This document shows, piece after piece, positions 1-64,000 of a stretch of DNA of 64,000 bases. Position 1 is the stretch's first letter. Each line of letters starts with the position of its first letter. Under the pieces are notes generated by a model. The model saw only the letters and a program-made list of their open reading frames with translations, made no database searches and was not told the DNA's origin. The stretch is taken from the NCBI RefSeq assembly GCF_033842475.1, contig NZ_JAWXYB010000018.1, forward strand, positions 620,001 through 684,000, in the 5' to 3' direction. Source of the stretch: Acidiphilium acidophilum (lineage in GTDB: Bacteria > Pseudomonadota > Alphaproteobacteria > Acetobacterales > Acetobacteraceae). Both the position numbers and the translations under genes were made by a program.

Positions 1-1
1 T

Positions 2-559
2 TTTACTAAAGAACAAAATCTTGATGCCATAATTGCATCTCACTTGACTTCGTACAATATTGGTGATTTCAGTCCAGCGATTATAAAAGCTAAACTAAAG
101 AGCTTTGAAAAAATAGGCCTGATAACTAAGGAGTTTGACGACGAAGGGAGGTCGGCTTGGTGGGAGTTTACGCCCGATGGTGCCGAATTCGCGTATTCGT
201 TAATTAATTCGAGCAAAGTTCTTGATGTAAAACAGTTTCTGACCATTGATCAAAATCTACAGGAAGTTAAAGAAGCGGAGCAAGCACTTGCTATTTTATC
301 AGATGAAATTAAAAAGTCGAACAGTTTATTTGCAAATCGAGAAGAGCGTATGCAAGTCTCCAAAGAAATTGATTACATTAGAGATCTGATTTTAGGTCCG
401 CGGCTACACGTATCTAGTTTTATTGAAATTGCACAGAATAATAAGACCATCAGATTTCTAGTTACCCAAATTGCAAGTGAAGTAGTAAAATTAGCCGCCT
501 CTAATGTCATTGAAAAATTGGGGCCGGTAATTCGATTTGTTCGTTCCATGATGAGTTGA
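2..559 (+). CDS. Unrecognised protein, 5' end outside window
   Basis: The reading frame is already open at base 2 (it begins Phe-Thr-Lys-Glu-Gln), so the gene starts upstream of the window; the TTG at 44 is unlikely to be the true start. The visible 185 residues run to a TGA at 557-559. The first part (AIIKAKLKSFEKIGLITKEF followed by a WWEFTPDGAEF strand) reads like a winged-helix 'helix then wing' arrangement, followed by a charged helical segment (about residues 85-125) and a hydrophobic C-terminal helix. I cannot name a family. The base composition is clearly more AT-rich than the carB gene that follows, which suggests horizontal acquisition. Confidence 0.6.
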   Translation, partial: FTKEQNLDAIIASHLTSYNIGDFSPAIIKAKLKSFEKIGLITKEFDDEGRSAWWEFTPDGAEFAYSLINSSKVLDVKQFLTIDQNLQEVKEAEQALAILSDEIKKSNSLFANREERMQVSKEIDYIRDLILGPRLHVSSFIEIAQNNKTIRFLVTQIASEVVKLAASNVIEKLGPVIRFVRSMMS

Positions 560-581
560 AATATCCTCAAACTAATGGGGT

Positions 582-622
582 CTGGGGCCTAAGGCCCCAG
601 CGGGTGCAGGGCAGAGCCCTGC
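582..622. repeat. Tandem GC-rich hairpins between an AT-rich gene and carB
   Basis: Two adjacent dyads are seen: CTGGGGCCT/AGGCCCCAG (582-590 and 592-600) and GCAGGGC-AGA-GCCCTGC (606-612 and 616-622). They lie 23 bases after the stop of the AT-rich gene and end 34 bases before carB. Intergenic 'ggggcc..ggcccc / agggc..gccct' double palindromes are, as I recall, dispersed in Acetobacteraceae genomes. This copy could end upstream transcription, although no U-tract follows it. Confidence 0.6.
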
Positions 623-656
623 TGCTTATCTTCATCGTCTAACTCAAGGACTAACC

Positions 657-3914
<3,258 letters not shown>

Positions 3915-3998
3915 CTGGTGCCGTGGCTGGAACTTTCCGGTCGCGGTGCGCGCATTTATGCCAACTGCCTGCTGTTTAAAAGACTTTAAGGAATCGCC

Positions 3999-4472
3999 GT
4001 GCAAAAATTCCCGATGACCGGGCCCGGACTGACCAATCTCGAAACGGAGTTGCGCCACCTCAAATCCGAGGAGCGCCCCGCGATCATCCGCGCGATTGCC
4101 GAAGCCCGGAGCCATGGCGATCTGTCGGAAAACGCGGAGTATCATTCGGCCCGGGAGCGGCAATCGTTCATCGAGGGCCGGATCGCCGAGCTGGAGGAAA
4201 TCATTTCCGCCGCCGAAGTGATCGATCCGGCGACCTTGACAGGGGACACCATCAAGTTCGGCGCGCAGGTCGAGCTGATCGATGAAGAGACCGAAAAGCA
4301 GGTGCGGTATCAGATCGTCGGGCTGCACGAGGCGGATATCAAGCAGGGCCGGCTCTCGGTGACCTCGCCGCTTGCGAAATCGCTGATCGGCAAGAAGCCG
4401 GGTGATACGGTTTCGGTGCCGGCACCGGGCGGCGACCGGAGTTACGAGATCATCACCGTCCGGTTCGGCTAG
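3999..4472 (+). CDS. greA: Transcription elongation factor GreA
   Basis: GreA enters the secondary channel of RNA polymerase and stimulates cleavage of backtracked transcripts. The 157-residue length is standard. The N-terminal coiled coil carries the tip sequence [12 protein letters not shown], with the two acidic residues Asp41 and Glu44 that coordinate the catalytic magnesium. The C-terminal FKBP-like domain follows from about residue 80. The start is GTG at 3999, supported by TAAGGA at 3987-3992; no better ATG exists. The carB-greA order is common in alphaproteobacteria. The TTG start of ilvA follows after only 4 bases, which suggests co-transcription. Confidence 0.97.
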
Positions 4473-4476
4473 GGTT

Positions 4477-5673
4477 TTGGTCACGATCGAGGATATCGAG
4501 GCGGCGGCGGACCGCATCGCCGGGGCGGTGCAGCGCACGCCGCTGGTGTATTCGGATGCGCTCTCGCGCGCGACCGGGGCGCGGGTGCTGTTGAAACTGG
4601 AAAATCTGCAGGCAACCGGCGCGTTCAAGGAGCGTGGTGCGGCCAACCGGATCGCGTTGCTGACCGAGGCTGAGCGCGCGCGCGGCGTGATTGCGATGTC
4701 GGCGGGAAATCACGCCCAGGCGGTCGCCCGGCACGCGCAACTGGCGGGGATCGCCGCGACCATCGTGATGCCGCGTTTCACCCCGACCACCAAAGTGATG
4801 CGCACGCGTGCCTGGGCCGCGCGCGTGGTGCTTCACGGCGAAACCCTCGCCGAGGCGGCGGATCATGCACATGAACTGGCGGCTGCCGAAGGTCTCGTGT
4901 TCGTTCATCCCTATGACGATCCGGCGGTGATCGCGGGGCAGGGGACCATGGCGCTCGAAATCCTGGCGGATGCGCCGGATCTGGACATGCTGGTGGTGCC
5001 GACCGGCGGCGGGGGATTTCTTGCGGGCTGCGCCACTGCGGCGAAGGCGAGGCGGCCCGGGCTTGCAGTGCTCGGCGTCGAGGTCGAGGCCTATTCGGGC
5101 TTTGCTCAGGCGCTGGCCGGACAGCCGATCACGGTCGGCGGGGCCACGATCGCCGAAGGAATTGCGGTTCGCGACATCGGTCAGCGGCCACTCGCCATCC
5201 TGCGGGAGCTTGGCACCGAAATGCTGGTGGTGCCGGAATCCGCGGTCGAACAGGCGATCGCGCTGTTGATCGAAGGCGGCAAACTTGTCGCCGAAGGCGC
5301 GGGCGCGGCGGGGCTGGCGGCGGTGCTGACCTATCCCGACCGGTTCGCGGGCAAGACCGTCGCTCTGCCGATCTGCGGCGGCAATATCGATACCCGCACC
5401 CTCGCGAACACATTGCTGCGCAACCTGCTCCGCGACGGGCGGATTCTCAAGATTCTGATGGAAATCCCGGACCGTCCGGGCGTGCTCGCGGATATTTCGG
5501 CACGGATCGGCAATCATGGCGGCAATATTATCGAAGTGGTGCATCAGCGCCTGTTCGCCTCGCCGACGGTGCAGGCGGCTCATCTGGAAATCATGATCGA
5601 GGCGCGCGATGCGGAGCATGGCAATGCGATCGTTGCGGTGTTGGAAGAGGTTTATACTGTCAAGCGGATGTGA
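4477..5673 (+). CDS. ilvA: Threonine ammonia-lyase
   Basis: This PLP enzyme deaminates threonine to 2-oxobutyrate, the first step towards isoleucine. The PLP lysine is Lys51 in TGAFKERGA, the serine/threonine dehydratase substrate loop SAGNHAQ is present, and GGGGFLAG binds the cofactor phosphate. A single ACT-like regulatory domain (about residues 325-399, beginning ILMEIPDRPGVLADIS) ends the protein. At 398 residues it resembles the short, single-ACT type rather than the about 510-residue E. coli IlvA. I chose the TTG at 4477, 4 bases after the greA stop. The upstream GTG at 4402 would overlap greA and add an Arg/Ser-rich stretch unlike the family. Confidence 0.93.
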   Translation: MVTIEDIEAAADRIAGAVQRTPLVYSDALSRATGARVLLKLENLQATGAFKERGAANRIALLTEAERARGVIAMSAGNHAQAVARHAQLAGIAATIVMPRFTPTTKVMRTRAWAARVVLHGETLAEAADHAHELAAAEGLVFVHPYDDPAVIAGQGTMALEILADAPDLDMLVVPTGGGGFLAGCATAAKARRPGLAVLGVEVEAYSGFAQALAGQPITVGGATIAEGIAVRDIGQRPLAILRELGTEMLVVPESAVEQAIALLIEGGKLVAEGAGAAGLAAVLTYPDRFAGKTVALPICGGNIDTRTLANTLLRNLLRDGRILKILMEIPDRPGVLADISARIGNHGGNIIEVVHQRLFASPTVQAAHLEIMIEARDAEHGNAIVAVLEEVYTVKRM

Positions 5674-5689
5674 GGCGGGACGGGTAAGA

Positions 5690-5712
5690 CTTCTTTTCTT
5701 GAAAAAAAGAAG
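5690..5712. repeat. A/T-rich inverted repeat, copy 1
   Basis: CTTCTTTTCTTG pairs with AAAAAAAGAAG, with one imperfection, 17 bases after the ilvA stop. It belongs to a family with five other copies in this window. The U-tract is in the 5' arm of the stem, so this is not a textbook intrinsic terminator, although its position at a gene 3' end suggests a role in transcript ends. Confidence 0.7.
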
Positions 5713-5794
5713 CAAAACAACTTTGCTCCAAAACTTTGCTCCTTTGGGACTGCGGCATTGAAACCCCCTGCGGCCCAACTGCAAAAAGTTTTTT

Positions 5795-5818
5795 GCTTCT
5801 TTTTTACAAAAAAGAAGC
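5795..5818. repeat. A/T-rich inverted repeat, copy 2
   Basis: This is a perfect 11-base dyad, GCTTCTTTTTT-AC-AAAAAAGAAGC, 26 bases upstream of the pseudouridine synthase start and preceded by AAAAAGTTTT. Together with copy 1 it brackets a roughly 80-base spacer in which a CTTTGCTCC word occurs twice. Confidence 0.75.
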
Positions 5819-5843
5819 GCTTTCTGTCTTGCCCCTCGCCACC

Positions 5844-6497
5844 ATGATCCCCCCCATCCTCTACCAGTCGACCCACCTCCTGATCATCGACAAACCGGCG
5901 GGCCTCGCCTGTCATGCCGGGCCGCGCGGGGGTTCCAGTGTCGAGGATTTCTTTCCGCAATGGCGGCGCGGGCATGACGGGCCGTGGCTCGCGCATCGGC
6001 TCGATGCCGATACGGCGGGATGCCTCGCCATCGCGCGGCGCAAGACGACGCTGATTGCCTTGCAGAAGGCGTTCGCGGCCCACGCGGTGCGCAAGATCTA
6101 TTGGGCGGTGGTGCAGGGCGTGCCGAAGGCTTCGGGGGGAACGATCGCGGTGCCGTTGCGCAAGCAGACCGACCCGACCGGCTGGCGCATGGTCGGCGGG
6201 CCGGGCGGGCAACCGGCGGTGACCGACTGGCGGGTGATTGCGGCGGCGCAGGGGCGGGCGGTGCTGGAATTATCGCCCCGGACCGGGCGAACCCATCAGC
6301 TGCGGGTGCATTGTGCTGGGATGGGGCATCCGATCATCGGCGATCCGGTCTATGGCAAGGCGGGGAGGGGGCTGTGTCTGCTGGCGCGGCGGCTGATGCT
6401 GCCGCTTGACCCGCTCGTGACGGCGGTTGCGGCGGTGCCCGATCATATGCGGGCCGCGCTGTCAGGCGTCGATTTCGATCGCCTTGAGCCGGGCTAG
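5844..6497 (+). CDS. RluA-family RNA pseudouridine synthase
   Basis: Enzymes of this family isomerise uridine to pseudouridine in rRNA or tRNA. The signature HRLDADTAG is present with catalytic Asp54, preceded by IIDKPAGLACH and followed by the RTGRTHQLRVH motif that closes the catalytic fold. At 217 residues it consists of the catalytic domain alone, with no S4 domain, like RluA/TruC-type members; the exact target uridine cannot be read. The ATG at 5844 is preferred because an in-frame extension upstream would translate the A/T-rich repeat. Its 3' end overlaps the converging otsA gene by 36 bases. Confidence 0.9.
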   Translation: MIPPILYQSTHLLIIDKPAGLACHAGPRGGSSVEDFFPQWRRGHDGPWLAHRLDADTAGCLAIARRKTTLIALQKAFAAHAVRKIYWAVVQGVPKASGGTIAVPLRKQTDPTGWRMVGGPGGQPAVTDWRVIAAAQGRAVLELSPRTGRTHQLRVHCAGMGHPIIGDPVYGKAGRGLCLLARRLMLPLDPLVTAVAAVPDHMRAALSGVDFDRLEPG

Positions 6498-7841
6498 AAA
6501 GTCGCGGCAGAACGAGGCGGCGGTGGTGCGGCGCACTTTGCCGAGCAGGGCGGTATGCCGCGCCTTGCGTTCCTCAAGCGGCATGACCAGCCCGGCATGC
6601 ATGGCATCGGCCACCGCATCGGCATCGTAGGGGTTGACGATCAGTGCCTCGGTGAGTTCCTCGGCGGCTCCGGCGAAACGCGAGAGCACCAGCACGCCGG
6701 GATCGGCGGCGTCCTGGGCCGCGATGAATTCCTTGGCGACCAGGTTCATCCCGTCGCGCAGCGGCGTGACCAGAGCGATGCGGGCGAGGCGGTAGAACCC
6801 CGCGATGGTGCTGCGATTGACCGTGCGGGTCATGTAGCGCAGCGGCGTCCAGTCGAAATCGGAATAGGCGCCGTTGATGTCACCGGCCTTGCGGTCGAGT
6901 TCGCGCCGGAGTGACTGGTAACGATCGACATCCTCGCGCGAGCGGGCGGCGATCTGGAGCAGGCTGATCCGGCGCAGATGTTCGGGGTAACGGTGCAGCA
7001 ACTGGCCGAAGGCATCGAAGCGTTGCGGCAGGCCCTTGGTATAGTCGAGCCGATCGACCCCGATGATCAGGGCGCGGCCGACCAGGCTTTCGATCAGCCG
7101 CTTGGTCTCGGCCATGCCGGCGGCACGTCGCGCGGTGCGGGTGAACCCGTCGGCGTCGATCCCGATCGGGGTGACGGTGGTTTCGGTGCGATGGCCGTTA
7201 TGGATGAAGCTGTGGTCGGGTTCGGGCCGCACGCCCATGCAGGAGGCGGCGGATTCGAGGAAGTTCATCCGGTCGCCATGGGTCTGGAACCCGATCAGGT
7301 CGGCGGCGGCGAGGGCGCGCACCAGAACCGCAGCCGAGGGCAGCACATGCAGCACGGCGGGCGGCACGAACGGGACGTGCAGGAAAAATCCGATCCGGTT
7401 GGTCACCCCGCGCCGGCGGAGCGCCTCGGGCAGAGTGAGCAACTGGTAGTCGTGGATCCAGATGATGTCATCCGGCCGCAGGAGGGGTTTCAGGCGGTCG
7501 GCGAACGCCTCGTTGACCGTGAGGTAGCCTTCGTAATCATCGCGTTTGAAATCCAGCAGGCCGGTGCGGTAGTGCAGCAGCGGCCAGAGCGCGCCGTTGG
7601 AAAACCCGACATAATAGCGCCGGTAATCCGCCTCGCTCAGATCGATCGTGGCGTAGGTCAGGCCGCCATGTTCGGCGATTGTCGCGGTCTCGGAGGTCGC
7701 CGTCGCACGCTTGCCGGACCAGCCGAACCAGAGGGAACCCGGCGTCATCGCCTCGGCGAGCGCCACTGCGAGACCACCGGCTTTCGCGCCGCGCTCGGTC
7801 GGCAGGGACACGCGGTTCGAAACGATGACGAGGCGGCTCAT
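6462..7841 (-). CDS. otsA: Trehalose-6-phosphate synthase
   Basis: This GT20 glycosyltransferase joins UDP-glucose and glucose-6-phosphate into trehalose-6-phosphate, which OtsB then dephosphorylates; trehalose protects against osmotic and desiccation stress. The 459 residues begin [14 protein letters not shown], have the N-terminal GG loop, [11 protein letters not shown], and the C-terminal DRLDYTKG donor-site motif followed by [11 protein letters not shown]. The start is fixed by a 4-base ATGA overlap with the otsB stop (7838-7841). It is the last gene of the GT39-otsB-otsA operon and overlaps the converging pseudouridine synthase gene. Confidence 0.97.
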
Positions 7842-8599
7842 CGCAGCACCCCCTTCACCGCACGGGCGAGCCACGCGCGGACCGATGCGGTGGTGCCGTC
7901 GAAATCGCGATGGACGTGCAATCCGAACCCGCCGCGTGCGTTGGCCGCGTCGATGGCGGCTTCGTCGGTCGTATCGTCGCCCACGAACACCGGCACGCGG
8001 CCCCTGAACGGGGCCTGCTGCATGAACCAGTCGAGCGCCCGACCCTTGCCGGCGCCGACCGGGCGGATTTCCCACGCCATGTTCGCCGGCAGGATTTCGA
8101 TATCGGGCTCGCCCTCGATGAAATGCTCGATCAGCATGCGCAACGCGGGGCCCTGTTCCGGCGCACGGCGAAAATGGGCGACCAGCGTGTAGGTTTTTTC
8201 CTCGATCGCCACGCCCGGCATGCGAACGGCGGCGTCGTGCAGCGCCGCGCGCCACTCGGGGCGGTTGGCCGAAATCGTGATCGGGCGGTGGATCACGCCC
8301 GCCGCGTCCCGGCACAGAAATCCGTGCTCGGCTCCCGCCGGAAGAATGGTTCCGGTCACGCCGTCGATATCCGCCATGGTCCGGCCCGACAAAATCGCCA
8401 TGGCGCCCTCGCGTTGCGCCGCCAGATCCGCGAGCAGGGCGGGCAGGCCGGGCGGCACGATCACCTCGGCGGGAGTCGGCGCGAAGTCGAGCAGGGTGCC
8501 GTCCATATCGAGGAACAGCGCGTGGTCGGGTGCAAGATCGGGTAACATATCGTAATAGATGGGCAGGACGAATGCCCGATCAAGCGAAACGTCGATCAC
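7838..8599 (-). CDS. otsB: Trehalose-6-phosphate phosphatase
   Basis: This HAD-superfamily phosphatase converts trehalose-6-phosphate to trehalose. Motif I DMDGTLLDF carries the nucleophile Asp31 and the acid/base Asp33. Motif IV is FVGDDTTDEAAI. The 253-residue length fits the family. The GTG start at 8599 overlaps the TGA of the upstream membrane glycosyltransferase gene by 4 bases (GTGA), which supports translational coupling; an internal ATG 17 codons later (MLPDLAPDHA) is an alternative. Confidence 0.96.
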   Translation of the reverse strand: MIDVSLDRAFVLPIYYDMLPDLAPDHALFLDMDGTLLDFAPTPAEVIVPPGLPALLADLAAQREGAMAILSGRTMADIDGVTGTILPAGAEHGFLCRDAAGVIHRPITISANRPEWRAALHDAAVRMPGVAIEEKTYTLVAHFRRAPEQGPALRMLIEHFIEGEPDIEILPANMAWEIRPVGAGKGRALDWFMQQAPFRGRVPVFVGDDTTDEAAIDAANARGGFGLHVHRDFDGTTASVRAWLARAVKGVLR

Positions 8600-10107
8600 C
8601 CCTCCGGTGTCGGCCAGGATTGCAGATCGTGCCCCAGCAGCATCGGAATCTGCAGCAGGACGCGGCCATGATGGGTGATATCGATCGGTTTCGCGACCGT
8701 GATGGTACGGAAACGGGGGGCGTAGCGCTTCATGATATCCGCCTCGTCACCCGGCATCGCGGCAATCAGGATATCGTCCCCGATCAGCGATTGCGGCGGG
8801 GTGGTGATGCCGAATTCATGCTTGTCGCCCTCGAATACGGTCACCGGCACATCGGGGCCGAGCGCATAGGCGATCTTGCCGGCATCGAACCAGCGCAGCG
8901 CCGCCACCGCCATGTCCGGCTTCGCCAGATCGCCGCGCCGGATCAGCGCGGTGCGGAAGCTCCGCCAGTCGATCACCTGCAACTCCGGCGAGTGTCCGAG
9001 CCCGAACAGCCGGTTGAAACCGGGCACGATACCGAAGTTCAACTCCGCGCCGATGAAGATCACCGAAGCGGTCAGCACTGCCGCCGTGGCCCACACCACC
9101 ATGGCAAGGCGTCGCCGCGCCCGCTCCGTCGCGCGCGATGCCCAGTCCCCCAGAGCGGGGAACAGCATCAGGTAACCCGGCGCGGCCCAGTGAAACAGGA
9201 TCTTGCGCGAGGACCAGAACGCGATCGCGGAGAACAGCACGATCGGGATGACCGCAAGCCAGGACAGAAACCGGGCCCGGCGCTCCGCATGGCGCCGGAA
9301 CCCGCCGATCAGCAGGGCGATCATCGGCACGAAAATCCAGGGGGCGATGAACACCGCCTCGCCCAGCCAGACGATGAAGGGCCGCAGCGGGTGGATGCCG
9401 AACCCGGTGGCCCGCGCCCCCTGATAGCCGAACGAGGCCCAGTGGTTCAGCGCATTCCAGATCAGCACCGGCGAAAAGACCACGAGCGCGATGAGGCAGG
9501 CGACCCAGGGACCGGCGCTGGCGAGCGCGCGGCGGCCCCGCGCATCGAAGATCAGGAATGCGAGCGCACCGAGCAGGTTCAATACCGCATTGTATTTAGA
9601 ATCCATCGCGAGACCCGCGAGCAAACCCGCGAGCGGCCAGAATTCCGGTTCGGGTTCGGCGTCATGGTCCGGTCGGGCCACGCCCACGGCGCGCGCCAGC
9701 GCCCAGGCGGCGGCGACCAGAAAGAAATCCAGCGGCCCGTCCGGCAACACCCAGGTGCCGAACGCGATGGCGAAGACCGGCGAGATGTTCAACGCCGCCA
9801 CTGCCCACACCGCCGCACGGGCCCCGAACAGGCGGTTGGTCAGCCCATACATCAGCGCGCCGGTTCCCGCGAACAGCAGCACGAACGGCAACCGCACGAT
9901 GAAGGGTGAGTGCAGCCCGGTCAGTCGCTGGATCGTGAGTTCCATGAACCACGAGATCGGCGGATGGTCGAAATATGACAGCTGATAGGTATGTGCCGCC
10001 GAGACCATGTAGCTTTCGTCGATGCCGAGCCCCATCGCGGCGGCGAACAGCAATCGGATCAGCAGGGCGGCAAGGATGATGATCGTGGCTTGGGTCGCTG
10101 GCTTCAT
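8596..10107 (-). CDS. GT39/ArnT-like membrane glycosyltransferase
   Basis: This is a 503-residue polytopic inner-membrane protein of the PMT/ArnT type, which moves sugars from polyprenyl-phosphate carriers to periplasmic acceptors. After a first membrane helix the loop GIDESYMVSAA carries the conserved acidic residues of the first periplasmic loop, and YFDHPPISWF is a conserved feature of this family. About ten hydrophobic helices follow (to about residue 350), then a soluble C-terminal domain. It heads an operon with otsB and otsA (GTGA overlap), so a link between trehalose and envelope glycan is possible but unproven. Donor and acceptor are unknown. Confidence 0.88.
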   Translation of the reverse strand: MKPATQATIIILAALLIRLLFAAAMGLGIDESYMVSAAHTYQLSYFDHPPISWFMELTIQRLTGLHSPFIVRLPFVLLFAGTGALMYGLTNRLFGARAAVWAVAALNISPVFAIAFGTWVLPDGPLDFFLVAAAWALARAVGVARPDHDAEPEPEFWPLAGLLAGLAMDSKYNAVLNLLGALAFLIFDARGRRALASAGPWVACLIALVVFSPVLIWNALNHWASFGYQGARATGFGIHPLRPFIVWLGEAVFIAPWIFVPMIALLIGGFRRHAERRARFLSWLAVIPIVLFSAIAFWSSRKILFHWAAPGYLMLFPALGDWASRATERARRRLAMVVWATAAVLTASVIFIGAELNFGIVPGFNRLFGLGHSPELQVIDWRSFRTALIRRGDLAKPDMAVAALRWFDAGKIAYALGPDVPVTVFEGDKHEFGITTPPQSLIGDDILIAAMPGDEADIMKRYAPRFRTITVAKPIDITHHGRVLLQIPMLLGHDLQSWPTPEG

Positions 10108-10245
10108 GGCTGAGCGGCATGGGCGAGGGACCGCCGCGGGTCAAGCCGGTATCCTTGACACATGGTAAGGTTTAACCGATGGAAAATGAAGGCATCGCGC
10201 GGTGCCGCCGCACCTATTCCGGAACCCTTCGCAAGGAACGATCCG

Positions 10246-11454
10246 ATGTCCAGCCCACGATTACCCGGCTTACGATGGATTTACGCTTTGGCTGGCCTGA
10301 GCCTGATACCGTGCGTGGCACTGGCCTCGACGGTGCCCAATGTCATGTGGTCAGCCGATCTCGCCAAGCCGGTCTATGCGACGCCCCGGATCGGTGGCGG
10401 ACAAATCTACGTGACGAGCACGCAGAGTACCGGCCCCAACGTGTTCGCGCTCGATGCGAAATCCGGTCACATCATATGGCGGTACGCAACCAGCGGCGCC
10501 ATCACGATTTCACCCACCGTGGGTCAGACGCAGGTGTTCGTCGCGTCCGATATCGGCGATACCCATTTCATGCGGGCGCTCGATGCCAGAACCGGGGCGC
10601 TGGTCTGGCAATATACCCGCAACAAGCCGCCCGAATGCATGTGCAGCCATGACGCGCATGTCGGCGACGGGCTGGTTTTCGCGCAGACCGACGGGCACAG
10701 CCTGTATGCCTTCGCGCCGGTCGGCGCCATGCCGTCCCGCCGGATCTGGCAGTTCAAGGGGGATGGTGCGCGCCTCACCTCGCCCGTGACCACGGCGGGG
10801 CTGGTCGTGTTCGGCTCGGCCAATCACGATCTGTACGCGCTCGATGCGAAAACCGGTGCCCCGCGCTGGACCGCACACACCGGATACGCGTTCGTCAGCG
10901 CGCCGGTCGTGGGTGATGGCCTGGTGATCGCCGGCAATCGGGGCGGCACCGTGCATGCCTATGACGCGGCAACCGGGAAACCCGCCTGGAGTTTTGCCAC
11001 CAGTGGCGCGATCGATCATCCGGTCGTGATCGATCGTGGCCGGGTCTATGCCGTTTCCAACGACCGCATACTCTATGCGCTCGATCTCAAGACCGGTCAT
11101 GTCCTGTGGCAGCACGTCATGGCCGATTATGCCACCGCCGCACCGCTGGTGCACGGCAAAGCGGTGATCGTGGCGGATCGAGCCGGCGAGTTGCTCGCCG
11201 TGAACGCGGCGACCGGCAAAAGGATCTGGCATGCCCCGTTGGGTGGCACGCCGTTCTCCCGCCCGATGCCGTGGCGTAACGATATCGTGCTGAAAATCGG
11301 CGATCATGCCGTGGCCGCCTACGCGGCATCGACCGGCACGCTCAAATGGCATTATACCAGCCGATCGGTGGTCACCGATCCGGTCGTCGGCACCGGCACA
11401 TCGGGCGGCGTGATTCTGGCGACCAGCAACGGGCATGTGCTGGCGTTGCAATGA
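10246..11454 (+). CDS. Exported PQQ-like (BamB-type) beta-propeller protein
   Basis: The protein starts with a signal peptide (MSSPRLPGLRWIYALAGLSL, cleavage after VALA) and then has about seven repeats of the kind 'LDAKSGHIIWRY', 'LDARTGALVWQY', 'LDAKTGAPRW', 'YDAATGKPAW', 'LDLKTGHVLW', 'VNAATGKRIW', each a propeller blade of the PQQ/BamB fold. It lacks the extra residues and domains of a quinoprotein dehydrogenase, so a binding or assembly role is more likely than catalysis. The start at 10246 has AAGGA eight bases upstream. It is followed by a copper chaperone, a cytochrome c and Sco with overlapping stops and starts, suggesting a function in periplasmic redox assembly. Confidence 0.85.
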   Translation: MSSPRLPGLRWIYALAGLSLIPCVALASTVPNVMWSADLAKPVYATPRIGGGQIYVTSTQSTGPNVFALDAKSGHIIWRYATSGAITISPTVGQTQVFVASDIGDTHFMRALDARTGALVWQYTRNKPPECMCSHDAHVGDGLVFAQTDGHSLYAFAPVGAMPSRRIWQFKGDGARLTSPVTTAGLVVFGSANHDLYALDAKTGAPRWTAHTGYAFVSAPVVGDGLVIAGNRGGTVHAYDAATGKPAWSFATSGAIDHPVVIDRGRVYAVSNDRILYALDLKTGHVLWQHVMADYATAAPLVHGKAVIVADRAGELLAVNAATGKRIWHAPLGGTPFSRPMPWRNDIVLKIGDHAVAAYAASTGTLKWHYTSRSVVTDPVVGTGTSGGVILATSNGHVLALQ

Positions 11455-11480
11455 GGGAGCGATTTCGTGGTGGAAATGGA

Positions 11481-11933
11481 ATGACGCGTTGTTTCGCCCG
11501 CCGTGCCGGGCTCATCGGTGTGGGTCTGCTGGCACCGTGCCTCGCTCTGGCGGCGCCGGGCCCGATCACGGCGAGCACCGGATGGTTTCGCTACCTGTTG
11601 CCGCAGATCCCGGCGGGTGGCTTCGTGATCCTGCACAATGAAGGGGCGAAATCTGTGGTGCTCGACGCGGTGCAGACCCCGGCCTGCGGTATGGCGATGC
11701 TGCACAAGAGCGTGAACCGCAGTGGTGTCGACCGGATGGTGATGGTAGATCACGTCACGATACCGGCGCACGGATCGTTCAGCTTCTCCCCGGGCGCCTA
11801 CCATATCATGTGCATGCAACCGAAGATGAAGCCCGGTGAGACCGTGACCGTCACCCTCTCGTTCCAGAATGCGCCCGCCCTCGCTGTTCCGTTCAAGGTT
11901 TACGGTGCGGACGGCAAACCGGCCGGTCGATGA
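11481..11933 (+). CDS. PCu(A)C-type periplasmic copper chaperone
   Basis: PCu(A)C proteins bind Cu(I) in the periplasm and deliver it, often with Sco, to the CuA site of cytochrome oxidase. The 150-residue protein has an N-terminal signal sequence ending ALAAPGP, then the cupredoxin-like domain with AGGFVILHNEG, the Met/His-rich CGMAMLHKSV and the C-terminal HIMCM, consistent with the H(M)X10MX21HXM type of copper site in a variant spacing. I chose the ATG at 11481, which gives a compact signal peptide. An ATG at 11451, overlapping the previous stop (ATGA), is an alternative that adds ten residues. Confidence 0.85.
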   Translation: MTRCFARRAGLIGVGLLAPCLALAAPGPITASTGWFRYLLPQIPAGGFVILHNEGAKSVVLDAVQTPACGMAMLHKSVNRSGVDRMVMVDHVTIPAHGSFSFSPGAYHIMCMQPKMKPGETVTVTLSFQNAPALAVPFKVYGADGKPAGR

Positions 11934-12271
11934 TCCGCGCGATCCTGCTGGCGGGCACCGCGCTCGTGATCTGTGCCGCCGCCCCGAACCCCGGATCGCC
12001 ATCAGGGGCCACCATCGTCGCTCAGGGCACGGCCAATGGCGTTCTTCCCTGCATGGCCTGTCACGGTCCTGACCTTGCCGGCAATCGGTCGATCGGCGCG
12101 CCCCGCATCGCCGGACTGCCGGTGGCGACGACACTGGCCGCCTTTCACGCGATCGCGGCGGGCCGGATGGGGGATAACTACGTCATGAAAAATATCGCCC
12201 ACGCCCTGACCGGTCCGGAACGCGCGGCTGTCGCTGCCTATCTGGCCACCTTGCCTGCGGGCACGCCATGA
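11930..12271 (+). CDS. Small class I cytochrome c
   Basis: This 113-residue periplasmic protein has a signal peptide (MIRAILLAGTALVICAAA) and a single haem attachment site CMACH at residues 41-45; the Met in GRMGDNYVM is a candidate sixth ligand. The short c555/c4-like fold fits an electron donor to a terminal oxidase or a partner of the neighbouring copper proteins. It overlaps the copper chaperone stop (ATGA, 11930-11933) and its own stop overlaps the next start (12268-12271), so four genes form one translationally coupled unit. Confidence 0.9.
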   Translation: MIRAILLAGTALVICAAAPNPGSPSGATIVAQGTANGVLPCMACHGPDLAGNRSIGAPRIAGLPVATTLAAFHAIAAGRMGDNYVMKNIAHALTGPERAAVAAYLATLPAGTP

Positions 12272-12894
12272 CCAACCGCCGTCGCCTGCTCGCGGGCGTT
12301 GCCGGTGGCGGCAGTCTGGCGCTGCTCGCCGCCTGTCACCAGAAATGGAAACTCGACCCGCAGGATATCGATATGCGCGGGCATCTGCCCGACCTCGCCT
12401 TCACCATGACCGATGCCGAAACCGGCAAAACCGTCACGGCGGCGGATTATCGCGGCAAGATCGTAATGCTCTATTTCGGCTACACCAATTGCCCCGATGT
12501 ATGCCCGCTGACCCTGTACGAGATGACCAAGATCCTGAAATCGCTGGGCGCGAAAGCCGGGGATGTCCGGTTCCTGTTCGTCACGGTCGATCCGCTGCGC
12601 GATACGCTGCCGGTCCTCGCGAAATATATCGGCCTCTATCACACGCCGGAATTCGTCGGCCTGCGCGGCACACACGCGGAACTACAGGCACTGGCCTCGC
12701 GATACCACGCCGGGTTCTCGGTGCATCCCTCGTCGAACCCGGCGAATTATACCGTCACCCACACCGCCGCCGCCTATGTGTTCAACCGGCACGGCAAGGC
12801 GGAGTTCATCTGCGCCGGACTGTCCGCGAAAGCGCCGGATATCGCCGGGATTACCCGGGATTTGCGCCATCTGGTCGAGACGGATCGGGTTTGA
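12268..12894 (+). CDS. Sco1/SenC family copper-binding lipoprotein
   Basis: Sco proteins are thioredoxin-fold copper chaperones for the CuA centre of cytochrome c oxidase. The copper motif is [10 protein letters not shown] (Cys75, Cys79), and the distal ligand His lies in YTVTHTAAAYVF. The N-terminus combines an Arg-rich start (TNRRRLLAG) with a lipobox LLAAC (Cys23), suggesting a lipid-anchored protein. It closes the propeller-PCu(A)C-cytochrome c-Sco operon. A second Sco gene faces it tail to tail; the two share the segment [28 protein letters not shown] almost exactly, so they are probably paralogues. Confidence 0.93.
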   Translation: MTNRRRLLAGVAGGGSLALLAACHQKWKLDPQDIDMRGHLPDLAFTMTDAETGKTVTAADYRGKIVMLYFGYTNCPDVCPLTLYEMTKILKSLGAKAGDVRFLFVTVDPLRDTLPVLAKYIGLYHTPEFVGLRGTHAELQALASRYHAGFSVHPSSNPANYTVTHTAAAYVFNRHGKAEFICAGLSAKAPDIAGITRDLRHLVETDRV

Positions 12895-12905
12895 AGTCAG
12901 GAAGG

Positions 12906-12929
12906 GCTTCTTTTTTGTAAAAAAGAAGC
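12906..12929. repeat. A/T-rich inverted repeat, copy 3, between convergent sco genes
   Basis: This perfect dyad GCTTCTTTTTT-GT-AAAAAAGAAGC begins 11 bases after the forward Sco stop and ends 22 bases before the end of the reverse Sco gene. The symmetric position between convergent genes fits a bidirectional transcript-end function, although the U-tract sits in the 5' arm. Confidence 0.75.
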
Positions 12930-12951
12930 AAAAACTTGCTGTCGCTGAAGA

Positions 12952-13590
12952 TCAGCCGAGGCGCGCCAGCCATGTCAGCAGCCCGCGCTTCTGGGGTGTG
13001 GTGCCGAGCTTGGCGAGATCGCTGGTGAGCGCAGCATAATCCGGGTGCTGGTTCAGCCCGAGATCGGGGATGATGAAGCGCGCATTGCCGTGCGGTCCGA
13101 AAACATAGATCAACGCCGAATGCACGACCTGATATTTTTCCGGGTCCGGCGAGGGATGCACGGATGCCACCACACGATAACGCCGTGTCAGTTGATAGAC
13201 CTGATTGGCACTGCCGCGCAGCCCGACGAAATGCGGGTCGAACAGAGCGAGATATTTTTTCAGCACCGGCAAGGTGTCGCGCGCGGGGTCGACCGTGACG
13301 AACAGGAACACCGTATTCGCCGCAGCCGCACCGAGTTTCAGATAGATCTGGTGAAGTTTGTAGAGCGTATCGGGGCAGACATCCGGACAGTTGGTGTAGC
13401 CGAAATACAGCATCACCACCTTGCCGTGGAAATCGGCCGCGGTGACGGTCTTGCCGGTGCTCGCATCCTTCATCGTGAAAGCCAGCGGCGGCACCAGACC
13501 GGTCACCCGCACCACCGGTTGCGCGGCCGATGCCGCAAACGGTGTCAGCAGGATCGCCGCCAGCAGAAAACGCCGCAGCATGGAAATCAT
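12952..13590 (-). CDS. Sco1/SenC family copper chaperone (second copy)
   Basis: This 212-residue Sco protein has a cleavable signal peptide ([20 protein letters not shown], then SAAQP) instead of a lipobox. Copper ligands are Cys68 and Cys72 in CPDVCP and the His in [11 protein letters not shown]. Its ATG overlaps the gatB stop by 4 bases (13587-13590), so it appears to be expressed as the last gene of the gatCAB transcript. Two differently anchored Sco paralogues may separate copper delivery from thiol reduction; that is inference. Confidence 0.93.
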
Positions 13591-15050
13591 GAGGACGGCG
13601 CGCCGATCTTGGCCTTCAACGCCTCGTTCACTAACGCCGGGTTGCCCTTGCCCGCCATCGCCTTCATCACCTGCCCCACGAAAAACCCGAACAGTTTATC
13701 CTTGCCCGATCGGTATTCCGCAAGCTTGTCGGGATTGGCGGCGAGTACCGCATCGATTGCCGCATCGATCGCTCCGGTATCGGTCACCTGGCGCAAGCCG
13801 CGCGCCTCGACGATGGCTGCCGGTTCCTCGCCGGTCTCGACCATGAGTTCGAGCACGTCCTTGGCGATCTTGCCGTTGATCGTGCCGTCCTTGATCAGAT
13901 CGAGCAGCGCGCCGAGATTGGCCGCACTCACCGGACTGTTCTCGATGCTGCGTCCGGTCCGGTTGAGGGCCGCGAAAAAATCCCCCAGCATCCAGTTCGC
14001 GACCTGCTTGGCATCGCGGCCCTTGGCGACGGTTTCGAAGAAATCGGCGGTGACCTGTTCCATCACGAAAATCGCGGATTCGTAGCGCGAAATTCCGTAA
14101 TCCTGCATCAACCGGGCGCGCTTCGCATCCGGCAGTTCGGGCAGCCGGGTTTTCAGCGTCGCGACCCATGCCTCGTCGAGCACCAGCGGCAATAAATCCG
14201 GCTCGGGGAAATACCGGTAGTCATGGGCATCTTCCTTGCTGCGCATCGAGCGGGTTTCGCCGCGCGCCGGATCGAACAGCCGGGTTTCCTGCATAACCTC
14301 GCCGCCCGACTCCCAGATTTCCACCTGCCGCCGCGCCTCGGCCTCGATCGCCTGCATCACGAAGCGGATCGAATTGACGTTCTTGATCTCGCAGCGCGTG
14401 CGGAAGGCCTCACCCGCCTTGCGCACCGAGACATTGACGTCGGCGCGCATCGAACCTTCATCCATGTTGCCATCGCAGGTGCCAAGATAGCGCAGGATCG
14501 TCCGCAACTTGCGGATATACGCGCCCGCTTCCTCCGGTGTGCGCATGTCCGGCTCGCTCACGATCTCCATCAGCGCGACGCCCGAGCGGTTGAGGTCGAT
14601 CAGCGATTTGCTCGCGTGCTGATCGTGCATGCTCTTGCCGGCATCCTGCTCCAGATGCAGCCGGGTGATGCCGATCGAGCGGGTTTCGCCCGATTCCAGC
14701 TCGATATCGATTGTGCCCATGCCGACGATGGGGTGCTCATACTGGCTGATCTGATAGCCCTGCGGCAGATCGGCATAGAAGTAGTTCTTGCGGTCGAACC
14801 GCGAGACCAGATTGATCTGCGCGTTCAACCCCAGCCCGGTCCGCACCGCCTGGGCCACGCATTCGCGGTTGATCACCGGCAGCATGCCGGGAAATCCGGC
14901 ATCGACGAAACTGACCTGGGTGTTCGGCGCGCTGCCGAAATCGGTCGCCGCCCCGCTGAACAGTTTCGAGTTGGAAATCACCTGGGCGTGGACTTCGAGC
15001 CCGATCACCAACTCCCACGGCCCGGTCGCCCCCTCGATCGTGTAGCTCAT
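13587..15050 (-). CDS. gatB: Asp/Glu-tRNA amidotransferase subunit B
   Basis: GatB binds the misacylated tRNA and phosphorylates Glu-tRNA(Gln) or Asp-tRNA(Asn) in the GatCAB complex. The 487 residues begin with the catalytic cradle ([37 protein letters not shown], and [20 protein letters not shown]) and end with a YqeY-like tail (about 410-487, [21 protein letters not shown]) that grips the tRNA elbow. Its start overlaps the gatA stop by 4 bases. The order is gatC-gatA-gatB. Confidence 0.98.
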
Positions 15051-16528
15051 GACGCCGCTCCCGCCCGCACCAAAGGCCGCGCGGTGAACCCAGCGGCGCG
15101 TTCCAGCGCGGCGGCTACCGCAAAGACGGTTTCCTCGTCGAAGTGTCGCCCGATCACCTGCAGCCCGAGCGGCAGACCCCGCGCATCAAGCCCCGCCGGG
15201 ACCGACATGGCGGGAACCCCGGCGAGGTTCGAGGGCACGGTGAACACGTCGTTGAGATACATCGTTACCGGATCGTCCATTTTCTCGCCGATCGCAAACG
15301 CCGCCGAGGGCGCGGTCGGCGTCAGGATCGCATCGACCGTCGCGAACGCCTCATCGAAATCGCGCAGCATCAGGGCACGGACTTTCTGCGCCCGCAGATA
15401 ATAGGCGTCGTAATATCCCGCCGAGAGGACGTAGGTGCCGATCATGATTCGCCGCTTGACCTCGGCCCCGAACCCGGCGGCGCGGGTGCGTTCATAAAGG
15501 TCGATCAGATCCTCGCCCTCCACCCGCGCGCCGAACCGCACACCGTCATAGCGCGCAAGGTTCGAGGACGCCTCGGCCGGTGCCACGATGTAATAGACCG
15601 GCAGGCCGTATCTTGTGTGCGGCAGCGATACATCGACGATTTCGGCCCCCTGTTGCCGGAGCCAGTCGATGCCCGCCTGCCAGAGGTTTTCGATCTCCGG
15701 TGCCATGCCCTCGACCCGGTATTCGCTCGGAATTCCGATCCGCAACCCTTTGACCCCGCGCGCGCAGGCCGCCCGGAAATCCGGTACCGGGCGATCGGCA
15801 GAGGTGCTGTCGCGCTCGTCGAACCCGCTCATCGCACCGAGCATGATCGCGCAATCCTCGACCGTGCGCGCCATCGGCCCCGCCTGATCGAGCGAGGAGG
15901 CGAACGCGACGATGCCGAAGCGCGAACACCGGCCATAGGTCGGCTTGATCCCGGCAATGCCGGTGAACGCCGCCGGCTGGCGGATCGAGCCGCCGGTATC
16001 GGTCCCGGTCGCGCCCATCGCCATCCGCGCCGCCACCGCCGCCGCTGAACCGCCGGAGGAGCCGCCGGGGACGAGTTTCGCCCCATCCGCGCGCTGCCAG
16101 GGGTTTTCCACCGCGCCATAGGCCGAGGTGATGTTCGATGAGCCCATGGCGAACTCGTCGAGATTGGCCTTGCCGAGCATCACCGCGCCCGCCGCCTTCA
16201 ATTTCGCCGAAACCGTGCTCTCGTAGGGCGGCACGAACGGGCCCAGAATGTTCGATCCCGCCGTGGTCCGCACGCCCTCGGTGCAGAACAGATCCTTCAT
16301 CGCGATCGGGATTCCCGACAGGGCAGGGGCATCGCCCGCCGCCCGCGCGGCATCGGCCTCCCGCGCCTGCGCGCGTGCCGCATCCGGCGTCATCGTGATG
16401 AATGCGTTGAGCCGGGGATTGAGCGCCTCGACCGCGCCGATATGCGCCTCGGTCAGCTCGACCGCCGAAATTTTCCGTGCCGCCAGCGCATCGAGCGCGT
16501 CGGCGATGCTCAGATCCAGCATGCTCAT
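15047..16528 (-). CDS. gatA: Asp/Glu-tRNA amidotransferase subunit A
   Basis: GatA is the glutaminase of GatCAB, releasing ammonia that is tunnelled to GatB. It has the amidase-signature Ser-cisSer-Lys triad: Lys in IAMKDLF, the glycine/serine loop [16 protein letters not shown], and the nucleophile segment [12 protein letters not shown]. The 493-residue length is usual. The start lies in a 4-base overlap with gatC and the stop in a 4-base overlap with gatB. Confidence 0.98.
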
Positions 16529-16812
16529 TCCACCACCTTCGGGACCGCAAAGAAATTGCCGATCCGGTCCGGCGCGTTGGCCAGGATTTTTTCGGGATAG
16601 TTCCCGTCGGTCACCGCGTCCTCGCGCAGCCGCATCGCCATCTGCGCGCCGCCCGACAGCGGCTGCACGCCATCGACATTCACCTCGGATAATTGCTCGA
16701 CATAACCGAGTATCGCATTGAGTTCGCCTTCGAGGCGCGGCACCTCCTCGTCATCGAGGCGGATACGGGCGAGTTTCGCGATACGGCGAACCGTCGCGGG
16801 GTCGAGCGACAT
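16525..16812 (-). CDS. gatC: Asp/Glu-tRNA amidotransferase subunit C
   Basis: GatC is the small belt-like subunit that holds GatA and GatB together. The 95-residue protein has the usual start [16 protein letters not shown], a central [19 protein letters not shown], and the C-terminal FFAVPKVVE. The ATG at 16812 is supported by AGGGA just upstream and by homologue length. The divergent ruvX start lies 45 bases away, so both promoters sit in a very short shared spacer. Confidence 0.96.
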
Positions 16813-16857
16813 GGGCATCCCTTGGGTTTCTGTGCGGTCTGGATCATAAACGCGACC

Positions 16858-17325
16858 ATGACACTGTTCAACCTGACCGACCTGGTGGCAGCAATGCCGC
16901 GCAACGCCCGCCTGATCGGGCTCGATCCCGGCTCCCGCATCGTCGGCATCGCCCTCTCCGACGTCAGCCGCCGCCTCGCGTCGCCCTACGGCGCCATGAA
17001 GCGCGGCAAACTCGCCGAAATGGCGCAGACCCTCCGCGAGATCGCGGCCAAGGAGGGTGCCACCGCGCTGGTGATCGGCCTGCCGTTGTCGATGGACGGC
17101 ACACTCGGCCCCGCCGCCCAGGCCGCGCGCGACTGGGCCCACGCGATCACCTTCGCAACCGGCCTGCCCGCCGCGATGATGGACGAACGCCTGTCCTCGG
17201 CGGCGGTCAACCGCGCGATGATCGAAGCCGATGTCTCACGCGGCAAGCGCGCCGCCCGGGTCGATGCCGCCGCCGCCTCCTACATGCTGCAGGCCGCGCT
17301 CGACATCATCACGAATGCCGGATGA
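16858..17325 (+). CDS. ruvX: RuvX/YqgF RNase H-fold nuclease
   Basis: YqgF/RuvX is an RNase H-fold nuclease, associated with maturation of pre-16S rRNA ends and described as a putative Holliday junction resolvase. The 155-residue protein has the conserved GLDPGSRIVGIALSD (first acidic residue), VIGLPLSMDGT, the MDERLSS motif and the last acidic residue in RVDAAAASYML. The ATG at 16858 gives the usual length. The next gene overlaps its stop by 4 bases (17322-17325). Confidence 0.93.
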   Translation: MTLFNLTDLVAAMPRNARLIGLDPGSRIVGIALSDVSRRLASPYGAMKRGKLAEMAQTLREIAAKEGATALVIGLPLSMDGTLGPAAQAARDWAHAITFATGLPAAMMDERLSSAAVNRAMIEADVSRGKRAARVDAAAASYMLQAALDIITNAG

Positions 17326-17651
17326 GGCTTGCCGTCATCCTGCTGCTGCTCGCGGTCGCAGCCACGCTTGAGGTCACCGGCGATGCGCTGATGCGCAACG
17401 GGTTGCACGCGTCGGGACCGGCGCGGCTCTGGTGGCTGATCGGAGGCACCCTCGTGCTCGCCATCTACGGCATCGTGGTCAATCTCGCCCCGTGGGATTT
17501 CGGGCGGGTGCTCGGCGTCTATGTCGTGCTGTTCTTCATCGTCGCCCAGCTGGTCAACCGGTTCGGCTACGGCATCCGCCCCGATTTGCCGCTGATGATC
17601 GGCGGCGGCCTGATTTGCGCCGGCGGTCTGGTGATCACGCTGTGGCGCTGA
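17322..17651 (+). CDS. Small four-helix membrane protein
   Basis: This 109-residue, strongly hydrophobic protein has about four predicted membrane helices (residues 3-20, 35-55, 65-83, 89-107) and an early acidic residue in ATLEVTGDALMR, a pattern reminiscent of small multidrug resistance (SMR) proteins. I cannot confirm that family by a signature, so transport is only a suggestion. It overlaps ruvX by 4 bases at its start and the converging HAD protein by 17 bases at its end. Confidence 0.75.
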   Translation: MRLAVILLLLAVAATLEVTGDALMRNGLHASGPARLWWLIGGTLVLAIYGIVVNLAPWDFGRVLGVYVVLFFIVAQLVNRFGYGIRPDLPLMIGGGLICAGGLVITLWR

Positions 17652-19575
17652 TCCGCCGATGCACCCTGTTGATCGCGCGCACGGCGAAGCGCGAGCCGGG
17701 GTCGAGCCGTGCCATGAACCCGGCGGGCCAGAAGGCGGTGCGCGCCGCCCGCGCCGCCGCGAGCGGCAGGCGCGAGGATGGCGGCACGATCGGCCGGTAG
17801 GAGGAAACGCCGAACCCCTCGGCATGCGGCACCAACGCAAAGTGCGCCGCATCGTGCCGGTCAGGGTTTTCGAGCAGGGCGCTCAACCGGGACAAGGCGA
17901 TACCCCGCAGCATCGCAACGTGCTCGGGGCGGAGATACGGTCGCATCGCGCGCGCGACATCGATCACCGCCTCATGGATCAGTGCGGCGATCGCAAGGCG
18001 CGGCGCTTCCTCCGCCTGCTCGATCCGCACAGGAAAGGCCACGCCATCGCGGCAGGCGATGTGGCTGATCCCGGATTCCGGGGCCGAGAACAGTAATTCG
18101 AGCACCTCGTAGGACCGGCCGACCGTCGCCGCCACCGCCGCTGCCGGGGCTCCGTCGGTGAACAGAAACCCTTCGGCGGCCAAACCCTTCACCCGCGCCG
18201 AGCTGGTGCCGAGATACACCCCTGCCATATCCGGCGCCTGCCCCCGCGCCGCCGCGCCCAAGCGCAGCAAAGCGCGTTGCAGCGAGCCGTGCCAGCCGAG
18301 ATCGACCACCAGCGATTTCACGTCGAACAGCCCGAGCGCATCGAGATGCACCAGCAGATCCCGTCGCTCGATCGCCGCGCGCGCCGCGATCGCGCCGGAC
18401 AGATCGGCGAAGACCGCCCGCAACGCCGCGCGTGGCCCGGCCCCGGTCACTCTGGTCGCCTCATTCACCCCCTGCCGCCGCAGCGCTGCAGCGACTTCGT
18501 CGGCCCCCGGGTCGAGATCGGCGCGCCGCAGATAATCCGCCACCCTGAGTTCGCTGACGCCCGAGGTCAGAAAATCCAGATCCGCCGCCTCCAGCGTCGT
18601 GATCGATGCGAGGTTGAGGCAGCGCCGGGACGACCAGACATAGGATGATTCCGGCATATCCGCGCCGCGCCACGCCGCCTCGTAGGCCTTCTGAAACACC
18701 ATCCCGTCGCGCGCCAGAAAAAACACGCGGCGGTGTTCGGCCCGCGCTTTGGCATGGATCATCCCGGCCATCCCGATCGCGGCGGGGGCCACGACCAGAT
18801 AGGCAAGGGTCAGCCAGTACGGATCGCCCCGATCGGCGGCCAGTGCACGGCGCAGCAACCCATGCGGCAGGTCGGCCACAGCGTCGCCGGTCGGCGGATA
18901 GCGGGTTGCGGCCCCGCGCCGATCGGGCGGGGTCAGCAGAAACGGCGTGACGCCGTGCCGCCGCGCCATGGTGCCGTCCGCGACCGGATGATCGCCGCAA
19001 TGAACGATCCGCGCCTCCCGGTCCAATCCGAAATCCGTGCGGATCGCGGGCCACACCGTCCCGCCTGCCTTGGTGAGGCCGGTGTCGCTCGACAGATACA
19101 GCCGCCGATGCCCGACCACTCCCGCCCGTTCGAGCATCGCCTCGATCGCCGCGCGCGGCAGATACATATCCGACACGATCACAACGCGCCGTCCCGCCGC
19201 AACCACGGCGCGAAACACCTCGGCGACCAGCGGGTCCGCCGCCACACCCTCGATCTCCAGCGCGACCTCCCGCGCCATCGCCGCATCGGGGTCGAACCCC
19301 GGCGGGGCCTCGCGCCGCATGACGTCGTAGATCGCGGCAAGGGTGATCTCCCGCCCACCCGCCTGCCGCCGCACCGATGCCTCGGCGGCACCGCGCGCCG
19401 CCGCAAACCAACGATCCGCAGGCGGCGTCATCGAGGCTGCCACCAGCGCGAACAGATCCTCCGGCCGCCACACCGCCCGCTGCACCAGCGTGTCGAACAG
19501 ATCGAAGCTGACGAGGTCCGCCGTCATCGCCGCCATCCTGAACGCGTCCAGCGGCGCGCGATCATGTTCGATCAT
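17635..19575 (-). CDS. Large HAD-superfamily protein (predicted hydrolase)
   Basis: The N-terminal third (about residues 17-210) is a HAD hydrolase: motif I SFDLFDTLVQR, motif II IVSDMYLPRAAI, a Lys in LTKAGG and motif IV HCGDHPVADG. The remaining 430 residues form a long helical region I cannot assign, with FFLARDGMVFQ and a later SLVVDLGWHGSLQRAL. This layout resembles COG5610-type proteins that often sit in glycan or capsule loci, but no such genes are adjacent here. The start is uncertain: the ATG at 19575 is taken; a GTG at 19584 and ATGs 13 and 16 codons further in are alternatives. Confidence 0.8.
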   Translation of the reverse strand: MIEHDRAPLDAFRMAAMTADLVSFDLFDTLVQRAVWRPEDLFALVAASMTPPADRWFAAARGAAEASVRRQAGGREITLAAIYDVMRREAPPGFDPDAAMAREVALEIEGVAADPLVAEVFRAVVAAGRRVVIVSDMYLPRAAIEAMLERAGVVGHRRLYLSSDTGLTKAGGTVWPAIRTDFGLDREARIVHCGDHPVADGTMARRHGVTPFLLTPPDRRGAATRYPPTGDAVADLPHGLLRRALAADRGDPYWLTLAYLVVAPAAIGMAGMIHAKARAEHRRVFFLARDGMVFQKAYEAAWRGADMPESSYVWSSRRCLNLASITTLEAADLDFLTSGVSELRVADYLRRADLDPGADEVAAALRRQGVNEATRVTGAGPRAALRAVFADLSGAIAARAAIERRDLLVHLDALGLFDVKSLVVDLGWHGSLQRALLRLGAAARGQAPDMAGVYLGTSSARVKGLAAEGFLFTDGAPAAAVAATVGRSYEVLELLFSAPESGISHIACRDGVAFPVRIEQAEEAPRLAIAALIHEAVIDVARAMRPYLRPEHVAMLRGIALSRLSALLENPDRHDAAHFALVPHAEGFGVSSYRPIVPPSSRLPLAAARAARTAFWPAGFMARLDPGSRFAVRAINRVHRRISATA

Positions 19576-19646
19576 TTGATGCACTCACAGGTTGCATTGG
19601 AGGTTTCTCACCCCCCCGGCCTCGTGGCAAGTCGATTTCTCATCGT

Positions 19647-19653
19647 AAGGAGG
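19647..19653 (+). promoter_or_regulatory. Strong Shine-Dalgarno site of the lysozyme gene
   Basis: AAGGAGG is a near-complete match to the anti-16S tail with eight bases to the ATG at 19662. It is much stronger than most sites in this window and suggests efficient translation of the lysozyme. Confidence 0.8.
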
Positions 19654-19661
19654 CTTGTTCC

Positions 19662-20153
19662 ATGGATTTTCCGCTCTCGTCCGACCCGCTCCAGCTCGCC
19701 GCCACCCAGTTGGTCGAACCGTTCGAGGGGTTCAGCGCCGAACCCTATCGCGACCCCGGCGGCGTGTGGTCGATCGGCTATGGCTCGACCGTCGATGCCT
19801 GGGGCAATCCGGTCAGCGCCGATACCGCGCCGGTCACCCGGGATCAGGCGCTGGCGATGGTGGAGCGAGACCTCACCAGCGCGCTCGACGAGGTCAACGC
19901 CGTGGTCACCGTTCCGCTCGACGTCAACCAGCAGGCCGCTCTGGCCGATTTCGTCTACAATGTCGGAGCGGGCAATTTCGAACGCTCGACCCTGCTGACC
20001 TTGCTCAATCAGGGCGACTATGCCGGTGCCGCCGCGCAGTTCGTGCGCTGGGATTACGCCGGTGGCGTGGTGCTGCCCGGCCTGCTGCGCCGCCGGGAGG
20101 CCGAAGCCGCCTTGTTCACCGCTGCGTCATCGTCGTTCGACCCTTTCGAATGA
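19662..20153 (+). CDS. Phage-type (GH24, T4-like) lysozyme
   Basis: This family cleaves the MurNAc-GlcNAc bond of peptidoglycan. The 163-residue protein aligns with endolysins through the catalytic segment VEPFEGFSAEPYRDPGGVWSI: Glu22 and Asp31 sit nine residues apart as in T4 lysozyme, but the usual Thr six residues after the Asp is Ser37. VYNVGAGNFERSTLLTLLN and the C-terminal RRREAEAALF are typical. No signal peptide or holin gene is seen and no other phage gene is adjacent, so it looks like a domesticated or isolated endolysin. Confidence 0.9.
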   Translation: MDFPLSSDPLQLAATQLVEPFEGFSAEPYRDPGGVWSIGYGSTVDAWGNPVSADTAPVTRDQALAMVERDLTSALDEVNAVVTVPLDVNQQAALADFVYNVGAGNFERSTLLTLLNQGDYAGAAAQFVRWDYAGGVVLPGLLRRREAEAALFTAASSSFDPFE

Positions 20154-20220
20154 AGGCTTGCCGTACTGCCCGGTGCCGCCTAGCCTCGCCTTCGCGATAC
20201 AATCACGGGTGGGTGACGTC

Positions 20221-20766
20221 ATGCCGATCACGAAACCTCTGCGCTGGGTGCTGGCCGGCGCGATAACGGCGCTGATCGGCGCGGGTACCGGCACCAGTGC
20301 CATCGCGGCACCACCCCCGGCGCGACCGGGACTGGTGATCGAGGCGTTCGACCTGTTCGACACCTCGGCCGACCATCGCGCCTTCGTGGTCGCCGACCAG
20401 AAGCGCTGGCTCGCCGAGGGGGCGGCGCGCATGGCGCAGGTGATCGCGGCCGATGGCAAGGTCACGGTGATCGACAGCCCGGCAAGCCGCCGCCGGATCG
20501 CCGCGATCGCCCACGATTACCAGCATCCCTCGACCTGCCGCAGTTGCGTCATCGCCGCCGCCCGGCAGCTTGGCGCACGCTACGTGTTCATCGGCTCGGT
20601 CCACAAGGTCAGCGATCTGATCATCTATATGCGCGGCGAACTCGACCGCATCGGCGATCCCAGGCCGCTGATGGTCCGGTCGATGGAGGTCAAGGCCGAT
20701 AATCGGACCATGATCCTCCGCGCCGCCGGCACCATGGCCGCCGCCGTCGAACACCATCTCGGCTGA
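20221..20766 (+). CDS. Periplasmic DUF2380-like protein
   Basis: The protein has 181 residues with a signal peptide (KPLRWVLAGAITALIGAGTG, then AIAAPPP). The mature part begins LVIEAFDLFDTS, followed by a Cys pair in PSTCRSCVIAAARQLGARYVFIGSVHKVSDLI and a region that reads like an alternating alpha/beta surface domain. This matches what I remember of DUF2380 proteins (unknown function, periplasmic). The ATG at 20221 is chosen because it gives a proper signal peptide. It sits downstream of the lysozyme in the same direction. Confidence 0.7.
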   Translation: MPITKPLRWVLAGAITALIGAGTGTSAIAAPPPARPGLVIEAFDLFDTSADHRAFVVADQKRWLAEGAARMAQVIAADGKVTVIDSPASRRRIAAIAHDYQHPSTCRSCVIAAARQLGARYVFIGSVHKVSDLIIYMRGELDRIGDPRPLMVRSMEVKADNRTMILRAAGTMAAAVEHHLG

Positions 20767-20812
20767 GCGCCCCTTTTTCACCAAACCGTGAATGCCCATG
20801 TGAGCCGTCTGC

Positions 20813-20831
20813 CGGGCGGGTTGGCCGCCCG
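20813..20831 (+). other. GC hairpin upstream of the small lipoprotein gene
   Basis: CGGGCGG (20813-20819) pairs with CCGCCCG (20825-20831) around a 5-base loop, 36 bases before the lipoprotein ATG. No U-tract follows, so it is either the terminator of the preceding gene acting with other factors or a 5'-leader structure. Confidence 0.4.
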
Positions 20832-20866
20832 TTGCGTACTCCCCCTGTCCTGAAAGAGAATCGCTT

Positions 20867-21166
20867 ATGAAACTATCGATCCTGCCGGTTGCCCTGCTGA
20901 TGACCCTGGCGCTCGCCGCCTGCGGCCGGCACATGAGCGGCACCTATGTCGCGCAATCGACCAGCCCGATCGTCGGCGCGACCCTCGATTTCATCTCCGC
21001 AACCGAGGTTCAGGTCCAGGTCGCCGGAACCACCACCCAGGGCACCTACAAGCTCGAAAACCATCAGGTTGTGGTGATGAACAACAACCAGACCCAGGTA
21101 TTCGCCGTCGAATCCAACGGCTGCCTGAACGGCGGCCCGCAGATCGGCACGTTCTGCAAGCGCTGA
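20867..21166 (+). CDS. Small outer-membrane-type lipoprotein
   Basis: This 99-residue protein has a lipoprotein signal peptide (MKLSILPVALLMTLALAAC, lipobox LAAC with Cys19). The mature part is short and beta-rich (SGTYVAQSTSPIVGATLDFI, VQVQVAGTTTQGTYKL, QVVVMNNN) and ends with two Cys residues (SNGCLNG, TFCKR) that could form a disulphide. I do not recognise a family. A GAAAGAGA ribosome-site-like stretch precedes the ATG. Confidence 0.75.
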   Translation: MKLSILPVALLMTLALAACGRHMSGTYVAQSTSPIVGATLDFISATEVQVQVAGTTTQGTYKLENHQVVVMNNNQTQVFAVESNGCLNGGPQIGTFCKR

Positions 21167-21190
21167 ACCAGCAGCCGATCCACCCGACCC

Positions 21191-21214
21191 GATCGAGCCG
21201 CCAGCGGCTCGATC
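21191..21214. terminator. Perfect 10-bp hairpin between convergent genes
   Basis: GATCGAGCCG pairs with CGGCTCGATC around a CCAG loop, between the lipoprotein stop and the end of topA. The position between convergent genes suggests a bidirectional terminator; no U-tract follows on either strand. Confidence 0.45.
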
Positions 21215-21220
21215 GCAGGG

Positions 21221-23872
21221 TCAGCCTTTCGCGGCTTTGGGTTCGGGCTTCGCTTTCGCTTTGAGCGCGGCCTTGGGTTTTGCCGTGGGTTTCGGGCGGG
21301 CCGCCGCTTTGGCCGGTGCCCCCCCCTCGGCGGCCGGTTTCCGCGCCGGTGCCTTGCCGCCCTTTTTGCCCTTCGGTGCCAAAGTCTTGCCCTTCTCGGC
21401 GAGCAGGGCGATCGCTTCATCGAGGGTGATCGTATCGAGTTCGGTACCGCGCGGCAGGTTGGCCACGGTCTTGCCGTGCTGCGCATAAGGCCCGAACCGC
21501 CCCTTGCGCACCATCACCGGATCGCCGCCTTTCGGATGCGGCCCCAGCTCGCGAATGCCTTCCTGCTTTTTGGCCAGCACCATCACCGCCCGGTTCAGAC
21601 CGACCGCGAGAACATCGTCGTCCTTATCGAGCGAGGCGAAAATCGGCCCCATCTTCACATAGGGACCGAACCGGCCGATCCCGGCCTGGATTTCCGCCTT
21701 GGTCTCGGGGTGCACCCCGACCACACGGGGCAATGACAGCAGGCCGAGCGCCTGTTCCAGCGTCAGATCATCGCCGGTGACGCCCTTGGGCAGCGCCGCC
21801 CGGCGCGGCTTGGCCTTCTTGTCCTCCGGATCGGGTTCGCCGAGCTGGATATACAGGCCATAAGGCCCGCGCCGCAGCGTGACCGGAATGCCATCGGCGT
21901 TTTCGCCCAGCACCTTCATGCCGTCGCGCAGCGTATCGCCGCCGTCCTCGGCGCCGTCGATCGCGAGTTTGCGGGTGTACTGGCACTCCGGATAATTCGA
22001 GCAGCCGATGAACGAACCGTAGCGGCCCAGCTTCAGGCCCAGCCGCCCGGTGCCGCAGGCCTGGCACACACGCGGGTCGGTGCCGTCCTCGCGCGCGGGG
22101 AAAAAATGCGGCCCCAACTCCTCATCGAGCGCATCGATGACATCGCCGATCTTCAAATCCCTGGTCTGGTCGATCGCGTTCGAGAAATCGACCCAGAAAT
22201 CCCGCATCACCCGGCGCCAGTCGAGCTTGCCGTCCGAGACCTCGTCGAGTTTTTCCTCCAGCGCCGCGGAAAACCCGGTCTCGACATAACGGCCAAAGAA
22301 ACTCACCAGAAACGCGGTGACCAGCCGGCCGCGATCCTCGGGAATGAACCGCCGCGCGTCCATCCGCACGTAATTCCGCTCGCGCAGCACGGTCAGGATC
22401 GAGGCATAGGTCGAAGGCCGCCCGATCCCCAACTCCTCCATTTTCTTGACCAGTGTCGCCTCGGAATAGCGCGGCGGCGGCTGGGTGAAATGCTGATCCG
22501 CCGTCACCTTGCCCCGGTTCAGCGGGTCGGATTTGACCATCGGCGGCAACAGCCGGGAGTCCTCGTCCTCAGCGTTGTCCTCAAGTTCCTCGCGATAGAG
22601 TTTCAAAAACCCGTCGAACGCGAGGATCGAGCCGGTGGCGCGCAACACCGTGCCGGACCCGTCGCCGATATCGACGCTGGTCTGGTCGAGCTCCGCCGAT
22701 TGCATCTGCGAGGCGAGAGCGCGCTTGTAGATCAGCTCATACAGCCGTGCCTGCTCGTTATTGAGGTGGCGCGCCGCGCGCTCCGGCGTCAGGGTGAAAT
22801 CGGTCGGGCGGATCGCCTCATGGGCTTCCTGCGCATTCTTGGCCTTGGTCTGGTATTCGCGCGGCGCGGCGGGGAGATATTCGGTCCCGAACGCCGTGCC
22901 GATCTGGCTGCGCACCGCATTGATCGCCTCGCGCGCCATCTGCACGCCATCGGTCCGCATGTAGGTGATCAGACCCACGGTTTCGCCGCCGATCTCGACC
23001 CCCTCGTAAAGCTGCTGCGCCGTCCGCATGATCTGCTGCGCCGTCATGTGCAGCTTGCGCGAGGCATCCTGCTGGAGCGTCGAGGTGGTGAAGGGTGGCG
23101 GCGGATTGCGCCGCGTGCGCTTTTTTTCGACCGCGACGACCGAAAACGCGCCGCGCTCGACCGCAGCCTTCGCGGCCATTGCCGCCGCCTCGTTCGGCAG
23201 ATCGAACTGATCGAGCTTCCTGCCGTTCAGATGGGTCAGCCGGGCATGGAACGGAGCCCCGCCCGGCGTGGTGAATCCGGCCTCGATCGTCCAGTATTCG
23301 CGATTGCGGAAAACCTCGATCTCGGCTTCCCGCTCGCAGATCAGCCGCAGCGCGACCGACTGCACCCGCCCCGCCGACTTGCTGCCGGGCAGCTTGCGCC
23401 ACAGCACCGGCGAGAGGGTGAACCCCACCAGATAATCCAGCGCCCGGCGCGCCAGATACGCCTCGATCAGCGGGGTATCGAGTTCGCGCGGTGCCCGCAT
23501 CGCGGCCTGGACCGCCGATTTGGTGATCTCGTTGAAGGTGATCCGCCGGACGATCTTGCCCTTCAGCGAATGCCGCGCCTCCAGCATCGCCCGCACGTGC
23601 CAGGAAATCGCCTCGCCTTCCCGATCCGGGTCGGTCGCCAGATACAGGGTGTCGGCGCCCTTGAGCGCCTTGGCAATCGCCGCCACCTGCTTGTCGCCCC
23701 GCGCATCCTCTTCCCAGGACATCGCGAAATCCTCGTCCGGGCGCACCGAACCGTCCCGCGCCGGCAGGTCACGGACATGGCCGAACGAGGCCAGCACGGT
23801 GAACCCGTCGCCGAGATATTTGTTGATCGTCTTGGCCTTGGCCGGTGATTCGACGACGACGATTGCGTTCAT
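21221..23872 (-). CDS. topA: DNA topoisomerase I
   Basis: This type IA topoisomerase relaxes negative supercoils. The 883 residues contain the Toprim domain at the start (VVVESPAKAKTI, YLATDPDREGEAISWH), the active-site Tyr in GLITYMRTDGV, and a zinc ribbon with C-x2-C...C-x4-C spacing (VCQACGTGRLG ... FIGCSNYPECQY). Three topoisomerase C-terminal repeats follow (RRGPYGLYIQLGE, GIGRFGPYVKMGP, RKGRFGPYAQHGK), then a Lys/Ala/Pro-rich basic tail of about 60 residues, as common in alphaproteobacteria. dprA lies immediately upstream (19 bases), a conserved neighbour. Confidence 0.98.
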   Translation of the reverse strand: MNAIVVVESPAKAKTINKYLGDGFTVLASFGHVRDLPARDGSVRPDEDFAMSWEEDARGDKQVAAIAKALKGADTLYLATDPDREGEAISWHVRAMLEARHSLKGKIVRRITFNEITKSAVQAAMRAPRELDTPLIEAYLARRALDYLVGFTLSPVLWRKLPGSKSAGRVQSVALRLICEREAEIEVFRNREYWTIEAGFTTPGGAPFHARLTHLNGRKLDQFDLPNEAAAMAAKAAVERGAFSVVAVEKKRTRRNPPPPFTTSTLQQDASRKLHMTAQQIMRTAQQLYEGVEIGGETVGLITYMRTDGVQMAREAINAVRSQIGTAFGTEYLPAAPREYQTKAKNAQEAHEAIRPTDFTLTPERAARHLNNEQARLYELIYKRALASQMQSAELDQTSVDIGDGSGTVLRATGSILAFDGFLKLYREELEDNAEDEDSRLLPPMVKSDPLNRGKVTADQHFTQPPPRYSEATLVKKMEELGIGRPSTYASILTVLRERNYVRMDARRFIPEDRGRLVTAFLVSFFGRYVETGFSAALEEKLDEVSDGKLDWRRVMRDFWVDFSNAIDQTRDLKIGDVIDALDEELGPHFFPAREDGTDPRVCQACGTGRLGLKLGRYGSFIGCSNYPECQYTRKLAIDGAEDGGDTLRDGMKVLGENADGIPVTLRRGPYGLYIQLGEPDPEDKKAKPRRAALPKGVTGDDLTLEQALGLLSLPRVVGVHPETKAEIQAGIGRFGPYVKMGPIFASLDKDDDVLAVGLNRAVMVLAKKQEGIRELGPHPKGGDPVMVRKGRFGPYAQHGKTVANLPRGTELDTITLDEAIALLAEKGKTLAPKGKKGGKAPARKPAAEGGAPAKAAARPKPTAKPKAALKAKAKPEPKAAKG

Positions 23873-23891
23873 CTCGGAAGATTTTTCCAGT

Positions 23892-25013
23892 TCAGGGGGC
23901 GAGGAGCAGCCCGATTTTATTGCCAGGCAAAGTCTCGATCCGTCCGGCGAGTTCCAGTTCCATCAGCACGGCAACCAGGGCGGACGGGGAGAACTGGCAG
24001 TGCAGCGCCAATTCGTCAACCGGGACCGGACTGGCGGATAACAACCTGGGGATGTCGCGCCGCGCCCGATCCAGCTCCGATGCGCCGGATTCGAGCAGAG
24101 CTACCGGTTCAGCGAAGCCGGGCGGGGCCGGGGCGATCCGCGTATCGGCGAACAGCGCGCCGGGCCGGTCCGGCAGGTTCATCAGCACGTCCCCGGCGGA
24201 TTCCGTCAGATGCGCGCCCTGCCGGATCAGATCGTTGGTGCCGCGCGCCCGCGCATCGAGCGGCGAGCCCGGTACCGCGAACAACTCGCGCCCGTAATCC
24301 AGCGCATAGCGCGCGGTGATCAGGCTGCCCGAGCGGAGGGCGGCCTCGATCACCACGACCCCGAGGGCGAGCCCGGCGATGATGCGGTTGCGCTTGGGAA
24401 AATGCCGCGCCATCGGCGCGGTCCCCGGCGGTGCTTCCGCGATCAGCACGCCGCGCTCGGCGATCTCCGCCTGGAGCGCCTTGTGCTCGGGCGGATAGAC
24501 CACGTCCAACCCGCCGGGGATCGCCGCAATCGTGGTGCCGGTGCGCAACGCCGCGACATGCGCCGCCGCGTCGATCCCGCGCGCGAGGCCGGAGGCGATC
24601 GGCCGTCCGGACGCCGCAAGCTCCGCCGCAATATCGGCGGCAACGCGGCAGCCATTGACCGAGGCATTGCGCGCCCCGACCACCGCGACGATGGGTTTGT
24701 GCAGAATGGCGACATCGCCGAGCACCGCGATCATCGGCGGCGCATCCGGCAGCAGCGCCAGCAGCTTCGGATAATCCGGCTCGCCCAAAAACAGCAACGT
24801 CGCGCCAAGCGTATCGAACCGGTCGATCTCGCGCCGGACATCCCCGGCGTTCGGCACGAACGGCGCCTTCGCCCGCCCGCCGGCCCGCGCCAGCGCCGGG
24901 ATCGCGGCCAGCGCCTCTTCCGGCGTGTCGAACCGCGCCCGCAGGCGCCGGTAGGTTTGCGGCCCGACCCCCTCGGTGCGGATCAGCCGCAGCAGGGCGA
25001 CCCGGTCGATCAC
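23892..25013 (-). CDS. dprA: DNA-processing protein DprA (Smf)
   Basis: DprA binds incoming single-stranded DNA and loads RecA during natural transformation; many non-competent bacteria also keep it. The 373 residues have an N-terminal helix-hairpin-like segment (IRTEGVGPQTYRRL), the Rossmann-like core with VVGARNASVNGCRVA, SGLARGIDAAAHVAAL, GGLDVVYPPEH and LITARYALDYGRELFAVPGS, and a C-terminal winged helix of the DprA type. The GTG at 25013 is chosen because it overlaps the plsY stop by 4 bases (GTGA). Confidence 0.95.
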   Translation of the reverse strand: MIDRVALLRLIRTEGVGPQTYRRLRARFDTPEEALAAIPALARAGGRAKAPFVPNAGDVRREIDRFDTLGATLLFLGEPDYPKLLALLPDAPPMIAVLGDVAILHKPIVAVVGARNASVNGCRVAADIAAELAASGRPIASGLARGIDAAAHVAALRTGTTIAAIPGGLDVVYPPEHKALQAEIAERGVLIAEAPPGTAPMARHFPKRNRIIAGLALGVVVIEAALRSGSLITARYALDYGRELFAVPGSPLDARARGTNDLIRQGAHLTESAGDVLMNLPDRPGALFADTRIAPAPPGFAEPVALLESGASELDRARRDIPRLLSASPVPVDELALHCQFSPSALVAVLMELELAGRIETLPGNKIGLLLAP

Positions 25014-25588
25014 GCCCCGAGCTTGATCCGCGGTTCGGTCCCGGCACGCAGCCGCGCGATATTGGCGCGATGCTTGTAAACCACCAACGCCGCGATCACG
25101 ACCGCCCCGAGCGCCACCGGCCCATCGCCCAGTATCAGCGCCACGACCGGCGCAGTGGCAAACGCGGTCAATGCCGCGAGCGAGGAATATTTCCGCCACA
25201 CCGCCATGCCGAGCCAGACCGCGCAGGCGATCAGACCGACCACGAAGGCCTGCGCCAGCAACACACCGAGTCCGACCGCAACCCCCTTGCCGCCCTTGAA
25301 GCGCAGCCACACCGGATACAGATGGCCGATCACCGCGAACAACCCGGCGATCACCACCAGCCAGCGCCCTTCATTGTGCATCAGCAACACCGCGACCACG
25401 CCCTTCAGCGCGTCGAGCACCAGCGTGAGCGCCGCCAGCCCTTTCCGCCCGGTCCGCAGCACATTGGTCGCCCCGATATTGCCCGAGCCGATCTTGCGCA
25501 CATCGCCGAGCCCGGCGGCGCGGGTCAGGATCAGCCCGAACGGCACCGCCCCCAGCAGATAACCCGCCAATGCCGCCAGAACGATCAT
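25010..25588 (-). CDS. plsY: Acyl-phosphate:glycerol-3-phosphate acyltransferase
   Basis: PlsY transfers the acyl chain from acyl-phosphate to glycerol-3-phosphate, the first committed step of phospholipid synthesis. This 192-residue inner-membrane protein has about five helices and the three cytoplasmic active-site motifs, seen here as RKIGSGNIGATNVLRTGRKG, WLRFKGGKGVAVGLG and the C-terminal VVYKHRANIARL. Its ATG overlaps the pyrC stop (ATGA, 25585-25588) and its stop overlaps the dprA start. Confidence 0.96.
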   Translation of the reverse strand: MIVLAALAGYLLGAVPFGLILTRAAGLGDVRKIGSGNIGATNVLRTGRKGLAALTLVLDALKGVVAVLLMHNEGRWLVVIAGLFAVIGHLYPVWLRFKGGKGVAVGLGVLLAQAFVVGLIACAVWLGMAVWRKYSSLAALTAFATAPVVALILGDGPVALGAVVIAALVVYKHRANIARLRAGTEPRIKLGA

Positions 25589-26859
25589 CCGAACACCCTC
25601 ACACCGGCTTTCCAGGTCCCGACCACCACGCCCTCGACCGCCCGCCCGTCGAACGGCGTGTTCTGCGCCTTGCCCGGCAGCCGGCCCGCCTCGATCCGCC
25701 AGGAGCGGTCCGGCGCGAACAGGCACAGATCGGCAGGCCTTCCCTTCGCGATCCGCCCCGCCCCCAGCCCGAACCGCCGCGCCGGACGATCGGTCAGCAG
25801 CGACAGCGCCGTATTCAGCCCCAACGCACCGGACTGCACCTGCGCCAGCGTGATCGCGAGCAAGGTCGCGAGCCCCGCACCGCCCGGCGCCGCCTCGGCA
25901 AACGGCAGGCGCTTGTCATCGGCATCGCGCGGCTGATGATCCGAAGCGACGGCATCGATCGTGCCATCCGCCAGCGCCGCCACCACCGCCAGCCGGTCGT
26001 CCTCGGTCCGCAACGGCGGCGACAGCTTGGCGTAGCTCCGGAAATCGCCGATCGCGGTTTCGTTCAGATCGAAATAGGGCGGCGCGGTATCGCAACTCAC
26101 CGCCAGCCCGCGCGATTTCGCCGCCCGGATCAGCGCCAGCGCCGCCCCGGTCGAGACATGCGCGAAATGCACCGCCCCGCCGGTCAATTCCACCAGCATG
26201 ATATCGCGCGCCACCATCATCGCTTCGGCGCATACCGGTATCCCCGGCAACCCCATCAGCGTCGCCCGCGCCCCCGAGGTCGCCGCCCCGCCGGCGGCCA
26301 GGCTCGGCTCCTCGGGATGCTGCACGATCATCGCCCCGAACCCGCGCGCATACGACAGTGCCCGCCGCATCAACCCGGCTGACCCGATCGCCCGCGCCCC
26401 GTCGGAAAACGCGATCGCCCCCGCCGCCCGCAGCAGCCCGTATTCCGCGATGCTCTCGCCCCTGCACCCGCGCGTCGCCGCCCCATAGGGCGCGATGGTG
26501 ATCCGCCCGGTCGCCTCGCCCGCACCCGCGAGTGCCCGCACCAGCGCCGGATCGTCGGTCGGCGGCGCGTTGTCCGGCAGCACCGCGATCGTGGTGATCC
26601 CGCCCGCGCTCGCCGCCAGCGCCGCCGAGCCGATCGTCTCGCGATACTCGAACCCCGGTTCGCCGAGCGAGGCGCGCACATCCACCAACCCCGGACACAG
26701 CACGCAATCCGCACCCTCCACGATCGCCGCACCCTCGGGCCGCCCGAGCCCCGCCCCGAAATCCGCGATCGTCCCGCCGCGCAGCAGGCAATCGCCCACC
26801 GCATCGTGCCCGGAGGCCGGATCGATGATCCGCGCGCCGATGATCAGCGTGTCACGCAT
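25585..26859 (-). CDS. pyrC: Dihydroorotase-like protein lacking metal ligands (PyrC'/PyrX type)
   Basis: By length (424 residues) and context next to pyrB it is a class I dihydroorotase homologue. The catalytic HxH motif that normally reads DxHxHLREPG is replaced by [13 protein letters not shown], and the PHH motif of strand six is replaced by [14 protein letters not shown] and SDHQPRD remain. Loss of the metal ligands is typical of the non-catalytic PyrC' partners that stabilise aspartate transcarbamoylase, so an active dihydroorotase would have to be encoded elsewhere. The start [11 protein letters not shown] at 26859 overlaps pyrB by 8 bases. Confidence 0.9.
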
Positions 26860-27787
26860 TGCGCAGCGCCGTCCGCGCCAGCACATCGAGCACCGCCATC
26901 CGCACCGCCACCCCCATCTCGACCTGTTCGCGGATTACCGAGCGCGTGACGTCATCGGCCACCTGGCTGTCGATTTCGACACCCCGGTTCATCGGCCCCG
27001 GATGCATCACCAGCGCGTCCGGCTTCGCGAATGCCAGCTTCGCGGCATCCAGCCCGTAGAAGCTGAAAAACTCCCGCGCGCTCGGGATCATTCCGCCGCT
27101 CATCCGCTCGGTCTGCAACCGCAGCGCCATAACAATATCGGCGTCGCGCAACCCCTCGCGCATATCGTGAAACACGCTCACCCCGAACTGCTCGATCCCC
27201 GACGGGATCAGCGTCGGCGGCCCGACCACCCGCACCCTGCTGCCCATCGCGGTCAGCAGCAATATGTTCGAGCGCGCCACCCGCGAATGCGCGATATCGC
27301 CGCAGATCGCGATGGTCAGGCCTTCCAGCGTTCCCTTGTGGCGGCGGATCGTCAGCGCATCGAGCAGCGCCTGGGTCGGGTGCTCGTGCATGCCATCCCC
27401 GGCATTGATCACCGCGGCATCCACCTTCTGCGCCAGCAATGCCGGCGCGCCCGAGGCCTTGTGGCGCACCACCAGCAGATCGCAATTCATCGCATTCAGC
27501 GTCGCCGCCGTATCGAGCAGGGTCTCGCCCTTGGAGACCGACGAGGTCGAGACCGACATGTTGATCACATCCGCGCCCAGCCGCTTGCCCGCAAGTTCGA
27601 AACTGGTGCGGGTCCGGGTCGAATCCTCGAAGAACAGATTGATCAGCGTCCGCCCCCGCAGCACGTCCCGCCGGGTCTTGCCGGAGCGGTTGAGCAGCGC
27701 ATAGCTTTCCGCCAGATCGAGCAACGCCGAGATATCGCGCGGGTGCAGAGTCTCGATCCCCAGAAGATGGCGCATCGGCAATCGCAT
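26852..27787 (-). CDS. pyrB: Aspartate carbamoyltransferase catalytic chain
   Basis: PyrB condenses carbamoyl phosphate with aspartate in pyrimidine synthesis. Its 311 residues contain the carbamoyl-phosphate site [13 protein letters not shown], the mobile loop [24 protein letters not shown], the 240s-type region ALRLQTERM and the C-terminal [14 protein letters not shown]. It heads the pyrB-pyrC-plsY-dprA-topA leftward cluster, with pyrC overlapping its 3' end. No pyrI regulatory chain is seen, which agrees with a PyrB-PyrC' dodecamer. Confidence 0.98.
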
Positions 27788-27841
27788 GGCGCCTGCATAC
27801 CGAAACGCCGGTCCGGCGCAATCCCCCGCCGCGTCGCGCCT

Positions 27842-28525
27842 CTACTGCGTCGCCCACACGATCCGGTGGATCGCGACGATCTGCTCGGGGGCGAAACTCC
27901 GCATCGGGTGCTCGGGGTTGAAACTGCTCAACTCGATCCGCTTGACGCTGCGCCGCGTCAGCACCTTGGCCATCACCTCGCCCTCCGCCGTGCGCGCCAC
28001 CACCCGGTCACCGGTCCGCACCGGGGCGGCGGGCGACACAACAATGATGTCCCCCTCGCGATACACCGGCTCCATCGATTCGCCATGGATCGTCAGGCCG
28101 AACGCGTGCGGATCGTCGGCCAAAGCCGCCTCGGTGCGCGGCAACGCGACATGATCCCAGCCACCCCCGGTCGGATAGCCGCCATCGTCGAAAAACCCGT
28201 CCTGCCCCGCCTGCGCCAGCCCGATCACCGGCACCCGCCGCGCTCCCGCGCGCGGCGGCGACAAAGCCCGCGCCCCCTGCACCAGCCCGGCGAAGGCATC
28301 GATCCCCGCCCCGGTCGCGATCAGCACCTTGGCGATGCTCTCGGTCGACGGCCAGCGCAGCTTGCCCTCGTTGGTCCGGCGTTTCGAGGGGTTGAAACTG
28401 GTCGGGTCGAGTCCCGCCCGCTTGGCCAGACCCGAGGTGGACAACCCCCGTTCCGCCGCCAGTGTATCGATCGCCCGCCAGATATCTTCGTGTCGCATCC
28501 GCTTGTTCTTAACGGATTCTGCCAT
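27842..28525 (-). CDS. XRE-S24 (LexA/CI-like) transcriptional repressor
   Basis: The 227-residue protein has an N-terminal helix-turn-helix (GLSTSGLAKRAGLDPTSFNPSKR) and a C-terminal S24 signal-peptidase-like domain with the nucleophile Ser in IHGESMEPVYREGD and the Lys in EVMAKVLTRR, as in LexA and phage CI repressors that cleave themselves after DNA damage. No obvious Ala-Gly cleavage site with the usual spacing stands out; LAQAGQDGFF is the best candidate. It is not LexA itself, which has a different N-terminal domain. The start may be the ATG at 28498 (MRHEDIW), which would place a GTTC operator in the leader. It diverges from two small genes. Confidence 0.88.
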   Translation of the reverse strand: MAESVKNKRMRHEDIWRAIDTLAAERGLSTSGLAKRAGLDPTSFNPSKRRTNEGKLRWPSTESIAKVLIATGAGIDAFAGLVQGARALSPPRAGARRVPVIGLAQAGQDGFFDDGGYPTGGGWDHVALPRTEAALADDPHAFGLTIHGESMEPVYREGDIIVVSPAAPVRTGDRVVARTAEGEVMAKVLTRRSVKRIELSSFNPEHPMRSFAPEQIVAIHRIVWATQ

Positions 28526-28550
28526 CTTGGGAAGTATTTTTTAGGAACAA
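28503..28550. promoter_or_regulatory. Inverted GTTC-containing operator candidate near the S24 repressor start
   Basis: TTGTTCTTAA (28503-28512) and TTAGGAACAA (28541-28550) form an inverted repeat with one mismatch. The first half-site also reads GTTC-N7-ATTC (28505-28519), one base from the alphaproteobacterial LexA consensus. Position around the start of the repressor gene suggests autoregulation. Confidence 0.45.
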
Positions 28551-28564
28551 ACTCCGTTTTTCGC

Positions 28565-28593
28565 TTGCGTAGCCCACAACCTCCGGTTAACTT
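28565..28593 (+). promoter_or_regulatory. Candidate sigma-70 promoter for the 28623 gene
   Basis: TTGCGT (28565-28570), a 17-base spacer and TAACTT (28588-28593) form a plausible -35/-10 pair, with a predicted start near 28600, inside the adjacent GTTC-N7-GTTC box. Confidence 0.4.
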
Positions 28594-28608
28594 GTTCTTG
28601 TTATGTTC
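28594..28608 (+). promoter_or_regulatory. Perfect GTTC-N7-GTTC (alphaproteobacterial SOS/LexA-type box)
   Basis: GTTCTTGTTATGTTC is an exact match to the GTTC-N7-GTTC motif bound by LexA in alphaproteobacteria. It covers the predicted transcription start of the small gene at 28623 and shares the TTGTTCTT word with the operator candidate near the S24 repressor, so either LexA or the local S24 protein could bind. Confidence 0.6.
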
Positions 28609-28622
28609 ACACGGAGTTCCCC

Positions 28623-29045
28623 ATGCCCTTCGATATCGGCGCCGCCCGTTCAGCGGAATTACCGAACGAAATCAAACCATTCACCTCGGCGGAGCGCGCC
28701 TGGCTCTGGACCGCCGCCTGTCTCGCCGCACGACGCGCCGGAAAACCCTCGCCGCTCGAAGCTGCCGCACCCTGCCGGCCCGAAACCATCCTCGTCTGCC
28801 TCCAGCGCCTTTATCGCGCGGGCCGGATCGATGTGGTCCACGCCGAGGTTCTGCGCCGCTGGGGCGATCGCGGCCGCCCGCCACCCCGGCCCCGCCGCGC
28901 CGACCGCAGCGACTGGCACCAGTGGCAGCAGGCGATGTTCGTGCTCGATTACACGCTCCGCCGGCAGGGCATCGTCGCCGGCTTCGACCTCGGGCCTGAC
29001 CCGGCACCCGAAAAAATTTTCCCCACGCTAGGACTAAGTTCTTAG
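28623..29045 (+). CDS. Unrecognised 140-residue protein, possibly SOS-controlled
   Basis: No family is recognised. The protein is basic and rich in Trp and Arg, with an N-terminal FTSAERAWLWTAACLAARRAG helix, a middle PCRPETILVCLQRLYRAGRID that resembles a small helical DNA-binding or regulatory domain, an Arg/Pro-rich linker, and WHQWQQAMFVLDYTLRRQG near the end. It is preceded by a perfect GTTC-N7-GTTC box and lies divergent from the S24 repressor, which suggests control by DNA damage or by that repressor. Confidence 0.7.
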   Translation: MPFDIGAARSAELPNEIKPFTSAERAWLWTAACLAARRAGKPSPLEAAAPCRPETILVCLQRLYRAGRIDVVHAEVLRRWGDRGRPPPRPRRADRSDWHQWQQAMFVLDYTLRRQGIVAGFDLGPDPAPEKIFPTLGLSS

Positions 29046-29085
29046 AAACGAGCGAAATTCCACCCGCAATCCCAAGGAGACCTAC

Positions 29086-29316
29086 ATGGCATTCAACCTG
29101 CGCAACCTTTCCGTCCTCGCCTACGCGAACGGCTTCACCCTCTGGCATTATCGCGCCGGCGAGGAACAACTGGCCGCGCTCGATGGCGAGACCTATTTCG
29201 CCGAAGCCGGCGACCTGATCGCCCCCGGCGACATCATCATGGCCTCGGGCAGCCACGGTGCGCGCATGGGTGCCGTCAGCCGGCGCGGCGCGCATCTCGT
29301 CCTCAACGCGATGTGA
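29086..29316 (+). CDS. Unrecognised 76-residue protein
   Basis: This small protein begins AFNLRNLSVLAYANGFTLWHYR and continues with an acidic middle (DGETYFAEAGDLIAPGDIIM) and a C-terminal GAVSRRGAHLVLNAM. It looks like a compact beta-rich domain; similar small proteins occur, as far as I recall, in prophage-related contexts, but I cannot name a family. It follows the previous gene by 40 bases, has AAGGAGA just upstream of its ATG, and a GTTCTTAGAAAC word (29038-29049) near the end of the gap. Confidence 0.65.
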   Translation: MAFNLRNLSVLAYANGFTLWHYRAGEEQLAALDGETYFAEAGDLIAPGDIIMASGSHGARMGAVSRRGAHLVLNAM

Positions 29317-29384
29317 CGCTGCCGAACCGATCCGTGGCCGGCGGGGGCGTTGCCTCCGCCCCGGCCTGCTCCTATGCCTTGCCC

Positions 29385-30185
29385 ATGACCCTGACCATCG
29401 CGATCAGCCAGACGGCGGGATGTTTCGCCGATCCCGCAGCGGCGCTGGACCTGCTCGATGCCACCGCGCGCCGGGCCCGCGCCGCGCAGGCGGACCTGCT
29501 CGTCCTGCCCGAATTGTTCTGCACCGGCTACAATCTCGGCGCCGCCCGCGCCCGCAGCCTCGCGATGACGCCGGACGATGAAACGTTCGATCGCCTCCGC
29601 GCCATCGCCCGCGCCCACGGCACCGCGATCTGCCTCGGCTTTCCCGAACGCGCGGATGAACACATCGCCAACAGTGCCGCCCTGATCGATGCCACCGGCG
29701 ACATCCTCCTGATCTACCGGAAAATTCATCTGTTCGGCGCGCTCGACCGCGCCATGTTCAGCCTCCGGGGCGATCGCTTCTCGGTCGTTTCCTGGCGCGG
29801 CCTGAAGCTCGGTCTCGCGATCTGCTACGACATCGAATTCCCCGAAACCGCCCGCGCCCTCGCCATCGCCGGGGCCGACCTCGTTCTGGTCCCGACCGCG
29901 CTGATGCCGCCCTACGATATCGTGGCCGATCACCTGATCCCGACCCGCGCCTATGAAAATCAGGTGTTCATCGCCTACGCCAACCATTGCGGCAGCGAGG
30001 ACGGGCTCGCCTATATCGGCAAATCCTCGATCTGCGGGCCGGATGGCGCGGTGCTCGCCAAGGCTGCCGACGGTCCCGCGCTGATCACGGCCACGATCGA
30101 TCCCGCGCATCAGGCCGAAATCCGTGCCCGCGATCCGCTCCTGGCCGATCGCCGCGCGCCTCTCTACCGGAGCCTCGCGACATGA
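29385..30185 (+). CDS. davA: 5-aminopentanamidase (delta-aminovaleramidase)
   Basis: This nitrilase-superfamily amidase hydrolyses 5-aminopentanamide to 5-aminovalerate and ammonia in the monooxygenase route of lysine breakdown. The catalytic triad is visible: Glu43 in LPELFCTGYN, Lys113 in YRKIHLFG and Cys147 in AICYDIEFPE. Stretches such as HLFGALDRAMFS and LVPTALMPPYD closely match what I remember of Pseudomonas putida DavA. The 266-residue length fits. The ATG at 29385 is chosen over an upstream start that adds a Pro/Ala-rich leader. Its stop overlaps the davB start (ATGA), and that pairing strengthens the call. Confidence 0.9.
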   Translation: MTLTIAISQTAGCFADPAAALDLLDATARRARAAQADLLVLPELFCTGYNLGAARARSLAMTPDDETFDRLRAIARAHGTAICLGFPERADEHIANSAALIDATGDILLIYRKIHLFGALDRAMFSLRGDRFSVVSWRGLKLGLAICYDIEFPETARALAIAGADLVLVPTALMPPYDIVADHLIPTRAYENQVFIAYANHCGSEDGLAYIGKSSICGPDGAVLAKAADGPALITATIDPAHQAEIRARDPLLADRRAPLYRSLAT

Positions 30186-31834
30186 TCGCGCCGGTCACCA
30201 TGTTCGGCCCCGATTTCCCCTTCGCCTATGATGAGTTCCTGTCCCACCGGGCCGGTCTCGGTCAGCTTCCCGCCGCCGCGCACGGCACCGAAATCGCGAT
30301 CATCGGTGCGGGAATCGCCGGCATCGTCGCGGGCCACGAGCTGATGAAGCTCGGTCTCAAGCCGGTCCTGTATGAAAGCGACCGGATCGGCGGTCGCCTG
30401 CGCTCCGAACCGTTCAAGGACGGGGCAGGGGCCTATGCCGAACTCGGCGCGATGCGGTTTCCACCCTCCTCCCGCGCCCTGTTCCACTATTTCGACAAGG
30501 TCGGTATCGAAACCGTCGGTTTCCCCAACCCCCTGGCGCCGGACACGCCATCCACCGTGATCGAGCTTGCCGGGATCCGGCACTACGCCCGCACCAAGGA
30601 CGATCTTCCCAAACTCTTCACCGAAGTCGAACGCGCCTGGGCCGAAGCACTGGAGGAAGGTGCCCATTACACCGAACTCACCACCGCGATCCGCCATCGC
30701 GACACCGCGACCATCCGCCGCCTCTGGCATCATCTGGTCGAAAACCTCGACGAGGAGAGTTTCTCCGGCTTCATCGCCAAATCCCGCTCCTTCCGCGAGC
30801 TCGGCTTTCGCGCCCGCGAAGTGTTCGGTCAGGTCGGTTTCGGCACCGGCGGCTGGGATACCGACTTCCCCAATTCGATCCTCGAAATTCTCCGCGTCGT
30901 CGCAACCGGTGCGGATGACGAGCACCGGCTCGTGGTCGGCGGCGTCGAACAACTGCCCCGCCGCCTCTGGTCGCTCGCGCCCGAAACCATGTCCCATTGG
31001 CCCCGGGGCACCTCGCTCGCCTCGCTGCACAACCACGTGCCGAAACCCGGCGTCGCGAAAATCGCGCCCGGCACCGCGCGAAAATTCGCGATCACCGACC
31101 GTTACGGCACCACCGCCGAATACGACGCCGTCATCGTCACCTGTCAGGTCTGGCTGCTCTCCGCCCGGATCGACTGCGCCGAATCCCTGTTCCATCACGA
31201 TCTCTGGATGGCGATGGAACGCACCCATTACATGCAATCCTCGAAAACATTCGTCATGGTCGATCGCCCGTTCTGGCGCGATATCGACCCCGCGAGCGGC
31301 GAGCACGCGCTGAGCATGACCCTGTCGGACCGCCTCACCCGCGGCACCTACCTGCTCGACAACGGGGCCGACAAACCCGGGGTGATCTGCCTATCCTACA
31401 CCTGGAGCGACGATGCGCTGAAATGGCTTGCTCTGCCGCTCGACGACCGGGTCCGCCTGATGCTGCACAGCCTGCGCCAGATCTACCCCACGCTCGATAT
31501 CGCCCGGCATATCATCGGCGCGCCGATCACGGTCTCATGGGAATCCGATCCCAATTTCATGGGCGCGTTCAAGGCCAACCTGCCCGGGCACTACCGCTAC
31601 CAGCGCCGCCTGTTCAGCCATTTCATCCAGTCGGACCTGCCGGAGGCGCATCGCGGCATCTTCCTTGCGGGCGATGACATCTCCTGGACCGCCGGCTGGG
31701 CCGAAGGGGCGGTCACCACCGCGCTCAACGCCGTCGCCGGCATCATCCGCCATTTCGGCGGCACCGCCCCTTCCGAAAACCCCGACCCGATCGACCGCTG
31801 GCCCGATCTGGCGCCGATCCGTCTGGTCGAATAG
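30182..31834 (+). CDS. davB: L-lysine 2-monooxygenase (flavin amine oxidase family)
   Basis: DavB uses FAD and oxygen to convert L-lysine to 5-aminopentanamide, CO2 and water. The 550 residues begin with TMFGPDFPFAYDEFLSH, then the FAD dinucleotide motif AIIGAGIAGIVAG (about 39-51) and GGRLRSE. The middle contains FGQVGFGTGGWDTDFPNS, and the end has FLAGDDISWTAGWAEGAV, the FAD-contacting C-terminal motif of amine oxidases. These match P. putida lysine 2-monooxygenase more closely than tryptophan 2-monooxygenases. The neighbouring davA supports lysine as substrate. Phenylalanine or tryptophan oxidation to an amide remains possible. Confidence 0.9.
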   Translation: MIAPVTMFGPDFPFAYDEFLSHRAGLGQLPAAAHGTEIAIIGAGIAGIVAGHELMKLGLKPVLYESDRIGGRLRSEPFKDGAGAYAELGAMRFPPSSRALFHYFDKVGIETVGFPNPLAPDTPSTVIELAGIRHYARTKDDLPKLFTEVERAWAEALEEGAHYTELTTAIRHRDTATIRRLWHHLVENLDEESFSGFIAKSRSFRELGFRAREVFGQVGFGTGGWDTDFPNSILEILRVVATGADDEHRLVVGGVEQLPRRLWSLAPETMSHWPRGTSLASLHNHVPKPGVAKIAPGTARKFAITDRYGTTAEYDAVIVTCQVWLLSARIDCAESLFHHDLWMAMERTHYMQSSKTFVMVDRPFWRDIDPASGEHALSMTLSDRLTRGTYLLDNGADKPGVICLSYTWSDDALKWLALPLDDRVRLMLHSLRQIYPTLDIARHIIGAPITVSWESDPNFMGAFKANLPGHYRYQRRLFSHFIQSDLPEAHRGIFLAGDDISWTAGWAEGAVTTALNAVAGIIRHFGGTAPSENPDPIDRWPDLAPIRLVE

Positions 31835-31906
31835 CCGGAATGACCCCGGCTTGCCGTGACCCGCGTGCCTGACCATGTTGCGCACACAACAATCGGGGTA
31901 CCCAGC

Positions 31907-32860
31907 ATGAACCACAAGCAACTCGGCAATTCCGGCCTGTCCCTGCCGCCGATCATGTTCGGCGGCAACGTGTTTGGCTGGACCGCCGACGAACCCACCT
32001 CGTTCCGTCTGCTCGATCACATGATCGCTGCCGGCCTCACCGCGATCGATACCGCCGACATGTATTCCTCCTGGGTCCCCGGCCATCAGGGCGGTGAATC
32101 CGAAACCGTGATCGGCAACTATCTCGCCCAGCGCGGCGGGCGCGACAAACTCATCATCGCCACCAAGGTCGGCATGATGACCGGCGCGGACGGTAAAAAA
32201 CTCTCGAAACCGACCATCGAAGCCGCCGTCGTCGCCTCGCTGAAACGCCTGCGGACCGACGTGATCGACCTCTACCAGGCCCATGCCGACGAGGCCGAAA
32301 CCCCGCTCGAAGAGACCCTCACCGCCTTCGCCGGCCTGATCGAACAGGGCAAGGTCCGCGCCATCGGGGCCTCGAACTACACCGCACCCCGCCTCAGGGA
32401 CGCCCTCGCAACCAGCGCGCGCCTCGGCCTGCCGCGCTACGAATCGCTCCAGCCGCACTATAATCTGCTCGAACGCCCGGCCTACGAAGCCGAGCTCGAA
32501 CCGCTCTGCGTTGCGGAAAATCTCGGCGTGATCAACTACTTCGCTCTCGCCGCCGGGTTTCTCACCGGCAAGTACCGCAACGAGGCCGATTTCGCCGCCA
32601 GCCCGCGCGGCGAGGGGGTCAAAAAATACCTCGACCCGAAAGGAAGGCGGGTTCTCGCCGCCCTCGACGACATTGCGGCCAGCCACCGCGCCAACCCGGC
32701 GCAGGTCGCCGTCGCCTGGCTCATCGCCCGGCCCAGCATCACCGCACCGATCGCGAGCGCGACCAGCACGACCCAGCTCGACGATCTGATCAGGGCGGCA
32801 ACCCTCCGCCTCACCCCCGCCGACATCGCAACGCTCGACCGCGCCAGCGCCGATCACTGA
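31907..32860 (+). CDS. Aldo/keto reductase
   Basis: This NADPH-dependent carbonyl reductase has a TIM-barrel fold and 317 residues. The catalytic tetrad is recognisable: Asp and Tyr in AIDTADMYSSW, Lys in IATKVGMM, and His in YQAHADE. Other family hallmarks are GASNYTAPRL and the NADPH-binding IARPSITAPIASATS. It resembles YajO/Tas-type reductases. The physiological substrate is not evident; it follows davB by 72 bases in the same direction and might be co-expressed. Start at ATG 31907 after a GGGTACC leader. Confidence 0.9.
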   Translation: MNHKQLGNSGLSLPPIMFGGNVFGWTADEPTSFRLLDHMIAAGLTAIDTADMYSSWVPGHQGGESETVIGNYLAQRGGRDKLIIATKVGMMTGADGKKLSKPTIEAAVVASLKRLRTDVIDLYQAHADEAETPLEETLTAFAGLIEQGKVRAIGASNYTAPRLRDALATSARLGLPRYESLQPHYNLLERPAYEAELEPLCVAENLGVINYFALAAGFLTGKYRNEADFAASPRGEGVKKYLDPKGRRVLAALDDIAASHRANPAQVAVAWLIARPSITAPIASATSTTQLDDLIRAATLRLTPADIATLDRASADH

Positions 32861-32872
32861 ACCGGAGCCGCC

Positions 32873-33178
32873 ATGATCCACGTCCTCGCCACCATCACCG
32901 CCAAACCCGGCAAGCGCGCCGAACTGCTCGAGGCCTTCCGCGCCGTCCTGCCCCAAGTGCATGCCGAGGAAGGCTGCCTGCAATACCTCCCCGCCATCGA
33001 TACCGACCACCCGATCAGCAACGCCTCCATCGGACCCGACAGCTACGTCGTGATCGAAACCTGGACGACGAGGGAGGCGCTTGCCGCCCACGCCGCGACC
33101 CCGCACATGGCCGCCTTCGCGGCCCGCTCTAAAGACCTCATCGCGAACCGCGTCCTGCACGTCCTCGAATCCACCTGA
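32873..33178 (+). CDS. Antibiotic biosynthesis monooxygenase (ABM/YgiN-like) domain protein
   Basis: The 101-residue single-domain protein has the ferredoxin-like ABM fold: IHVLATITAKPGKRAELLEAF, the EEGCLQYLP strand, and YVVIETWTTREALAAHAATPHMAAF. Members include quinol monooxygenases and haem-degrading enzymes; the exact reaction is unknown. It lies 12 bases after the aldo/keto reductase, so the two probably form one transcript. Confidence 0.88.
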   Translation: MIHVLATITAKPGKRAELLEAFRAVLPQVHAEEGCLQYLPAIDTDHPISNASIGPDSYVVIETWTTREALAAHAATPHMAAFAARSKDLIANRVLHVLEST

Positions 33179-33236
33179 CCCCGCGCTTGCCCAAACCCGC
33201 CGGACCGCTTACCGCGACGGCGGACAAGGAGCGGTC

Positions 33237-34049
33237 ATGCGGATTTTGTTTCTGGGCGATGTGATGGGTCGGACCGGGCGGGATGCCGTGGTCGCGGCCC
33301 TGCCGGGTCTGCGGCGCGACCTCAAGATCGACGTCGCGATCGTCAACGCCGAAAACGCCTCGCACGGTTTCGGCCTCGCGCCGGATATGGCGGATGCGAT
33401 TTTTGCCGCCGGCGCCGATGCCATCACGCTCGGCAATCATTCCTGGGACCGCAAGGAGATCATCCCCTACATCGCCCGGCAGAAACGCCTGATCCGCCCG
33501 CTGAACTATCCCCCCGGCACGCCGGGCGAGGGCGCGGTCGATATCACGCTCGCCAACGGCCGGCGTATCCTGATCGTGCAGGTGATGGGCCGCCTGTTCA
33601 TGGACCCGATGGACTGCCCGTTCCGCGCCACCGAAACCATCCTCGCGCGCGCCCGGCTCGGCGTGACCCACGCGGCGATCCTGGTCGATTTTCATGGCGA
33701 GGCGACCAGTGAGAAAATGGCCTTCGCCCACGCTTTCGATGGCGCGGTGAGCGCCGTGCTGGGCACCCACACCCATTGCCCCACCGCCGATCATCAGGTC
33801 CTGCCCGGCGGCACCGCCTATATGTCGGATGTCGGCATGTGCGGCGATTACGACAGCGTGATCGGCATGGGCAAAGCCCCGGCGATCGCGCGCTTCACCC
33901 GCAAGATGCCGGGCGAGCGCCTCCACCCGGCGGATGGCGACGCCACGATCTGCGGCGCGGTGATCGAGACCGGACCCGATGGCCGGGCGCAACGGATCGA
34001 ACCGCTCCGCACCGGGGGGCGGTTATCGCAACAGATCCCCTCAGCGTGA
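33237..34049 (+). CDS. YmdB family metallophosphoesterase
   Basis: YmdB proteins are di-iron phosphodiesterases, reported to act on 2',3'-cyclic nucleotides. The 270-residue protein has all the metal motifs: LFLGDVMGRTGRDAV, VNAENASHGFG, LGNHSWDRKE, DFHGEATSEK and GTHTHCPTADHQ, plus the conserved MSDVGMCGDYDSVIGM. AAGGA at 33226-33230 supports the start at 33237. Its last 9 bases overlap the converging cytochrome b561 gene. Confidence 0.92.
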   Translation: MRILFLGDVMGRTGRDAVVAALPGLRRDLKIDVAIVNAENASHGFGLAPDMADAIFAAGADAITLGNHSWDRKEIIPYIARQKRLIRPLNYPPGTPGEGAVDITLANGRRILIVQVMGRLFMDPMDCPFRATETILARARLGVTHAAILVDFHGEATSEKMAFAHAFDGAVSAVLGTHTHCPTADHQVLPGGTAYMSDVGMCGDYDSVIGMGKAPAIARFTRKMPGERLHPADGDATICGAVIETGPDGRAQRIEPLRTGGRLSQQIPSA

Positions 34050-34586
34050 CCGGCGCGGCATCATCCGAATCAGAATCCGCTCCCCGCGCATCTGGTGGCG
34101 GATCGCACCGCCGACATGCAGCACCAGCAGCACGAGCAGGGTAATCCCACCCCAGAAATGCAGGAATGCGAAATCGCTGTGGATCGTCCTGCTCTTGCTC
34201 ACCAGCGTCGGCAGATCGAACAATCCGAAAAACGGCACCTTGCCGCCATGAGCCTCGACGAACAGCACCCCGAATACCGGCATCGCGAACAGCAGCACAT
34301 AGAACAGAATTTGCGTCGTCCCCGACGCCATGCGGATCGCGGGCGACACGCTGCCGGGCAATGGCGGGGCTTGCCCGCTCAGCCGAACCGCCACGCGCAG
34401 CACCATCAAGGCCAGAATGATCAGCCCGAAACTCATATGGAGCATCGCCGTCGTCGGGCGGAGAGATTTGGGCAGCACATCGTAATGCAGCAGCAGCCCG
34501 ACGATCAAAAGCCCGATCACCGTGAGCGCGATCAGCCAATGCAGGGCCTGGGCAAGCGGGCGATAGCGTGGTTCCATCCGGTTCAT
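34041..34586 (-). CDS. Cytochrome b561-like membrane protein
   Basis: This 181-residue, four-helix inner-membrane dihaem b-type cytochrome family typically passes electrons between quinone and periplasmic partners. Haem-ligand histidines are likely in ALHWLIALT, in the LHYDVLP/MLHMSFGLI stretch, in TIHSDFAFLHFW and in VLHVGGAIRHQ. An AAGGAGAC site sits just before the ATG at 34586; the second ATG (34577, MEPRYRPLAQ) has better spacing and may be the true start. Confidence 0.9.
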   Translation of the reverse strand: MNRMEPRYRPLAQALHWLIALTVIGLLIVGLLLHYDVLPKSLRPTTAMLHMSFGLIILALMVLRVAVRLSGQAPPLPGSVSPAIRMASGTTQILFYVLLFAMPVFGVLFVEAHGGKVPFFGLFDLPTLVSKSRTIHSDFAFLHFWGGITLLVLLVLHVGGAIRHQMRGERILIRMMPRRSR

Positions 34587-34618
34587 GTCTCCTTATCCGA
34601 AATAATAATTAACGATCA

Positions 34619-35683
34619 ATGAACAACCGGTCCATGTCTGCAATATTACAAAACGCCGGGTCCTTGGCCGCACATGCGGATTGGAGCGTCGATCCCCGCA
34701 AACGCTGGATCACCACGGCACGCGGCATTGATGGAAGCTGGCATCTCGCCGCCCCCGAGCCGGTCGCCGAACCGCAGACCCTGATCGCCCGCCTCCGCGC
34801 GGCGGCGAACGGCGCACCCGTCGCCCTCGGGGTCGATTTCCCGCTCGGCCTGCCGCGCGCCTATGCCGCAAAAATCGGCATCACGAGTTTCCCCGACTGG
34901 CTGCGCGGCCTCCACCCCGATCTGCCGCTGTTCGAGCCCTGCCGCACGATCGACGATGTCAGCCTCGACCGTCCATTCTACCCGCGCTCCAGCGTTGCCG
35001 GTGCCGGTCAGATGGCCCGCCTCGCCACCGCTCTCGGCCTCGCGGACACGAGCGCCCTGCATCGCGCCGTCGACCTGCGCACCGCCAACCGCCCTGCCGG
35101 CGCCGCGCTGTTCTGGACCATGGGGGCCAACCAGTGCGGCAAAGCCGCCCTCGCCGCGTGGCGCGATTGCCTGCTCCCCGCCTTCGTGCAGAAGCAGCCG
35201 GTCGCCATCTGGCCCTATGAGGGGTCGTTCAACGCGCTGCTCGCCCCCGGCACCGTCGCCCTCGCAGAAACCTATCCCGCCGAAGCGCTGGTCCAGCTCG
35301 GCCTGCAACGCCCCCGCAGCAAGCGCCGCCAGTCCGATCGCGCGTCCCTGTCCGGCCCGATCATGGCGGTCATGCACGCGCTCGACGCCACGCCGGAACC
35401 CGCACTGGCCGCCGGGATCACCCAGGGTTTCGGCGCGACCCCCGACGGTGAGGACCGGTTCGACAGCCTGCTCGGCGTCCTGTCGGTCATCCGGGTCATC
35501 CGCGGCGCGCCGGACGGCATGCCGCCCGACCCGGTCATCCGCGCGGTCGAGGGCTGGGTTCTGGGGCAGGTCGATCCACCGCTGATTCGAGCCCCCGCAT
35601 CAGATCGGCCGCAACCGCATCGCCCGCCGCATCGAGCCCCGCGACCACGCCGCGCCGGTCGGCTTCCGGGCGATTCTGGCTGA
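34619..35683 (+). CDS. Unknown protein, DUF429-like (predicted RNase H-fold)
   Basis: The 354-residue product is not firmly recognised. ALGVDFPLGLPRAYA with a preceding WSVDPRKRWI, and later LAETYPAEALVQLGL, recall DUF429 proteins, which are predicted RNase H-fold nucleases. GEDRFDSLLGVLSVI is a conserved-looking helical end. The last 45 or so residues (RAPASDRPQPHRPPHRAPRP...) are Pro/Arg-rich and overlap the converging PaiB-like gene by 149 bases. Either the overlap is real or a frameshift has removed the natural stop near 35560. Confidence 0.65.
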   Translation: MNNRSMSAILQNAGSLAAHADWSVDPRKRWITTARGIDGSWHLAAPEPVAEPQTLIARLRAAANGAPVALGVDFPLGLPRAYAAKIGITSFPDWLRGLHPDLPLFEPCRTIDDVSLDRPFYPRSSVAGAGQMARLATALGLADTSALHRAVDLRTANRPAGAALFWTMGANQCGKAALAAWRDCLLPAFVQKQPVAIWPYEGSFNALLAPGTVALAETYPAEALVQLGLQRPRSKRRQSDRASLSGPIMAVMHALDATPEPALAAGITQGFGATPDGEDRFDSLLGVLSVIRVIRGAPDGMPPDPVIRAVEGWVLGQVDPPLIRAPASDRPQPHRPPHRAPRPRRAGRLPGDSG

Positions 35684-36206
35684 GCTTGCGCTTGCCGATC
35701 AGCCGCTCGATCATCATCACCACGCCCACGATCCCCTTGAGCTGCGAAGTGACGTAATCATCCGGCGCGTCGTCCACTTTCCAGGGCCGCGTCTGCCGCG
35801 CCTCGTGCCGGTCGGTCAACGCCGCGACGATGGCGTGCAGCCGCGCCGCCTCCTCGATGATCTCGACCGTGCCGTAGGCATGCACCGCCTCGTAATTCCA
35901 GGTCGGCACCACTTTGCCGGTCTCGCGTTTGGTCTGATACCAGTTCGGCGACACATAGAAATCATGGGCCTGAAACACCGCCATCGCCGCAGCACCCTCG
36001 CGCAGCGCGCGCCACTGCGGATTGCCCCGCGCCAGATGCCCGATCAGGCGGCCATGCGGGGCCGGCGCGTTCTGCCATGTCAGCGGCAGATGCGTCGCCT
36101 CGATCCCCCCGGTTCCGGCCGAAATCAGGATCGGCAGCCGTGCCGCCTGCATGATCCCGGCCAGAATACCGGCATCGTCCTCGGCAAAGGCGGGCGGGGT
36201 GTACAT
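35535..36206 (-). CDS. PaiB family FMN-binding protein
   Basis: The protein has 223 residues with the PaiB/FMN-binding negative regulator signature: it begins MYTPPAFAEDD, then GGIEATHLPLTW, GHLARGNPQW, the FMN-contacting FQAHDFYVSPNWYQTKRETGKVVPTWNYEAVHAYG, and ends with IERLIGKRKLSQNRPEADRRGV. Bacillus PaiB affects sporulation and protease genes; other members may simply be flavin split-barrel enzymes or sensors. Its start is 13 bases from the end of the aroK-aroB gene. Confidence 0.92.
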   Translation of the reverse strand: MYTPPAFAEDDAGILAGIMQAARLPILISAGTGGIEATHLPLTWQNAPAPHGRLIGHLARGNPQWRALREGAAAMAVFQAHDFYVSPNWYQTKRETGKVVPTWNYEAVHAYGTVEIIEEAARLHAIVAALTDRHEARQTRPWKVDDAPDDYVTSQLKGIVGVVMMIERLIGKRKLSQNRPEADRRGVVAGLDAAGDAVAADLMRGLESAVDRPAPEPSPRPRG

Positions 36207-36219
36207 GCCGCGATTATAC

Positions 36220-37890
36220 TCAACCCGCGCCGCACGAGATCAGCGTTTCCTGCACGGCACGTTCCGGAACCTCCCGGCTGGTGAAGGCGGCACCGATGCC
36301 GCGCGCCAGCACGAAGGAGAGTTTGCCGTCGCGCATCTTCTTGTCGCGCTGCATGTGCGCAAGCAGAGCCTCCGCCGGCCATCCCGCGATCCGGTGCGGC
36401 AGCCCGACCGCCGCCAGATGCGCCGCCACGCGCCCGGCGATCGCCCCATCGCAATGCCCGAGCCGCGCCGAGAGGTCGAAGGCGCAGACCAGCCCGATCG
36501 CCACCGCCTCGCCATGCAGCAGCGCCGCGCCATACCCGGTCTCGGCCTCGAAGGTATGGGCGAAACTATGGCCGAGATTGAGCAGGGCGCGCCCATCGGC
36601 CTTTGCGGTCTCGTGCGGATCGGCCGCCACCACCCCGGCCTTGAACGCGACCGCCCTGGCGATCGCGGTTTCCTGCAACGCCCGGTCGCCCGCCAGCATG
36701 GCCGCGCCGTTGGCTTCGCACCACTCATATAAATCGGCATCGGCGATCAGCCCGGCCTTGACGATCTCGGCATACCCCGCCGCGATTTCACGGCGCGGCA
36801 GGGTCGCCAGCGTCTCGCTGTCGATGATCACGAGGCGCGGCTGATGAAACGCGCCGATCAGGTTCTTGCCATGGCGCGAATTGATCCCGGTCTTGCCGCC
36901 GACGCTCGAATCCACCTGGGCGAGCAGCGAGGTCGGGATCTGCGCGAAGGGCAGCCCCCGCAGCGCCGCCGCCGCCGCGAACCCGGCCAGATCGCCGATC
37001 ACCCCGCCGCCGAGCGCCACGATCGCGGTCTGGCGCTCCGGCTTGAGTGCCAGAACATCCTCGATCAGCGCCGCGAACCGGGCGAGCGATTTCGAACCTT
37101 CGCCCGGCGGCACCACCAGCGTTTCATGCGCCATCCCGGCATCGTCGAGCGAGGCGGCGAGTGTTGCGTGATGCGCTGCGGCCACCGTTTCATCCGTCAC
37201 CACGATCACGCGGCGCTGCGGCAGCACCGTAGCCAGCCGCGCCCCCGCACCGGACAGAATGCCGCGCCCGATCACCACGTCATACGCCTCGCCGGGCAGA
37301 TCGACCCGGATGGTTCGTGGCGGGGCGAAGCGTTCGAGTGCGGCCATTGTCATGTCGGTGGTCATTTCGGGCGGGTCCTCGGAACTGTCGATAATGATGT
37401 CCGCCCCGGCATAGACCGGCGCGCGCAGTGCCGAAAGCCGGTGCAGGATCTCGGCGGGATCGCCGGCGTTGAGCAAGGGCCGGTGGGTTCGCCCGGCGAC
37501 GCGGCGCAGCAGCACCGGCACCGGCGCGCGCAGCCATACCGAAATTCCGCGCGCCGCCACCAGGGCACGGGTCGCCGCATCCATGAACGCGCCGCCGCCG
37601 GTCGCCAGCACGATCGGCCCGCCCGAGAGCAACCGCGCGATCACCCGCCGCTCGCCGGCGCGGAAATGCGCCTCGCCGTGGCGCTCAAAAATATCCGCGA
37701 CACTCAGCCCCGCCGCCGCCTCGATCTCATGGTCGGAATCGTGGAACGGCAGGTCCAGCCGTGCCGCGAGCCGCTTGCCGATCGCGGATTTGCCCGCCCC
37801 CATCAGCCCGACCAGCACGATGCTGCGCCGCTCACCGGGCCTTGCGGCATCGGCCTGATCGTTCCGGGGGCTGTCGGACTTGTCGAGCAT
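36220..37890 (-). CDS. aroKB: Fused shikimate kinase / 3-dehydroquinate synthase
   Basis: One 556-residue protein carries two enzymes of the chorismate pathway. Residues 1-190 are shikimate kinase (P-loop GLMGAGKS ending at Ser35, DSDHEIEAAAG, LATGGGAFM, RTHRPLL lid). From about 195 it is dehydroquinate synthase (GGGVIGDLAGFAA, PTSLLAQVDSSVGGKTGIN, and the zinc ligands in AGYAEIVKAGLI, NLGHSFAHTFEA and LLHGEAVAIGL). In most bacteria aroK and aroB are adjacent separate genes. Fusion puts steps two and five of the pathway in a fixed ratio. No internal stop or frameshift is seen, and I recall such fusions in other Acetobacteraceae. Confidence 0.96.
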   Translation of the reverse strand: MLDKSDSPRNDQADAARPGERRSIVLVGLMGAGKSAIGKRLAARLDLPFHDSDHEIEAAAGLSVADIFERHGEAHFRAGERRVIARLLSGGPIVLATGGGAFMDAATRALVAARGISVWLRAPVPVLLRRVAGRTHRPLLNAGDPAEILHRLSALRAPVYAGADIIIDSSEDPPEMTTDMTMAALERFAPPRTIRVDLPGEAYDVVIGRGILSGAGARLATVLPQRRVIVVTDETVAAAHHATLAASLDDAGMAHETLVVPPGEGSKSLARFAALIEDVLALKPERQTAIVALGGGVIGDLAGFAAAAALRGLPFAQIPTSLLAQVDSSVGGKTGINSRHGKNLIGAFHQPRLVIIDSETLATLPRREIAAGYAEIVKAGLIADADLYEWCEANGAAMLAGDRALQETAIARAVAFKAGVVAADPHETAKADGRALLNLGHSFAHTFEAETGYGAALLHGEAVAIGLVCAFDLSARLGHCDGAIAGRVAAHLAAVGLPHRIAGWPAEALLAHMQRDKKMRDGKLSFVLARGIGAAFTSREVPERAVQETLISCGAG

Positions 37891-37918
37891 GGTCCGCGCG
37901 GCTTACCACACTCGGCAG

Positions 37919-38836
37919 ATGGCGATAGAGCGACATATCGAGGCATTTCTGGAATCGATGGCTGCCGAGCGTGGCGCCGCGCGCAACACCATCATGGCCT
38001 ATCAGGCCGATCTCGCGGAATTCGCCGCTTTCTGCGCGGCCCATGGTGCCGCCCCCGCGACCGCCAACCCGGATGTCGTCGCCGCCTTCCTCACCGATAT
38101 CGCCGCCCGCGGCCTCGCCGCGCGCACCCAGGCGCGGCGGCTCTCCTCGCTGCGCCAGTTCCAGCGCTTCCTTCTGCGCAACGGCCAACGGGCCGACGAC
38201 CCCACCGCGCTGTCGAATGCCCCGCGCCTGCCCGGCTCCCTGCCGCGCTTCCTGAGTGAGGCCGAGGTCGACGCCATGCTCGCCGCTTCCGGCGAGGTCG
38301 AGGGGCGGCAGGGCCAGATCGCCCGCGCCGGCCTCGAAATCCTCTACGCCTCGGGCATGCGGATCTCGGAAATGCTCGCTCTGCCCGCCAGCGCCCTGTC
38401 CGACGATGCCGTGATGCTCCTGATCAAAGGCAAGGGCGGGCGCGAGCGCATCGTGCCTCTGTCCACCGCCGCGCGAACCGCCGCCGCGACCCTGCGGGAC
38501 GGCCATGTCCGGGGCACACGCTATCTGTTTCCCGGCCAGACCCCCGACACCGCCATGACCCGGCAGGGATTCGCCCTGCTGCTCAAGCGCATCGCCCGCC
38601 GCGCCGGGATCGAGGCCGATCGCGTCTCGCCCCACGTGCTGCGCCATTCCTTCGCCTCGCATCTGCTCGCGCGTGGCGCGGATCTGCGCAGCCTGCAGAT
38701 GCTGCTCGGCCACGCCGATATCTCCACCACCCAGATCTACACCCATATCCTCGCCGAGCGCCTGCAGAAGCTGGTCGAGGCGCATCATCCGCTCGCGCGC
38801 GCGCAGGCAGACCCGGCGCCCTCCAACTCCGGCTGA
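37919..38836 (+). CDS. xerD: Tyrosine recombinase XerD-like
   Basis: XerC/D recombinases resolve chromosome dimers at dif near the terminus. The 305-residue protein has the N-terminal core-binding (SAM-like) domain (FLESMAAERGAARNTIMAYQADL) and the catalytic domain with Arg in YASGMRISEML, Lys in KGKGGRERIVPL, HVLRHSFASHLL (His and Arg), LGHADISTTQ, and the nucleophile Tyr in IYTHI. The ATG at 37919 (MAIERHIEAF) is the usual start; an upstream start overlaps aroKB. XerD is favoured over XerC by overall pattern, but this is not certain. It converges on flhG with 9 bases between. Confidence 0.93.
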   Translation: MAIERHIEAFLESMAAERGAARNTIMAYQADLAEFAAFCAAHGAAPATANPDVVAAFLTDIAARGLAARTQARRLSSLRQFQRFLLRNGQRADDPTALSNAPRLPGSLPRFLSEAEVDAMLAASGEVEGRQGQIARAGLEILYASGMRISEMLALPASALSDDAVMLLIKGKGGRERIVPLSTAARTAAATLRDGHVRGTRYLFPGQTPDTAMTRQGFALLLKRIARRAGIEADRVSPHVLRHSFASHLLARGADLRSLQMLLGHADISTTQIYTHILAERLQKLVEAHHPLARAQADPAPSNSG

Positions 38837-38845
38837 TCTCCCGCC

Positions 38846-39700
38846 TCACCGTCCCACCAGGCGGCGGGCGATGGCGGCGACGCTGGTTGCGGCGTCGGAA
38901 TTGGGAAACTGCCCGATCAGCAATTGCTGGCTGCGGATCGCATCGGCCACCCGTTCGTCCAGCCCGATAATGCCGAGCAGCGGCGGGTCGATCCGGAGGA
39001 ACCCGCGCGCCGCCCGCGCCAGCGCCGCATGCGCCCGCCGCCCGGCGGTATCCGACCGCGCCTGATTGACCACGATCCGCGCATCGACCGTGAGGCCCGC
39101 CGCGCTGCGATCGCGCTTGAGCAGTTTGAGCACGGCATAGGCGTCGGTCAGGCTCGAAGGGTCCTCGGTCGTGATCAATGCCACGATGTCGGCATGGGCC
39201 GCGATCTGGCGTGTCGCGGCATCGACCCCGGTGCCGAGATCGAACAGCACCCAGTCATACCCCGCCGCCACCTTGGCGAGCCGTGCCAGCACATCCGCGA
39301 TCATCGTGGCCGACACCCCGGCCAGCGCCCCTGAGCCCGAGCGCCCGGCGATCAGATCGAAACCGCCGCTCTCGATCGGGACGATGCATTGCGCGAGGTC
39401 GGCCCCGTCGCGGATCACCGCACCCAGATCCTGCCGGGGCAGGTGGCCGATCTGGATGTCGGCATTGGCGAGCCCGAAATCGGCGTCGAACACCAGCACG
39501 CGCTTGCGGCGATGGCTGAGCGCCTGTGCGAGGGTCAGGCTCAGCCAGGTCTTGCCGACGCCGCCTTTGCCGGACGCCAGAGCGACCCGGCGCGGCTGCG
39601 GCCCCGATGCGGGAGCCGGTCCCGCATCCTCTGTGCCGACCAGGGTCGCGATGAATGAGGGGTCCGCTGTCGCACCGCCCATCTCACGCTGCATGGGCAT
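38846..39700 (-). CDS. flhG: MinD/ParA-like ATPase FlhG (FleN)
   Basis: FlhG is a MinD-type ATPase that limits flagellar number and counteracts FlhF. The deviant Walker A motif SGKGGVGKT is present, with VFDADFGLANADIQIG (the typical 'NVDI-like' sequence), LFDLGTGVD as Walker B, and ALITTEDPSSLTDAYAVLKLL. The 284 residues include an N-terminal extension of about 40 residues. Its 5' end overlaps flhF by 17 bases, and it is the last gene of the flagellar operon. Confidence 0.92.
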   Translation of the reverse strand: MPMQREMGGATADPSFIATLVGTEDAGPAPASGPQPRRVALASGKGGVGKTWLSLTLAQALSHRRKRVLVFDADFGLANADIQIGHLPRQDLGAVIRDGADLAQCIVPIESGGFDLIAGRSGSGALAGVSATMIADVLARLAKVAAGYDWVLFDLGTGVDAATRQIAAHADIVALITTEDPSSLTDAYAVLKLLKRDRSAAGLTVDARIVVNQARSDTAGRRAHAALARAARGFLRIDPPLLGIIGLDERVADAIRSQQLLIGQFPNSDAATSVAAIARRLVGR

Positions 39701-40568
39701 GACCCGCCGGCCGGTTGTGGTCGAGCAGGCGGCGGGCGAGAAACTGCGGCGTCATCGGTTCCAGCGCCTCGGTGATCCGTCCCGAGGTGCCGGCATGGCT
39801 GAAGACGAGCGGGGCGGCGGCGGCGGCGGCGACCATGCCGCCGAGCCGGCGGGTCAGGTCTAGCCGGGTCGGGATCAGCATGGTGGCTCCGGCGGCGTGA
39901 AACCGCTCGGCCATCTCGGCGCTGTCCTGCGCGTCCAGCCCCGCAGGCATCACCAGCGCCGCGACGCCCTGCACCTGATCGATCATGTGGCGAAGCGTGG
40001 TCATTTCCTGATCGTCGAAAGGGTCCATCCCCGGCAGGTCGATCAAGGTCGCGCTGGTCGGTCGCCGCCGCCGCGCCCGTGATCCACCCGCCTCGTGGGT
40101 CGCGGTATCGATGAAATCAGCGCGCAAAATCCGGCAGAGCGCGGCAAGCTGCGCCGAGGCACCGGCACGGTTCTGATCGGCGTTGATCACCGTCGGCCTG
40201 ATCCCGTCGAGCACCAGCCGGGTCGCGAGCTTCACCGTGGTCATGGTCTTGCCGGCACCCGGAGGCCCGACCAGCAATAACGGCCGGTTGAAATCGACCG
40301 CGCCGAACCGGAACGTGTCCGCGACCGCCCGGTCCGGCGGCACCCGCCGCAATCGCCCGGCCAGGTCCGCCGGCACCCGGTGGAAGGCGAGTGCCTCATG
40401 CCATTGCTCGCGATGATCGAGCGTCTCCTCGGGATCGACCGCGACGGAGATCTCGATCCCGACGCCGACTTTCCGGCTCTCCAGGATCAGGGCATCCGGC
40501 CCCATCAGCCGGTGGGCCTCGGTCAGGGCCGCGCGCATCGTGGCGGCGCGGATCAGCTTTATTTTCAT
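39684..40568 (-). CDS. flhF: FlhF-like SRP-family GTPase, divergent
   Basis: FlhF is an SRP-type GTPase that places the first flagellar components at the pole. The 294-residue protein is short for the family: a brief N-terminal segment (KIKLIRAATMRAALTEAHRLMGPDALIL), then the NG domain with G1 GPPGAGKT and a G2 reading ADQNRAGASAQL. G3 is degenerate (LIDLPGMD instead of DTAG) and G4 reads TRLDLT instead of TKLDE. It lacks the basic B domain. GTP hydrolysis may be altered. The position between flhA and flhG supports the name. Confidence 0.88.
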   Translation of the reverse strand: MKIKLIRAATMRAALTEAHRLMGPDALILESRKVGVGIEISVAVDPEETLDHREQWHEALAFHRVPADLAGRLRRVPPDRAVADTFRFGAVDFNRPLLLVGPPGAGKTMTTVKLATRLVLDGIRPTVINADQNRAGASAQLAALCRILRADFIDTATHEAGGSRARRRRPTSATLIDLPGMDPFDDQEMTTLRHMIDQVQGVAALVMPAGLDAQDSAEMAERFHAAGATMLIPTRLDLTRRLGGMVAAAAAAPLVFSHAGTSGRITEALEPMTPQFLARRLLDHNRPAGHAHAA

Positions 40569-42644
40569 CTACAGGGCTCCAAGGGTTCTGATCCGCGCAC
40601 GCGGAAACACTTCGGTCTGGGCAAGTACCGGCGTCGCGGGCTGCATCCGCTCGATGATGGCGCGCAGATGCGCCCGAAGCGCCGGGCTGGTGAGCAGGAC
40701 AGGGGTTTCGCCCTCGGCGGCGATCGGTTCGAATACCTGGGTGATCCGGCGCATGAGGTCCGAGAGCCGTCCCGGCGGCAAGGCGAGCTGGCGCTGATCC
40801 GGCGGGCCGACCAGCGCCTCGTTCAGCTCCGCCTCCCATTCCGGCCCGACCACCACGAGCGGCAGATAGCCGCGCGGGCCGATATGCGCATCGGTCAACT
40901 GCCGGGCCATCCGCATCCGCACATGGGCGGCGATCGCGGGGATGCCGCGTGTCTGCATCGCGCACGCCTCGTGGATTCCCTCCAGAATGGTCGGCAGATC
41001 GCGGATCGAAACCCGTTCGGCGAGAAGCGACTGCAACACCCGCTGCACCCCGCCCACCGTCAGCTGGCTGGGGATCAGCTCGGTCACCAGGCGCTGCTGC
41101 TCGCGCGGCAACTCGTCGAGCAGTTTCTGGGTTTCGGCAAACGAGAGCATTTCCGCCATGTTGTCCTTGACGATTTCGGTCAGGTGGGTGGTGAGCACGC
41201 TGGCGGGATCGACCACGGTGCAGCCCTTCGCCCGCGCCTGCTCGCGCTCCGACGGATCGATCCAGATCGCGGGCAGGCCGAACGCAGGTTCGGTGGTCCG
41301 CTCGCCCGGCAGGTCCGGCAGCGCGCCGTTCGCGGTCATGGCGAGCAGCTGCGTCGCGCGCAGCTTGCCCGAACCCGCCTCGATCTCCTTGATCCGGATC
41401 GAATAGGAATCGGCGGCGAGCTGCATGTTGTCCTGAATGCGGACCGCCGGGAGGATGAAGCCCATTTCGCCGGCGATCGCCCGGCGCAGGGATTTGATCT
41501 GCTCGGTCAGGCGCGGCGTGTCGCCACCGGCCAGCACCAGCAGCCCGTAGCCGAGTTCGAGCCTGATCTGGTCGATCTTCAGCGCATCGGTGATCGGCGG
41601 TTCGGCAGCGACTTCCACTGCCGTCTCAGGCAGGGTTTCCGCCGCCGGCGGATGGTTCCACCGGTACCACGAGGCCCAGCCGGCAAGGCCGGCGAGCATC
41701 GCGAACGGTATGAAGGGCAGGCCGGGCACCAGCGCGAGGGCGAGGGCTGCCGCCGCGACGATGCCGAGTGGCTTGGGCGAGCGGCTGAGCTGGGCGACCA
41801 GCGCGGTATCGGCACTGCCCTCGCCCGATCCCTTGGTCACCACGATCCCCGCCGCCACCGAAACGAGCAGCGAAGGGATCTGCGAGACCAGGCCCTCACC
41901 GATCGACAGCGTGGTGAAGGCCGAGGCGGCATCGTGGATGCTCATCCCCTTCTGCACCACGCCGATCACGAACCCGCCGACGATGTTGATCGAGGTGATG
42001 ATCAGCGCCGCGATCGCATCGCCGCGCACGAATTTGGCGGCACCGTCCATCGCGCCGTAGAACCCGCTTTCCTGTTCGAGCTCGTGGCGCTTGCGCCGGG
42101 CCGTGGCTTCGTTGATCGCGCCGGAGCTCATCTCCGCGTCGATCGCCATCTGCTTGCCGGGGATCGCATCGAGCGTGAAGCGGGCCGCGACCTCGGCGAT
42201 GCGGGTCGAGCCCTTGGTGATCACGATGAAATTGACCACGAGCAAGATCGCGAACACGATCAGCCCGATCAGCAGATCACCGCCCATCAGGAACCCGCCG
42301 AACGCGGCGATGACATGGCCGGCGGCATCGACGCCTTCACTGCCGTGCGACAGGATCTGCCGGGTCGAGGCGACATCGAGCGACAACCGCAGCAGGGTGG
42401 TGAGCAGCAGCACGGTGGGGAAGCTGGTGAAATCGACCGGCTTGCGGATGAACAGGGCGACCATCAGCACGAGGATTGCGATGGTGAACGAAAGCGACAG
42501 TCCGACATCGAGCAGGAATGGCGGCAGCGGCACGATCAGCACGGTGATGATGCAGACCACCGCAAAGGCGAGGCCGATATCCGAACCCGGCCGGAACCGT
42601 TTCATCTGCGCAATCACGGTATCGCGGCTGATGCTGGCACTCAT
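40569..42644 (-). CDS. flhA: Flagellar export gate protein FlhA
   Basis: FlhA forms the nonameric export gate of the flagellar type III system. The 691 residues have about eight N-terminal membrane helices (IGLAFAVVCIITVLIVPLPP onwards), the conserved cytoplasmic loop FTLDAIPGKQMAIDAEMSSG, and the cytoplasmic C-terminal domain (about 350-691) that docks chaperone-substrate complexes, with AGEMGFILPAVRIQDN and GCTVVDPASVLTTHLTE. The flbD stop overlaps its start by 4 bases, and flhF follows with no spacer at all. Confidence 0.98.
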   Translation of the reverse strand: MSASISRDTVIAQMKRFRPGSDIGLAFAVVCIITVLIVPLPPFLLDVGLSLSFTIAILVLMVALFIRKPVDFTSFPTVLLLTTLLRLSLDVASTRQILSHGSEGVDAAGHVIAAFGGFLMGGDLLIGLIVFAILLVVNFIVITKGSTRIAEVAARFTLDAIPGKQMAIDAEMSSGAINEATARRKRHELEQESGFYGAMDGAAKFVRGDAIAALIITSINIVGGFVIGVVQKGMSIHDAASAFTTLSIGEGLVSQIPSLLVSVAAGIVVTKGSGEGSADTALVAQLSRSPKPLGIVAAAALALALVPGLPFIPFAMLAGLAGWASWYRWNHPPAAETLPETAVEVAAEPPITDALKIDQIRLELGYGLLVLAGGDTPRLTEQIKSLRRAIAGEMGFILPAVRIQDNMQLAADSYSIRIKEIEAGSGKLRATQLLAMTANGALPDLPGERTTEPAFGLPAIWIDPSEREQARAKGCTVVDPASVLTTHLTEIVKDNMAEMLSFAETQKLLDELPREQQRLVTELIPSQLTVGGVQRVLQSLLAERVSIRDLPTILEGIHEACAMQTRGIPAIAAHVRMRMARQLTDAHIGPRGYLPLVVVGPEWEAELNEALVGPPDQRQLALPPGRLSDLMRRITQVFEPIAAEGETPVLLTSPALRAHLRAIIERMQPATPVLAQTEVFPRARIRTLGAL

Positions 42645-43996
42645 GCCGCGACGCCGTTATGCGGGGCGGGGATCGCCGCGCCATGGGCGGCGTAGTCGCG
42701 CAGCTTGTTGCGCAGGGCGCGGATCGAGATGCCGAGGATGGTCGCGGCGTGGGTGCGGTTGCCGAGACAATGGTGGAGCGTTTCGAGAATCAACCGCTGT
42801 TCGACATCGACCATCCGTTGCCCGACCAGCGAGCCGATCCGCGCATCGGGCATCGGGCTCTCCGCTGCGTTCGGGCTGACAGCGGTGTGGCCCTGTCGCG
42901 TGAGCGCGCCGATATCCTCGGCGCCGATCGCGCAGCCCGACGTGAGCAGGACAGCGCGGTGCATCGCGTTTTCGAGTTCGCGGACGTTGCCGCGCCAGGG
43001 TTGCTCGATCAGCCGCGCGATCGCGCCCTCGGTGAGATGTTTCGGGCCAACCTCGTTGAGGCGCGCGAAATGATCGACGAAGTGCCGCGCGAGCGGTGCT
43101 ATGTCGCCGGGCCGGTCGCGCAGGGCGGGGATCTGCAATGTCACGACGTTCAGCCGGAAATACAGATCCTCGCGGAACGTGCCGGCATCGACCGCGCGAA
43201 GCAGATCGCGGTTGGTCGCGGCCAGGATGCGGACGTCGACCGGGACGGGACGCTCGCCGCCCACCCGGTCGATCACGCGCTCCTGCAGGGCGCGCAGCAG
43301 TTTCGCCTGGAGGCGGATATCCATTTCGGCCAGTTCATCGAGCAGCAGCGTGCCCTGATGCGCGGCCTCGAACTTTCCGGTTCGCCGCGCGATGGCTCCC
43401 GAGAACGCGCCTTTCTCATGGCCGAACAATTCGGATTCGAGCAGTGATTCGGGAATCGCCGCACAGTTGAGCGCGATGAACGGGCCGCGCGCCCGGCGCG
43501 AGGCCTGGTGGATGAACCGGGCAAGCACTTCCTTGCCGGTGCCGCTCTCGCCGGTGATCAGGATCGAGGCGGTCGATTGCGCGACCTGTTCGGCCCGCGC
43601 GAGCAGGGCGGTCATTGCCGGGTCGCGCGCCACGAGGGCGGGCGGGCGATCGAGCGAGACGGCGGCGAGCATGGCGGCGATCAGTTCGGCATCGGGCGGC
43701 AGCGGCAGATAGTCCCGCGCACCGGCACTGATCGCGGCGACTGCGGCGTCTCCATCGTCCTCCGCGCCGGCGGCCACGACCGCGATGGTGAAGCGCTCGG
43801 CGGCGAGCTGGCGCATGAGCCGAGCGAGGTCGCGGCTGACGTCGCAGATGATCAGGTCGATCCGTGCATCCTGGCGCAGGACGCGCATTGCGATATCGAC
43901 CGTATCGGCCTGATCGAGCACCGCACCGCGCGATGCGGCGATGCGGGCGGCGATGCCCAGTTCCCCCAGCAGCGATCCGATGATGAGAATGCGCAT
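42641..43996 (-). CDS. flbD: Sigma-54-dependent flagellar regulator FlbD
   Basis: FlbD is the enhancer-binding activator of late flagellar genes and, in Caulobacter, a repressor of fliF. The 451 residues contain a degenerate N-terminal receiver-like domain (about 1-115, ending SAGARDYLPLPPD), the AAA+ domain (Walker A GESGTGKEV, Walker B LLLDELAEMD), and a Fis-type helix-turn-helix (THAATILGISIRALRNKL). The sigma-54 contact loop reads GAFSGA instead of the standard GAFTGA. Its place between fliN and flhA is the usual alphaproteobacterial one. Confidence 0.95.
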   Translation of the reverse strand: MRILIIGSLLGELGIAARIAASRGAVLDQADTVDIAMRVLRQDARIDLIICDVSRDLARLMRQLAAERFTIAVVAAGAEDDGDAAVAAISAGARDYLPLPPDAELIAAMLAAVSLDRPPALVARDPAMTALLARAEQVAQSTASILITGESGTGKEVLARFIHQASRRARGPFIALNCAAIPESLLESELFGHEKGAFSGAIARRTGKFEAAHQGTLLLDELAEMDIRLQAKLLRALQERVIDRVGGERPVPVDVRILAATNRDLLRAVDAGTFREDLYFRLNVVTLQIPALRDRPGDIAPLARHFVDHFARLNEVGPKHLTEGAIARLIEQPWRGNVRELENAMHRAVLLTSGCAIGAEDIGALTRQGHTAVSPNAAESPMPDARIGSLVGQRMVDVEQRLILETLHHCLGNRTHAATILGISIRALRNKLRDYAAHGAAIPAPHNGVAA

Positions 43997-44005
43997 GGCT
44001 GCCGC

Positions 44006-44374
44006 TCAGCCGCCACGGTCGGATTTGACGATTTCGGTCATGGTGATGCCGAGCTTGACATCGTCGATCATCACCACCTCGCCGCGGGCGATCAGGCGGT
44101 TGTTGACGAAAATATCGATCGGGTCGCCGACCTTGCGGTCCAGTTCGACCACCGCCCCCCGGCCGAGCTTGAGCAGCTGGCTGACCTGCATGGTCGAACG
44201 GCCGAGCACGGCGCTGACCAGGACCGGAATATCATAGACCGCTTCGAGATCGCGCGGGGTGCGCGGCGGCGTGTCCTCGGTGCCTGCCCGTCCGGGCGAG
44301 GCGGCGAGCGGCAGTTCCGCGAGGGTGCGGGGCTGGGCCGCGAGATCCGTCGGGTTCGTTAGTTCAGATGACAA
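44006..44374 (-). CDS. fliN: Flagellar motor switch protein FliN
   Basis: FliN builds the lower C-ring of the flagellar switch and assists export. The 122-residue protein ends with the SpoA domain: VYDIPVLVSAVLGRSTMQVSQLLKLGRGAVVELDRKVGDPIDIFVNNRLIARGEVVMIDDKLG-like order, seen in the sequence as separate conserved stretches. The likely start is a TTG at 44374, overlapping the fliG stop by 11 bases with GGAAG upstream; no ATG fits. fliH, usually found between fliG and fliN, is missing here. Confidence 0.92.
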   Translation of the reverse strand: MSSELTNPTDLAAQPRTLAELPLAASPGRAGTEDTPPRTPRDLEAVYDIPVLVSAVLGRSTMQVSQLLKLGRGAVVELDRKVGDPIDIFVNNRLIARGEVVMIDDVKLGITMTEIVKSDRGG

Positions 44375-45371
44375 GGTCGTCTTCCTTTCCTGTACCGATT
44401 TCGATTTCGCCCTGGGCGGCGAGGTCTTTCGCCGTCGCGACGATGGCGAGCTGTGCTGCATCCACGTCGCGCAGGCGGACCGGCCCGAGGGCCTCGATGT
44501 CGTCGCGCAGCATCTTTCCGGCGCGCTCCGACAGGTTGCGCATGAATAGCTCGCGGATGCGGTCCGACCCGCCCTTGAGCGCGATCGGCAGGCGTTCCTT
44601 TTCCACGGCGCGAAGCAGGGTCTGGACATCCTGGGGCGCGAGGCGGACGAGGTCGTCGAAGGTGAACATCAGCGACTTGATCCGCTGCGCGGCCTCCTCG
44701 TTGCGGGCTTCGAGGGCGGCGATCAGGCGGGATTCCACGTTGCGGTCGAACGCATTGAAGATTTCGGCCATTTTTTCGTGCGGATCGCGCTGGGCGCTGG
44801 AGGCGAGATTGGCCATGAAATCGGCCCGCAACGTGCGTTCGACATCATCGACCGCCTCGCGCTGCACGCCCCCGAGGGTCAGCATCCGTTCGACGATCTC
44901 GATCGCGAGCGGCTCGGGCAGCAGGGCGATGACGCGGGCGGTATGGTCGGCGGCGAGGCGCGAGAGCACCATCGAGGCGGTCTGGGGGTGTTCGTGGCAG
45001 AGGTAGTCGGCAAGGACGGATTCGTTCACCTTGGCCAGCTTGTCCCAGATGTTGCGCCCGGCCGGGCCGTACAGGTCTTCGAGGATCTGGTTGACCATTT
45101 CGGAGGGCAGCATGGCGCGGAGCATCCGCTCGGTCGCCTCCGCCGAGCCGGAGACCGCGCTGGTGCGCCCGAGACTCGACGCGAATTCCGCGCAGAGCTG
45201 GTCGACCACATCCGGCCCGATCTTGCCGAGGCCGACCATGGCGCGCGAGACCTCGCGGATTTCATCGTCCTTGAGCATCGCCATCAGCTTGCCGCCGTAT
45301 TCGTCGCCGAGGGCGAGCATCAGGATGGCGGTACGCTGGGCGCCGGAAAGTTGGCTGATCGCTTCGCTCAC
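44364..45371 (-). CDS. fliG: Flagellar motor switch protein FliG
   Basis: FliG couples the MS-ring to the stator and generates torque. The 335 residues show the N-terminal FliF-binding domain (SGAQRTAILMLALGDE), the middle domain with the EHPQT motif in CHEHPQTASMVLSRL, and the charged torque helix near the C-terminus (SDRIRELFMRNLSERAGKMLRDD). Start overlaps the fliF stop by 4 bases (45368-45371). Confidence 0.97.
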   Translation of the reverse strand: MSEAISQLSGAQRTAILMLALGDEYGGKLMAMLKDDEIREVSRAMVGLGKIGPDVVDQLCAEFASSLGRTSAVSGSAEATERMLRAMLPSEMVNQILEDLYGPAGRNIWDKLAKVNESVLADYLCHEHPQTASMVLSRLAADHTARVIALLPEPLAIEIVERMLTLGGVQREAVDDVERTLRADFMANLASSAQRDPHEKMAEIFNAFDRNVESRLIAALEARNEEAAQRIKSLMFTFDDLVRLAPQDVQTLLRAVEKERLPIALKGGSDRIRELFMRNLSERAGKMLRDDIEALGPVRLRDVDAAQLAIVATAKDLAAQGEIEIGTGKEDDLVI

Positions 45372-46927
45372 CGCGCTTCCTCCCGGCTGAGCCAGCCACG
45401 GATCACGGCAACGCTGTCCTCGGGGCTGCGGTCGATCAGGTCGACGATGGCGCGGATCGGGCTGTCCACCGGCTCAATGCCGGGGGCGGCGAGCATGGTT
45501 TGGCCCTCGGCGCCCAGCGCCGGGGTCGTGGCTTCCTTGTGCTCGGTGATCCGGCGCACCATCGGGCGGAAGACGATCAGGAGGGCAGCGAGTCCGACCA
45601 GTCCCAGAATGATGAGGCGCAGCAGCGGGAGCACGAGGCCGCTGGCCATGACGCGCTCGATCAGCGTGCGGTGCGGCATCGCGAGGCCGGTGCCGGGCGC
45701 GGCGAAGGGCATCGACTGGACATCAACCACGTCGCCCCGCGCCTTGTCGTAGCCGATGGCGGATTCGACCAGGGTTTTGATCCGGGCGATCGTCGCCGCC
45801 GAGCGTGGCCGGTCGATCAGCTGACCCTTCGGTCCCTTGCTCGCGACATCGGCGAGCATGACCGCAATGCTGATCCGGGTGATTTCGGGGGTCGCGTGGA
45901 TGGTGTGCTTCACCGTCTGGCTGATTTCGTAATTGGTGGTCTGGTCCGATTTGGTTTCCTTGTCGGTCCGCTGCGGGGTCGCCTTGGCGGAGGTGCCGCC
46001 GGGGAGATTGTTGGCGACCGAGACGGTGTTGTCGCGGTTGGTGGTGCGATCGGACTGGGTGCGGCTCTGCTGCTGGCTGCGCACGACCTGGCCGTTGGGG
46101 TCGAAGCTGGTCGCGGTCTGGGCGGTGCGGTCGAAATTCATCGAGACCGAGGTGACCACCTTGACCTGATCGGCACCGAGGGCGGCATCGAGCATCGAGC
46201 GGACCTGATCGGTGAGGTGGCGCTCGGTATCGCGTTTGAGGCGGGCATCGCGGGCGTCGAGCATCGCGCCGTCGCTGCGGCCGGCCTGGGCGAGCAGGTC
46301 GCCCCGGTCATCGGCGATCGAGATGTTGTTCGGCTTGAGGCCGGGGACGGCGGAGGCCACGAGGTTGAGGATCGCATCGATGCTTTCGCGGTCGAGCGGG
46401 GCGGCGCCGGCGAGGGAGAGCATGACGCTGGCCTGGGCCGGGGCGGCGCGCAGGCTGAAATCGTCCTGGCGTGGCAGCACGACCTGGACGCGCGAGGACC
46501 GGATGCCGTGGATCAGGTCGATCGTGCGTTCGAGTTCGCCGTCGATCGCGCGGGTTTCATCGATCCGGTCGAGGAAGTCCGAGCCGGTGAGGGGGTTCTG
46601 GTGATCGAAGATGGCAAAGCCGCTCGAACTGCCGGCGGGGAGGTCGTGCTGGGCGAGCAGCAGGCGGGCGCGGTCGAGCGCCGCCGGTTCGACCATGATG
46701 GTGTGGCCATCGCCTGCGAGGGCGTAGCGGATATGGGCGGTGGTGAGCGCGGTGGCGATGTTGCCGGCGTCCTTGAGGCCGAGGCCGGCATAGAGGGTGG
46801 CGTTCGGGCTCGGGCCGCCGACCAGAGCGAGCATCGTCATCAGGGCGGTGACCGCGACGGCGACGGCGGCCATGGCACCGAGTTTGACCGGGCCGAGCGC
46901 GCGCAGGTTTTCGAGCAGCTTGTTCAT
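45368..46927 (-). CDS. fliF: Flagellar MS-ring protein FliF
   Basis: FliF forms the membrane MS-ring on which the basal body is built. The 519-residue protein has an N-terminal membrane helix (AMAAVAVAVTALMTMLALVG), the YscJ-like ring-building domains (LYAGLGLKDAGNIATAL and DRIDETRAIDGELERTIDLI), a low-complexity loop rich in Ser/Thr/Gln/Asn, a second helix (VLPLLRLIILGLVGLAALLI) and a C-terminal cytoplasmic tail that binds FliG. It is the first gene of the seven-gene leftward flagellar operon. Confidence 0.97.
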   Translation of the reverse strand: MNKLLENLRALGPVKLGAMAAVAVAVTALMTMLALVGGPSPNATLYAGLGLKDAGNIATALTTAHIRYALAGDGHTIMVEPAALDRARLLLAQHDLPAGSSSGFAIFDHQNPLTGSDFLDRIDETRAIDGELERTIDLIHGIRSSRVQVVLPRQDDFSLRAAPAQASVMLSLAGAAPLDRESIDAILNLVASAVPGLKPNNISIADDRGDLLAQAGRSDGAMLDARDARLKRDTERHLTDQVRSMLDAALGADQVKVVTSVSMNFDRTAQTATSFDPNGQVVRSQQQSRTQSDRTTNRDNTVSVANNLPGGTSAKATPQRTDKETKSDQTTNYEISQTVKHTIHATPEITRISIAVMLADVASKGPKGQLIDRPRSAATIARIKTLVESAIGYDKARGDVVDVQSMPFAAPGTGLAMPHRTLIERVMASGLVLPLLRLIILGLVGLAALLIVFRPMVRRITEHKEATTPALGAEGQTMLAAPGIEPVDSPIRAIVDLIDRSPEDSVAVIRGWLSREEAR

Positions 46928-46997
46928 CAGGCGCGAAACCCGGCTTTGCGGGGTCCGTGCGGCGGGGTGGAGAGCGGCATGGGTTCATCCTGCTATC

Positions 46998-47013
46998 GCG
47001 ACGATTTTGTCGC
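46998..47013. other. Short dyad upstream of fliF
   Basis: GCGAC (46998-47002) and GTCGC (47009-47013) form an inverted repeat around six A/T-rich bases, about 70 bases before the fliF start. It could be an operator or a leader structure; there is no direct support. Confidence 0.3.
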
Positions 47014-47047
47014 AGGGGCAGAATGACCGATGAAGGTAAGTATCCGG

Positions 47048-47512
47048 TTAACGCCCGGCAGAATTTGCCGGGTTGCGAAGATTTTTAAAGAAGCCGGTGA
47101 TCAGCTCGGCGCACTCCCGCTCGGCGACGCCGCCCACGATGTCGGGGCGGTGATGGCAGGTGGGATGGGCCAGAACCCGAGGCCCGTGCTCGATGCCGCC
47201 GGATTTGGGGTCGTAGGCGCCGAACATCAGACGATCGATCCGGAACAGGGAGATCGCCGCGGCGCAGAGCGGGCAGGGTTCCAGCGTGACGGTGAGGGTG
47301 CAACCCGGCAGAAATTTCCCACCTCGCCGCGCGGCGGCGGCACGGAGGGCGAGGATCTCCGCATGGGCGGTGGGGTCGGACCGCGCTTCGACCTCGTTGC
47401 CGCAGGCGGCGAGGATTGCGCCATCGGCATCGGTCACCACGGCGCCGACCGGGATCTCGCCGCGCGCGGCTGCGCTGGCCGCTTCGATCAGGGCGCGCTC
47501 CATCGGGGTCAT
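47048..47512 (-). CDS. tadA: tRNA-specific adenosine deaminase
   Basis: TadA deaminates the wobble adenosine 34 of tRNA-Arg(ACG) to inosine. The 154-residue protein has the zinc motifs HAE (His50, Glu52 in PTAHAEILALR) and PCPLC, the IPVGAVVTDADG entry and the C-terminal GFFKNLR. The ATG at 47512 is chosen; another ATG lies three codons later, and an extension to 47575 would overlap the divergent peptidase gene. Confidence 0.93.
   Translation of the reverse strand: MTPMERALIEAASAAARGEIPVGAVVTDADGAILAACGNEVEARSDPTAHAEILALRAAAARRGGKFLPGCTLTVTLEPCPLCAAAISLFRIDRLMFGAYDPKSGGIEHGPRVLAHPTCHHRPDIVGGVAERECAELITGFFKNLRNPANSAGR
47054..47072. other. CCCGGCA-N5-TGCCGGG dyad about 130 bases upstream of fliF
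   Basis: This perfect seven-base dyad with a GAATT centre lies in the last codons of tadA. It may be a 3'-end hairpin of tadA. Its distance and orientation relative to fliF also allow an enhancer-like site for FlbD; see the finding. Confidence 0.4.
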
Positions 47513-47555
47513 GCGCTCTCTTGCCTTGACCTCGGCAACAGGTCTAGCTCCGGAT

Positions 47556-48269
47556 ATGACAAAGCGCCCGATCATCGGCCTGACCCTGGATGCCGAGGCA
47601 CCGGGCGGTTATTCGAAATTTCCCTGGCATGCGATCCGGCAGAACTATATGGACGCGCTGGCCGATGCCGGGGGGGTGCCGGTGGCGCTGCCGCACCTGG
47701 CGGAGCTGGCGGGGGACTACCTCGATACCATCGATGCGCTGGTGGTGACCGGCGGGGCGTTCGATGTCGACCCGGCGCTGTACGGGGCTTCGGGGCGGCA
47801 TGAGAGTGTCGCGCTCAAGCCGGGGCGGACGGCGGCGGAGATCGCGCTGCTGCGCGGGGCGCTGGCGCGGGACATGCCGGTGCTGGGGATCTGCGGCGGG
47901 GAGCAGTTGCTCGCGGTGGCGCTGGGGGGCACGCTGATCCAGCATATTCCCGATGAGGTGGCCGGGGCGCTCGCGCATGAGCAGCCGAACCCGCGCGATG
48001 AGGCGGGGCATGAGATTGCGATCGTCGCGGGAAGCAGGCTCGCCGGGATCGTGGGGGTGGCCACGATGCGGGTGAATTCATCGCATCATCAGGCGGTGCG
48101 CGAGGCGGGTGCCGCGCTGGTGGTGAATGCGCGTGCGCCGGACGGGGTGATCGAGGGGGTGGAGTCGCAGGCTCACCGGTTCTGCCTCGGGGTGCAGTGG
48201 CATCCGGAATTTCTGATCGATCCGGGGGATGGGCGCATCCTCGCCGCGCTGGTGGGGGCGGCGGCATGA
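47556..48269 (+). CDS. Peptidase C26 / gamma-glutamyl-GABA hydrolase-like class I glutamine amidotransferase
   Basis: The 237-residue protein has the class I amidotransferase fold of PuuD: GLTLDAEAPGGYSKFPW, VVTGGAFDVDPALYG, nucleophile Cys in LGICGGEQLLAVALGG, NSSHHQAV, and the His/Glu pair in GVQWHPEF. PuuD cleaves gamma-glutamyl-GABA in putrescine breakdown, but no put/puu neighbours are present, so the substrate is open. It diverges from tadA with 43 bases between, and its stop overlaps the next start. Confidence 0.88.
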   Translation: MTKRPIIGLTLDAEAPGGYSKFPWHAIRQNYMDALADAGGVPVALPHLAELAGDYLDTIDALVVTGGAFDVDPALYGASGRHESVALKPGRTAAEIALLRGALARDMPVLGICGGEQLLAVALGGTLIQHIPDEVAGALAHEQPNPRDEAGHEIAIVAGSRLAGIVGVATMRVNSSHHQAVREAGAALVVNARAPDGVIEGVESQAHRFCLGVQWHPEFLIDPGDGRILAALVGAAA

Positions 48270-49018
48270 CCGAGAAGGGGTTGTATCAGGCGAAGGACGG
48301 GCAGGGCGAGCGGATTGCGAAGTATCTCGCGCGGGCCGGGGTTGCGAGCCGGCGGGATGCCGAGCGGATGATCGGCGAGGGGCGGGTGGTTCATAACGGG
48401 GTGATCGTTGCGCACCCCGCCACCTTCGTTGCCGCCGGGGATGTCATTCTGGTCGATGGCAATCCGGTGGGGGAGCCGGCGCGGACGCGGTTGTGGCGGT
48501 ATCACAAGCCGGACGGGCTGCTGACCACGCATCGCGATCCCGAGGGGCGGCCCACCGTGTTCGAGAAGCTGCCGGCTGATATGCCGCGGGTGGTGAGTGT
48601 CGGGCGGCTCGACCTGAACAGCGAGGGGTTGCTGCTGCTGACCAACGATGGCGCGATGGCGCGGCGGCTCGAATTGCCGACCACCGGGTGGCACCGGCGC
48701 TACCGGGTGCGGGTGTACGGCATGGTCGATTCCGACAAGCTCGCGGCGCTGAAGCAGGGGATTGTGGTGGATGACGTGCGGTACGGGCCGATCACCGCCG
48801 AGGTCGATTCCGCGAAGGGGGCCAATGCGTGGCTGTCGGTGAGTATTACCGAGGGCAAGAACCGCGAGATCCGCCGGGTGATGGCGGCGCTGGGGCTGGA
48901 GACGACGCGGTTGATCCGGGTGGCGTATGGGCCGTTTCAGCTTGGCAGCCTGGAGCGCGGGGCGGTGGCGGAGATTACCGGCAAGGTGCTGCGCGAGCAA
49001 TTGCCAAGGGATAAATGA
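48266..49018 (+). CDS. RsuA/RluB-family rRNA pseudouridine synthase
   Basis: The 250-residue protein combines an S4 RNA-binding domain (about 14-60, RIAKYLARAGVASRRDAERMI) with the RsuA-type catalytic domain: RYHKPDGLLTT, the catalytic GRLDLNSEGLLLLTND (Asp116) and EGKNREIRRVMAALG. Members of this group modify 16S U516 (RsuA) or 23S U2605 (RluB); the short C-terminus leans towards RluB, but this is not certain. Its start overlaps the peptidase stop (ATGA) and its stop overlaps the rsmD start (ATGA). Confidence 0.93.
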   Translation: MTEKGLYQAKDGQGERIAKYLARAGVASRRDAERMIGEGRVVHNGVIVAHPATFVAAGDVILVDGNPVGEPARTRLWRYHKPDGLLTTHRDPEGRPTVFEKLPADMPRVVSVGRLDLNSEGLLLLTNDGAMARRLELPTTGWHRRYRVRVYGMVDSDKLAALKQGIVVDDVRYGPITAEVDSAKGANAWLSVSITEGKNREIRRVMAALGLETTRLIRVAYGPFQLGSLERGAVAEITGKVLREQLPRDK

Positions 49019-49575
49019 AGACCGCCCCGCGCATCATTGCCGGGGCGTGGCGCGGGCGGGTGCTGGCGGCGCCGGGGGGAGAGACGACACGGCCGACTGC
49101 CGGGCGGGTGCGGCAGGCGGTGTTCGATATGCTGATGCATGCGCCGTGGGCGGAGCGGGCGGTCGAGGGGCGGGCGGTGCTCGATGTGTTCGCCGGGTCG
49201 GGGGCGCTGGGGCTGGAGGCGCTGTCACGCGGGGCGGCGCGGGCCGGGTTCATCGAGCGGGATCGGGCGGCGCTGGCGGTGATTGCGGCGAATATCGCGG
49301 CGTGCAAGGCGGGCGGGGTGGCTTCGGTGTTCGGGTGCGATGCGCTGATGCCGCCGCGCGGGACGGCGCATGAGCTGGTGTTTCTCGATCCACCTTATGG
49401 CAAGGGGCTGGTGCCGCTGGCGGTGGCGGCGCTGGGGGCGGCGGGATGGATTGCGCCGGGGGCTTTGATCGTCGCGGAATTCGGGCGGGGCGAGGAGGGG
49501 CTGGAAGGGATCGATGTGCTGGCGGTGCGGGAGCATGGGGCGGCGCGGGTGGTGATCTGGCGGGCGGGGCTGTGA
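49015..49575 (+). CDS. rsmD: 16S rRNA (guanine966-N2)-methyltransferase RsmD
   Basis: RsmD methylates G966 of 16S rRNA using SAM. The 186 residues show the family start RIIAGAWRGRVL, TRPTAGRVRQAVFDML, the SAM-binding VLDVFAGSGALGLEALSRGA and the catalytic LDPPYGKG (126-131). The gene overlaps the pseudouridine synthase gene by 4 bases; pairing of these two rRNA modification genes is common in alphaproteobacteria. Confidence 0.96.
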   Translation: MKTAPRIIAGAWRGRVLAAPGGETTRPTAGRVRQAVFDMLMHAPWAERAVEGRAVLDVFAGSGALGLEALSRGAARAGFIERDRAALAVIAANIAACKAGGVASVFGCDALMPPRGTAHELVFLDPPYGKGLVPLAVAALGAAGWIAPGALIVAEFGRGEEGLEGIDVLAVREHGAARVVIWRAGL

Positions 49576-49633
49576 AACCATGCCGATTTTGTTATGATAT
49601 CGTAATGAAGTGGGCGCGGGTGGGTGTTGGGGG

Positions 49634-50302
49634 TCAGAACTGAAAATCGCGGGTGGCGAGGATTTGGTGGAGGGCGAGTTGCTGGTCCCAGGCGGGCGGG
49701 GTGCGCGGTTTGGATGGGAAGGGTGAGGGGCGGGGTGCGGCGCGGGGGCTGCGGCGCCGGGGCTGGTTGATGGGTGGAGTGGGGTCGGTCAGGTTTGGAT
49801 CGGGCGGGGCTGGGTTTGGGGTGCGCGGGCGTTTCGGGCGGCGCAGGAGGGGTGGGGGCTGGATGCCGAGCATGTGGCAGAGCGGGCGGAACAGGCGGCC
49901 GGCGGCGCGGTTGCGGGCGATCAGGGCGAGGAGTTCGGGGTCGTCGAGCAGGGATTGGATGCCGATGCGACCATTCACGGCGGCGTTGCCCTGGGTGATG
50001 GTGGGCGGGACGAGGCGGAGGAGCCACGCGAAATGATAGGGCAGGCGCAAGGGCGCGGGCTCGCGTTTCGGCGTGGGGCGGGGTTTGCGTGAGGGGGTTT
50101 CGGCGGGTTGGGCGGGGTTGGCGCGGTCGCGGCTGACGATGGCGGCGAAGCGCTCGATGATGCGGGTGAGGCGGGTGGAGATAAGGGCGAGCAGGAGCTG
50201 GTTCAGGCCGGTCTGAAAACCGCGCGTGCAGACATCGTTGCGGAGACCGCGGATGATGGCGGCGAAACGGTCGGTCAGGGAAAGGGTGGGGGTTTCTGTC
50301 AC
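49634..50302 (-). CDS. Unrecognised Pro/Arg-rich protein
   Basis: The 222-residue protein has an N-terminal helical segment (LTDRFAAIIRGLRNDVCTRG, LLLALISTRLTRIIERFAAIV), a central PYHFAWLLRLVPPTITQGNAAVNGRIGIQSLLDDPELLALI that looks like a folded domain, and two long Pro/Arg-rich stretches. I know no function; it looks like a lineage-restricted protein of Acetobacteraceae. GC-rich codon use matches the surroundings, so it is likely native. Confidence 0.65.
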   Translation of the reverse strand: MTETPTLSLTDRFAAIIRGLRNDVCTRGFQTGLNQLLLALISTRLTRIIERFAAIVSRDRANPAQPAETPSRKPRPTPKREPAPLRLPYHFAWLLRLVPPTITQGNAAVNGRIGIQSLLDDPELLALIARNRAAGRLFRPLCHMLGIQPPPLLRRPKRPRTPNPAPPDPNLTDPTPPINQPRRRSPRAAPRPSPFPSKPRTPPAWDQQLALHQILATRDFQF

Positions 50303-50366
50303 GCCCGCATAACAGCATGTCAGGCGGGGGGTGAGAAAGAGGGAATTTTGGGAGGTGGATAACCGC

Positions 50367-50608
50367 TCAGAAGATGGTTTCCGGCGTGGCGGGGCGATCC
50401 TCGATTTCGGGGAACTGGTCTTGCGGTTCGAGCGGTGGTTGCCGTTGCCATGCGGCGAGCATCTCGATGAGGGCGGCGGGTTTGGTGATGGGCTCGATGA
50501 TGATTTTTGTGCCCTCGCGGGGCATCATGACCCGATCGCCCGGCGGTTCGAACCCGGCGGAATTCGCACCGCCTGACTGCGGTTGATTCGATATAGCCCG
50601 GTTTTCCT
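50367..50608 (-). pseudogene. Decayed VapB-type antitoxin gene
   Basis: Two reading frames together spell a VapB/AbrB antitoxin. The upstream frame gives KTGLYRINRSQAVRIP, the conserved DNA-binding start; the downstream frame gives GFEPPGDRVMMPREGTKIII, then EPI and a C-terminal tail ending DQFPEIEDRPATPETIF. The frames are joined across a one-base loss in the CCGCCGGG stretch near 50553-50560, and the codon where a start is expected (before Lys-Thr-Gly) reads AGG (50606-50608) instead of ATG. No vapC toxin follows. The rest of 50303-50622 shows nothing else I can support. Confidence 0.65.
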
Positions 50609-50622
50609 GGGGGTGCGTTGCT

Positions 50623-50814
50623 TTACGGCTGATATCCTGCTGCGCTGTCAGGTTTCCGGACGGACGACATCACGGTGCCGATGGTTATCAATGCTGCGCT
50701 GATGATGAAGCCGACGCCGATGATATGGTAGAAGACCCCGGCTCGCGAGACCGTCATGCCCGATAACAGGATCAGAGCGGCACTATTTATATAGGGGTAC
50801 GCTTTCTTCATCAT
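50623..50814 (-). CDS. Small hydrophobic protein
   Basis: This 63-residue product starts MMKKAYPYINSAALILLSGM and has a second hydrophobic stretch FYHIIGVGFIISAALITIGT, so two membrane helices are likely. No family is recognised. An AGGTGT weak ribosome site precedes the double ATG. It sits between a decayed antitoxin and the mobile region, and composition is less GC-rich than the core genes; it may itself be a relic. Confidence 0.45.
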   Translation of the reverse strand: MMKKAYPYINSAALILLSGMTVSRAGVFYHIIGVGFIISAALITIGTVMSSVRKPDSAAGYQP

Positions 50815-50912
50815 ACACCTGCCTGAGATGACCGGGTGTCTCGATCGGATCACGATGTGAGAAACACCACGTTTCGTGCAATTTGTCATCCTCCGATCAG
50901 GACGGAGCCTGA

Positions 50913-51120
50913 TCCGGCGGCCAAGGCGTTGCGGTATTGGCGCTGGGGCGGAAGGGCGTGTTTCTGGCCGGGTCGGGCGTCGTGGCGCTGGTTCTTTCGG
51001 CGCTGATCCATTGGCGGGCGCCATGTTCGCTCGCGCCGTTGATGGTGCTGATTTGTTTCATGGCACCTCAGGCGATCGCGCTCCCGGCGGTGCTGGGCAC
51101 GGTTTGGCTACGGGCTATCC
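50913..51120 (+). pseudogene. Fragment of a polytopic transporter (MFS-like)
   Basis: An open stretch with no proper start encodes LALGRKGVFLAGSGVVALVL, then two further hydrophobic helices ending ALPAVLGTVWLRAIP. It resembles two to three helices of an MFS drug transporter of the Bcr/CflA type, with the GRK turn between helices. The GC-rich sequence ends abruptly at about 51120, where the AT-rich AIPR remnant begins, suggesting that the mobile region replaced or truncated a resident gene. The family call is weak. Confidence 0.35.
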
Positions 51121-51494
51121 CGATGAGTAGTATGAGTCAGCGAAATTCTATCCTTCACTGCGTTTTTAATTATCTCTTTAAATTTTGGCCCTTTCGCCAT
51201 CTGATCGGTATTCCCATTCTTGAAAAAGAGTTCCTTCACGCACGAAATTGCTGAAATTATGCTCTCATCTGAAATTTTACCCTTCAACGAGGCCACTTTC
51301 TGATGTGTGAGTGCTATTGATTGGGCCTCGTAGGCAATTAACCAGTATAAAACATAAAATCTAATATTGTTCTTGTCTCTCGCCGTTAATCCATTACTTT
51401 CTCGTAAGGCAGTCTCCACCCTTCTAATTGCATTGGCGGCGACTACATACGCATCCAAATCGAAATCACCTGAGAACAGGGATTTATAAACATC
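51108..51494 (-). pseudogene. AIPR gene, C-terminal fragment
   Basis: Third piece of the AIPR gene. From the IS256 duplication the frame reads DVYKSLFSGDFDLDAYVVAA, NAIRRVETALRES, NGLTARDKNNIRFYVLYWL and ends at a TAG (51108-51110). The helical, AT-rich sequence continues the middle fragment in frame once the IS is removed. The last residues (HRDSP) run into GC-rich flank, so the natural C-terminus may have been lost at the island edge. Confidence 0.8.
51487..51494. repeat. Target duplication, left side of IS256 element
   Basis: TAAACATC occurs here and again at 52848-52855; the next base G is also shared, so an 8- or 9-base duplication is possible. Both fit the family. Confidence 0.85.
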
Positions 51495-51542
51495 GGTGGT
51501 GTAACCTGACGTCTGGAAATTCATTTTGGGTTGGGAGTTGGT

Positions 51543-51572
51543 GCCCTTGCCGGGGCATGCCCCGGCAAGGGC
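51543..51572. repeat. Perfect 30-base palindrome inside the IS256 left end
   Basis: The sequence from GCCCTTGCCGGGGCA to its exact complement TGCCCCGGCAAGGGC is a perfect dyad without loop, placed between the left terminal repeat and the transposase ATG at 51625. An RNA copy would fold into a very stable hairpin. Confidence 0.85.
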
Positions 51573-51624
51573 TGTTCATTCTGGTATTCCATGCAGTTGT
51601 TCACACCAACATGGAGACCGATGA

Positions 51625-52806
51625 ATGGACGCCAAAAAGGATACGATTATCGAGGCACTTTTGGAACATCTGATCGAAAACGGCGCAGGCGATATCGCCA
51701 CGGTATTTGCCAGGACCTTCGAACTCGCCATGCAGATCGAGCGCGAACGCTTCCTCCACGCCAGTCACTACGAGCGCAACCCCGATCGTCAGGGTTACGC
51801 CAATGGCTACAAGCCCAAGCGGATCGATACCCCGGCCGGGTCGATCACCGTCGATGTCCCCAAAACCGCCGGTCACGTGGGCGAACCCTTCTACCCACAG
51901 TCCCTCGAACGCGGCCGACGCTCGGTCCGCGCCGTCATGGTCGCCGTCGCCGAAATGTACATCAAAGGCGTCTCCACCCGCGACGTCGAGGCCGTCATGC
52001 GCGAATTCGGCATCGAAAGCCTCTCCTCCGCTCAGGTCAGCCGCGCCAGCAAGCTGCTCGATGACGAACTCGCCGCCTGGCGCACCCGACCCCTCGCCGA
52101 GATCCGCTACCTCATCCTCGACGCCAGATATGAAAAAATGCGCGATAATGGCGTCGTCCGCGATGCCGCCGTGCTCTCGGCCATCGGCATCGGACCCGAT
52201 GAACGCCGCCGTGTCCTCGGCGTCTCGGTCGCCCTTTCCGAGGCCGAAGTCCATTGGCGTGCCTTCCTCGAAAGCCTCCATCAGCGTGGCCTGCGAGGCG
52301 TCGAATTCATCGTCTCCGATGACCATGCCGGATTGCACGCCGCACGCCGCGCCGTCTTCGGCGCCGCACACTGGCAACGATGCCAGTTCCACCTCGCCCA
52401 AAACGCCATCCACCACGCCCCCAACCACGCCATCCGCAAACGCATCGGCGCAGAACTCCGGACCGTCTGGAACGCAAATTCCCTCGCCGCTGCCCAGATC
52501 GCTCTCACAACCCTCGTCAATGCCTATCGCGACACCGCACCAAAGCTCGCCGATTGGCTCGAACGAAATATCCCCGAAGGCCTCACCGTCTTCACACTGC
52601 CAGAACCCCACCAGCGCCGGCTTCGCACTTCCAACCCCATGGAACGCGGCATCCAGCAGGAACTCAAACGCCGCACCACCAAAATCAGGGTCTTCCCCAA
52701 CGAAGCCTCCCTCGAACGCCTCGTCAGCGCCGTCCTCGTCGAAATCGATGAAAAATGGGCCGCCGACACCAAGGGCTACATCAAGTGGGACTACCAGGAT
52801 GCCTGA
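51625..52806 (+). CDS. IS256-family (Mutator-like) transposase
   Basis: This 393-residue DDE transposase has an N-terminal DNA-binding region (TFELAMQIERERFLHASHYE, GYANGYKPKRIDTPAGSI). Catalytic residues fit DARYEKMRDNG (first Asp), FIVSDDHAGL (second Asp) and the Glu near NPMERGIQQEL. CQFHLAQNA matches the 'C...H' signature of the family. The length is usual and no frameshift is seen. It lies in a complete element. Confidence 0.95.
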   Translation: MDAKKDTIIEALLEHLIENGAGDIATVFARTFELAMQIERERFLHASHYERNPDRQGYANGYKPKRIDTPAGSITVDVPKTAGHVGEPFYPQSLERGRRSVRAVMVAVAEMYIKGVSTRDVEAVMREFGIESLSSAQVSRASKLLDDELAAWRTRPLAEIRYLILDARYEKMRDNGVVRDAAVLSAIGIGPDERRRVLGVSVALSEAEVHWRAFLESLHQRGLRGVEFIVSDDHAGLHAARRAVFGAAHWQRCQFHLAQNAIHHAPNHAIRKRIGAELRTVWNANSLAAAQIALTTLVNAYRDTAPKLADWLERNIPEGLTVFTLPEPHQRRLRTSNPMERGIQQELKRRTTKIRVFPNEASLERLVSAVLVEIDEKWAADTKGYIKWDYQDA

Positions 52807-52846
52807 CCCCCGCTCGCCCTATTTTCCAGACATCAGGTTGCTCAAT

Positions 52847-53572
52847 CTAAACATCGTTATCTTTGATGAGAGATGACGGTCTGGCACGGGCGTTGTCTGG
52901 CTCTCCTCTAAAAAGTGTCATCATTGCCTGCGCCAAGAGATTGATACTAACAATTTTGTTTACGGGCTTACCCTCATTCTTGTAGAAATTCTTTCTTCTA
53001 TCGTAAAATAATTCATTCATCTTGAGAACGTGCTCAATATCCCTCTGAACCTTGTCAGTTGCCCGAAGCGAGGCAAGGAGCACAGGATTCTGGTTGTTTG
53101 TAGCTTTAATTATCCGATCCCGTATTTCTTCATCTTCCGACGCAACAACTTTAACCATTACTGTCCTTTGGTCATCCTCATGATGTTCCTGAAAATAAAG
53201 AGAGATTTGAGAGCTCGTTTGAAGTCCATTCACAATTTGCGGATTTTCTACAGTGATAATTGAACCAGACGAATTTGCTCGCGAAGCTATTATTGTCACG
53301 CCATTATTAAACCACCAAAAATCATCTTCCTTATTCCCTTTAAGGGTCTCTTCAATTTCATCATTTACCTCAGTTGATCCTTGATAATCTCGAACATTGG
53401 CCTCGAAAAGATCCGCCCGAACTGCGTTTCCACCGCCGCACAAAAATTTATAAAAATCAGATAGTTTGACTAATGAAATATATCCGCTCGTCCCATTTAG
53501 AGATTGCACGAATTTCATATTAAAGGATTGAGTTGGCCGCGTTTGTGCAAGTGTTAAAAGATCTCGTGCACC
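52847..53572 (-). pseudogene. AIPR gene, middle fragment with the signature motif
   Basis: Second piece of the AIPR gene, running from the IS66 side (WGARDLLTLAQTRPTQSFNM) to the IS256 side (SSLIKDNDV, then a stop made by the IS end). It carries the conserved core NVRDYQG, FWWFNNGVTIIASRA, ENPQIVNGLQTSSQISLYF and EIRDRIIKATNNQNPV. From an internal ATG (53518) it could still be translated as 223 residues, but without both ends. Confidence 0.88.
52848..52855. repeat. Target duplication, right side of IS256 element
   Basis: TAAACATC matches the copy at 51487-51494. Removing the element and one copy restores the AIPR frame. Confidence 0.85.
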
Positions 53573-53580
53573 CCAGAAAA
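53573..53580. repeat. Target duplication, left side of IS66 element
   Basis: CCAGAAAA directly precedes the left terminal repeat and is repeated at 55245-55252. Eight bases is the usual IS66 target size. Confidence 0.9.
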
Positions 53581-55244
53581 GTAACCGTTCACACCCCCCG
53601 GGTCAGACCGCTACCTGGGCAGGGATTGTGGGCAGCAGATTGTTAGCTCGTGCGGCGGTGATGAGGGCGCAGGCATAGGCCCATGGATCAGTGCCACGCT
53701 TGCGGCAGGTGTCAATGACGCTGAGCGCGGCGGCATAGAACCGGCTCCCTTCATCGGATCGCGTGCCAAAGCTGATGCGCCTCGAGATCACCGCGTGGCG
53801 GAGCGCACGTTCGGCATCATTGTTGGTGGGCGGTAAATCCCGATCGGCGACGAAGGCGACCACTGCGTCCCAGTCATTGAGGATTTCACCTGCCAGCCCG
53901 CGAACTTTCGCATCGATCTCATGGCGATTGCATTGACAGTTCCATTTGATGCTCGCGGTCAGGCGCTTGATGGCGGCGGGGTCGTCGCCGTCATGCACGC
54001 GCTCGATCAGGCGGCGCAGATCGCGGACCAGATCGCTGCCGAAGCCTGATCCCGCGCCGTAATGCCCCTCTGCCAGCGCGCGGGCCTTACGGATCAGGTG
54101 CGCCAGACATCTCTGGCGGCGTGGATGATCGCGATAGGCACCGTAACCGTCGGTGACGAGCCAACCCAGAAAGGCCTCGCCGATCAGCGCGGCCAATTCG
54201 CAGTGCTTGCGGCTGCCGATCCGATAGACGATCGTGGTTGCCGTCACCGCAACCCAGAGCCACAGCAGACTTGCCTTTTGATACCACGGGGTTTCGTCGA
54301 GATGGACGATGTCAGCCGCACGCACATCTTCGATCAATTGCTCGACCACGGGTTCGCTCGCCAGACCGAATTCGTGAATGCAGCGTTCGATGGTGGCAAT
54401 CCCGAGCTCAACGCCCAGCCAGTCAGCCAGGAATTCAGCGATCTTGACGCGCGAGAGGCGGAAACGCAGCGACAGCGCCGCGATGAAGGTGGCGAGCATC
54501 GGGCCAACCAGGCAGCGCTCGCTCATCAGCAGGTCGCGCCGGCGCCCCTCGACATGTGAGCACAGTCCGGTTGCGGGGCGTGCGATGGTCTCGTGGCCAC
54601 AGTCGCAGCGTATCGCCAGATAGCAATGTTTCGTGGCTGCGACATGAAGGCTCATGTCGCCGCGGGTGAGTTCAAAGCTCAGATGAGCGCTGACTTGGCG
54701 GCTTTGCGAGACGGTGGAAGATCCGAAAACTGCACGGCATGCGTCGCACGCTGTCGGCGCATGCAGGAGTTCACCGCTGACTATAATCGGCAACCGGCGC
54801 CAAAACCCTTTCGTCCCTGGCCGTTTGCCGGCCGGCTTGGGTCCAGGGTTGCCGGCGGAAGCGTTGCCGCCCGGCGCGGAACCACCACCCCCATCGGTTT
54901 TGTCGTCCCGGTCGGAGCGCTCAGAACTTTGCCCGCTCTTGGTGTTACGCCGGTAGGGATTGTCGCTGGAAGGCGGACGGGAACTGGTTGTTGAATCCTC
55001 GCCGGCATGGTTTGCCAGCGCTCGCGCCAATTCATGTAAATCCCAGGTCAGTTCTTCAAGCTCGACGCGCGACATCGCAGATAAATCAGTACGTTTAATG
55101 TCTTTCAGGCCGGGGATTCTCTGACGGGGCATCAGAATCGTAGAGTCCGGTTCGGGTGGAAAAGCAAGCCCAGCCTTTCGACATTTTACCGGCCGTTGGC
55201 TAACGCTTCATTCGAGGCAAGAAAGGGGGGGTGTGAATGGTTAC
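53581..55244 (-). mobile_element. Short IS66-family insertion sequence (single-gene type)
   Basis: This 1664-base element has terminal inverted repeats GTAACCGTTCACACCCCCC (left) and GTAACCATTCACACCCCCC (right, opposite strand), 18 of 19 bases identical, with a CCAGAAAA duplication outside. It holds only the large transposase gene and lacks tnpA and tnpB, as in the ISBst12-like subgroup of IS66. It interrupts the AIPR gene. Confidence 0.93.
53603..55132 (-). CDS. IS66-family transposase (TnpC)
   Basis: This 509-residue protein has the IS66 layout: an N-terminal helical leucine-rich region (SRVELEELTWDLHELARALA), the Ser/Pro-rich TTSSRPPSSDNPYRR, a zinc-binding-like region (HAPTACDACRAVFG and IRCDCGHE), then the DDE domain with VHLDETPW, VTDGYGAYRDH and the Glu in NNDAERALRHAVISR. 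The C-terminus ends in the usual TCRKRGTDPWAYACALI. It is intact. Confidence 0.95.
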   Translation of the reverse strand: MPRQRIPGLKDIKRTDLSAMSRVELEELTWDLHELARALANHAGEDSTTSSRPPSSDNPYRRNTKSGQSSERSDRDDKTDGGGGSAPGGNASAGNPGPKPAGKRPGTKGFWRRLPIIVSGELLHAPTACDACRAVFGSSTVSQSRQVSAHLSFELTRGDMSLHVAATKHCYLAIRCDCGHETIARPATGLCSHVEGRRRDLLMSERCLVGPMLATFIAALSLRFRLSRVKIAEFLADWLGVELGIATIERCIHEFGLASEPVVEQLIEDVRAADIVHLDETPWYQKASLLWLWVAVTATTIVYRIGSRKHCELAALIGEAFLGWLVTDGYGAYRDHPRRQRCLAHLIRKARALAEGHYGAGSGFGSDLVRDLRRLIERVHDGDDPAAIKRLTASIKWNCQCNRHEIDAKVRGLAGEILNDWDAVVAFVADRDLPPTNNDAERALRHAVISRRISFGTRSDEGSRFYAAALSVIDTCRKRGTDPWAYACALITAARANNLLPTIPAQVAV

Positions 55245-55841
55245 CCAGAAAAGTACTTCGACTACTGCCTCCTCGAACAACGATCGCGCAACCTGCTTGA
55301 GTTCATCGGCTTTTAACCGAAGGTTCTGGTGGACATCCCCTGTAGATCGTTTAGCTGCGTAAATGTATTTGATTTTGAGGGTCGGAAATTTGGCGGCAAG
55401 CCGTCGATAGGTCTTTCTAAAAATATCCGCTTTTGCTTTCACTTCACTATTATATTGAGGCAAATTACCGTATTCTTCTGATAAAGATAGCAAGTGACGT
55501 GAGGCAGAAATAAGATTGTTTAACGCAGATTCAGAAAATCCGTTAGCAGACTTACTTTGTATAATTATAAGTTCGACATCGGGTGCCTTCTTGGGGATTT
55601 GAAATGAAATCTCTTCGTCAACCAATTCACCATTCATGAACGTGTAGATGGCGTCAACGCCACCGTCGTGTTCCCCGTCAACAATACCGTTTTCAATTTC
55701 TTCGTATGAAAGTTCAAATTCCTTCACCGCCTGCTCAGCGGTAAAAATTTCAAAGTATTCGTTCGGAGATTTTTCGGGTGCGATCTCTGATCGCTTTGCT
55801 TCAAGCACGTCGTTGAGAATAATTTCGGCATTTCCCGACAT
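55200..55841 (-). pseudogene. AIPR gene, N-terminal fragment
   Basis: First piece of the AIPR gene, beginning at an ATG (55841) with GGAGG upstream. It reads SGNAEIILNDVLEAKRSEIA, then DGEHDGGVDAIYTFMNGELV (a pattern seen in this family and in restriction-like domains) and VELIIIQSKSANGFSESAL, with acidic D/E and Q-x-K residues reminiscent of a nuclease active site. After VVEVLFW (55245) the frame enters the IS66 end and stops at 55200. AT-rich codon use contrasts with the neighbours. Confidence 0.85.
55245..55252. repeat. Target duplication, right side of IS66 element
   Basis: CCAGAAAA matches the copy at 53573-53580. Removing the element and one copy restores the AIPR frame. Confidence 0.9.
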
Positions 55842-56018
55842 GAAATATAAGCCTCCAATTTTTCACCCACCTATCAGATATTGCATTTAGAAGGCAAGAT
55901 GATCATCAGCTTATCAGGTCATGACTCCCTAATTTTCGGTCAACGTCCCTATCCCCTTCCATCGGTATCAAACGGAAAGCAGGGCTGCTGCCTGCACATG
56001 GCCGTTAGAAAGTTTTTT

Positions 56019-56042
56019 GCTTCTTTTTTACAAAAAAGAAGC
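56019..56042. repeat. A/T-rich inverted repeat, copy 4
   Basis: This perfect dyad GCTTCTTTTTT-AC-AAAAAAGAAGC is identical to copy 2, 18 bases past the end of the leftward propeller gene, and preceded by AAAGTTTT. It marks the return from the mobile region to core-like sequence. Confidence 0.75.
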
Positions 56043-56060
56043 GCTTGCTTCCTTTCCTCC

Positions 56061-57392
56061 TTACTTCGCCCCATCGATCTTCACCGTATAGATCGTGCCG
56101 TTGCGGCCGGCGGCGAATAGGTGGTTGTTGATGATGACGGGGCCGTCCGGGGAGATTGAGGTGGCGGCGAGGGGGATGGTTTTTTCGGTGGCGCCGGTGG
56201 TTTCGTTGAGGATGTGGATGTCGCCGTGGATGTCGGCGACGTAGACTTTGTGGTTCAGGATGGCGGGGGCGCCTTTGACTCCGGTGCCGAGGTGGTTTTG
56301 CCAGAGTTTTCGCCCGGATTTCAGGCTGTAGGCGTAGACGCTCATGGTGTAGGGGCTGCCGACGAAGGCTTTGCCGTCGGCGATGGTGGGGGTTCCCGAG
56401 GTGTCGCCGGTTTGTTGGGGGCCGCCGCCGAGGAGGTTTTTCCAGAGCAAGATGCCCATGGTGTTGAAGCCGTAGATGAACTGGAATCGCGGCTGGTTGG
56501 TGATGTGGTAGGTGGCGCGTTCCTCGCGGGTGAGTTGGCCTGCGGATTTGACGGCGGTGATGACGATGCGGGTTTTGCCTGCGGAATCCGGGCCGACGGC
56601 GGGGGGGATATCGGTGAAGGAGCCGTAATCCATGAACATCCAGGCGATGGAGCGGTGGGCGAGGTTGATGGCGACGAGGCTGTTGTCGGCGCCGACATAG
56701 ATGCGGTTGCCGTCGAGGGCGGGGGAGGACATGCTGTCCCATTCCGGGAGGCGGAGGTGCCAGTCGAGCAGGCCGGAGCGGGCGTCGAGCGCGTCGAAGT
56801 GGCCATCGCCGGTGGCGACGTAGATCATGCCGTTGTCGATGACGGGGGTGGGCATGACTTCGCCGGCGGTGGGGAAATTCCAGATGATGGCGCCGGTGCG
56901 GGCGGAGAGGGCGAGGACGCCGCTGTGGCCGGTGCCACGGACATCCCGCGCGTCGAAGTATTTGTTGCCGTAGCCGGCGTAGAGGATGCCGTTGGCGTAG
57001 ACGATGTCGGACATCACCTGGTTGGGGGTTTTGGTTTGCCAGAAGCGTTTGCCGGTGGCGACGGTGAAGGCGGTGATGCTGCCTTTGGTGCGGCCGGTGA
57101 TGTTGCCGATATAGAGGCGGCCGTGGACGATGACCGGGTTCGAGGCGATCGAGCCGCCGACCGGGAAGCTGGGGGCGGTGGTTGTGGATGTGGGGTGGGG
57201 GTTGGCGAAGACGGCGTTGTGGGTGGGGCCGCCGCGATATTGGGTCCAGGCTTTCGGGCCGTCGATGATGCCGGAGCGGGCGGGGTAGGCGTGGGCGCAG
57301 GGTGGGACGGCGAGTGCGAGGGCGATTGGGACGGTCAGGCGGAACAGCCCCTGTGCCTTGTGGCGGCGCAGGGGGGGTGGGGTGGTGGTCAC
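56061..57392 (-). CDS. Exported PQQ-like beta-propeller protein (second)
   Basis: The 443-residue protein has a signal peptide (LFRLTVPIALALAVPPCAHA). The mature part has propeller blades such as ITAFTVATGKRFWQT, LALSARTGAIIWNF, DALDARSGLLDWHL, YAYSLKSGRKLWQN and HILNETTGATEKTI. YRGGPTHNAVF near the mature start is typical of PQQ-like propeller proteins. Catalytic residues of quinoprotein alcohol dehydrogenases are not evident, so it is probably a binding or scaffold protein. Its neighbour is an exported truncated haemoglobin, 112 bases upstream in the same direction. Confidence 0.85.
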   Translation of the reverse strand: MTTTPPPLRRHKAQGLFRLTVPIALALAVPPCAHAYPARSGIIDGPKAWTQYRGGPTHNAVFANPHPTSTTTAPSFPVGGSIASNPVIVHGRLYIGNITGRTKGSITAFTVATGKRFWQTKTPNQVMSDIVYANGILYAGYGNKYFDARDVRGTGHSGVLALSARTGAIIWNFPTAGEVMPTPVIDNGMIYVATGDGHFDALDARSGLLDWHLRLPEWDSMSSPALDGNRIYVGADNSLVAINLAHRSIAWMFMDYGSFTDIPPAVGPDSAGKTRIVITAVKSAGQLTREERATYHITNQPRFQFIYGFNTMGILLWKNLLGGGPQQTGDTSGTPTIADGKAFVGSPYTMSVYAYSLKSGRKLWQNHLGTGVKGAPAILNHKVYVADIHGDIHILNETTGATEKTIPLAATSISPDGPVIINNHLFAAGRNGTIYTVKIDGAK

Positions 57393-57504
57393 GCGCGATC
57401 TCCCTGAGGTCTGGCTGGGGATCGTGCGGTTTCGCCCATCCCCCGGGACCGCAGATATGGGGCGTGCGGGCCGGGGGGTGGGTTAAACTTCGGTCAGGCG
57501 GGGG

Positions 57505-57939
57505 TTATTTGGTGACGATTTCGGGTTCCATCGCGGCGAGTTTGGCGAGGAGGTTGTTCTGGGCGGCGGTAGGGATTTGTTGTTCGTCCATCGCGTGGAT
57601 CATGTCTTCGGCGAGGGCATTGAAGGCGTTTTGGGTGACGCCCATGTTTTTGTGGATGGCGCGCATGCTCATGTCGAAGGTGCAGGGGCCGCCTTCAAGG
57701 TTGCAGACCTGTTCAACGAGGGCGGCTTTGAGGGCGGGGATGTTGGTGTGGGCGAAGTAGAAGTTGATGCGTTTGTCGGCGGCGACGTTGCCGACGAACT
57801 GGTTGATCAGGGCGGTGATGCCGGGTTTGCCGCCGAAATCGTGGTAATAGCTGGAGGCGGCCTGGGCGGGGGTGGCGGCGGCGAGGCCGATGGCGAGGGT
57901 GATGGCGCCGGTGAGGAGGGTGGTGCGGAATTTGGTCAT
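57505..57939 (-). CDS. Exported group I truncated haemoglobin-like protein
   Basis: The 144-residue protein has a clear signal peptide (TTLLTGAITLAIGLAAATPAQA) followed by a 2/2 globin of group I: YYHDFGGKPGITALINQFVG, RINFYFAHTNIPALKAALVEQVC, NLEGGPCTFDMSMRAIHKNMGV with the likely proximal His, and AFNALAEDMIHAMDEQQIP. Truncated haemoglobins bind O2 or NO; most are cytoplasmic, so export is unusual. Two Cys residues in QVCNLEGGPC could bond in the periplasm. It probably shares a transcript with the propeller gene downstream. Confidence 0.85.
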   Translation of the reverse strand: MTKFRTTLLTGAITLAIGLAAATPAQAASSYYHDFGGKPGITALINQFVGNVAADKRINFYFAHTNIPALKAALVEQVCNLEGGPCTFDMSMRAIHKNMGVTQNAFNALAEDMIHAMDEQQIPTAAQNNLLAKLAAMEPEIVTK

Positions 57940-58153
57940 GGGTGTTCCTGATACAGTTTAGGGGTTACGGCGGGCGCGCAAGGGGGCGGGAGTTGAAGTC
58001 ATGATGAGGGGAGGGTGAATGAAAAATCCGGTTTGGTGAGGTCTGGACTGTTCATTTCGGCATCGTTGCGCGCAGGGATTGCTCCGTCGGGGAGTTGTGA
58101 CGGTAATACGAGGGCGAGGCGCGATTGGATGCAGGGGGGTGGATAAAGACGGG

Positions 58154-58351
58154 TTATGCGCCGATGGCGAGGGCGAAGCCGATGGTTGCGGCGGCGGTGA
58201 TGATCAGGGCTCCAGCGATGGCGAGGATGGTGACGGAGCGGGGTATGTCGGTCGCGCGTTCGGGGGTTCGCGGGTCCCAGCGGGGGGACGGGCGGATGAA
58301 AACGTTGTCGACCAGTGCCCGCAATTGGGCGACGGTTCCGTCGAACGGCAT
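58154..58351 (-). CDS. Small membrane protein of unknown function
   Basis: This 65-residue product has a soluble N-terminal part (MPFDGTVAQLRALVDNVFIR) and one C-terminal membrane helix (SVTILAIAGALIITAAATIG). No family is recognised. It lies alone between the haemoglobin gene and the EamA transporter. The remaining bases of 57940-58153 and 58352-58511 show no gene I can support. Confidence 0.5.
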   Translation of the reverse strand: MPFDGTVAQLRALVDNVFIRPSPRWDPRTPERATDIPRSVTILAIAGALIITAAATIGFALAIGA

Positions 58352-58511
58352 CTTGTACGCCCTCTATGTGGAATTTTTGTGACGCATAGATAATGCTTTC
58401 GGAATATGCAACGGTTTTTTTTGAAACAATCTGTCGGGTGGGTTCGTGGGCGTGAGCAGGGTTGCGCGGGGGCGGGCTTGCGGGCGCGCGGGGGTTCGCG
58501 TTGATGGCGGC

Positions 58512-59384
58512 ATGAGTGTGCGGATGGAGAGCGGGCGGTTGCCGTCGCCGGTGCTGGTGTTGATGTTCATGACGGTGCTGTGGGGCGGGACGTTTCTGGT
58601 CACGCGGACGGCGCTGCATTTCATCGGGCCTTATGCGTTTGTCGGGCTGCGGTTCGGGGTGGCGGCGGTGGTGGTGGCGCTGGTGGTGCGGCCGCATCCG
58701 GCGGGGTTTCAGCGGCGGGAGCTGATCGGCGGGGCGGTGGTCGGGCTGGTGCTGTATTTCGGCTACGGGTTGCAGGCGGTGGGGCTTAAGACGGTGGCGA
58801 GCGGGGAGTCGGCGTTTCTGACCGCGCTTTATGTGCCGATGGTGCCGTTGCTGGAGTTTGTTGTGTTTCGGCGGCGTCCGGGCGGTGTGGCGCTGGCGGG
58901 GGTGGTGCTTGCGTTTGTCGGGCTGGTGCTGGTTTCGGGGGTTTCGCTCGGGCATGTGACGATCGGGCCGGGGCAGTGGCTGACGCTGGGCGGAGCGTTT
59001 GCGGCGGCGGTGGAGATCGTGCTGATCAGCCGGTCGTCGCGGTTGACCGATCCGCGGCGGATTGCGCTGGTGCAATTGGTGACGGTGGCGGTGCTGTCGC
59101 TCGGGACCGAGGCGGTGCGGGGCGGGGCGATGGTGAGTTTCGCGTGGTTTCCGGTGCTGGCGGTGCTGGGGATGGGGCTGGTGACGGCGTTCATCATGGT
59201 GGCGCAGAACTGGGCGCAGCGGAGTGTGCCGGCCAACCGGGCCACTTTGATCTATGCGCTGGAGCCGGTGTGGGCCGGGGTGATCGGGGCGTCGTTCGGG
59301 GAGGTGTTCGGGGTGGGGCAGGTGGTTGGCGGGGCGATGATCATCGGCAGCGTGGTGCTGAGCCAGTGGCGGGGGCGGGAGTAG
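58512..59384 (+). CDS. EamA family (DMT superfamily) transporter
   Basis: The 290-residue protein has ten predicted membrane helices in two EamA repeats. Repeat one has TVLWGGTFLVTRTALHFIGP and FVGLRFGVAAVVVALVV; AVGLKTVASGESAFLTALYVP is the conserved end of the half. The second half ends with ANRATLIYALEPVWAGVIGA and FGVGQVVGGAMIIGSVVLS. Substrates of this group are amino acids, purines or metabolites, unknown here. The ATG at 58512 (MSVRMESGR) is preferred to an upstream Arg-rich extension; MESGR at 58524 is another option. Confidence 0.9.
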   Translation: MSVRMESGRLPSPVLVLMFMTVLWGGTFLVTRTALHFIGPYAFVGLRFGVAAVVVALVVRPHPAGFQRRELIGGAVVGLVLYFGYGLQAVGLKTVASGESAFLTALYVPMVPLLEFVVFRRRPGGVALAGVVLAFVGLVLVSGVSLGHVTIGPGQWLTLGGAFAAAVEIVLISRSSRLTDPRRIALVQLVTVAVLSLGTEAVRGGAMVSFAWFPVLAVLGMGLVTAFIMVAQNWAQRSVPANRATLIYALEPVWAGVIGASFGEVFGVGQVVGGAMIIGSVVLSQWRGRE

Positions 59385-59389
59385 GGAAG

Positions 59390-59415
59390 GCTTCTTTTTT
59401 TGCAAAAAAAGAAGC
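59390..59415. repeat. A/T-rich inverted repeat, copy 5
   Basis: This perfect 12-base dyad GCTTCTTTTTTT-GC-AAAAAAAGAAGC begins 6 bases after the transporter stop. Confidence 0.75.
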
Positions 59416-59483
59416 AAAAAAACTCTGATTTCGTTTGGTCCGTGACCCTCGTGCGCCCGTGCATCAGATTACAGAAGTTTTTT

Positions 59484-59506
59484 GCTTCTTTTTTTCAAAA
59501 AAGAAG
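59484..59506. repeat. A/T-rich inverted repeat, copy 6
   Basis: CTTCTTTTTT (59485-59494) pairs with AAAAAAGAAG (59497-59506), preceded by AGTTTTTTG. It lies 26 bases beyond the end of the leftward dehydrogenase gene and faces copy 5, so a pair of copies fills the space between convergent genes. Confidence 0.75.
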
Positions 59507-59531
59507 AACTTCCTTAACTATATCCCGGTAT

Positions 59532-60419
59532 CTACCGCGTTGGGACCGGCGGATTGCTTGAATAATCGTAGAAGCCGCGTCCGGTTTTGCGGCCGAGCCA
59601 GCCGGCGGCGACGTAGTTTATCAGGAGCGGGCAGGGGCGGTATTTGTCGTCGCCGAGGCCGTGGTGGAGGACGCGCATGACGTCGAGCACGATGTCGAGG
59701 CCGACGAAATCGGCGAGGGTGAGCGGGCCCATCGGGTGGGCGGCGCCGAGTTTCATGCCCTGATCGATCGAGGTGATGGTGCCGATGCCTTCGTGGAGGG
59801 CGAAGATGGCTTCGTTGATCATCGGGACCAGGATGCGGTTGACGATGAAGCCGGAGAAATCGGCGGCGAGGATGGTGGTTTTGCCCATGCGGGCGGCGAG
59901 GGCTTCGACGGCGTCGAGCGTGGGTCTGGAGGTGGCGAGGCCGCTGATGATTTCGACCAGTTTCATCATCGGGACCGGGTTGAAGAAGTGCATGCCGACG
60001 AAGCGGTCCGGGATGGTGCTGGCGGTGCCGAGGGTGGTGATCGAGATCGAGGAGGTGTTGGAGGCGAGGATGGCGTGGGGCGCGAGATGGGGCAGGATCT
60101 GGGCGTAGACCGCGCGTTTGATGTCTTCGCGTTCGGGGACGGCTTCGATCACGATGTCGCAGGTGGCGAAGGCGTCGTGGGTGGTCGAGGGGGTAATGCG
60201 GGCGAGGGCGGCGTCGCGCGCGGCGGCGTCGATCGTGGATTTTTCGACCTGGCGGGCGAGGTTTTTCGCCATTGTCGCGAGGCTTTTGTCGAGCACCGGG
60301 CGGGCGGTGTCGACCAGGACGATATCGAGCCCGGCGAGGGCGGCGACATGGGCGATGCCGTTGCCCATGGCGCCCGCGCCGAGGATGCCGACGCGCTGGA
60401 TTGGCGTGGGACTGCTCAT
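59532..60419 (-). CDS. 3-hydroxybutyryl-CoA dehydrogenase family protein
   Basis: This NAD(P)-dependent dehydrogenase acts on 3-hydroxyacyl-CoA, most likely 3-hydroxybutyryl-CoA given its 295-residue length. The Rossmann motif is VGILGAGAMGNGIAH, followed by VLVDTA at the end of the second strand. The catalytic region has ASNTSSISIT and GMHFFNPVPMMKLVE (catalytic His), and the C-terminal helical domain has GFIVNRILVPMINEAIF and GPLTLADFVGLD. The ATG at 60419 lies 1 base after the etfA stop. The etfB-etfA-dehydrogenase order is a standard alphaproteobacterial arrangement. Confidence 0.94.
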   Translation of the reverse strand: MSSPTPIQRVGILGAGAMGNGIAHVAALAGLDIVLVDTARPVLDKSLATMAKNLARQVEKSTIDAAARDAALARITPSTTHDAFATCDIVIEAVPEREDIKRAVYAQILPHLAPHAILASNTSSISITTLGTASTIPDRFVGMHFFNPVPMMKLVEIISGLATSRPTLDAVEALAARMGKTTILAADFSGFIVNRILVPMINEAIFALHEGIGTITSIDQGMKLGAAHPMGPLTLADFVGLDIVLDVMRVLHHGLGDDKYRPCPLLINYVAAGWLGRKTGRGFYDYSSNPPVPTR

Positions 60420-60420
60420 G

Positions 60421-61356
60421 TCAGCCGAGTTCCTTCTGGAGTTCGGGCAGGATGGTGAAGAGGTCGCCGACCAGGCCGTAATCGGCGATCTGGAAGATCG
60501 GTGCGTCTTCATCCTTGTTGATCGCGACGATGACTTTGGAATCCTTCATGCCCGCGAGATGCTGGATCGCGCCCGAGATGCCGACCGCCATATAGAGGTC
60601 GGGGGCGACGATTTTTCCGGTCTGGCCGACCTGATAATCGTTGGGGACGAACCCGGCATCGACCGCCGCGCGCGAGGCGCCGACCGCAGCGTGGAGTTGG
60701 TCGGCGATCGGGTCGAGCAGTTTGGTGAAATTATCGCCGTTCTGCATGCCGCGGCCGCCGGAGATGACGATGCGGGCGGCGGTGAGTTCGGGGCGCTCGC
60801 TTTTCGAGAGTTCGGCGCTGACGAATTTGGATTTGTCGTTGGTCGTGCCGGATTCGATGGCCTCGATCGGGGCGGTGCCGCCGGTGGCGGGGGCGGGGTC
60901 GAAGCTCGCGGCGCGGACCGTGATGAGTTTTCGGGTGTCCGAGGATTTGACCGTGGCCAGGGCGTTGCCGGCGTAGATCGGGCGGATGAAGGTGTCGGCG
61001 TCGATCACGTCGGAGATGTCGCTGATCGGCTGGACGTCGAGCAGGGCGGCGGCGCGGGGCATGACGTTCTTGCCGATCGCGGTGGAGGCGGCGAGGATGT
61101 GGCTGTAATCGGGGGCGAGCTTGACCAGCAGGTCGGCCAGCGGCTCGGCGAGGGCATTTGCGTAGGCGGCGTTGTCGGCGACCAGAACCTTAGCGACGCC
61201 TTCGATCGCGGCGGCGGCCTTTGCGGCTTCGGCGAGGTTTTCGCCGGCGATCAGGGCATGGACGGTGCCGAGTTTGACGGCGGCGGCGACCGCGCTGCGG
61301 GCGGGCTGCTTGATGCCGTGGGAATCGTGGTCGAGCAGAACCAGAACCTGGGACAT
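60421..61356 (-). CDS. etfA: Electron transfer flavoprotein alpha subunit
   Basis: EtfA/EtfB carry electrons from acyl-CoA and other dehydrogenases to the ETF-ubiquinone oxidoreductase. The 311 residues contain the N-terminal domain ([15 protein letters not shown]) and the C-terminal FAD-binding domain with [59 protein letters not shown]-type order (read as consecutive conserved blocks), and [20 protein letters not shown]. It starts 2 bases after etfB. Confidence 0.97.
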
Positions 61357-61358
61357 GA

Positions 61359-62108
61359 TCAGATCACCTTCGCTTCGTTGCGGAGTTTTTCGACGAGTTC
61401 GTGGACCGAGCCGACCTTGATGCCGGCCTGCCGCTTCGGCGGGTCCATGACTTTGAGCGTGGTCAGGCGCGGGGCCGGATCGATGCCGAGATCGGCGGGT
61501 TTGATGGTCTCGATCGGCTTTTTGCGCGCCTTCATGATGTTGGGCAGCGAGGCGTAGCGCGGCTCGTTAAGGCGGAGGTCGGCGGTGACCACGGCGGGGA
61601 GGGTCAAGGCGATGGTCTCCAGCCCCCCGTCGATCTCGCGGATGACGGTGATGGTTTCGCCGTCGATCGCGATTTTGCTGGCGAAGGTGCCTTGCGGCCA
61701 GCCGAGCAGGGCGGCGAGCATCTGGCCGGTGGCGTTCATGTCGTCATCGATCGCCTGCTTGCCCATGATGATGAGGCCGGGCTGTTCGCGGTCGGCCAGG
61801 GCCTTGAGCAGTTTTGCGACGGCGAGGGGCTGCAATTCCGCGTCGGTCTCGACCAGAATGCCGCGATCCGCGCCCATGGCGAGGGCGGTGCGCAGGGTTT
61901 CCTGACAGGCGGCGATGCCGAGCGAGACCGCGACGATTTCGGTGGCGATGCCTTTTTCCTTGAGACGGACCGCTTCCTCGACCGCGATTTCATCGAACGG
62001 GTTCATCGACATTTTGACGCCCGCGAGTTCGACCCCGGAATGATCGGATTTGACCCGGACCTTCACGTTGTAATCGACGACGCGCTTGACGGGGACGAGG
62101 AGCTTCAT
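61359..62108 (-). CDS. etfB: Electron transfer flavoprotein beta subunit
   Basis: The beta subunit binds AMP and contacts partner dehydrogenases through its recognition loop. The 249 residues begin [17 protein letters not shown], include [18 protein letters not shown], the AMP-site region [19 protein letters not shown], and end with [20 protein letters not shown], the conserved loop of ETF beta. It is the first gene of the operon; the 104 bases upstream to the AsmA-like gene presumably contain its promoter. Confidence 0.97.
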
Positions 62109-62212
62109 GGGTTCACCGTTCGGTTGGTGTTTATGCAGGTGTGTGACCGTTGGATGATCTATTGGTGCCTGCGCCGCAAGTCAATCATTAGGGACGGTTC
62201 ATGCCCTATACG

Positions 62213-64000
62213 TTATGGCTTGCGGGCGGGCTTGCGGGCGGGTTTGGCGCGTTTCATGTCGTCGCCGAAAAGCTCCCGCAGGATGCCGGGGGTCAGCACC
62301 GAGAGCGGGTTGACCGAGATTTTCGGTTTCGCGAAGGGGCCGGACACGCTGTAGCGGGCGGCGAACAGGCCGCTGCCTTTTTCGGGGCTGAACACCTTGC
62401 CGACCAGCGGGATTTTGCCGAGCAGGGCATTGAGCAGATAGGCCGGGACGATGGTGCCCGAGAGGTCGTAGCGCCGTGTCGCGAGGTCGATGCTGCCGGT
62501 CGCGGTGAAGCCGATCGAGGAGGAATGGGCGCGTCCGCTGCCGAGGCGCACGATCGGGCCGGTGACGGTGAAGGGGGCGACCAGCCTGGTCATCGCGAGT
62601 CCCGGCCCGGAGAGCGCCGCCGGGACGCCGTAAAGGGTGAGGCCCTGCAGCACCTTGGCCATCACCGGGGCGTGGCGCAGGCGAAAGCCGGTCATCACCG
62701 CGCGGCCTGTGGTGGTGGCACCCCGGGTTTTTGTGGTGAGATGGAGCTTGCCGCCCGCGATGTCCGTGGTGGTGCCGGCGGCGGCGAACAGGGCGCCGGC
62801 ATCGTTCGCGGTGAGATTGATCGCGGGGTCGCCCGCCGGGCGGGTGAGGGCGAAGCGGGTGCGTTTGGTGCCGGTGCCGATCGTGCCGTGGGCGGTCAGC
62901 AGATCGGCCTCGTTGCCGGTGGCGTCGAGTTGCACCGCGCCGAGCAGCGGGGCGGGGGATTTGTCAAGGCGGAGGCGGGCGAAGCCTGCGGTAATTCGCC
63001 ACGGCAGGGAGGATGACGGCCCGGGCGGCAGGGCGGCATGCGGCGGCGGTGCGGGGGTTGGGCTGACGGCGTTGAGCGCGGCGGCGATGTCGAGCATGGG
63101 GCCGTTCAGCACCAGATGCCACGGCGCGCCGGGACGGGCGGGCGGGGTCAGGCTGCCATCCGCCGAGGTGCCGCCGAGCCGTGCGGCGCTGATCGCAAGG
63201 GTGCGGCCCTCGCTGATGCCGTGCAGGGCGAGCGCGGGGCCGGTCACGTCGATCCGGCGCACCCCGACCGGGCTGCCGTGGCGCAGATCGAGCCCGATCC
63301 GCGCGGCGCCCTTTTGTCCGGCGAATTTGCGCCAGCCGAGCCGGGGCAGGGCGAGGGCGACCGGGGTGAGATCGGCATCGAGGTCGAGCGAGCCGCGCCC
63401 GGCATCGTCGCGATACTCGATGGCCAGCGGGGCGGCACCGGATTGCCAGATTGCGGTTGGCGCGCCGAGCCGGGCGAGCAGGGTGCGTCCGGCGATGGTG
63501 TGGGCGGTCAGGGTGAAGGCCCCGTCCGGCAGGGCCATCGCGGCGGCGAATGATGCCCGGCGGTCGGCGAGATCGCCCGCGCCGTGCAAGGCGAGATGTT
63601 TGAGCGAGGCGGAGAGGGCGAGATTGCCCCGGTCGAGGGCGAGGCCCGCGACCGGCAGGGGCAGATGGAGATCGGTAATATCGGCGATGGCGGCGAGGTG
63701 GACATCATTGAGGACGAGGTGTTTTTTCAGGGGCAACCCGGCATCGATCGCGGCGGTGAGGTGGCCGCGCATGCCGGTGAGCGCGATGCCGTGGGTGGCG
63801 AGGCGCAGCGGCGGGGCATCGAGCAGGGGCACCGCATCGGCCGCGTTGCCGGTGAGCGTCGCGGCGACGCCGGCATTCTGGTCGTGATGGGTCAGGGCGC
63901 TGATCGTCATGGTGCCGCGAAGGGCAAGGCGGCCAAGCTGGCCTGAGGTCGCGTGGATCACCAGAATGTCGCGGTCGAGAAAGTCGAGCGTGCCGGCGAG
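62213..64000 (-). CDS. AsmA-like/DUF3971 envelope protein, 5' end outside window
   Basis: The frame is open to the right edge of the window, so at least 595 residues belong to a longer protein. The sequence is an endless series of short beta strands (LALHGAGDLADRRASFAAAM, GPALALHGISEGRTLAISAA), as in AsmA/YhdP/TamB-type periplasmic proteins thought to bridge the membranes for lipid transport. The C-terminal block YDLSGTIVPAYLLNALLGKI, PLVGKVF and GLFAARYSVSGPFAKPKISV is the AsmA-like C-terminal domain. It ends with a basic Lys/Arg/Pro tail. It may be the YhdP-like protein of this organism; the N-terminal anchor is not visible. Confidence 0.85.
   Translation of the reverse strand, partial: LAGTLDFLDRDILVIHATSGQLGRLALRGTMTISALTHHDQNAGVAATLTGNAADAVPLLDAPPLRLATHGIALTGMRGHLTAAIDAGLPLKKHLVLNDVHLAAIADITDLHLPLPVAGLALDRGNLALSASLKHLALHGAGDLADRRASFAAAMALPDGAFTLTAHTIAGRTLLARLGAPTAIWQSGAAPLAIEYRDDAGRGSLDLDADLTPVALALPRLGWRKFAGQKGAARIGLDLRHGSPVGVRRIDVTGPALALHGISEGRTLAISAARLGGTSADGSLTPPARPGAPWHLVLNGPMLDIAAALNAVSPTPAPPPHAALPPGPSSSLPWRITAGFARLRLDKSPAPLLGAVQLDATGNEADLLTAHGTIGTGTKRTRFALTRPAGDPAINLTANDAGALFAAAGTTTDIAGGKLHLTTKTRGATTTGRAVMTGFRLRHAPVMAKVLQGLTLYGVPAALSGPGLAMTRLVAPFTVTGPIVRLGSGRAHSSSIGFTATGSIDLATRRYDLSGTIVPAYLLNALLGKIPLVGKVFSPEKGSGLFAARYSVSGPFAKPKISVNPLSVLTPGILRELFGDDMKRAKPARKPARKP

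What the first reader, a model, noticed from the sequence alone, without database searches (positions are those of the whole stretch)
51108..55841. One AIPR phage-defence gene split into three by IS256 and IS66 insertions, exactly reconstructable
Seen directly: IS66 ends (18/19 identical, 1664 bases) with CCAGAAAA duplications and IS256 ends with TAAACATC duplications sit inside an AT-rich leftward gene. Excising each IS plus one duplication restores a continuous 566-codon frame whose middle carries the AIPR hallmark (NVRDYQG, FWWFNNGVT, PQIVNGLQTS). Two independent hits in one defence gene, both leaving the frame otherwise intact, suggest recent insertions and possibly selection against the gene.
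Basis: partly seen in the sequence, partly recalled or inferred. Interest (0 to 1): 0.8.

Follow-up and report, generated by a model that had tools for sequence, protein, structure and literature searches.

The report
Phage-defence gene broken by two transposons

Summary
An IS256-family element (51495-52847) and an IS66-family element (53581-55244), each with inverted ends and exact 8-bp target duplications, interrupt one leftward gene between 55841 and 51108. Searched apart, they match consecutive parts of the AbiU profile, 1-187, 215-424 and 424-535 of 537, and tile an intact 565-aa Asticcacaulis homologue. The middle piece is AIPR, PF10592, 1.9e-43.

The family is thus AbiU (AbiU1/AIPR). 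Its N-terminal domain keeps DGG-D and K in 17 of 17 sequences and Q in 16 of 17, which suggests a PD-(D/E)XK nuclease; PDB fold searches did not confirm it.

'Selection against the gene' is not needed: the genome holds 43 full copies of this IS256 and 7 of this IS66, and so close a pair arises in about 5-10% of uniform simulations. An intact AIPR gene persists on another contig. No intact or empty site was found in relatives, so the history is inferred. Ordinary IS inactivation; low interest.

The parts
55253..55841 (-). AbiU piece 1: start codon and N-terminal domain (196 full codons) with the DGGVD ... ELIIIQSK signature; as an ORF it runs to 55200 with a tail read from the IS66 end (213 aa)
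   Evidence: AbiU profile 1-187/537, 3.1e-51; 58% identical to Asticcacaulis homologue; conserved residues
52856..53580 (-). AbiU piece 2: AIPR core (NVRDYQG, FWWFNNGVT, PQIVNGLQTS); the listed ORF is 52847-53518, stop formed at the IS256 junction
   Evidence: PF10592 1.9e-43; AbiU profile 215-424/537, 3.2e-100; 62% identity
51108..51494 (-). AbiU piece 3: C-terminal domain and natural stop; as an ORF it starts inside the IS256 end (51524)
   Evidence: AbiU profile 424-535/537, 4.2e-17; 29% identity
51495..52847 (+). IS256-family insertion sequence, 1353 bp, transposase 51625-52806 (+)
   Evidence: PF00872 6.6e-92; ends 20/26; 43 full copies in the genome
51487..51494 (.). target duplication TAAACATC, left copy
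52848..52855 (.). target duplication TAAACATC, right copy
53581..55244 (-). IS66-family insertion sequence, 1664 bp, one transposase gene 53603-55132 (-)
   Evidence: PF03050 1.1e-29; ends 18/19; 7 full copies in the genome
53573..53580 (.). target duplication CCAGAAAA, left copy
55245..55252 (.). target duplication CCAGAAAA, right copy

Best explanation
An AT-rich, horizontally acquired, solitary abiU gene (AbiU1/AIPR abortive-infection protein, about 566 aa) was inactivated by two separate recent transpositions, one of a highly multiplied IS256-family element and one of an IS66-family element. Shown: the elements, duplications, register, family and copy numbers. Inferred: that the gene once worked here, that it is now non-functional, and that both hits are by-products of an IS expansion landing in dispensable foreign DNA. 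How the intact protein probably works (inferred): an N-terminal PD-(D/E)XK-like nuclease domain coupled to the AIPR core, acting on phage nucleic acid or its expression after infection. Insertion 1 (IS66) separates the nuclease-like domain from the AIPR core and insertion 2 (IS256) removes the C-terminal domain, so no single product keeps the whole chain.
For: Ends and duplications; register; three pieces in order on one profile and one intact homologue, with one residue column at the first junction uncovered because its codon straddles it, and two residues (DV) doubled by the duplication at the second; AIPR hit; 43 and 7 full IS copies, all listed as 100% identical, counting the window's own; exact 8-bp duplications at 20 of 28 testable IS256 copies among the 30 distinct copies examined of 43, and 6 of 7 IS66 copies; GC of the pieces 0.43, 0.41, 0.41 against 0.653 for the window; AbiU relatives on plasmids (120 records) and in viral contigs; in the same-species genome G060 no close AbiU (best 26%).
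Against: No intact or empty allele of this locus was found, so the order and age of events are inferred. Open frames alone do not prove former function. The nuclease reading rests on a motif and a predicted alpha/beta fold; PDB fold searches gave no hit at E <= 0.001, profile search of PDB sequences gave nothing better than 0.13, and Pfam knows no domain there. A published review (PMC3506569, passages) instead puts an N-terminal HEPN domain in AIPR proteins.
Confidence: 0.88

Rival explanations
1. The gene was costly (autoimmunity, or a barrier to plasmids or prophages) and the insertions were selected.
For: Two different elements hit one 1.7-kb gene. IS insertion into cas genes under selection is published (PMC10359306, abstract and one passage seen).
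Against: A close IS66/IS256 pair occurs by chance in about 5-10% of uniform runs at 725 bp and 12-22% at 1701 bp; IS copies are clustered: 5 of 10 full or partial IS66 copies lie within 7 kb of an IS256 start. One insertion would have sufficed. Another AIPR gene is intact in the same genome.
Confidence: 0.1
2. Reversible silencing: precise excision of the elements could restore the gene in some cells.
For: Both elements are complete with exact duplications and the pieces are otherwise open.
Against: Two independent precise excisions would be needed; no excised copy is in the assembly (one search shows only this broken locus and the different C1 gene). That IS256 can excise precisely is recalled; my search gave two listings, neither on bacteria.
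Confidence: 0.03
3. The three ORFs are still made and work as a split protein.
For: Each piece is an open frame of 213, 223 and 138 aa.
Against: Pieces 1-3 carry tails or starts taken from IS DNA or an internal ATG; no separate-gene arrangement was seen in the 13 related loci whose ORFs were listed.
Confidence: 0.03
4. The gene was already dead before the IS elements came (for example unexpressed or with damaging substitutions).
For: The C-terminal piece is only 29% identical to the best homologue; the neighbourhood is a synteny break.
Against: No stop or frameshift in 566 codons; the motif residues conserved in relatives are kept in piece 1; the AbiU profile also finds piece 3 (4.2e-17).
Confidence: 0.08

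Closest known systems
AbiU (PADLOC PDLC02357; lactococcal AbiU1/AIPR)
   Same: All three pieces match it in order and nearly end to end; the intact relatives match at 1.5e-193 and 2.4e-153.
   Different: Here broken. Lactococcal AbiU consists of abiU1 and abiU2 (PMC3985639, passage); the three neighbouring ORFs scanned had no HEPN/AbiU2 hit.
AIPR family PF10592
   Same: Middle piece 149.7 bits, cut-off 25.
   Different: The model does not cover the N-terminal domain.
MzaE (AIPR protein of the MZA system)
   Same: Weak match of the AIPR core (PADLOC 3.2e-06, NCBIfam 34 bits).
   Different: Far under the curated cut-off of 1050 bits.
IS inactivation of CRISPR-cas genes (PMC10359306)
   Same: Natural IS insertions disable a defence gene.
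   Different: There shown experimentally under selection; here a static pattern in an Abi gene. I saw the abstract and one passage.

Membership tests
AbiU/AIPR protein family | AIPR domain PF10592 above gathering score | tested here: met
   149.7 vs 25 bits, piece 2
AbiU/AIPR protein family | full-length AbiU profile | tested here: met
   three pieces cover 1-187, 215-424, 424-535 of 537
AbiU/AIPR protein family | one continuous ORF | tested here: not met
   three pieces in the window; one 560-590-aa ORF in 12 of 13 related loci examined. So: a broken member, not a working gene
Two-gene AbiU system of Lactococcus | abiU2 partner | tested here: not met
   no Pfam hit of this kind in the neighbouring ORFs 49634-50302, 50623-51024, 56061-57392; therefore not filed as the complete two-gene system
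AbiU/AIPR protein family | phage resistance | not testable with these tools
   needs an experiment
PD-(D/E)XK nuclease (N-terminal domain) | D ... (E/Q)-x-K on adjacent strands | tested here: met
   D59 G60 G61 D63 K97 in 17 of 17, Q95 in 16 of 17; strands 64-69 and 88-97 in the model, pLDDT 88.1
PD-(D/E)XK nuclease (N-terminal domain) | fold match to a known member | tested here: inconclusive
   no PDB hit at E <= 0.001; MspJI at rank 45, E 1.5, TM 0.34; one viral hit, 1.4e-05, to an uncharacterised protein
IS256 family | Mutator transposase, inverted ends, 8-bp duplication | tested here: met
IS66 family | IS66 transposase, inverted ends, 8-bp duplication | tested here: met
   the only long ORF read as an IS66 gene is the transposase, so no tnpA/tnpB pair was seen; that such single-gene members form a subgroup is recalled

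The most novel reading that the evidence does not exclude
The double insertion is a heritable but reversible off-state of an AbiU defence gene, with two actively moving elements that leave exact duplications, so that rare excisions would bring the defence back in part of the population under phage attack.
Probability: 0.03. Interest if true: 0.5.

Novelty: new member of a known kind. Interest (0 to 1): 0.15.

Why it matters
It is a clean, datable example of a defence gene lost to IS elements in an IS-rich genome, and it corrects annotation: three apparent genes are one broken abiU. A side point of more use is that the AbiU N-terminal domain carries an invariant restriction-endonuclease-like signature and an alpha/beta predicted fold, which does not look like the all-helical HEPN domain (HEPN's helical nature is recalled) that one review assigns to AIPR proteins (PMC3506569, passages).

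Tried and rejected
Tried without gain: identifying the organism by plasmid similarity (only distant IS matches); full-length fold of the Asticcacaulis homologue (pLDDT 74.2, pTM 0.47) and its PDB search, no hit at E <= 0.001; PDB by sequence; reading the original AbiU paper (not held); promoter and terminator scan (4 promoter-like and 5 terminator-like sites, no more than in shuffles); NCBI record of the Asticcacaulis contig (not in the collections). Rejected: 'selection against the gene' as the needed explanation. The first simulation used 3.0 Mb for contig C18, whose true length is 3,639,652; one search repeats it and the figures used here come. Rows left out: 33 rows fell to 30 distinct IS256 copies because three rows repeat copies seen in overlapping loci, and two copies at contig ends could not be tested for a duplication. 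IS256 counts come from a search that scored 40 of 202 first-look candidates, so 43 may be a lower bound. G060, the same-species genome, shows no match to this IS256, but it is 83% complete in 580 contigs, repeats are easily lost in such assemblies, and the tool itself warns that an empty answer without a control shows nothing.

Full report
What is there. Between 51108 and 55841 on the minus strand lie three pieces of one gene, parted by two complete insertion sequences. The IS256-type element is 51495-52847 (1353 bp) with TAAACATC on both sides; the IS66-type element is 53581-55244 (1664 bp) with CCAGAAAA on both sides. Their transposases score 6.6e-92 (PF00872) and 1.1e-29 (PF03050). The pieces are in register by arithmetic: 1701 nt without the elements and one copy of each duplication. 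I left them apart.

What the gene is. The middle piece is AIPR (PF10592, 1.9e-43). The first and last have no Pfam hit, but all three match the PADLOC AbiU profile in order: 1-187 (3.1e-51), 215-424 (3.2e-100), 424-535 (4.2e-17) of 537. The nearest intact relative found is a 565-aa protein of Asticcacaulis solisilvae, 58, 62 and 29% identical to pieces 1, 2 and 3. One residue column at the first junction is uncovered because its codon straddles the junction, and two residues are doubled at the second by the target duplication. In 12 of the 13 related loci whose ORFs I listed the gene is one ORF of 560-590 aa; Acetobacter persici has a short one of 426 aa.

Where relatives occur. 120 of 72,556 plasmid records match the Asticcacaulis protein, 34 over at least 80% of it; 17 of 50,697 phage records match, 1 over at least 80%; an alignment-based scan of viral contigs gave 17 loci. 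In L114 and L115 the gene sits among phage tail and baseplate genes (my reading of the ORFs). In the host's own kin it is rare: 7 of 59 other relatives have any match to the middle piece, at 26-37% identity, and 7 of 288 other genomes of the class match the Asticcacaulis protein at E <= 1e-20. The same-species genome G060 has only a 26% match. The pieces have 0.41-0.43 GC in a window of 0.653. Together this points to horizontal acquisition.

Why it broke. The genome holds 43 full copies of this IS256 and 7 full plus 3 partial copies of this IS66, all listed at 100% identity. Of the 30 distinct IS256 copies examined, 28 could be tested and 20 have exact 8-bp duplications; 6 of 7 IS66 copies do. 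The AbiU insertions have the most AT-rich flanks of the copies examined: 0.433, lowest of 30, and 0.411, lowest of 7. Uniform placement gives an IS66/IS256 pair at most 725 bp apart in 5% (C18 only, 19 and 7 copies) to 10% (whole genome, 43 and 7) of runs, and at most 1701 bp apart in 12 to 22%. Real placement is clustered (5 of 10 full or partial IS66 copies within 7 kb of an IS256 start), so chance is likelier still. An intact AIPR gene (596 aa) lies on contig C1 beside ORFs with SNF2 helicase, N6/N4 methylase and ResIII domains. Selection is therefore possible but not needed.

What could not be shown. In all six relatives searched with the 17-kb region the left flank (to about 49.7 kb) and right flank (from about 58.4 kb) match different contigs, or in G008 places about 1.5 Mb apart on one contig; the listing of that call was cut. 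So no empty or uninterrupted site was available, and the locus lies in an accessory or rearranged stretch.

How the intact protein may work. In 17 of 17 sequences, the window's included, the N-terminal domain keeps D59, G60, G61, D63 and K97, with Q95 in 16 of 17. The model of the window's own N-terminal piece is confident (pLDDT 88.1, pTM 0.86) and alpha/beta, with the motif at strands 64-69 and 88-97 followed by a helix. That is the layout of PD-(D/E)XK nucleases (family knowledge). Against it: PDB fold searches found nothing at E <= 0.001, MspJI appearing only at rank 45 with E 1.5. Passages seen in PMC3506569 ascribe an N-terminal HEPN domain to AIPR proteins; PMC3710099 (passages) lists AbiU2, not AbiU1, among HEPN families. 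I take a nuclease domain coupled to the AIPR core as most likely for the intact protein (inferred). The IS66 insertion separates the two, and the IS256 insertion removes the C-terminal part.

Verdict. Observation confirmed; interpretation partly supported; a broken new member of a known family; low interest.

Noticed in passing
genome contig C1 (181 kb), L129:1630-10733 (-): Four co-directional ORFs of 962, 596, 568 and 898 aa with SNF2/helicase, AIPR, N6/N4 DNA methylase and ResIII domains: an apparently intact defence operon with a second AIPR protein.
   Followed up: partly
window 59383-59515 and 56010-56050; whole genome: A dispersed palindromic AT-rich repeat. TTTTTTGCTTCTTTTTT occurs 145 times (74 + 71) in this genome against 0 for the reversed pattern, often as minus/plus pairs about 73 bp apart; similar stretches recur in genus members G003, G007, G060. 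It may be a bidirectional terminator or a small mobile repeat.
   Followed up: partly
window 51543-51572: A perfect 30-base palindrome near the left end of the IS256 element, before its transposase gene; it might shield the transposase from outside transcription.
   Followed up: no
window about 49.7-58.4 kb: Synteny break: flanks conserved in six relatives lie on different contigs or far apart there. The PQQ-repeat protein 56061-57392 has no close match in the 12 other genus genomes (best 31-35%).
   Followed up: partly
L055:1554-2834 (Acetobacter persici): Another AbiU relative whose ORF stops early at 426 aa, so decay of this gene may recur.
   Followed up: no
C18:805399-805446: A 47-base IS66 right end abuts a full IS256 copy without a duplication: IS256 next to or inside IS66 elsewhere in the genome.
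   Followed up: no
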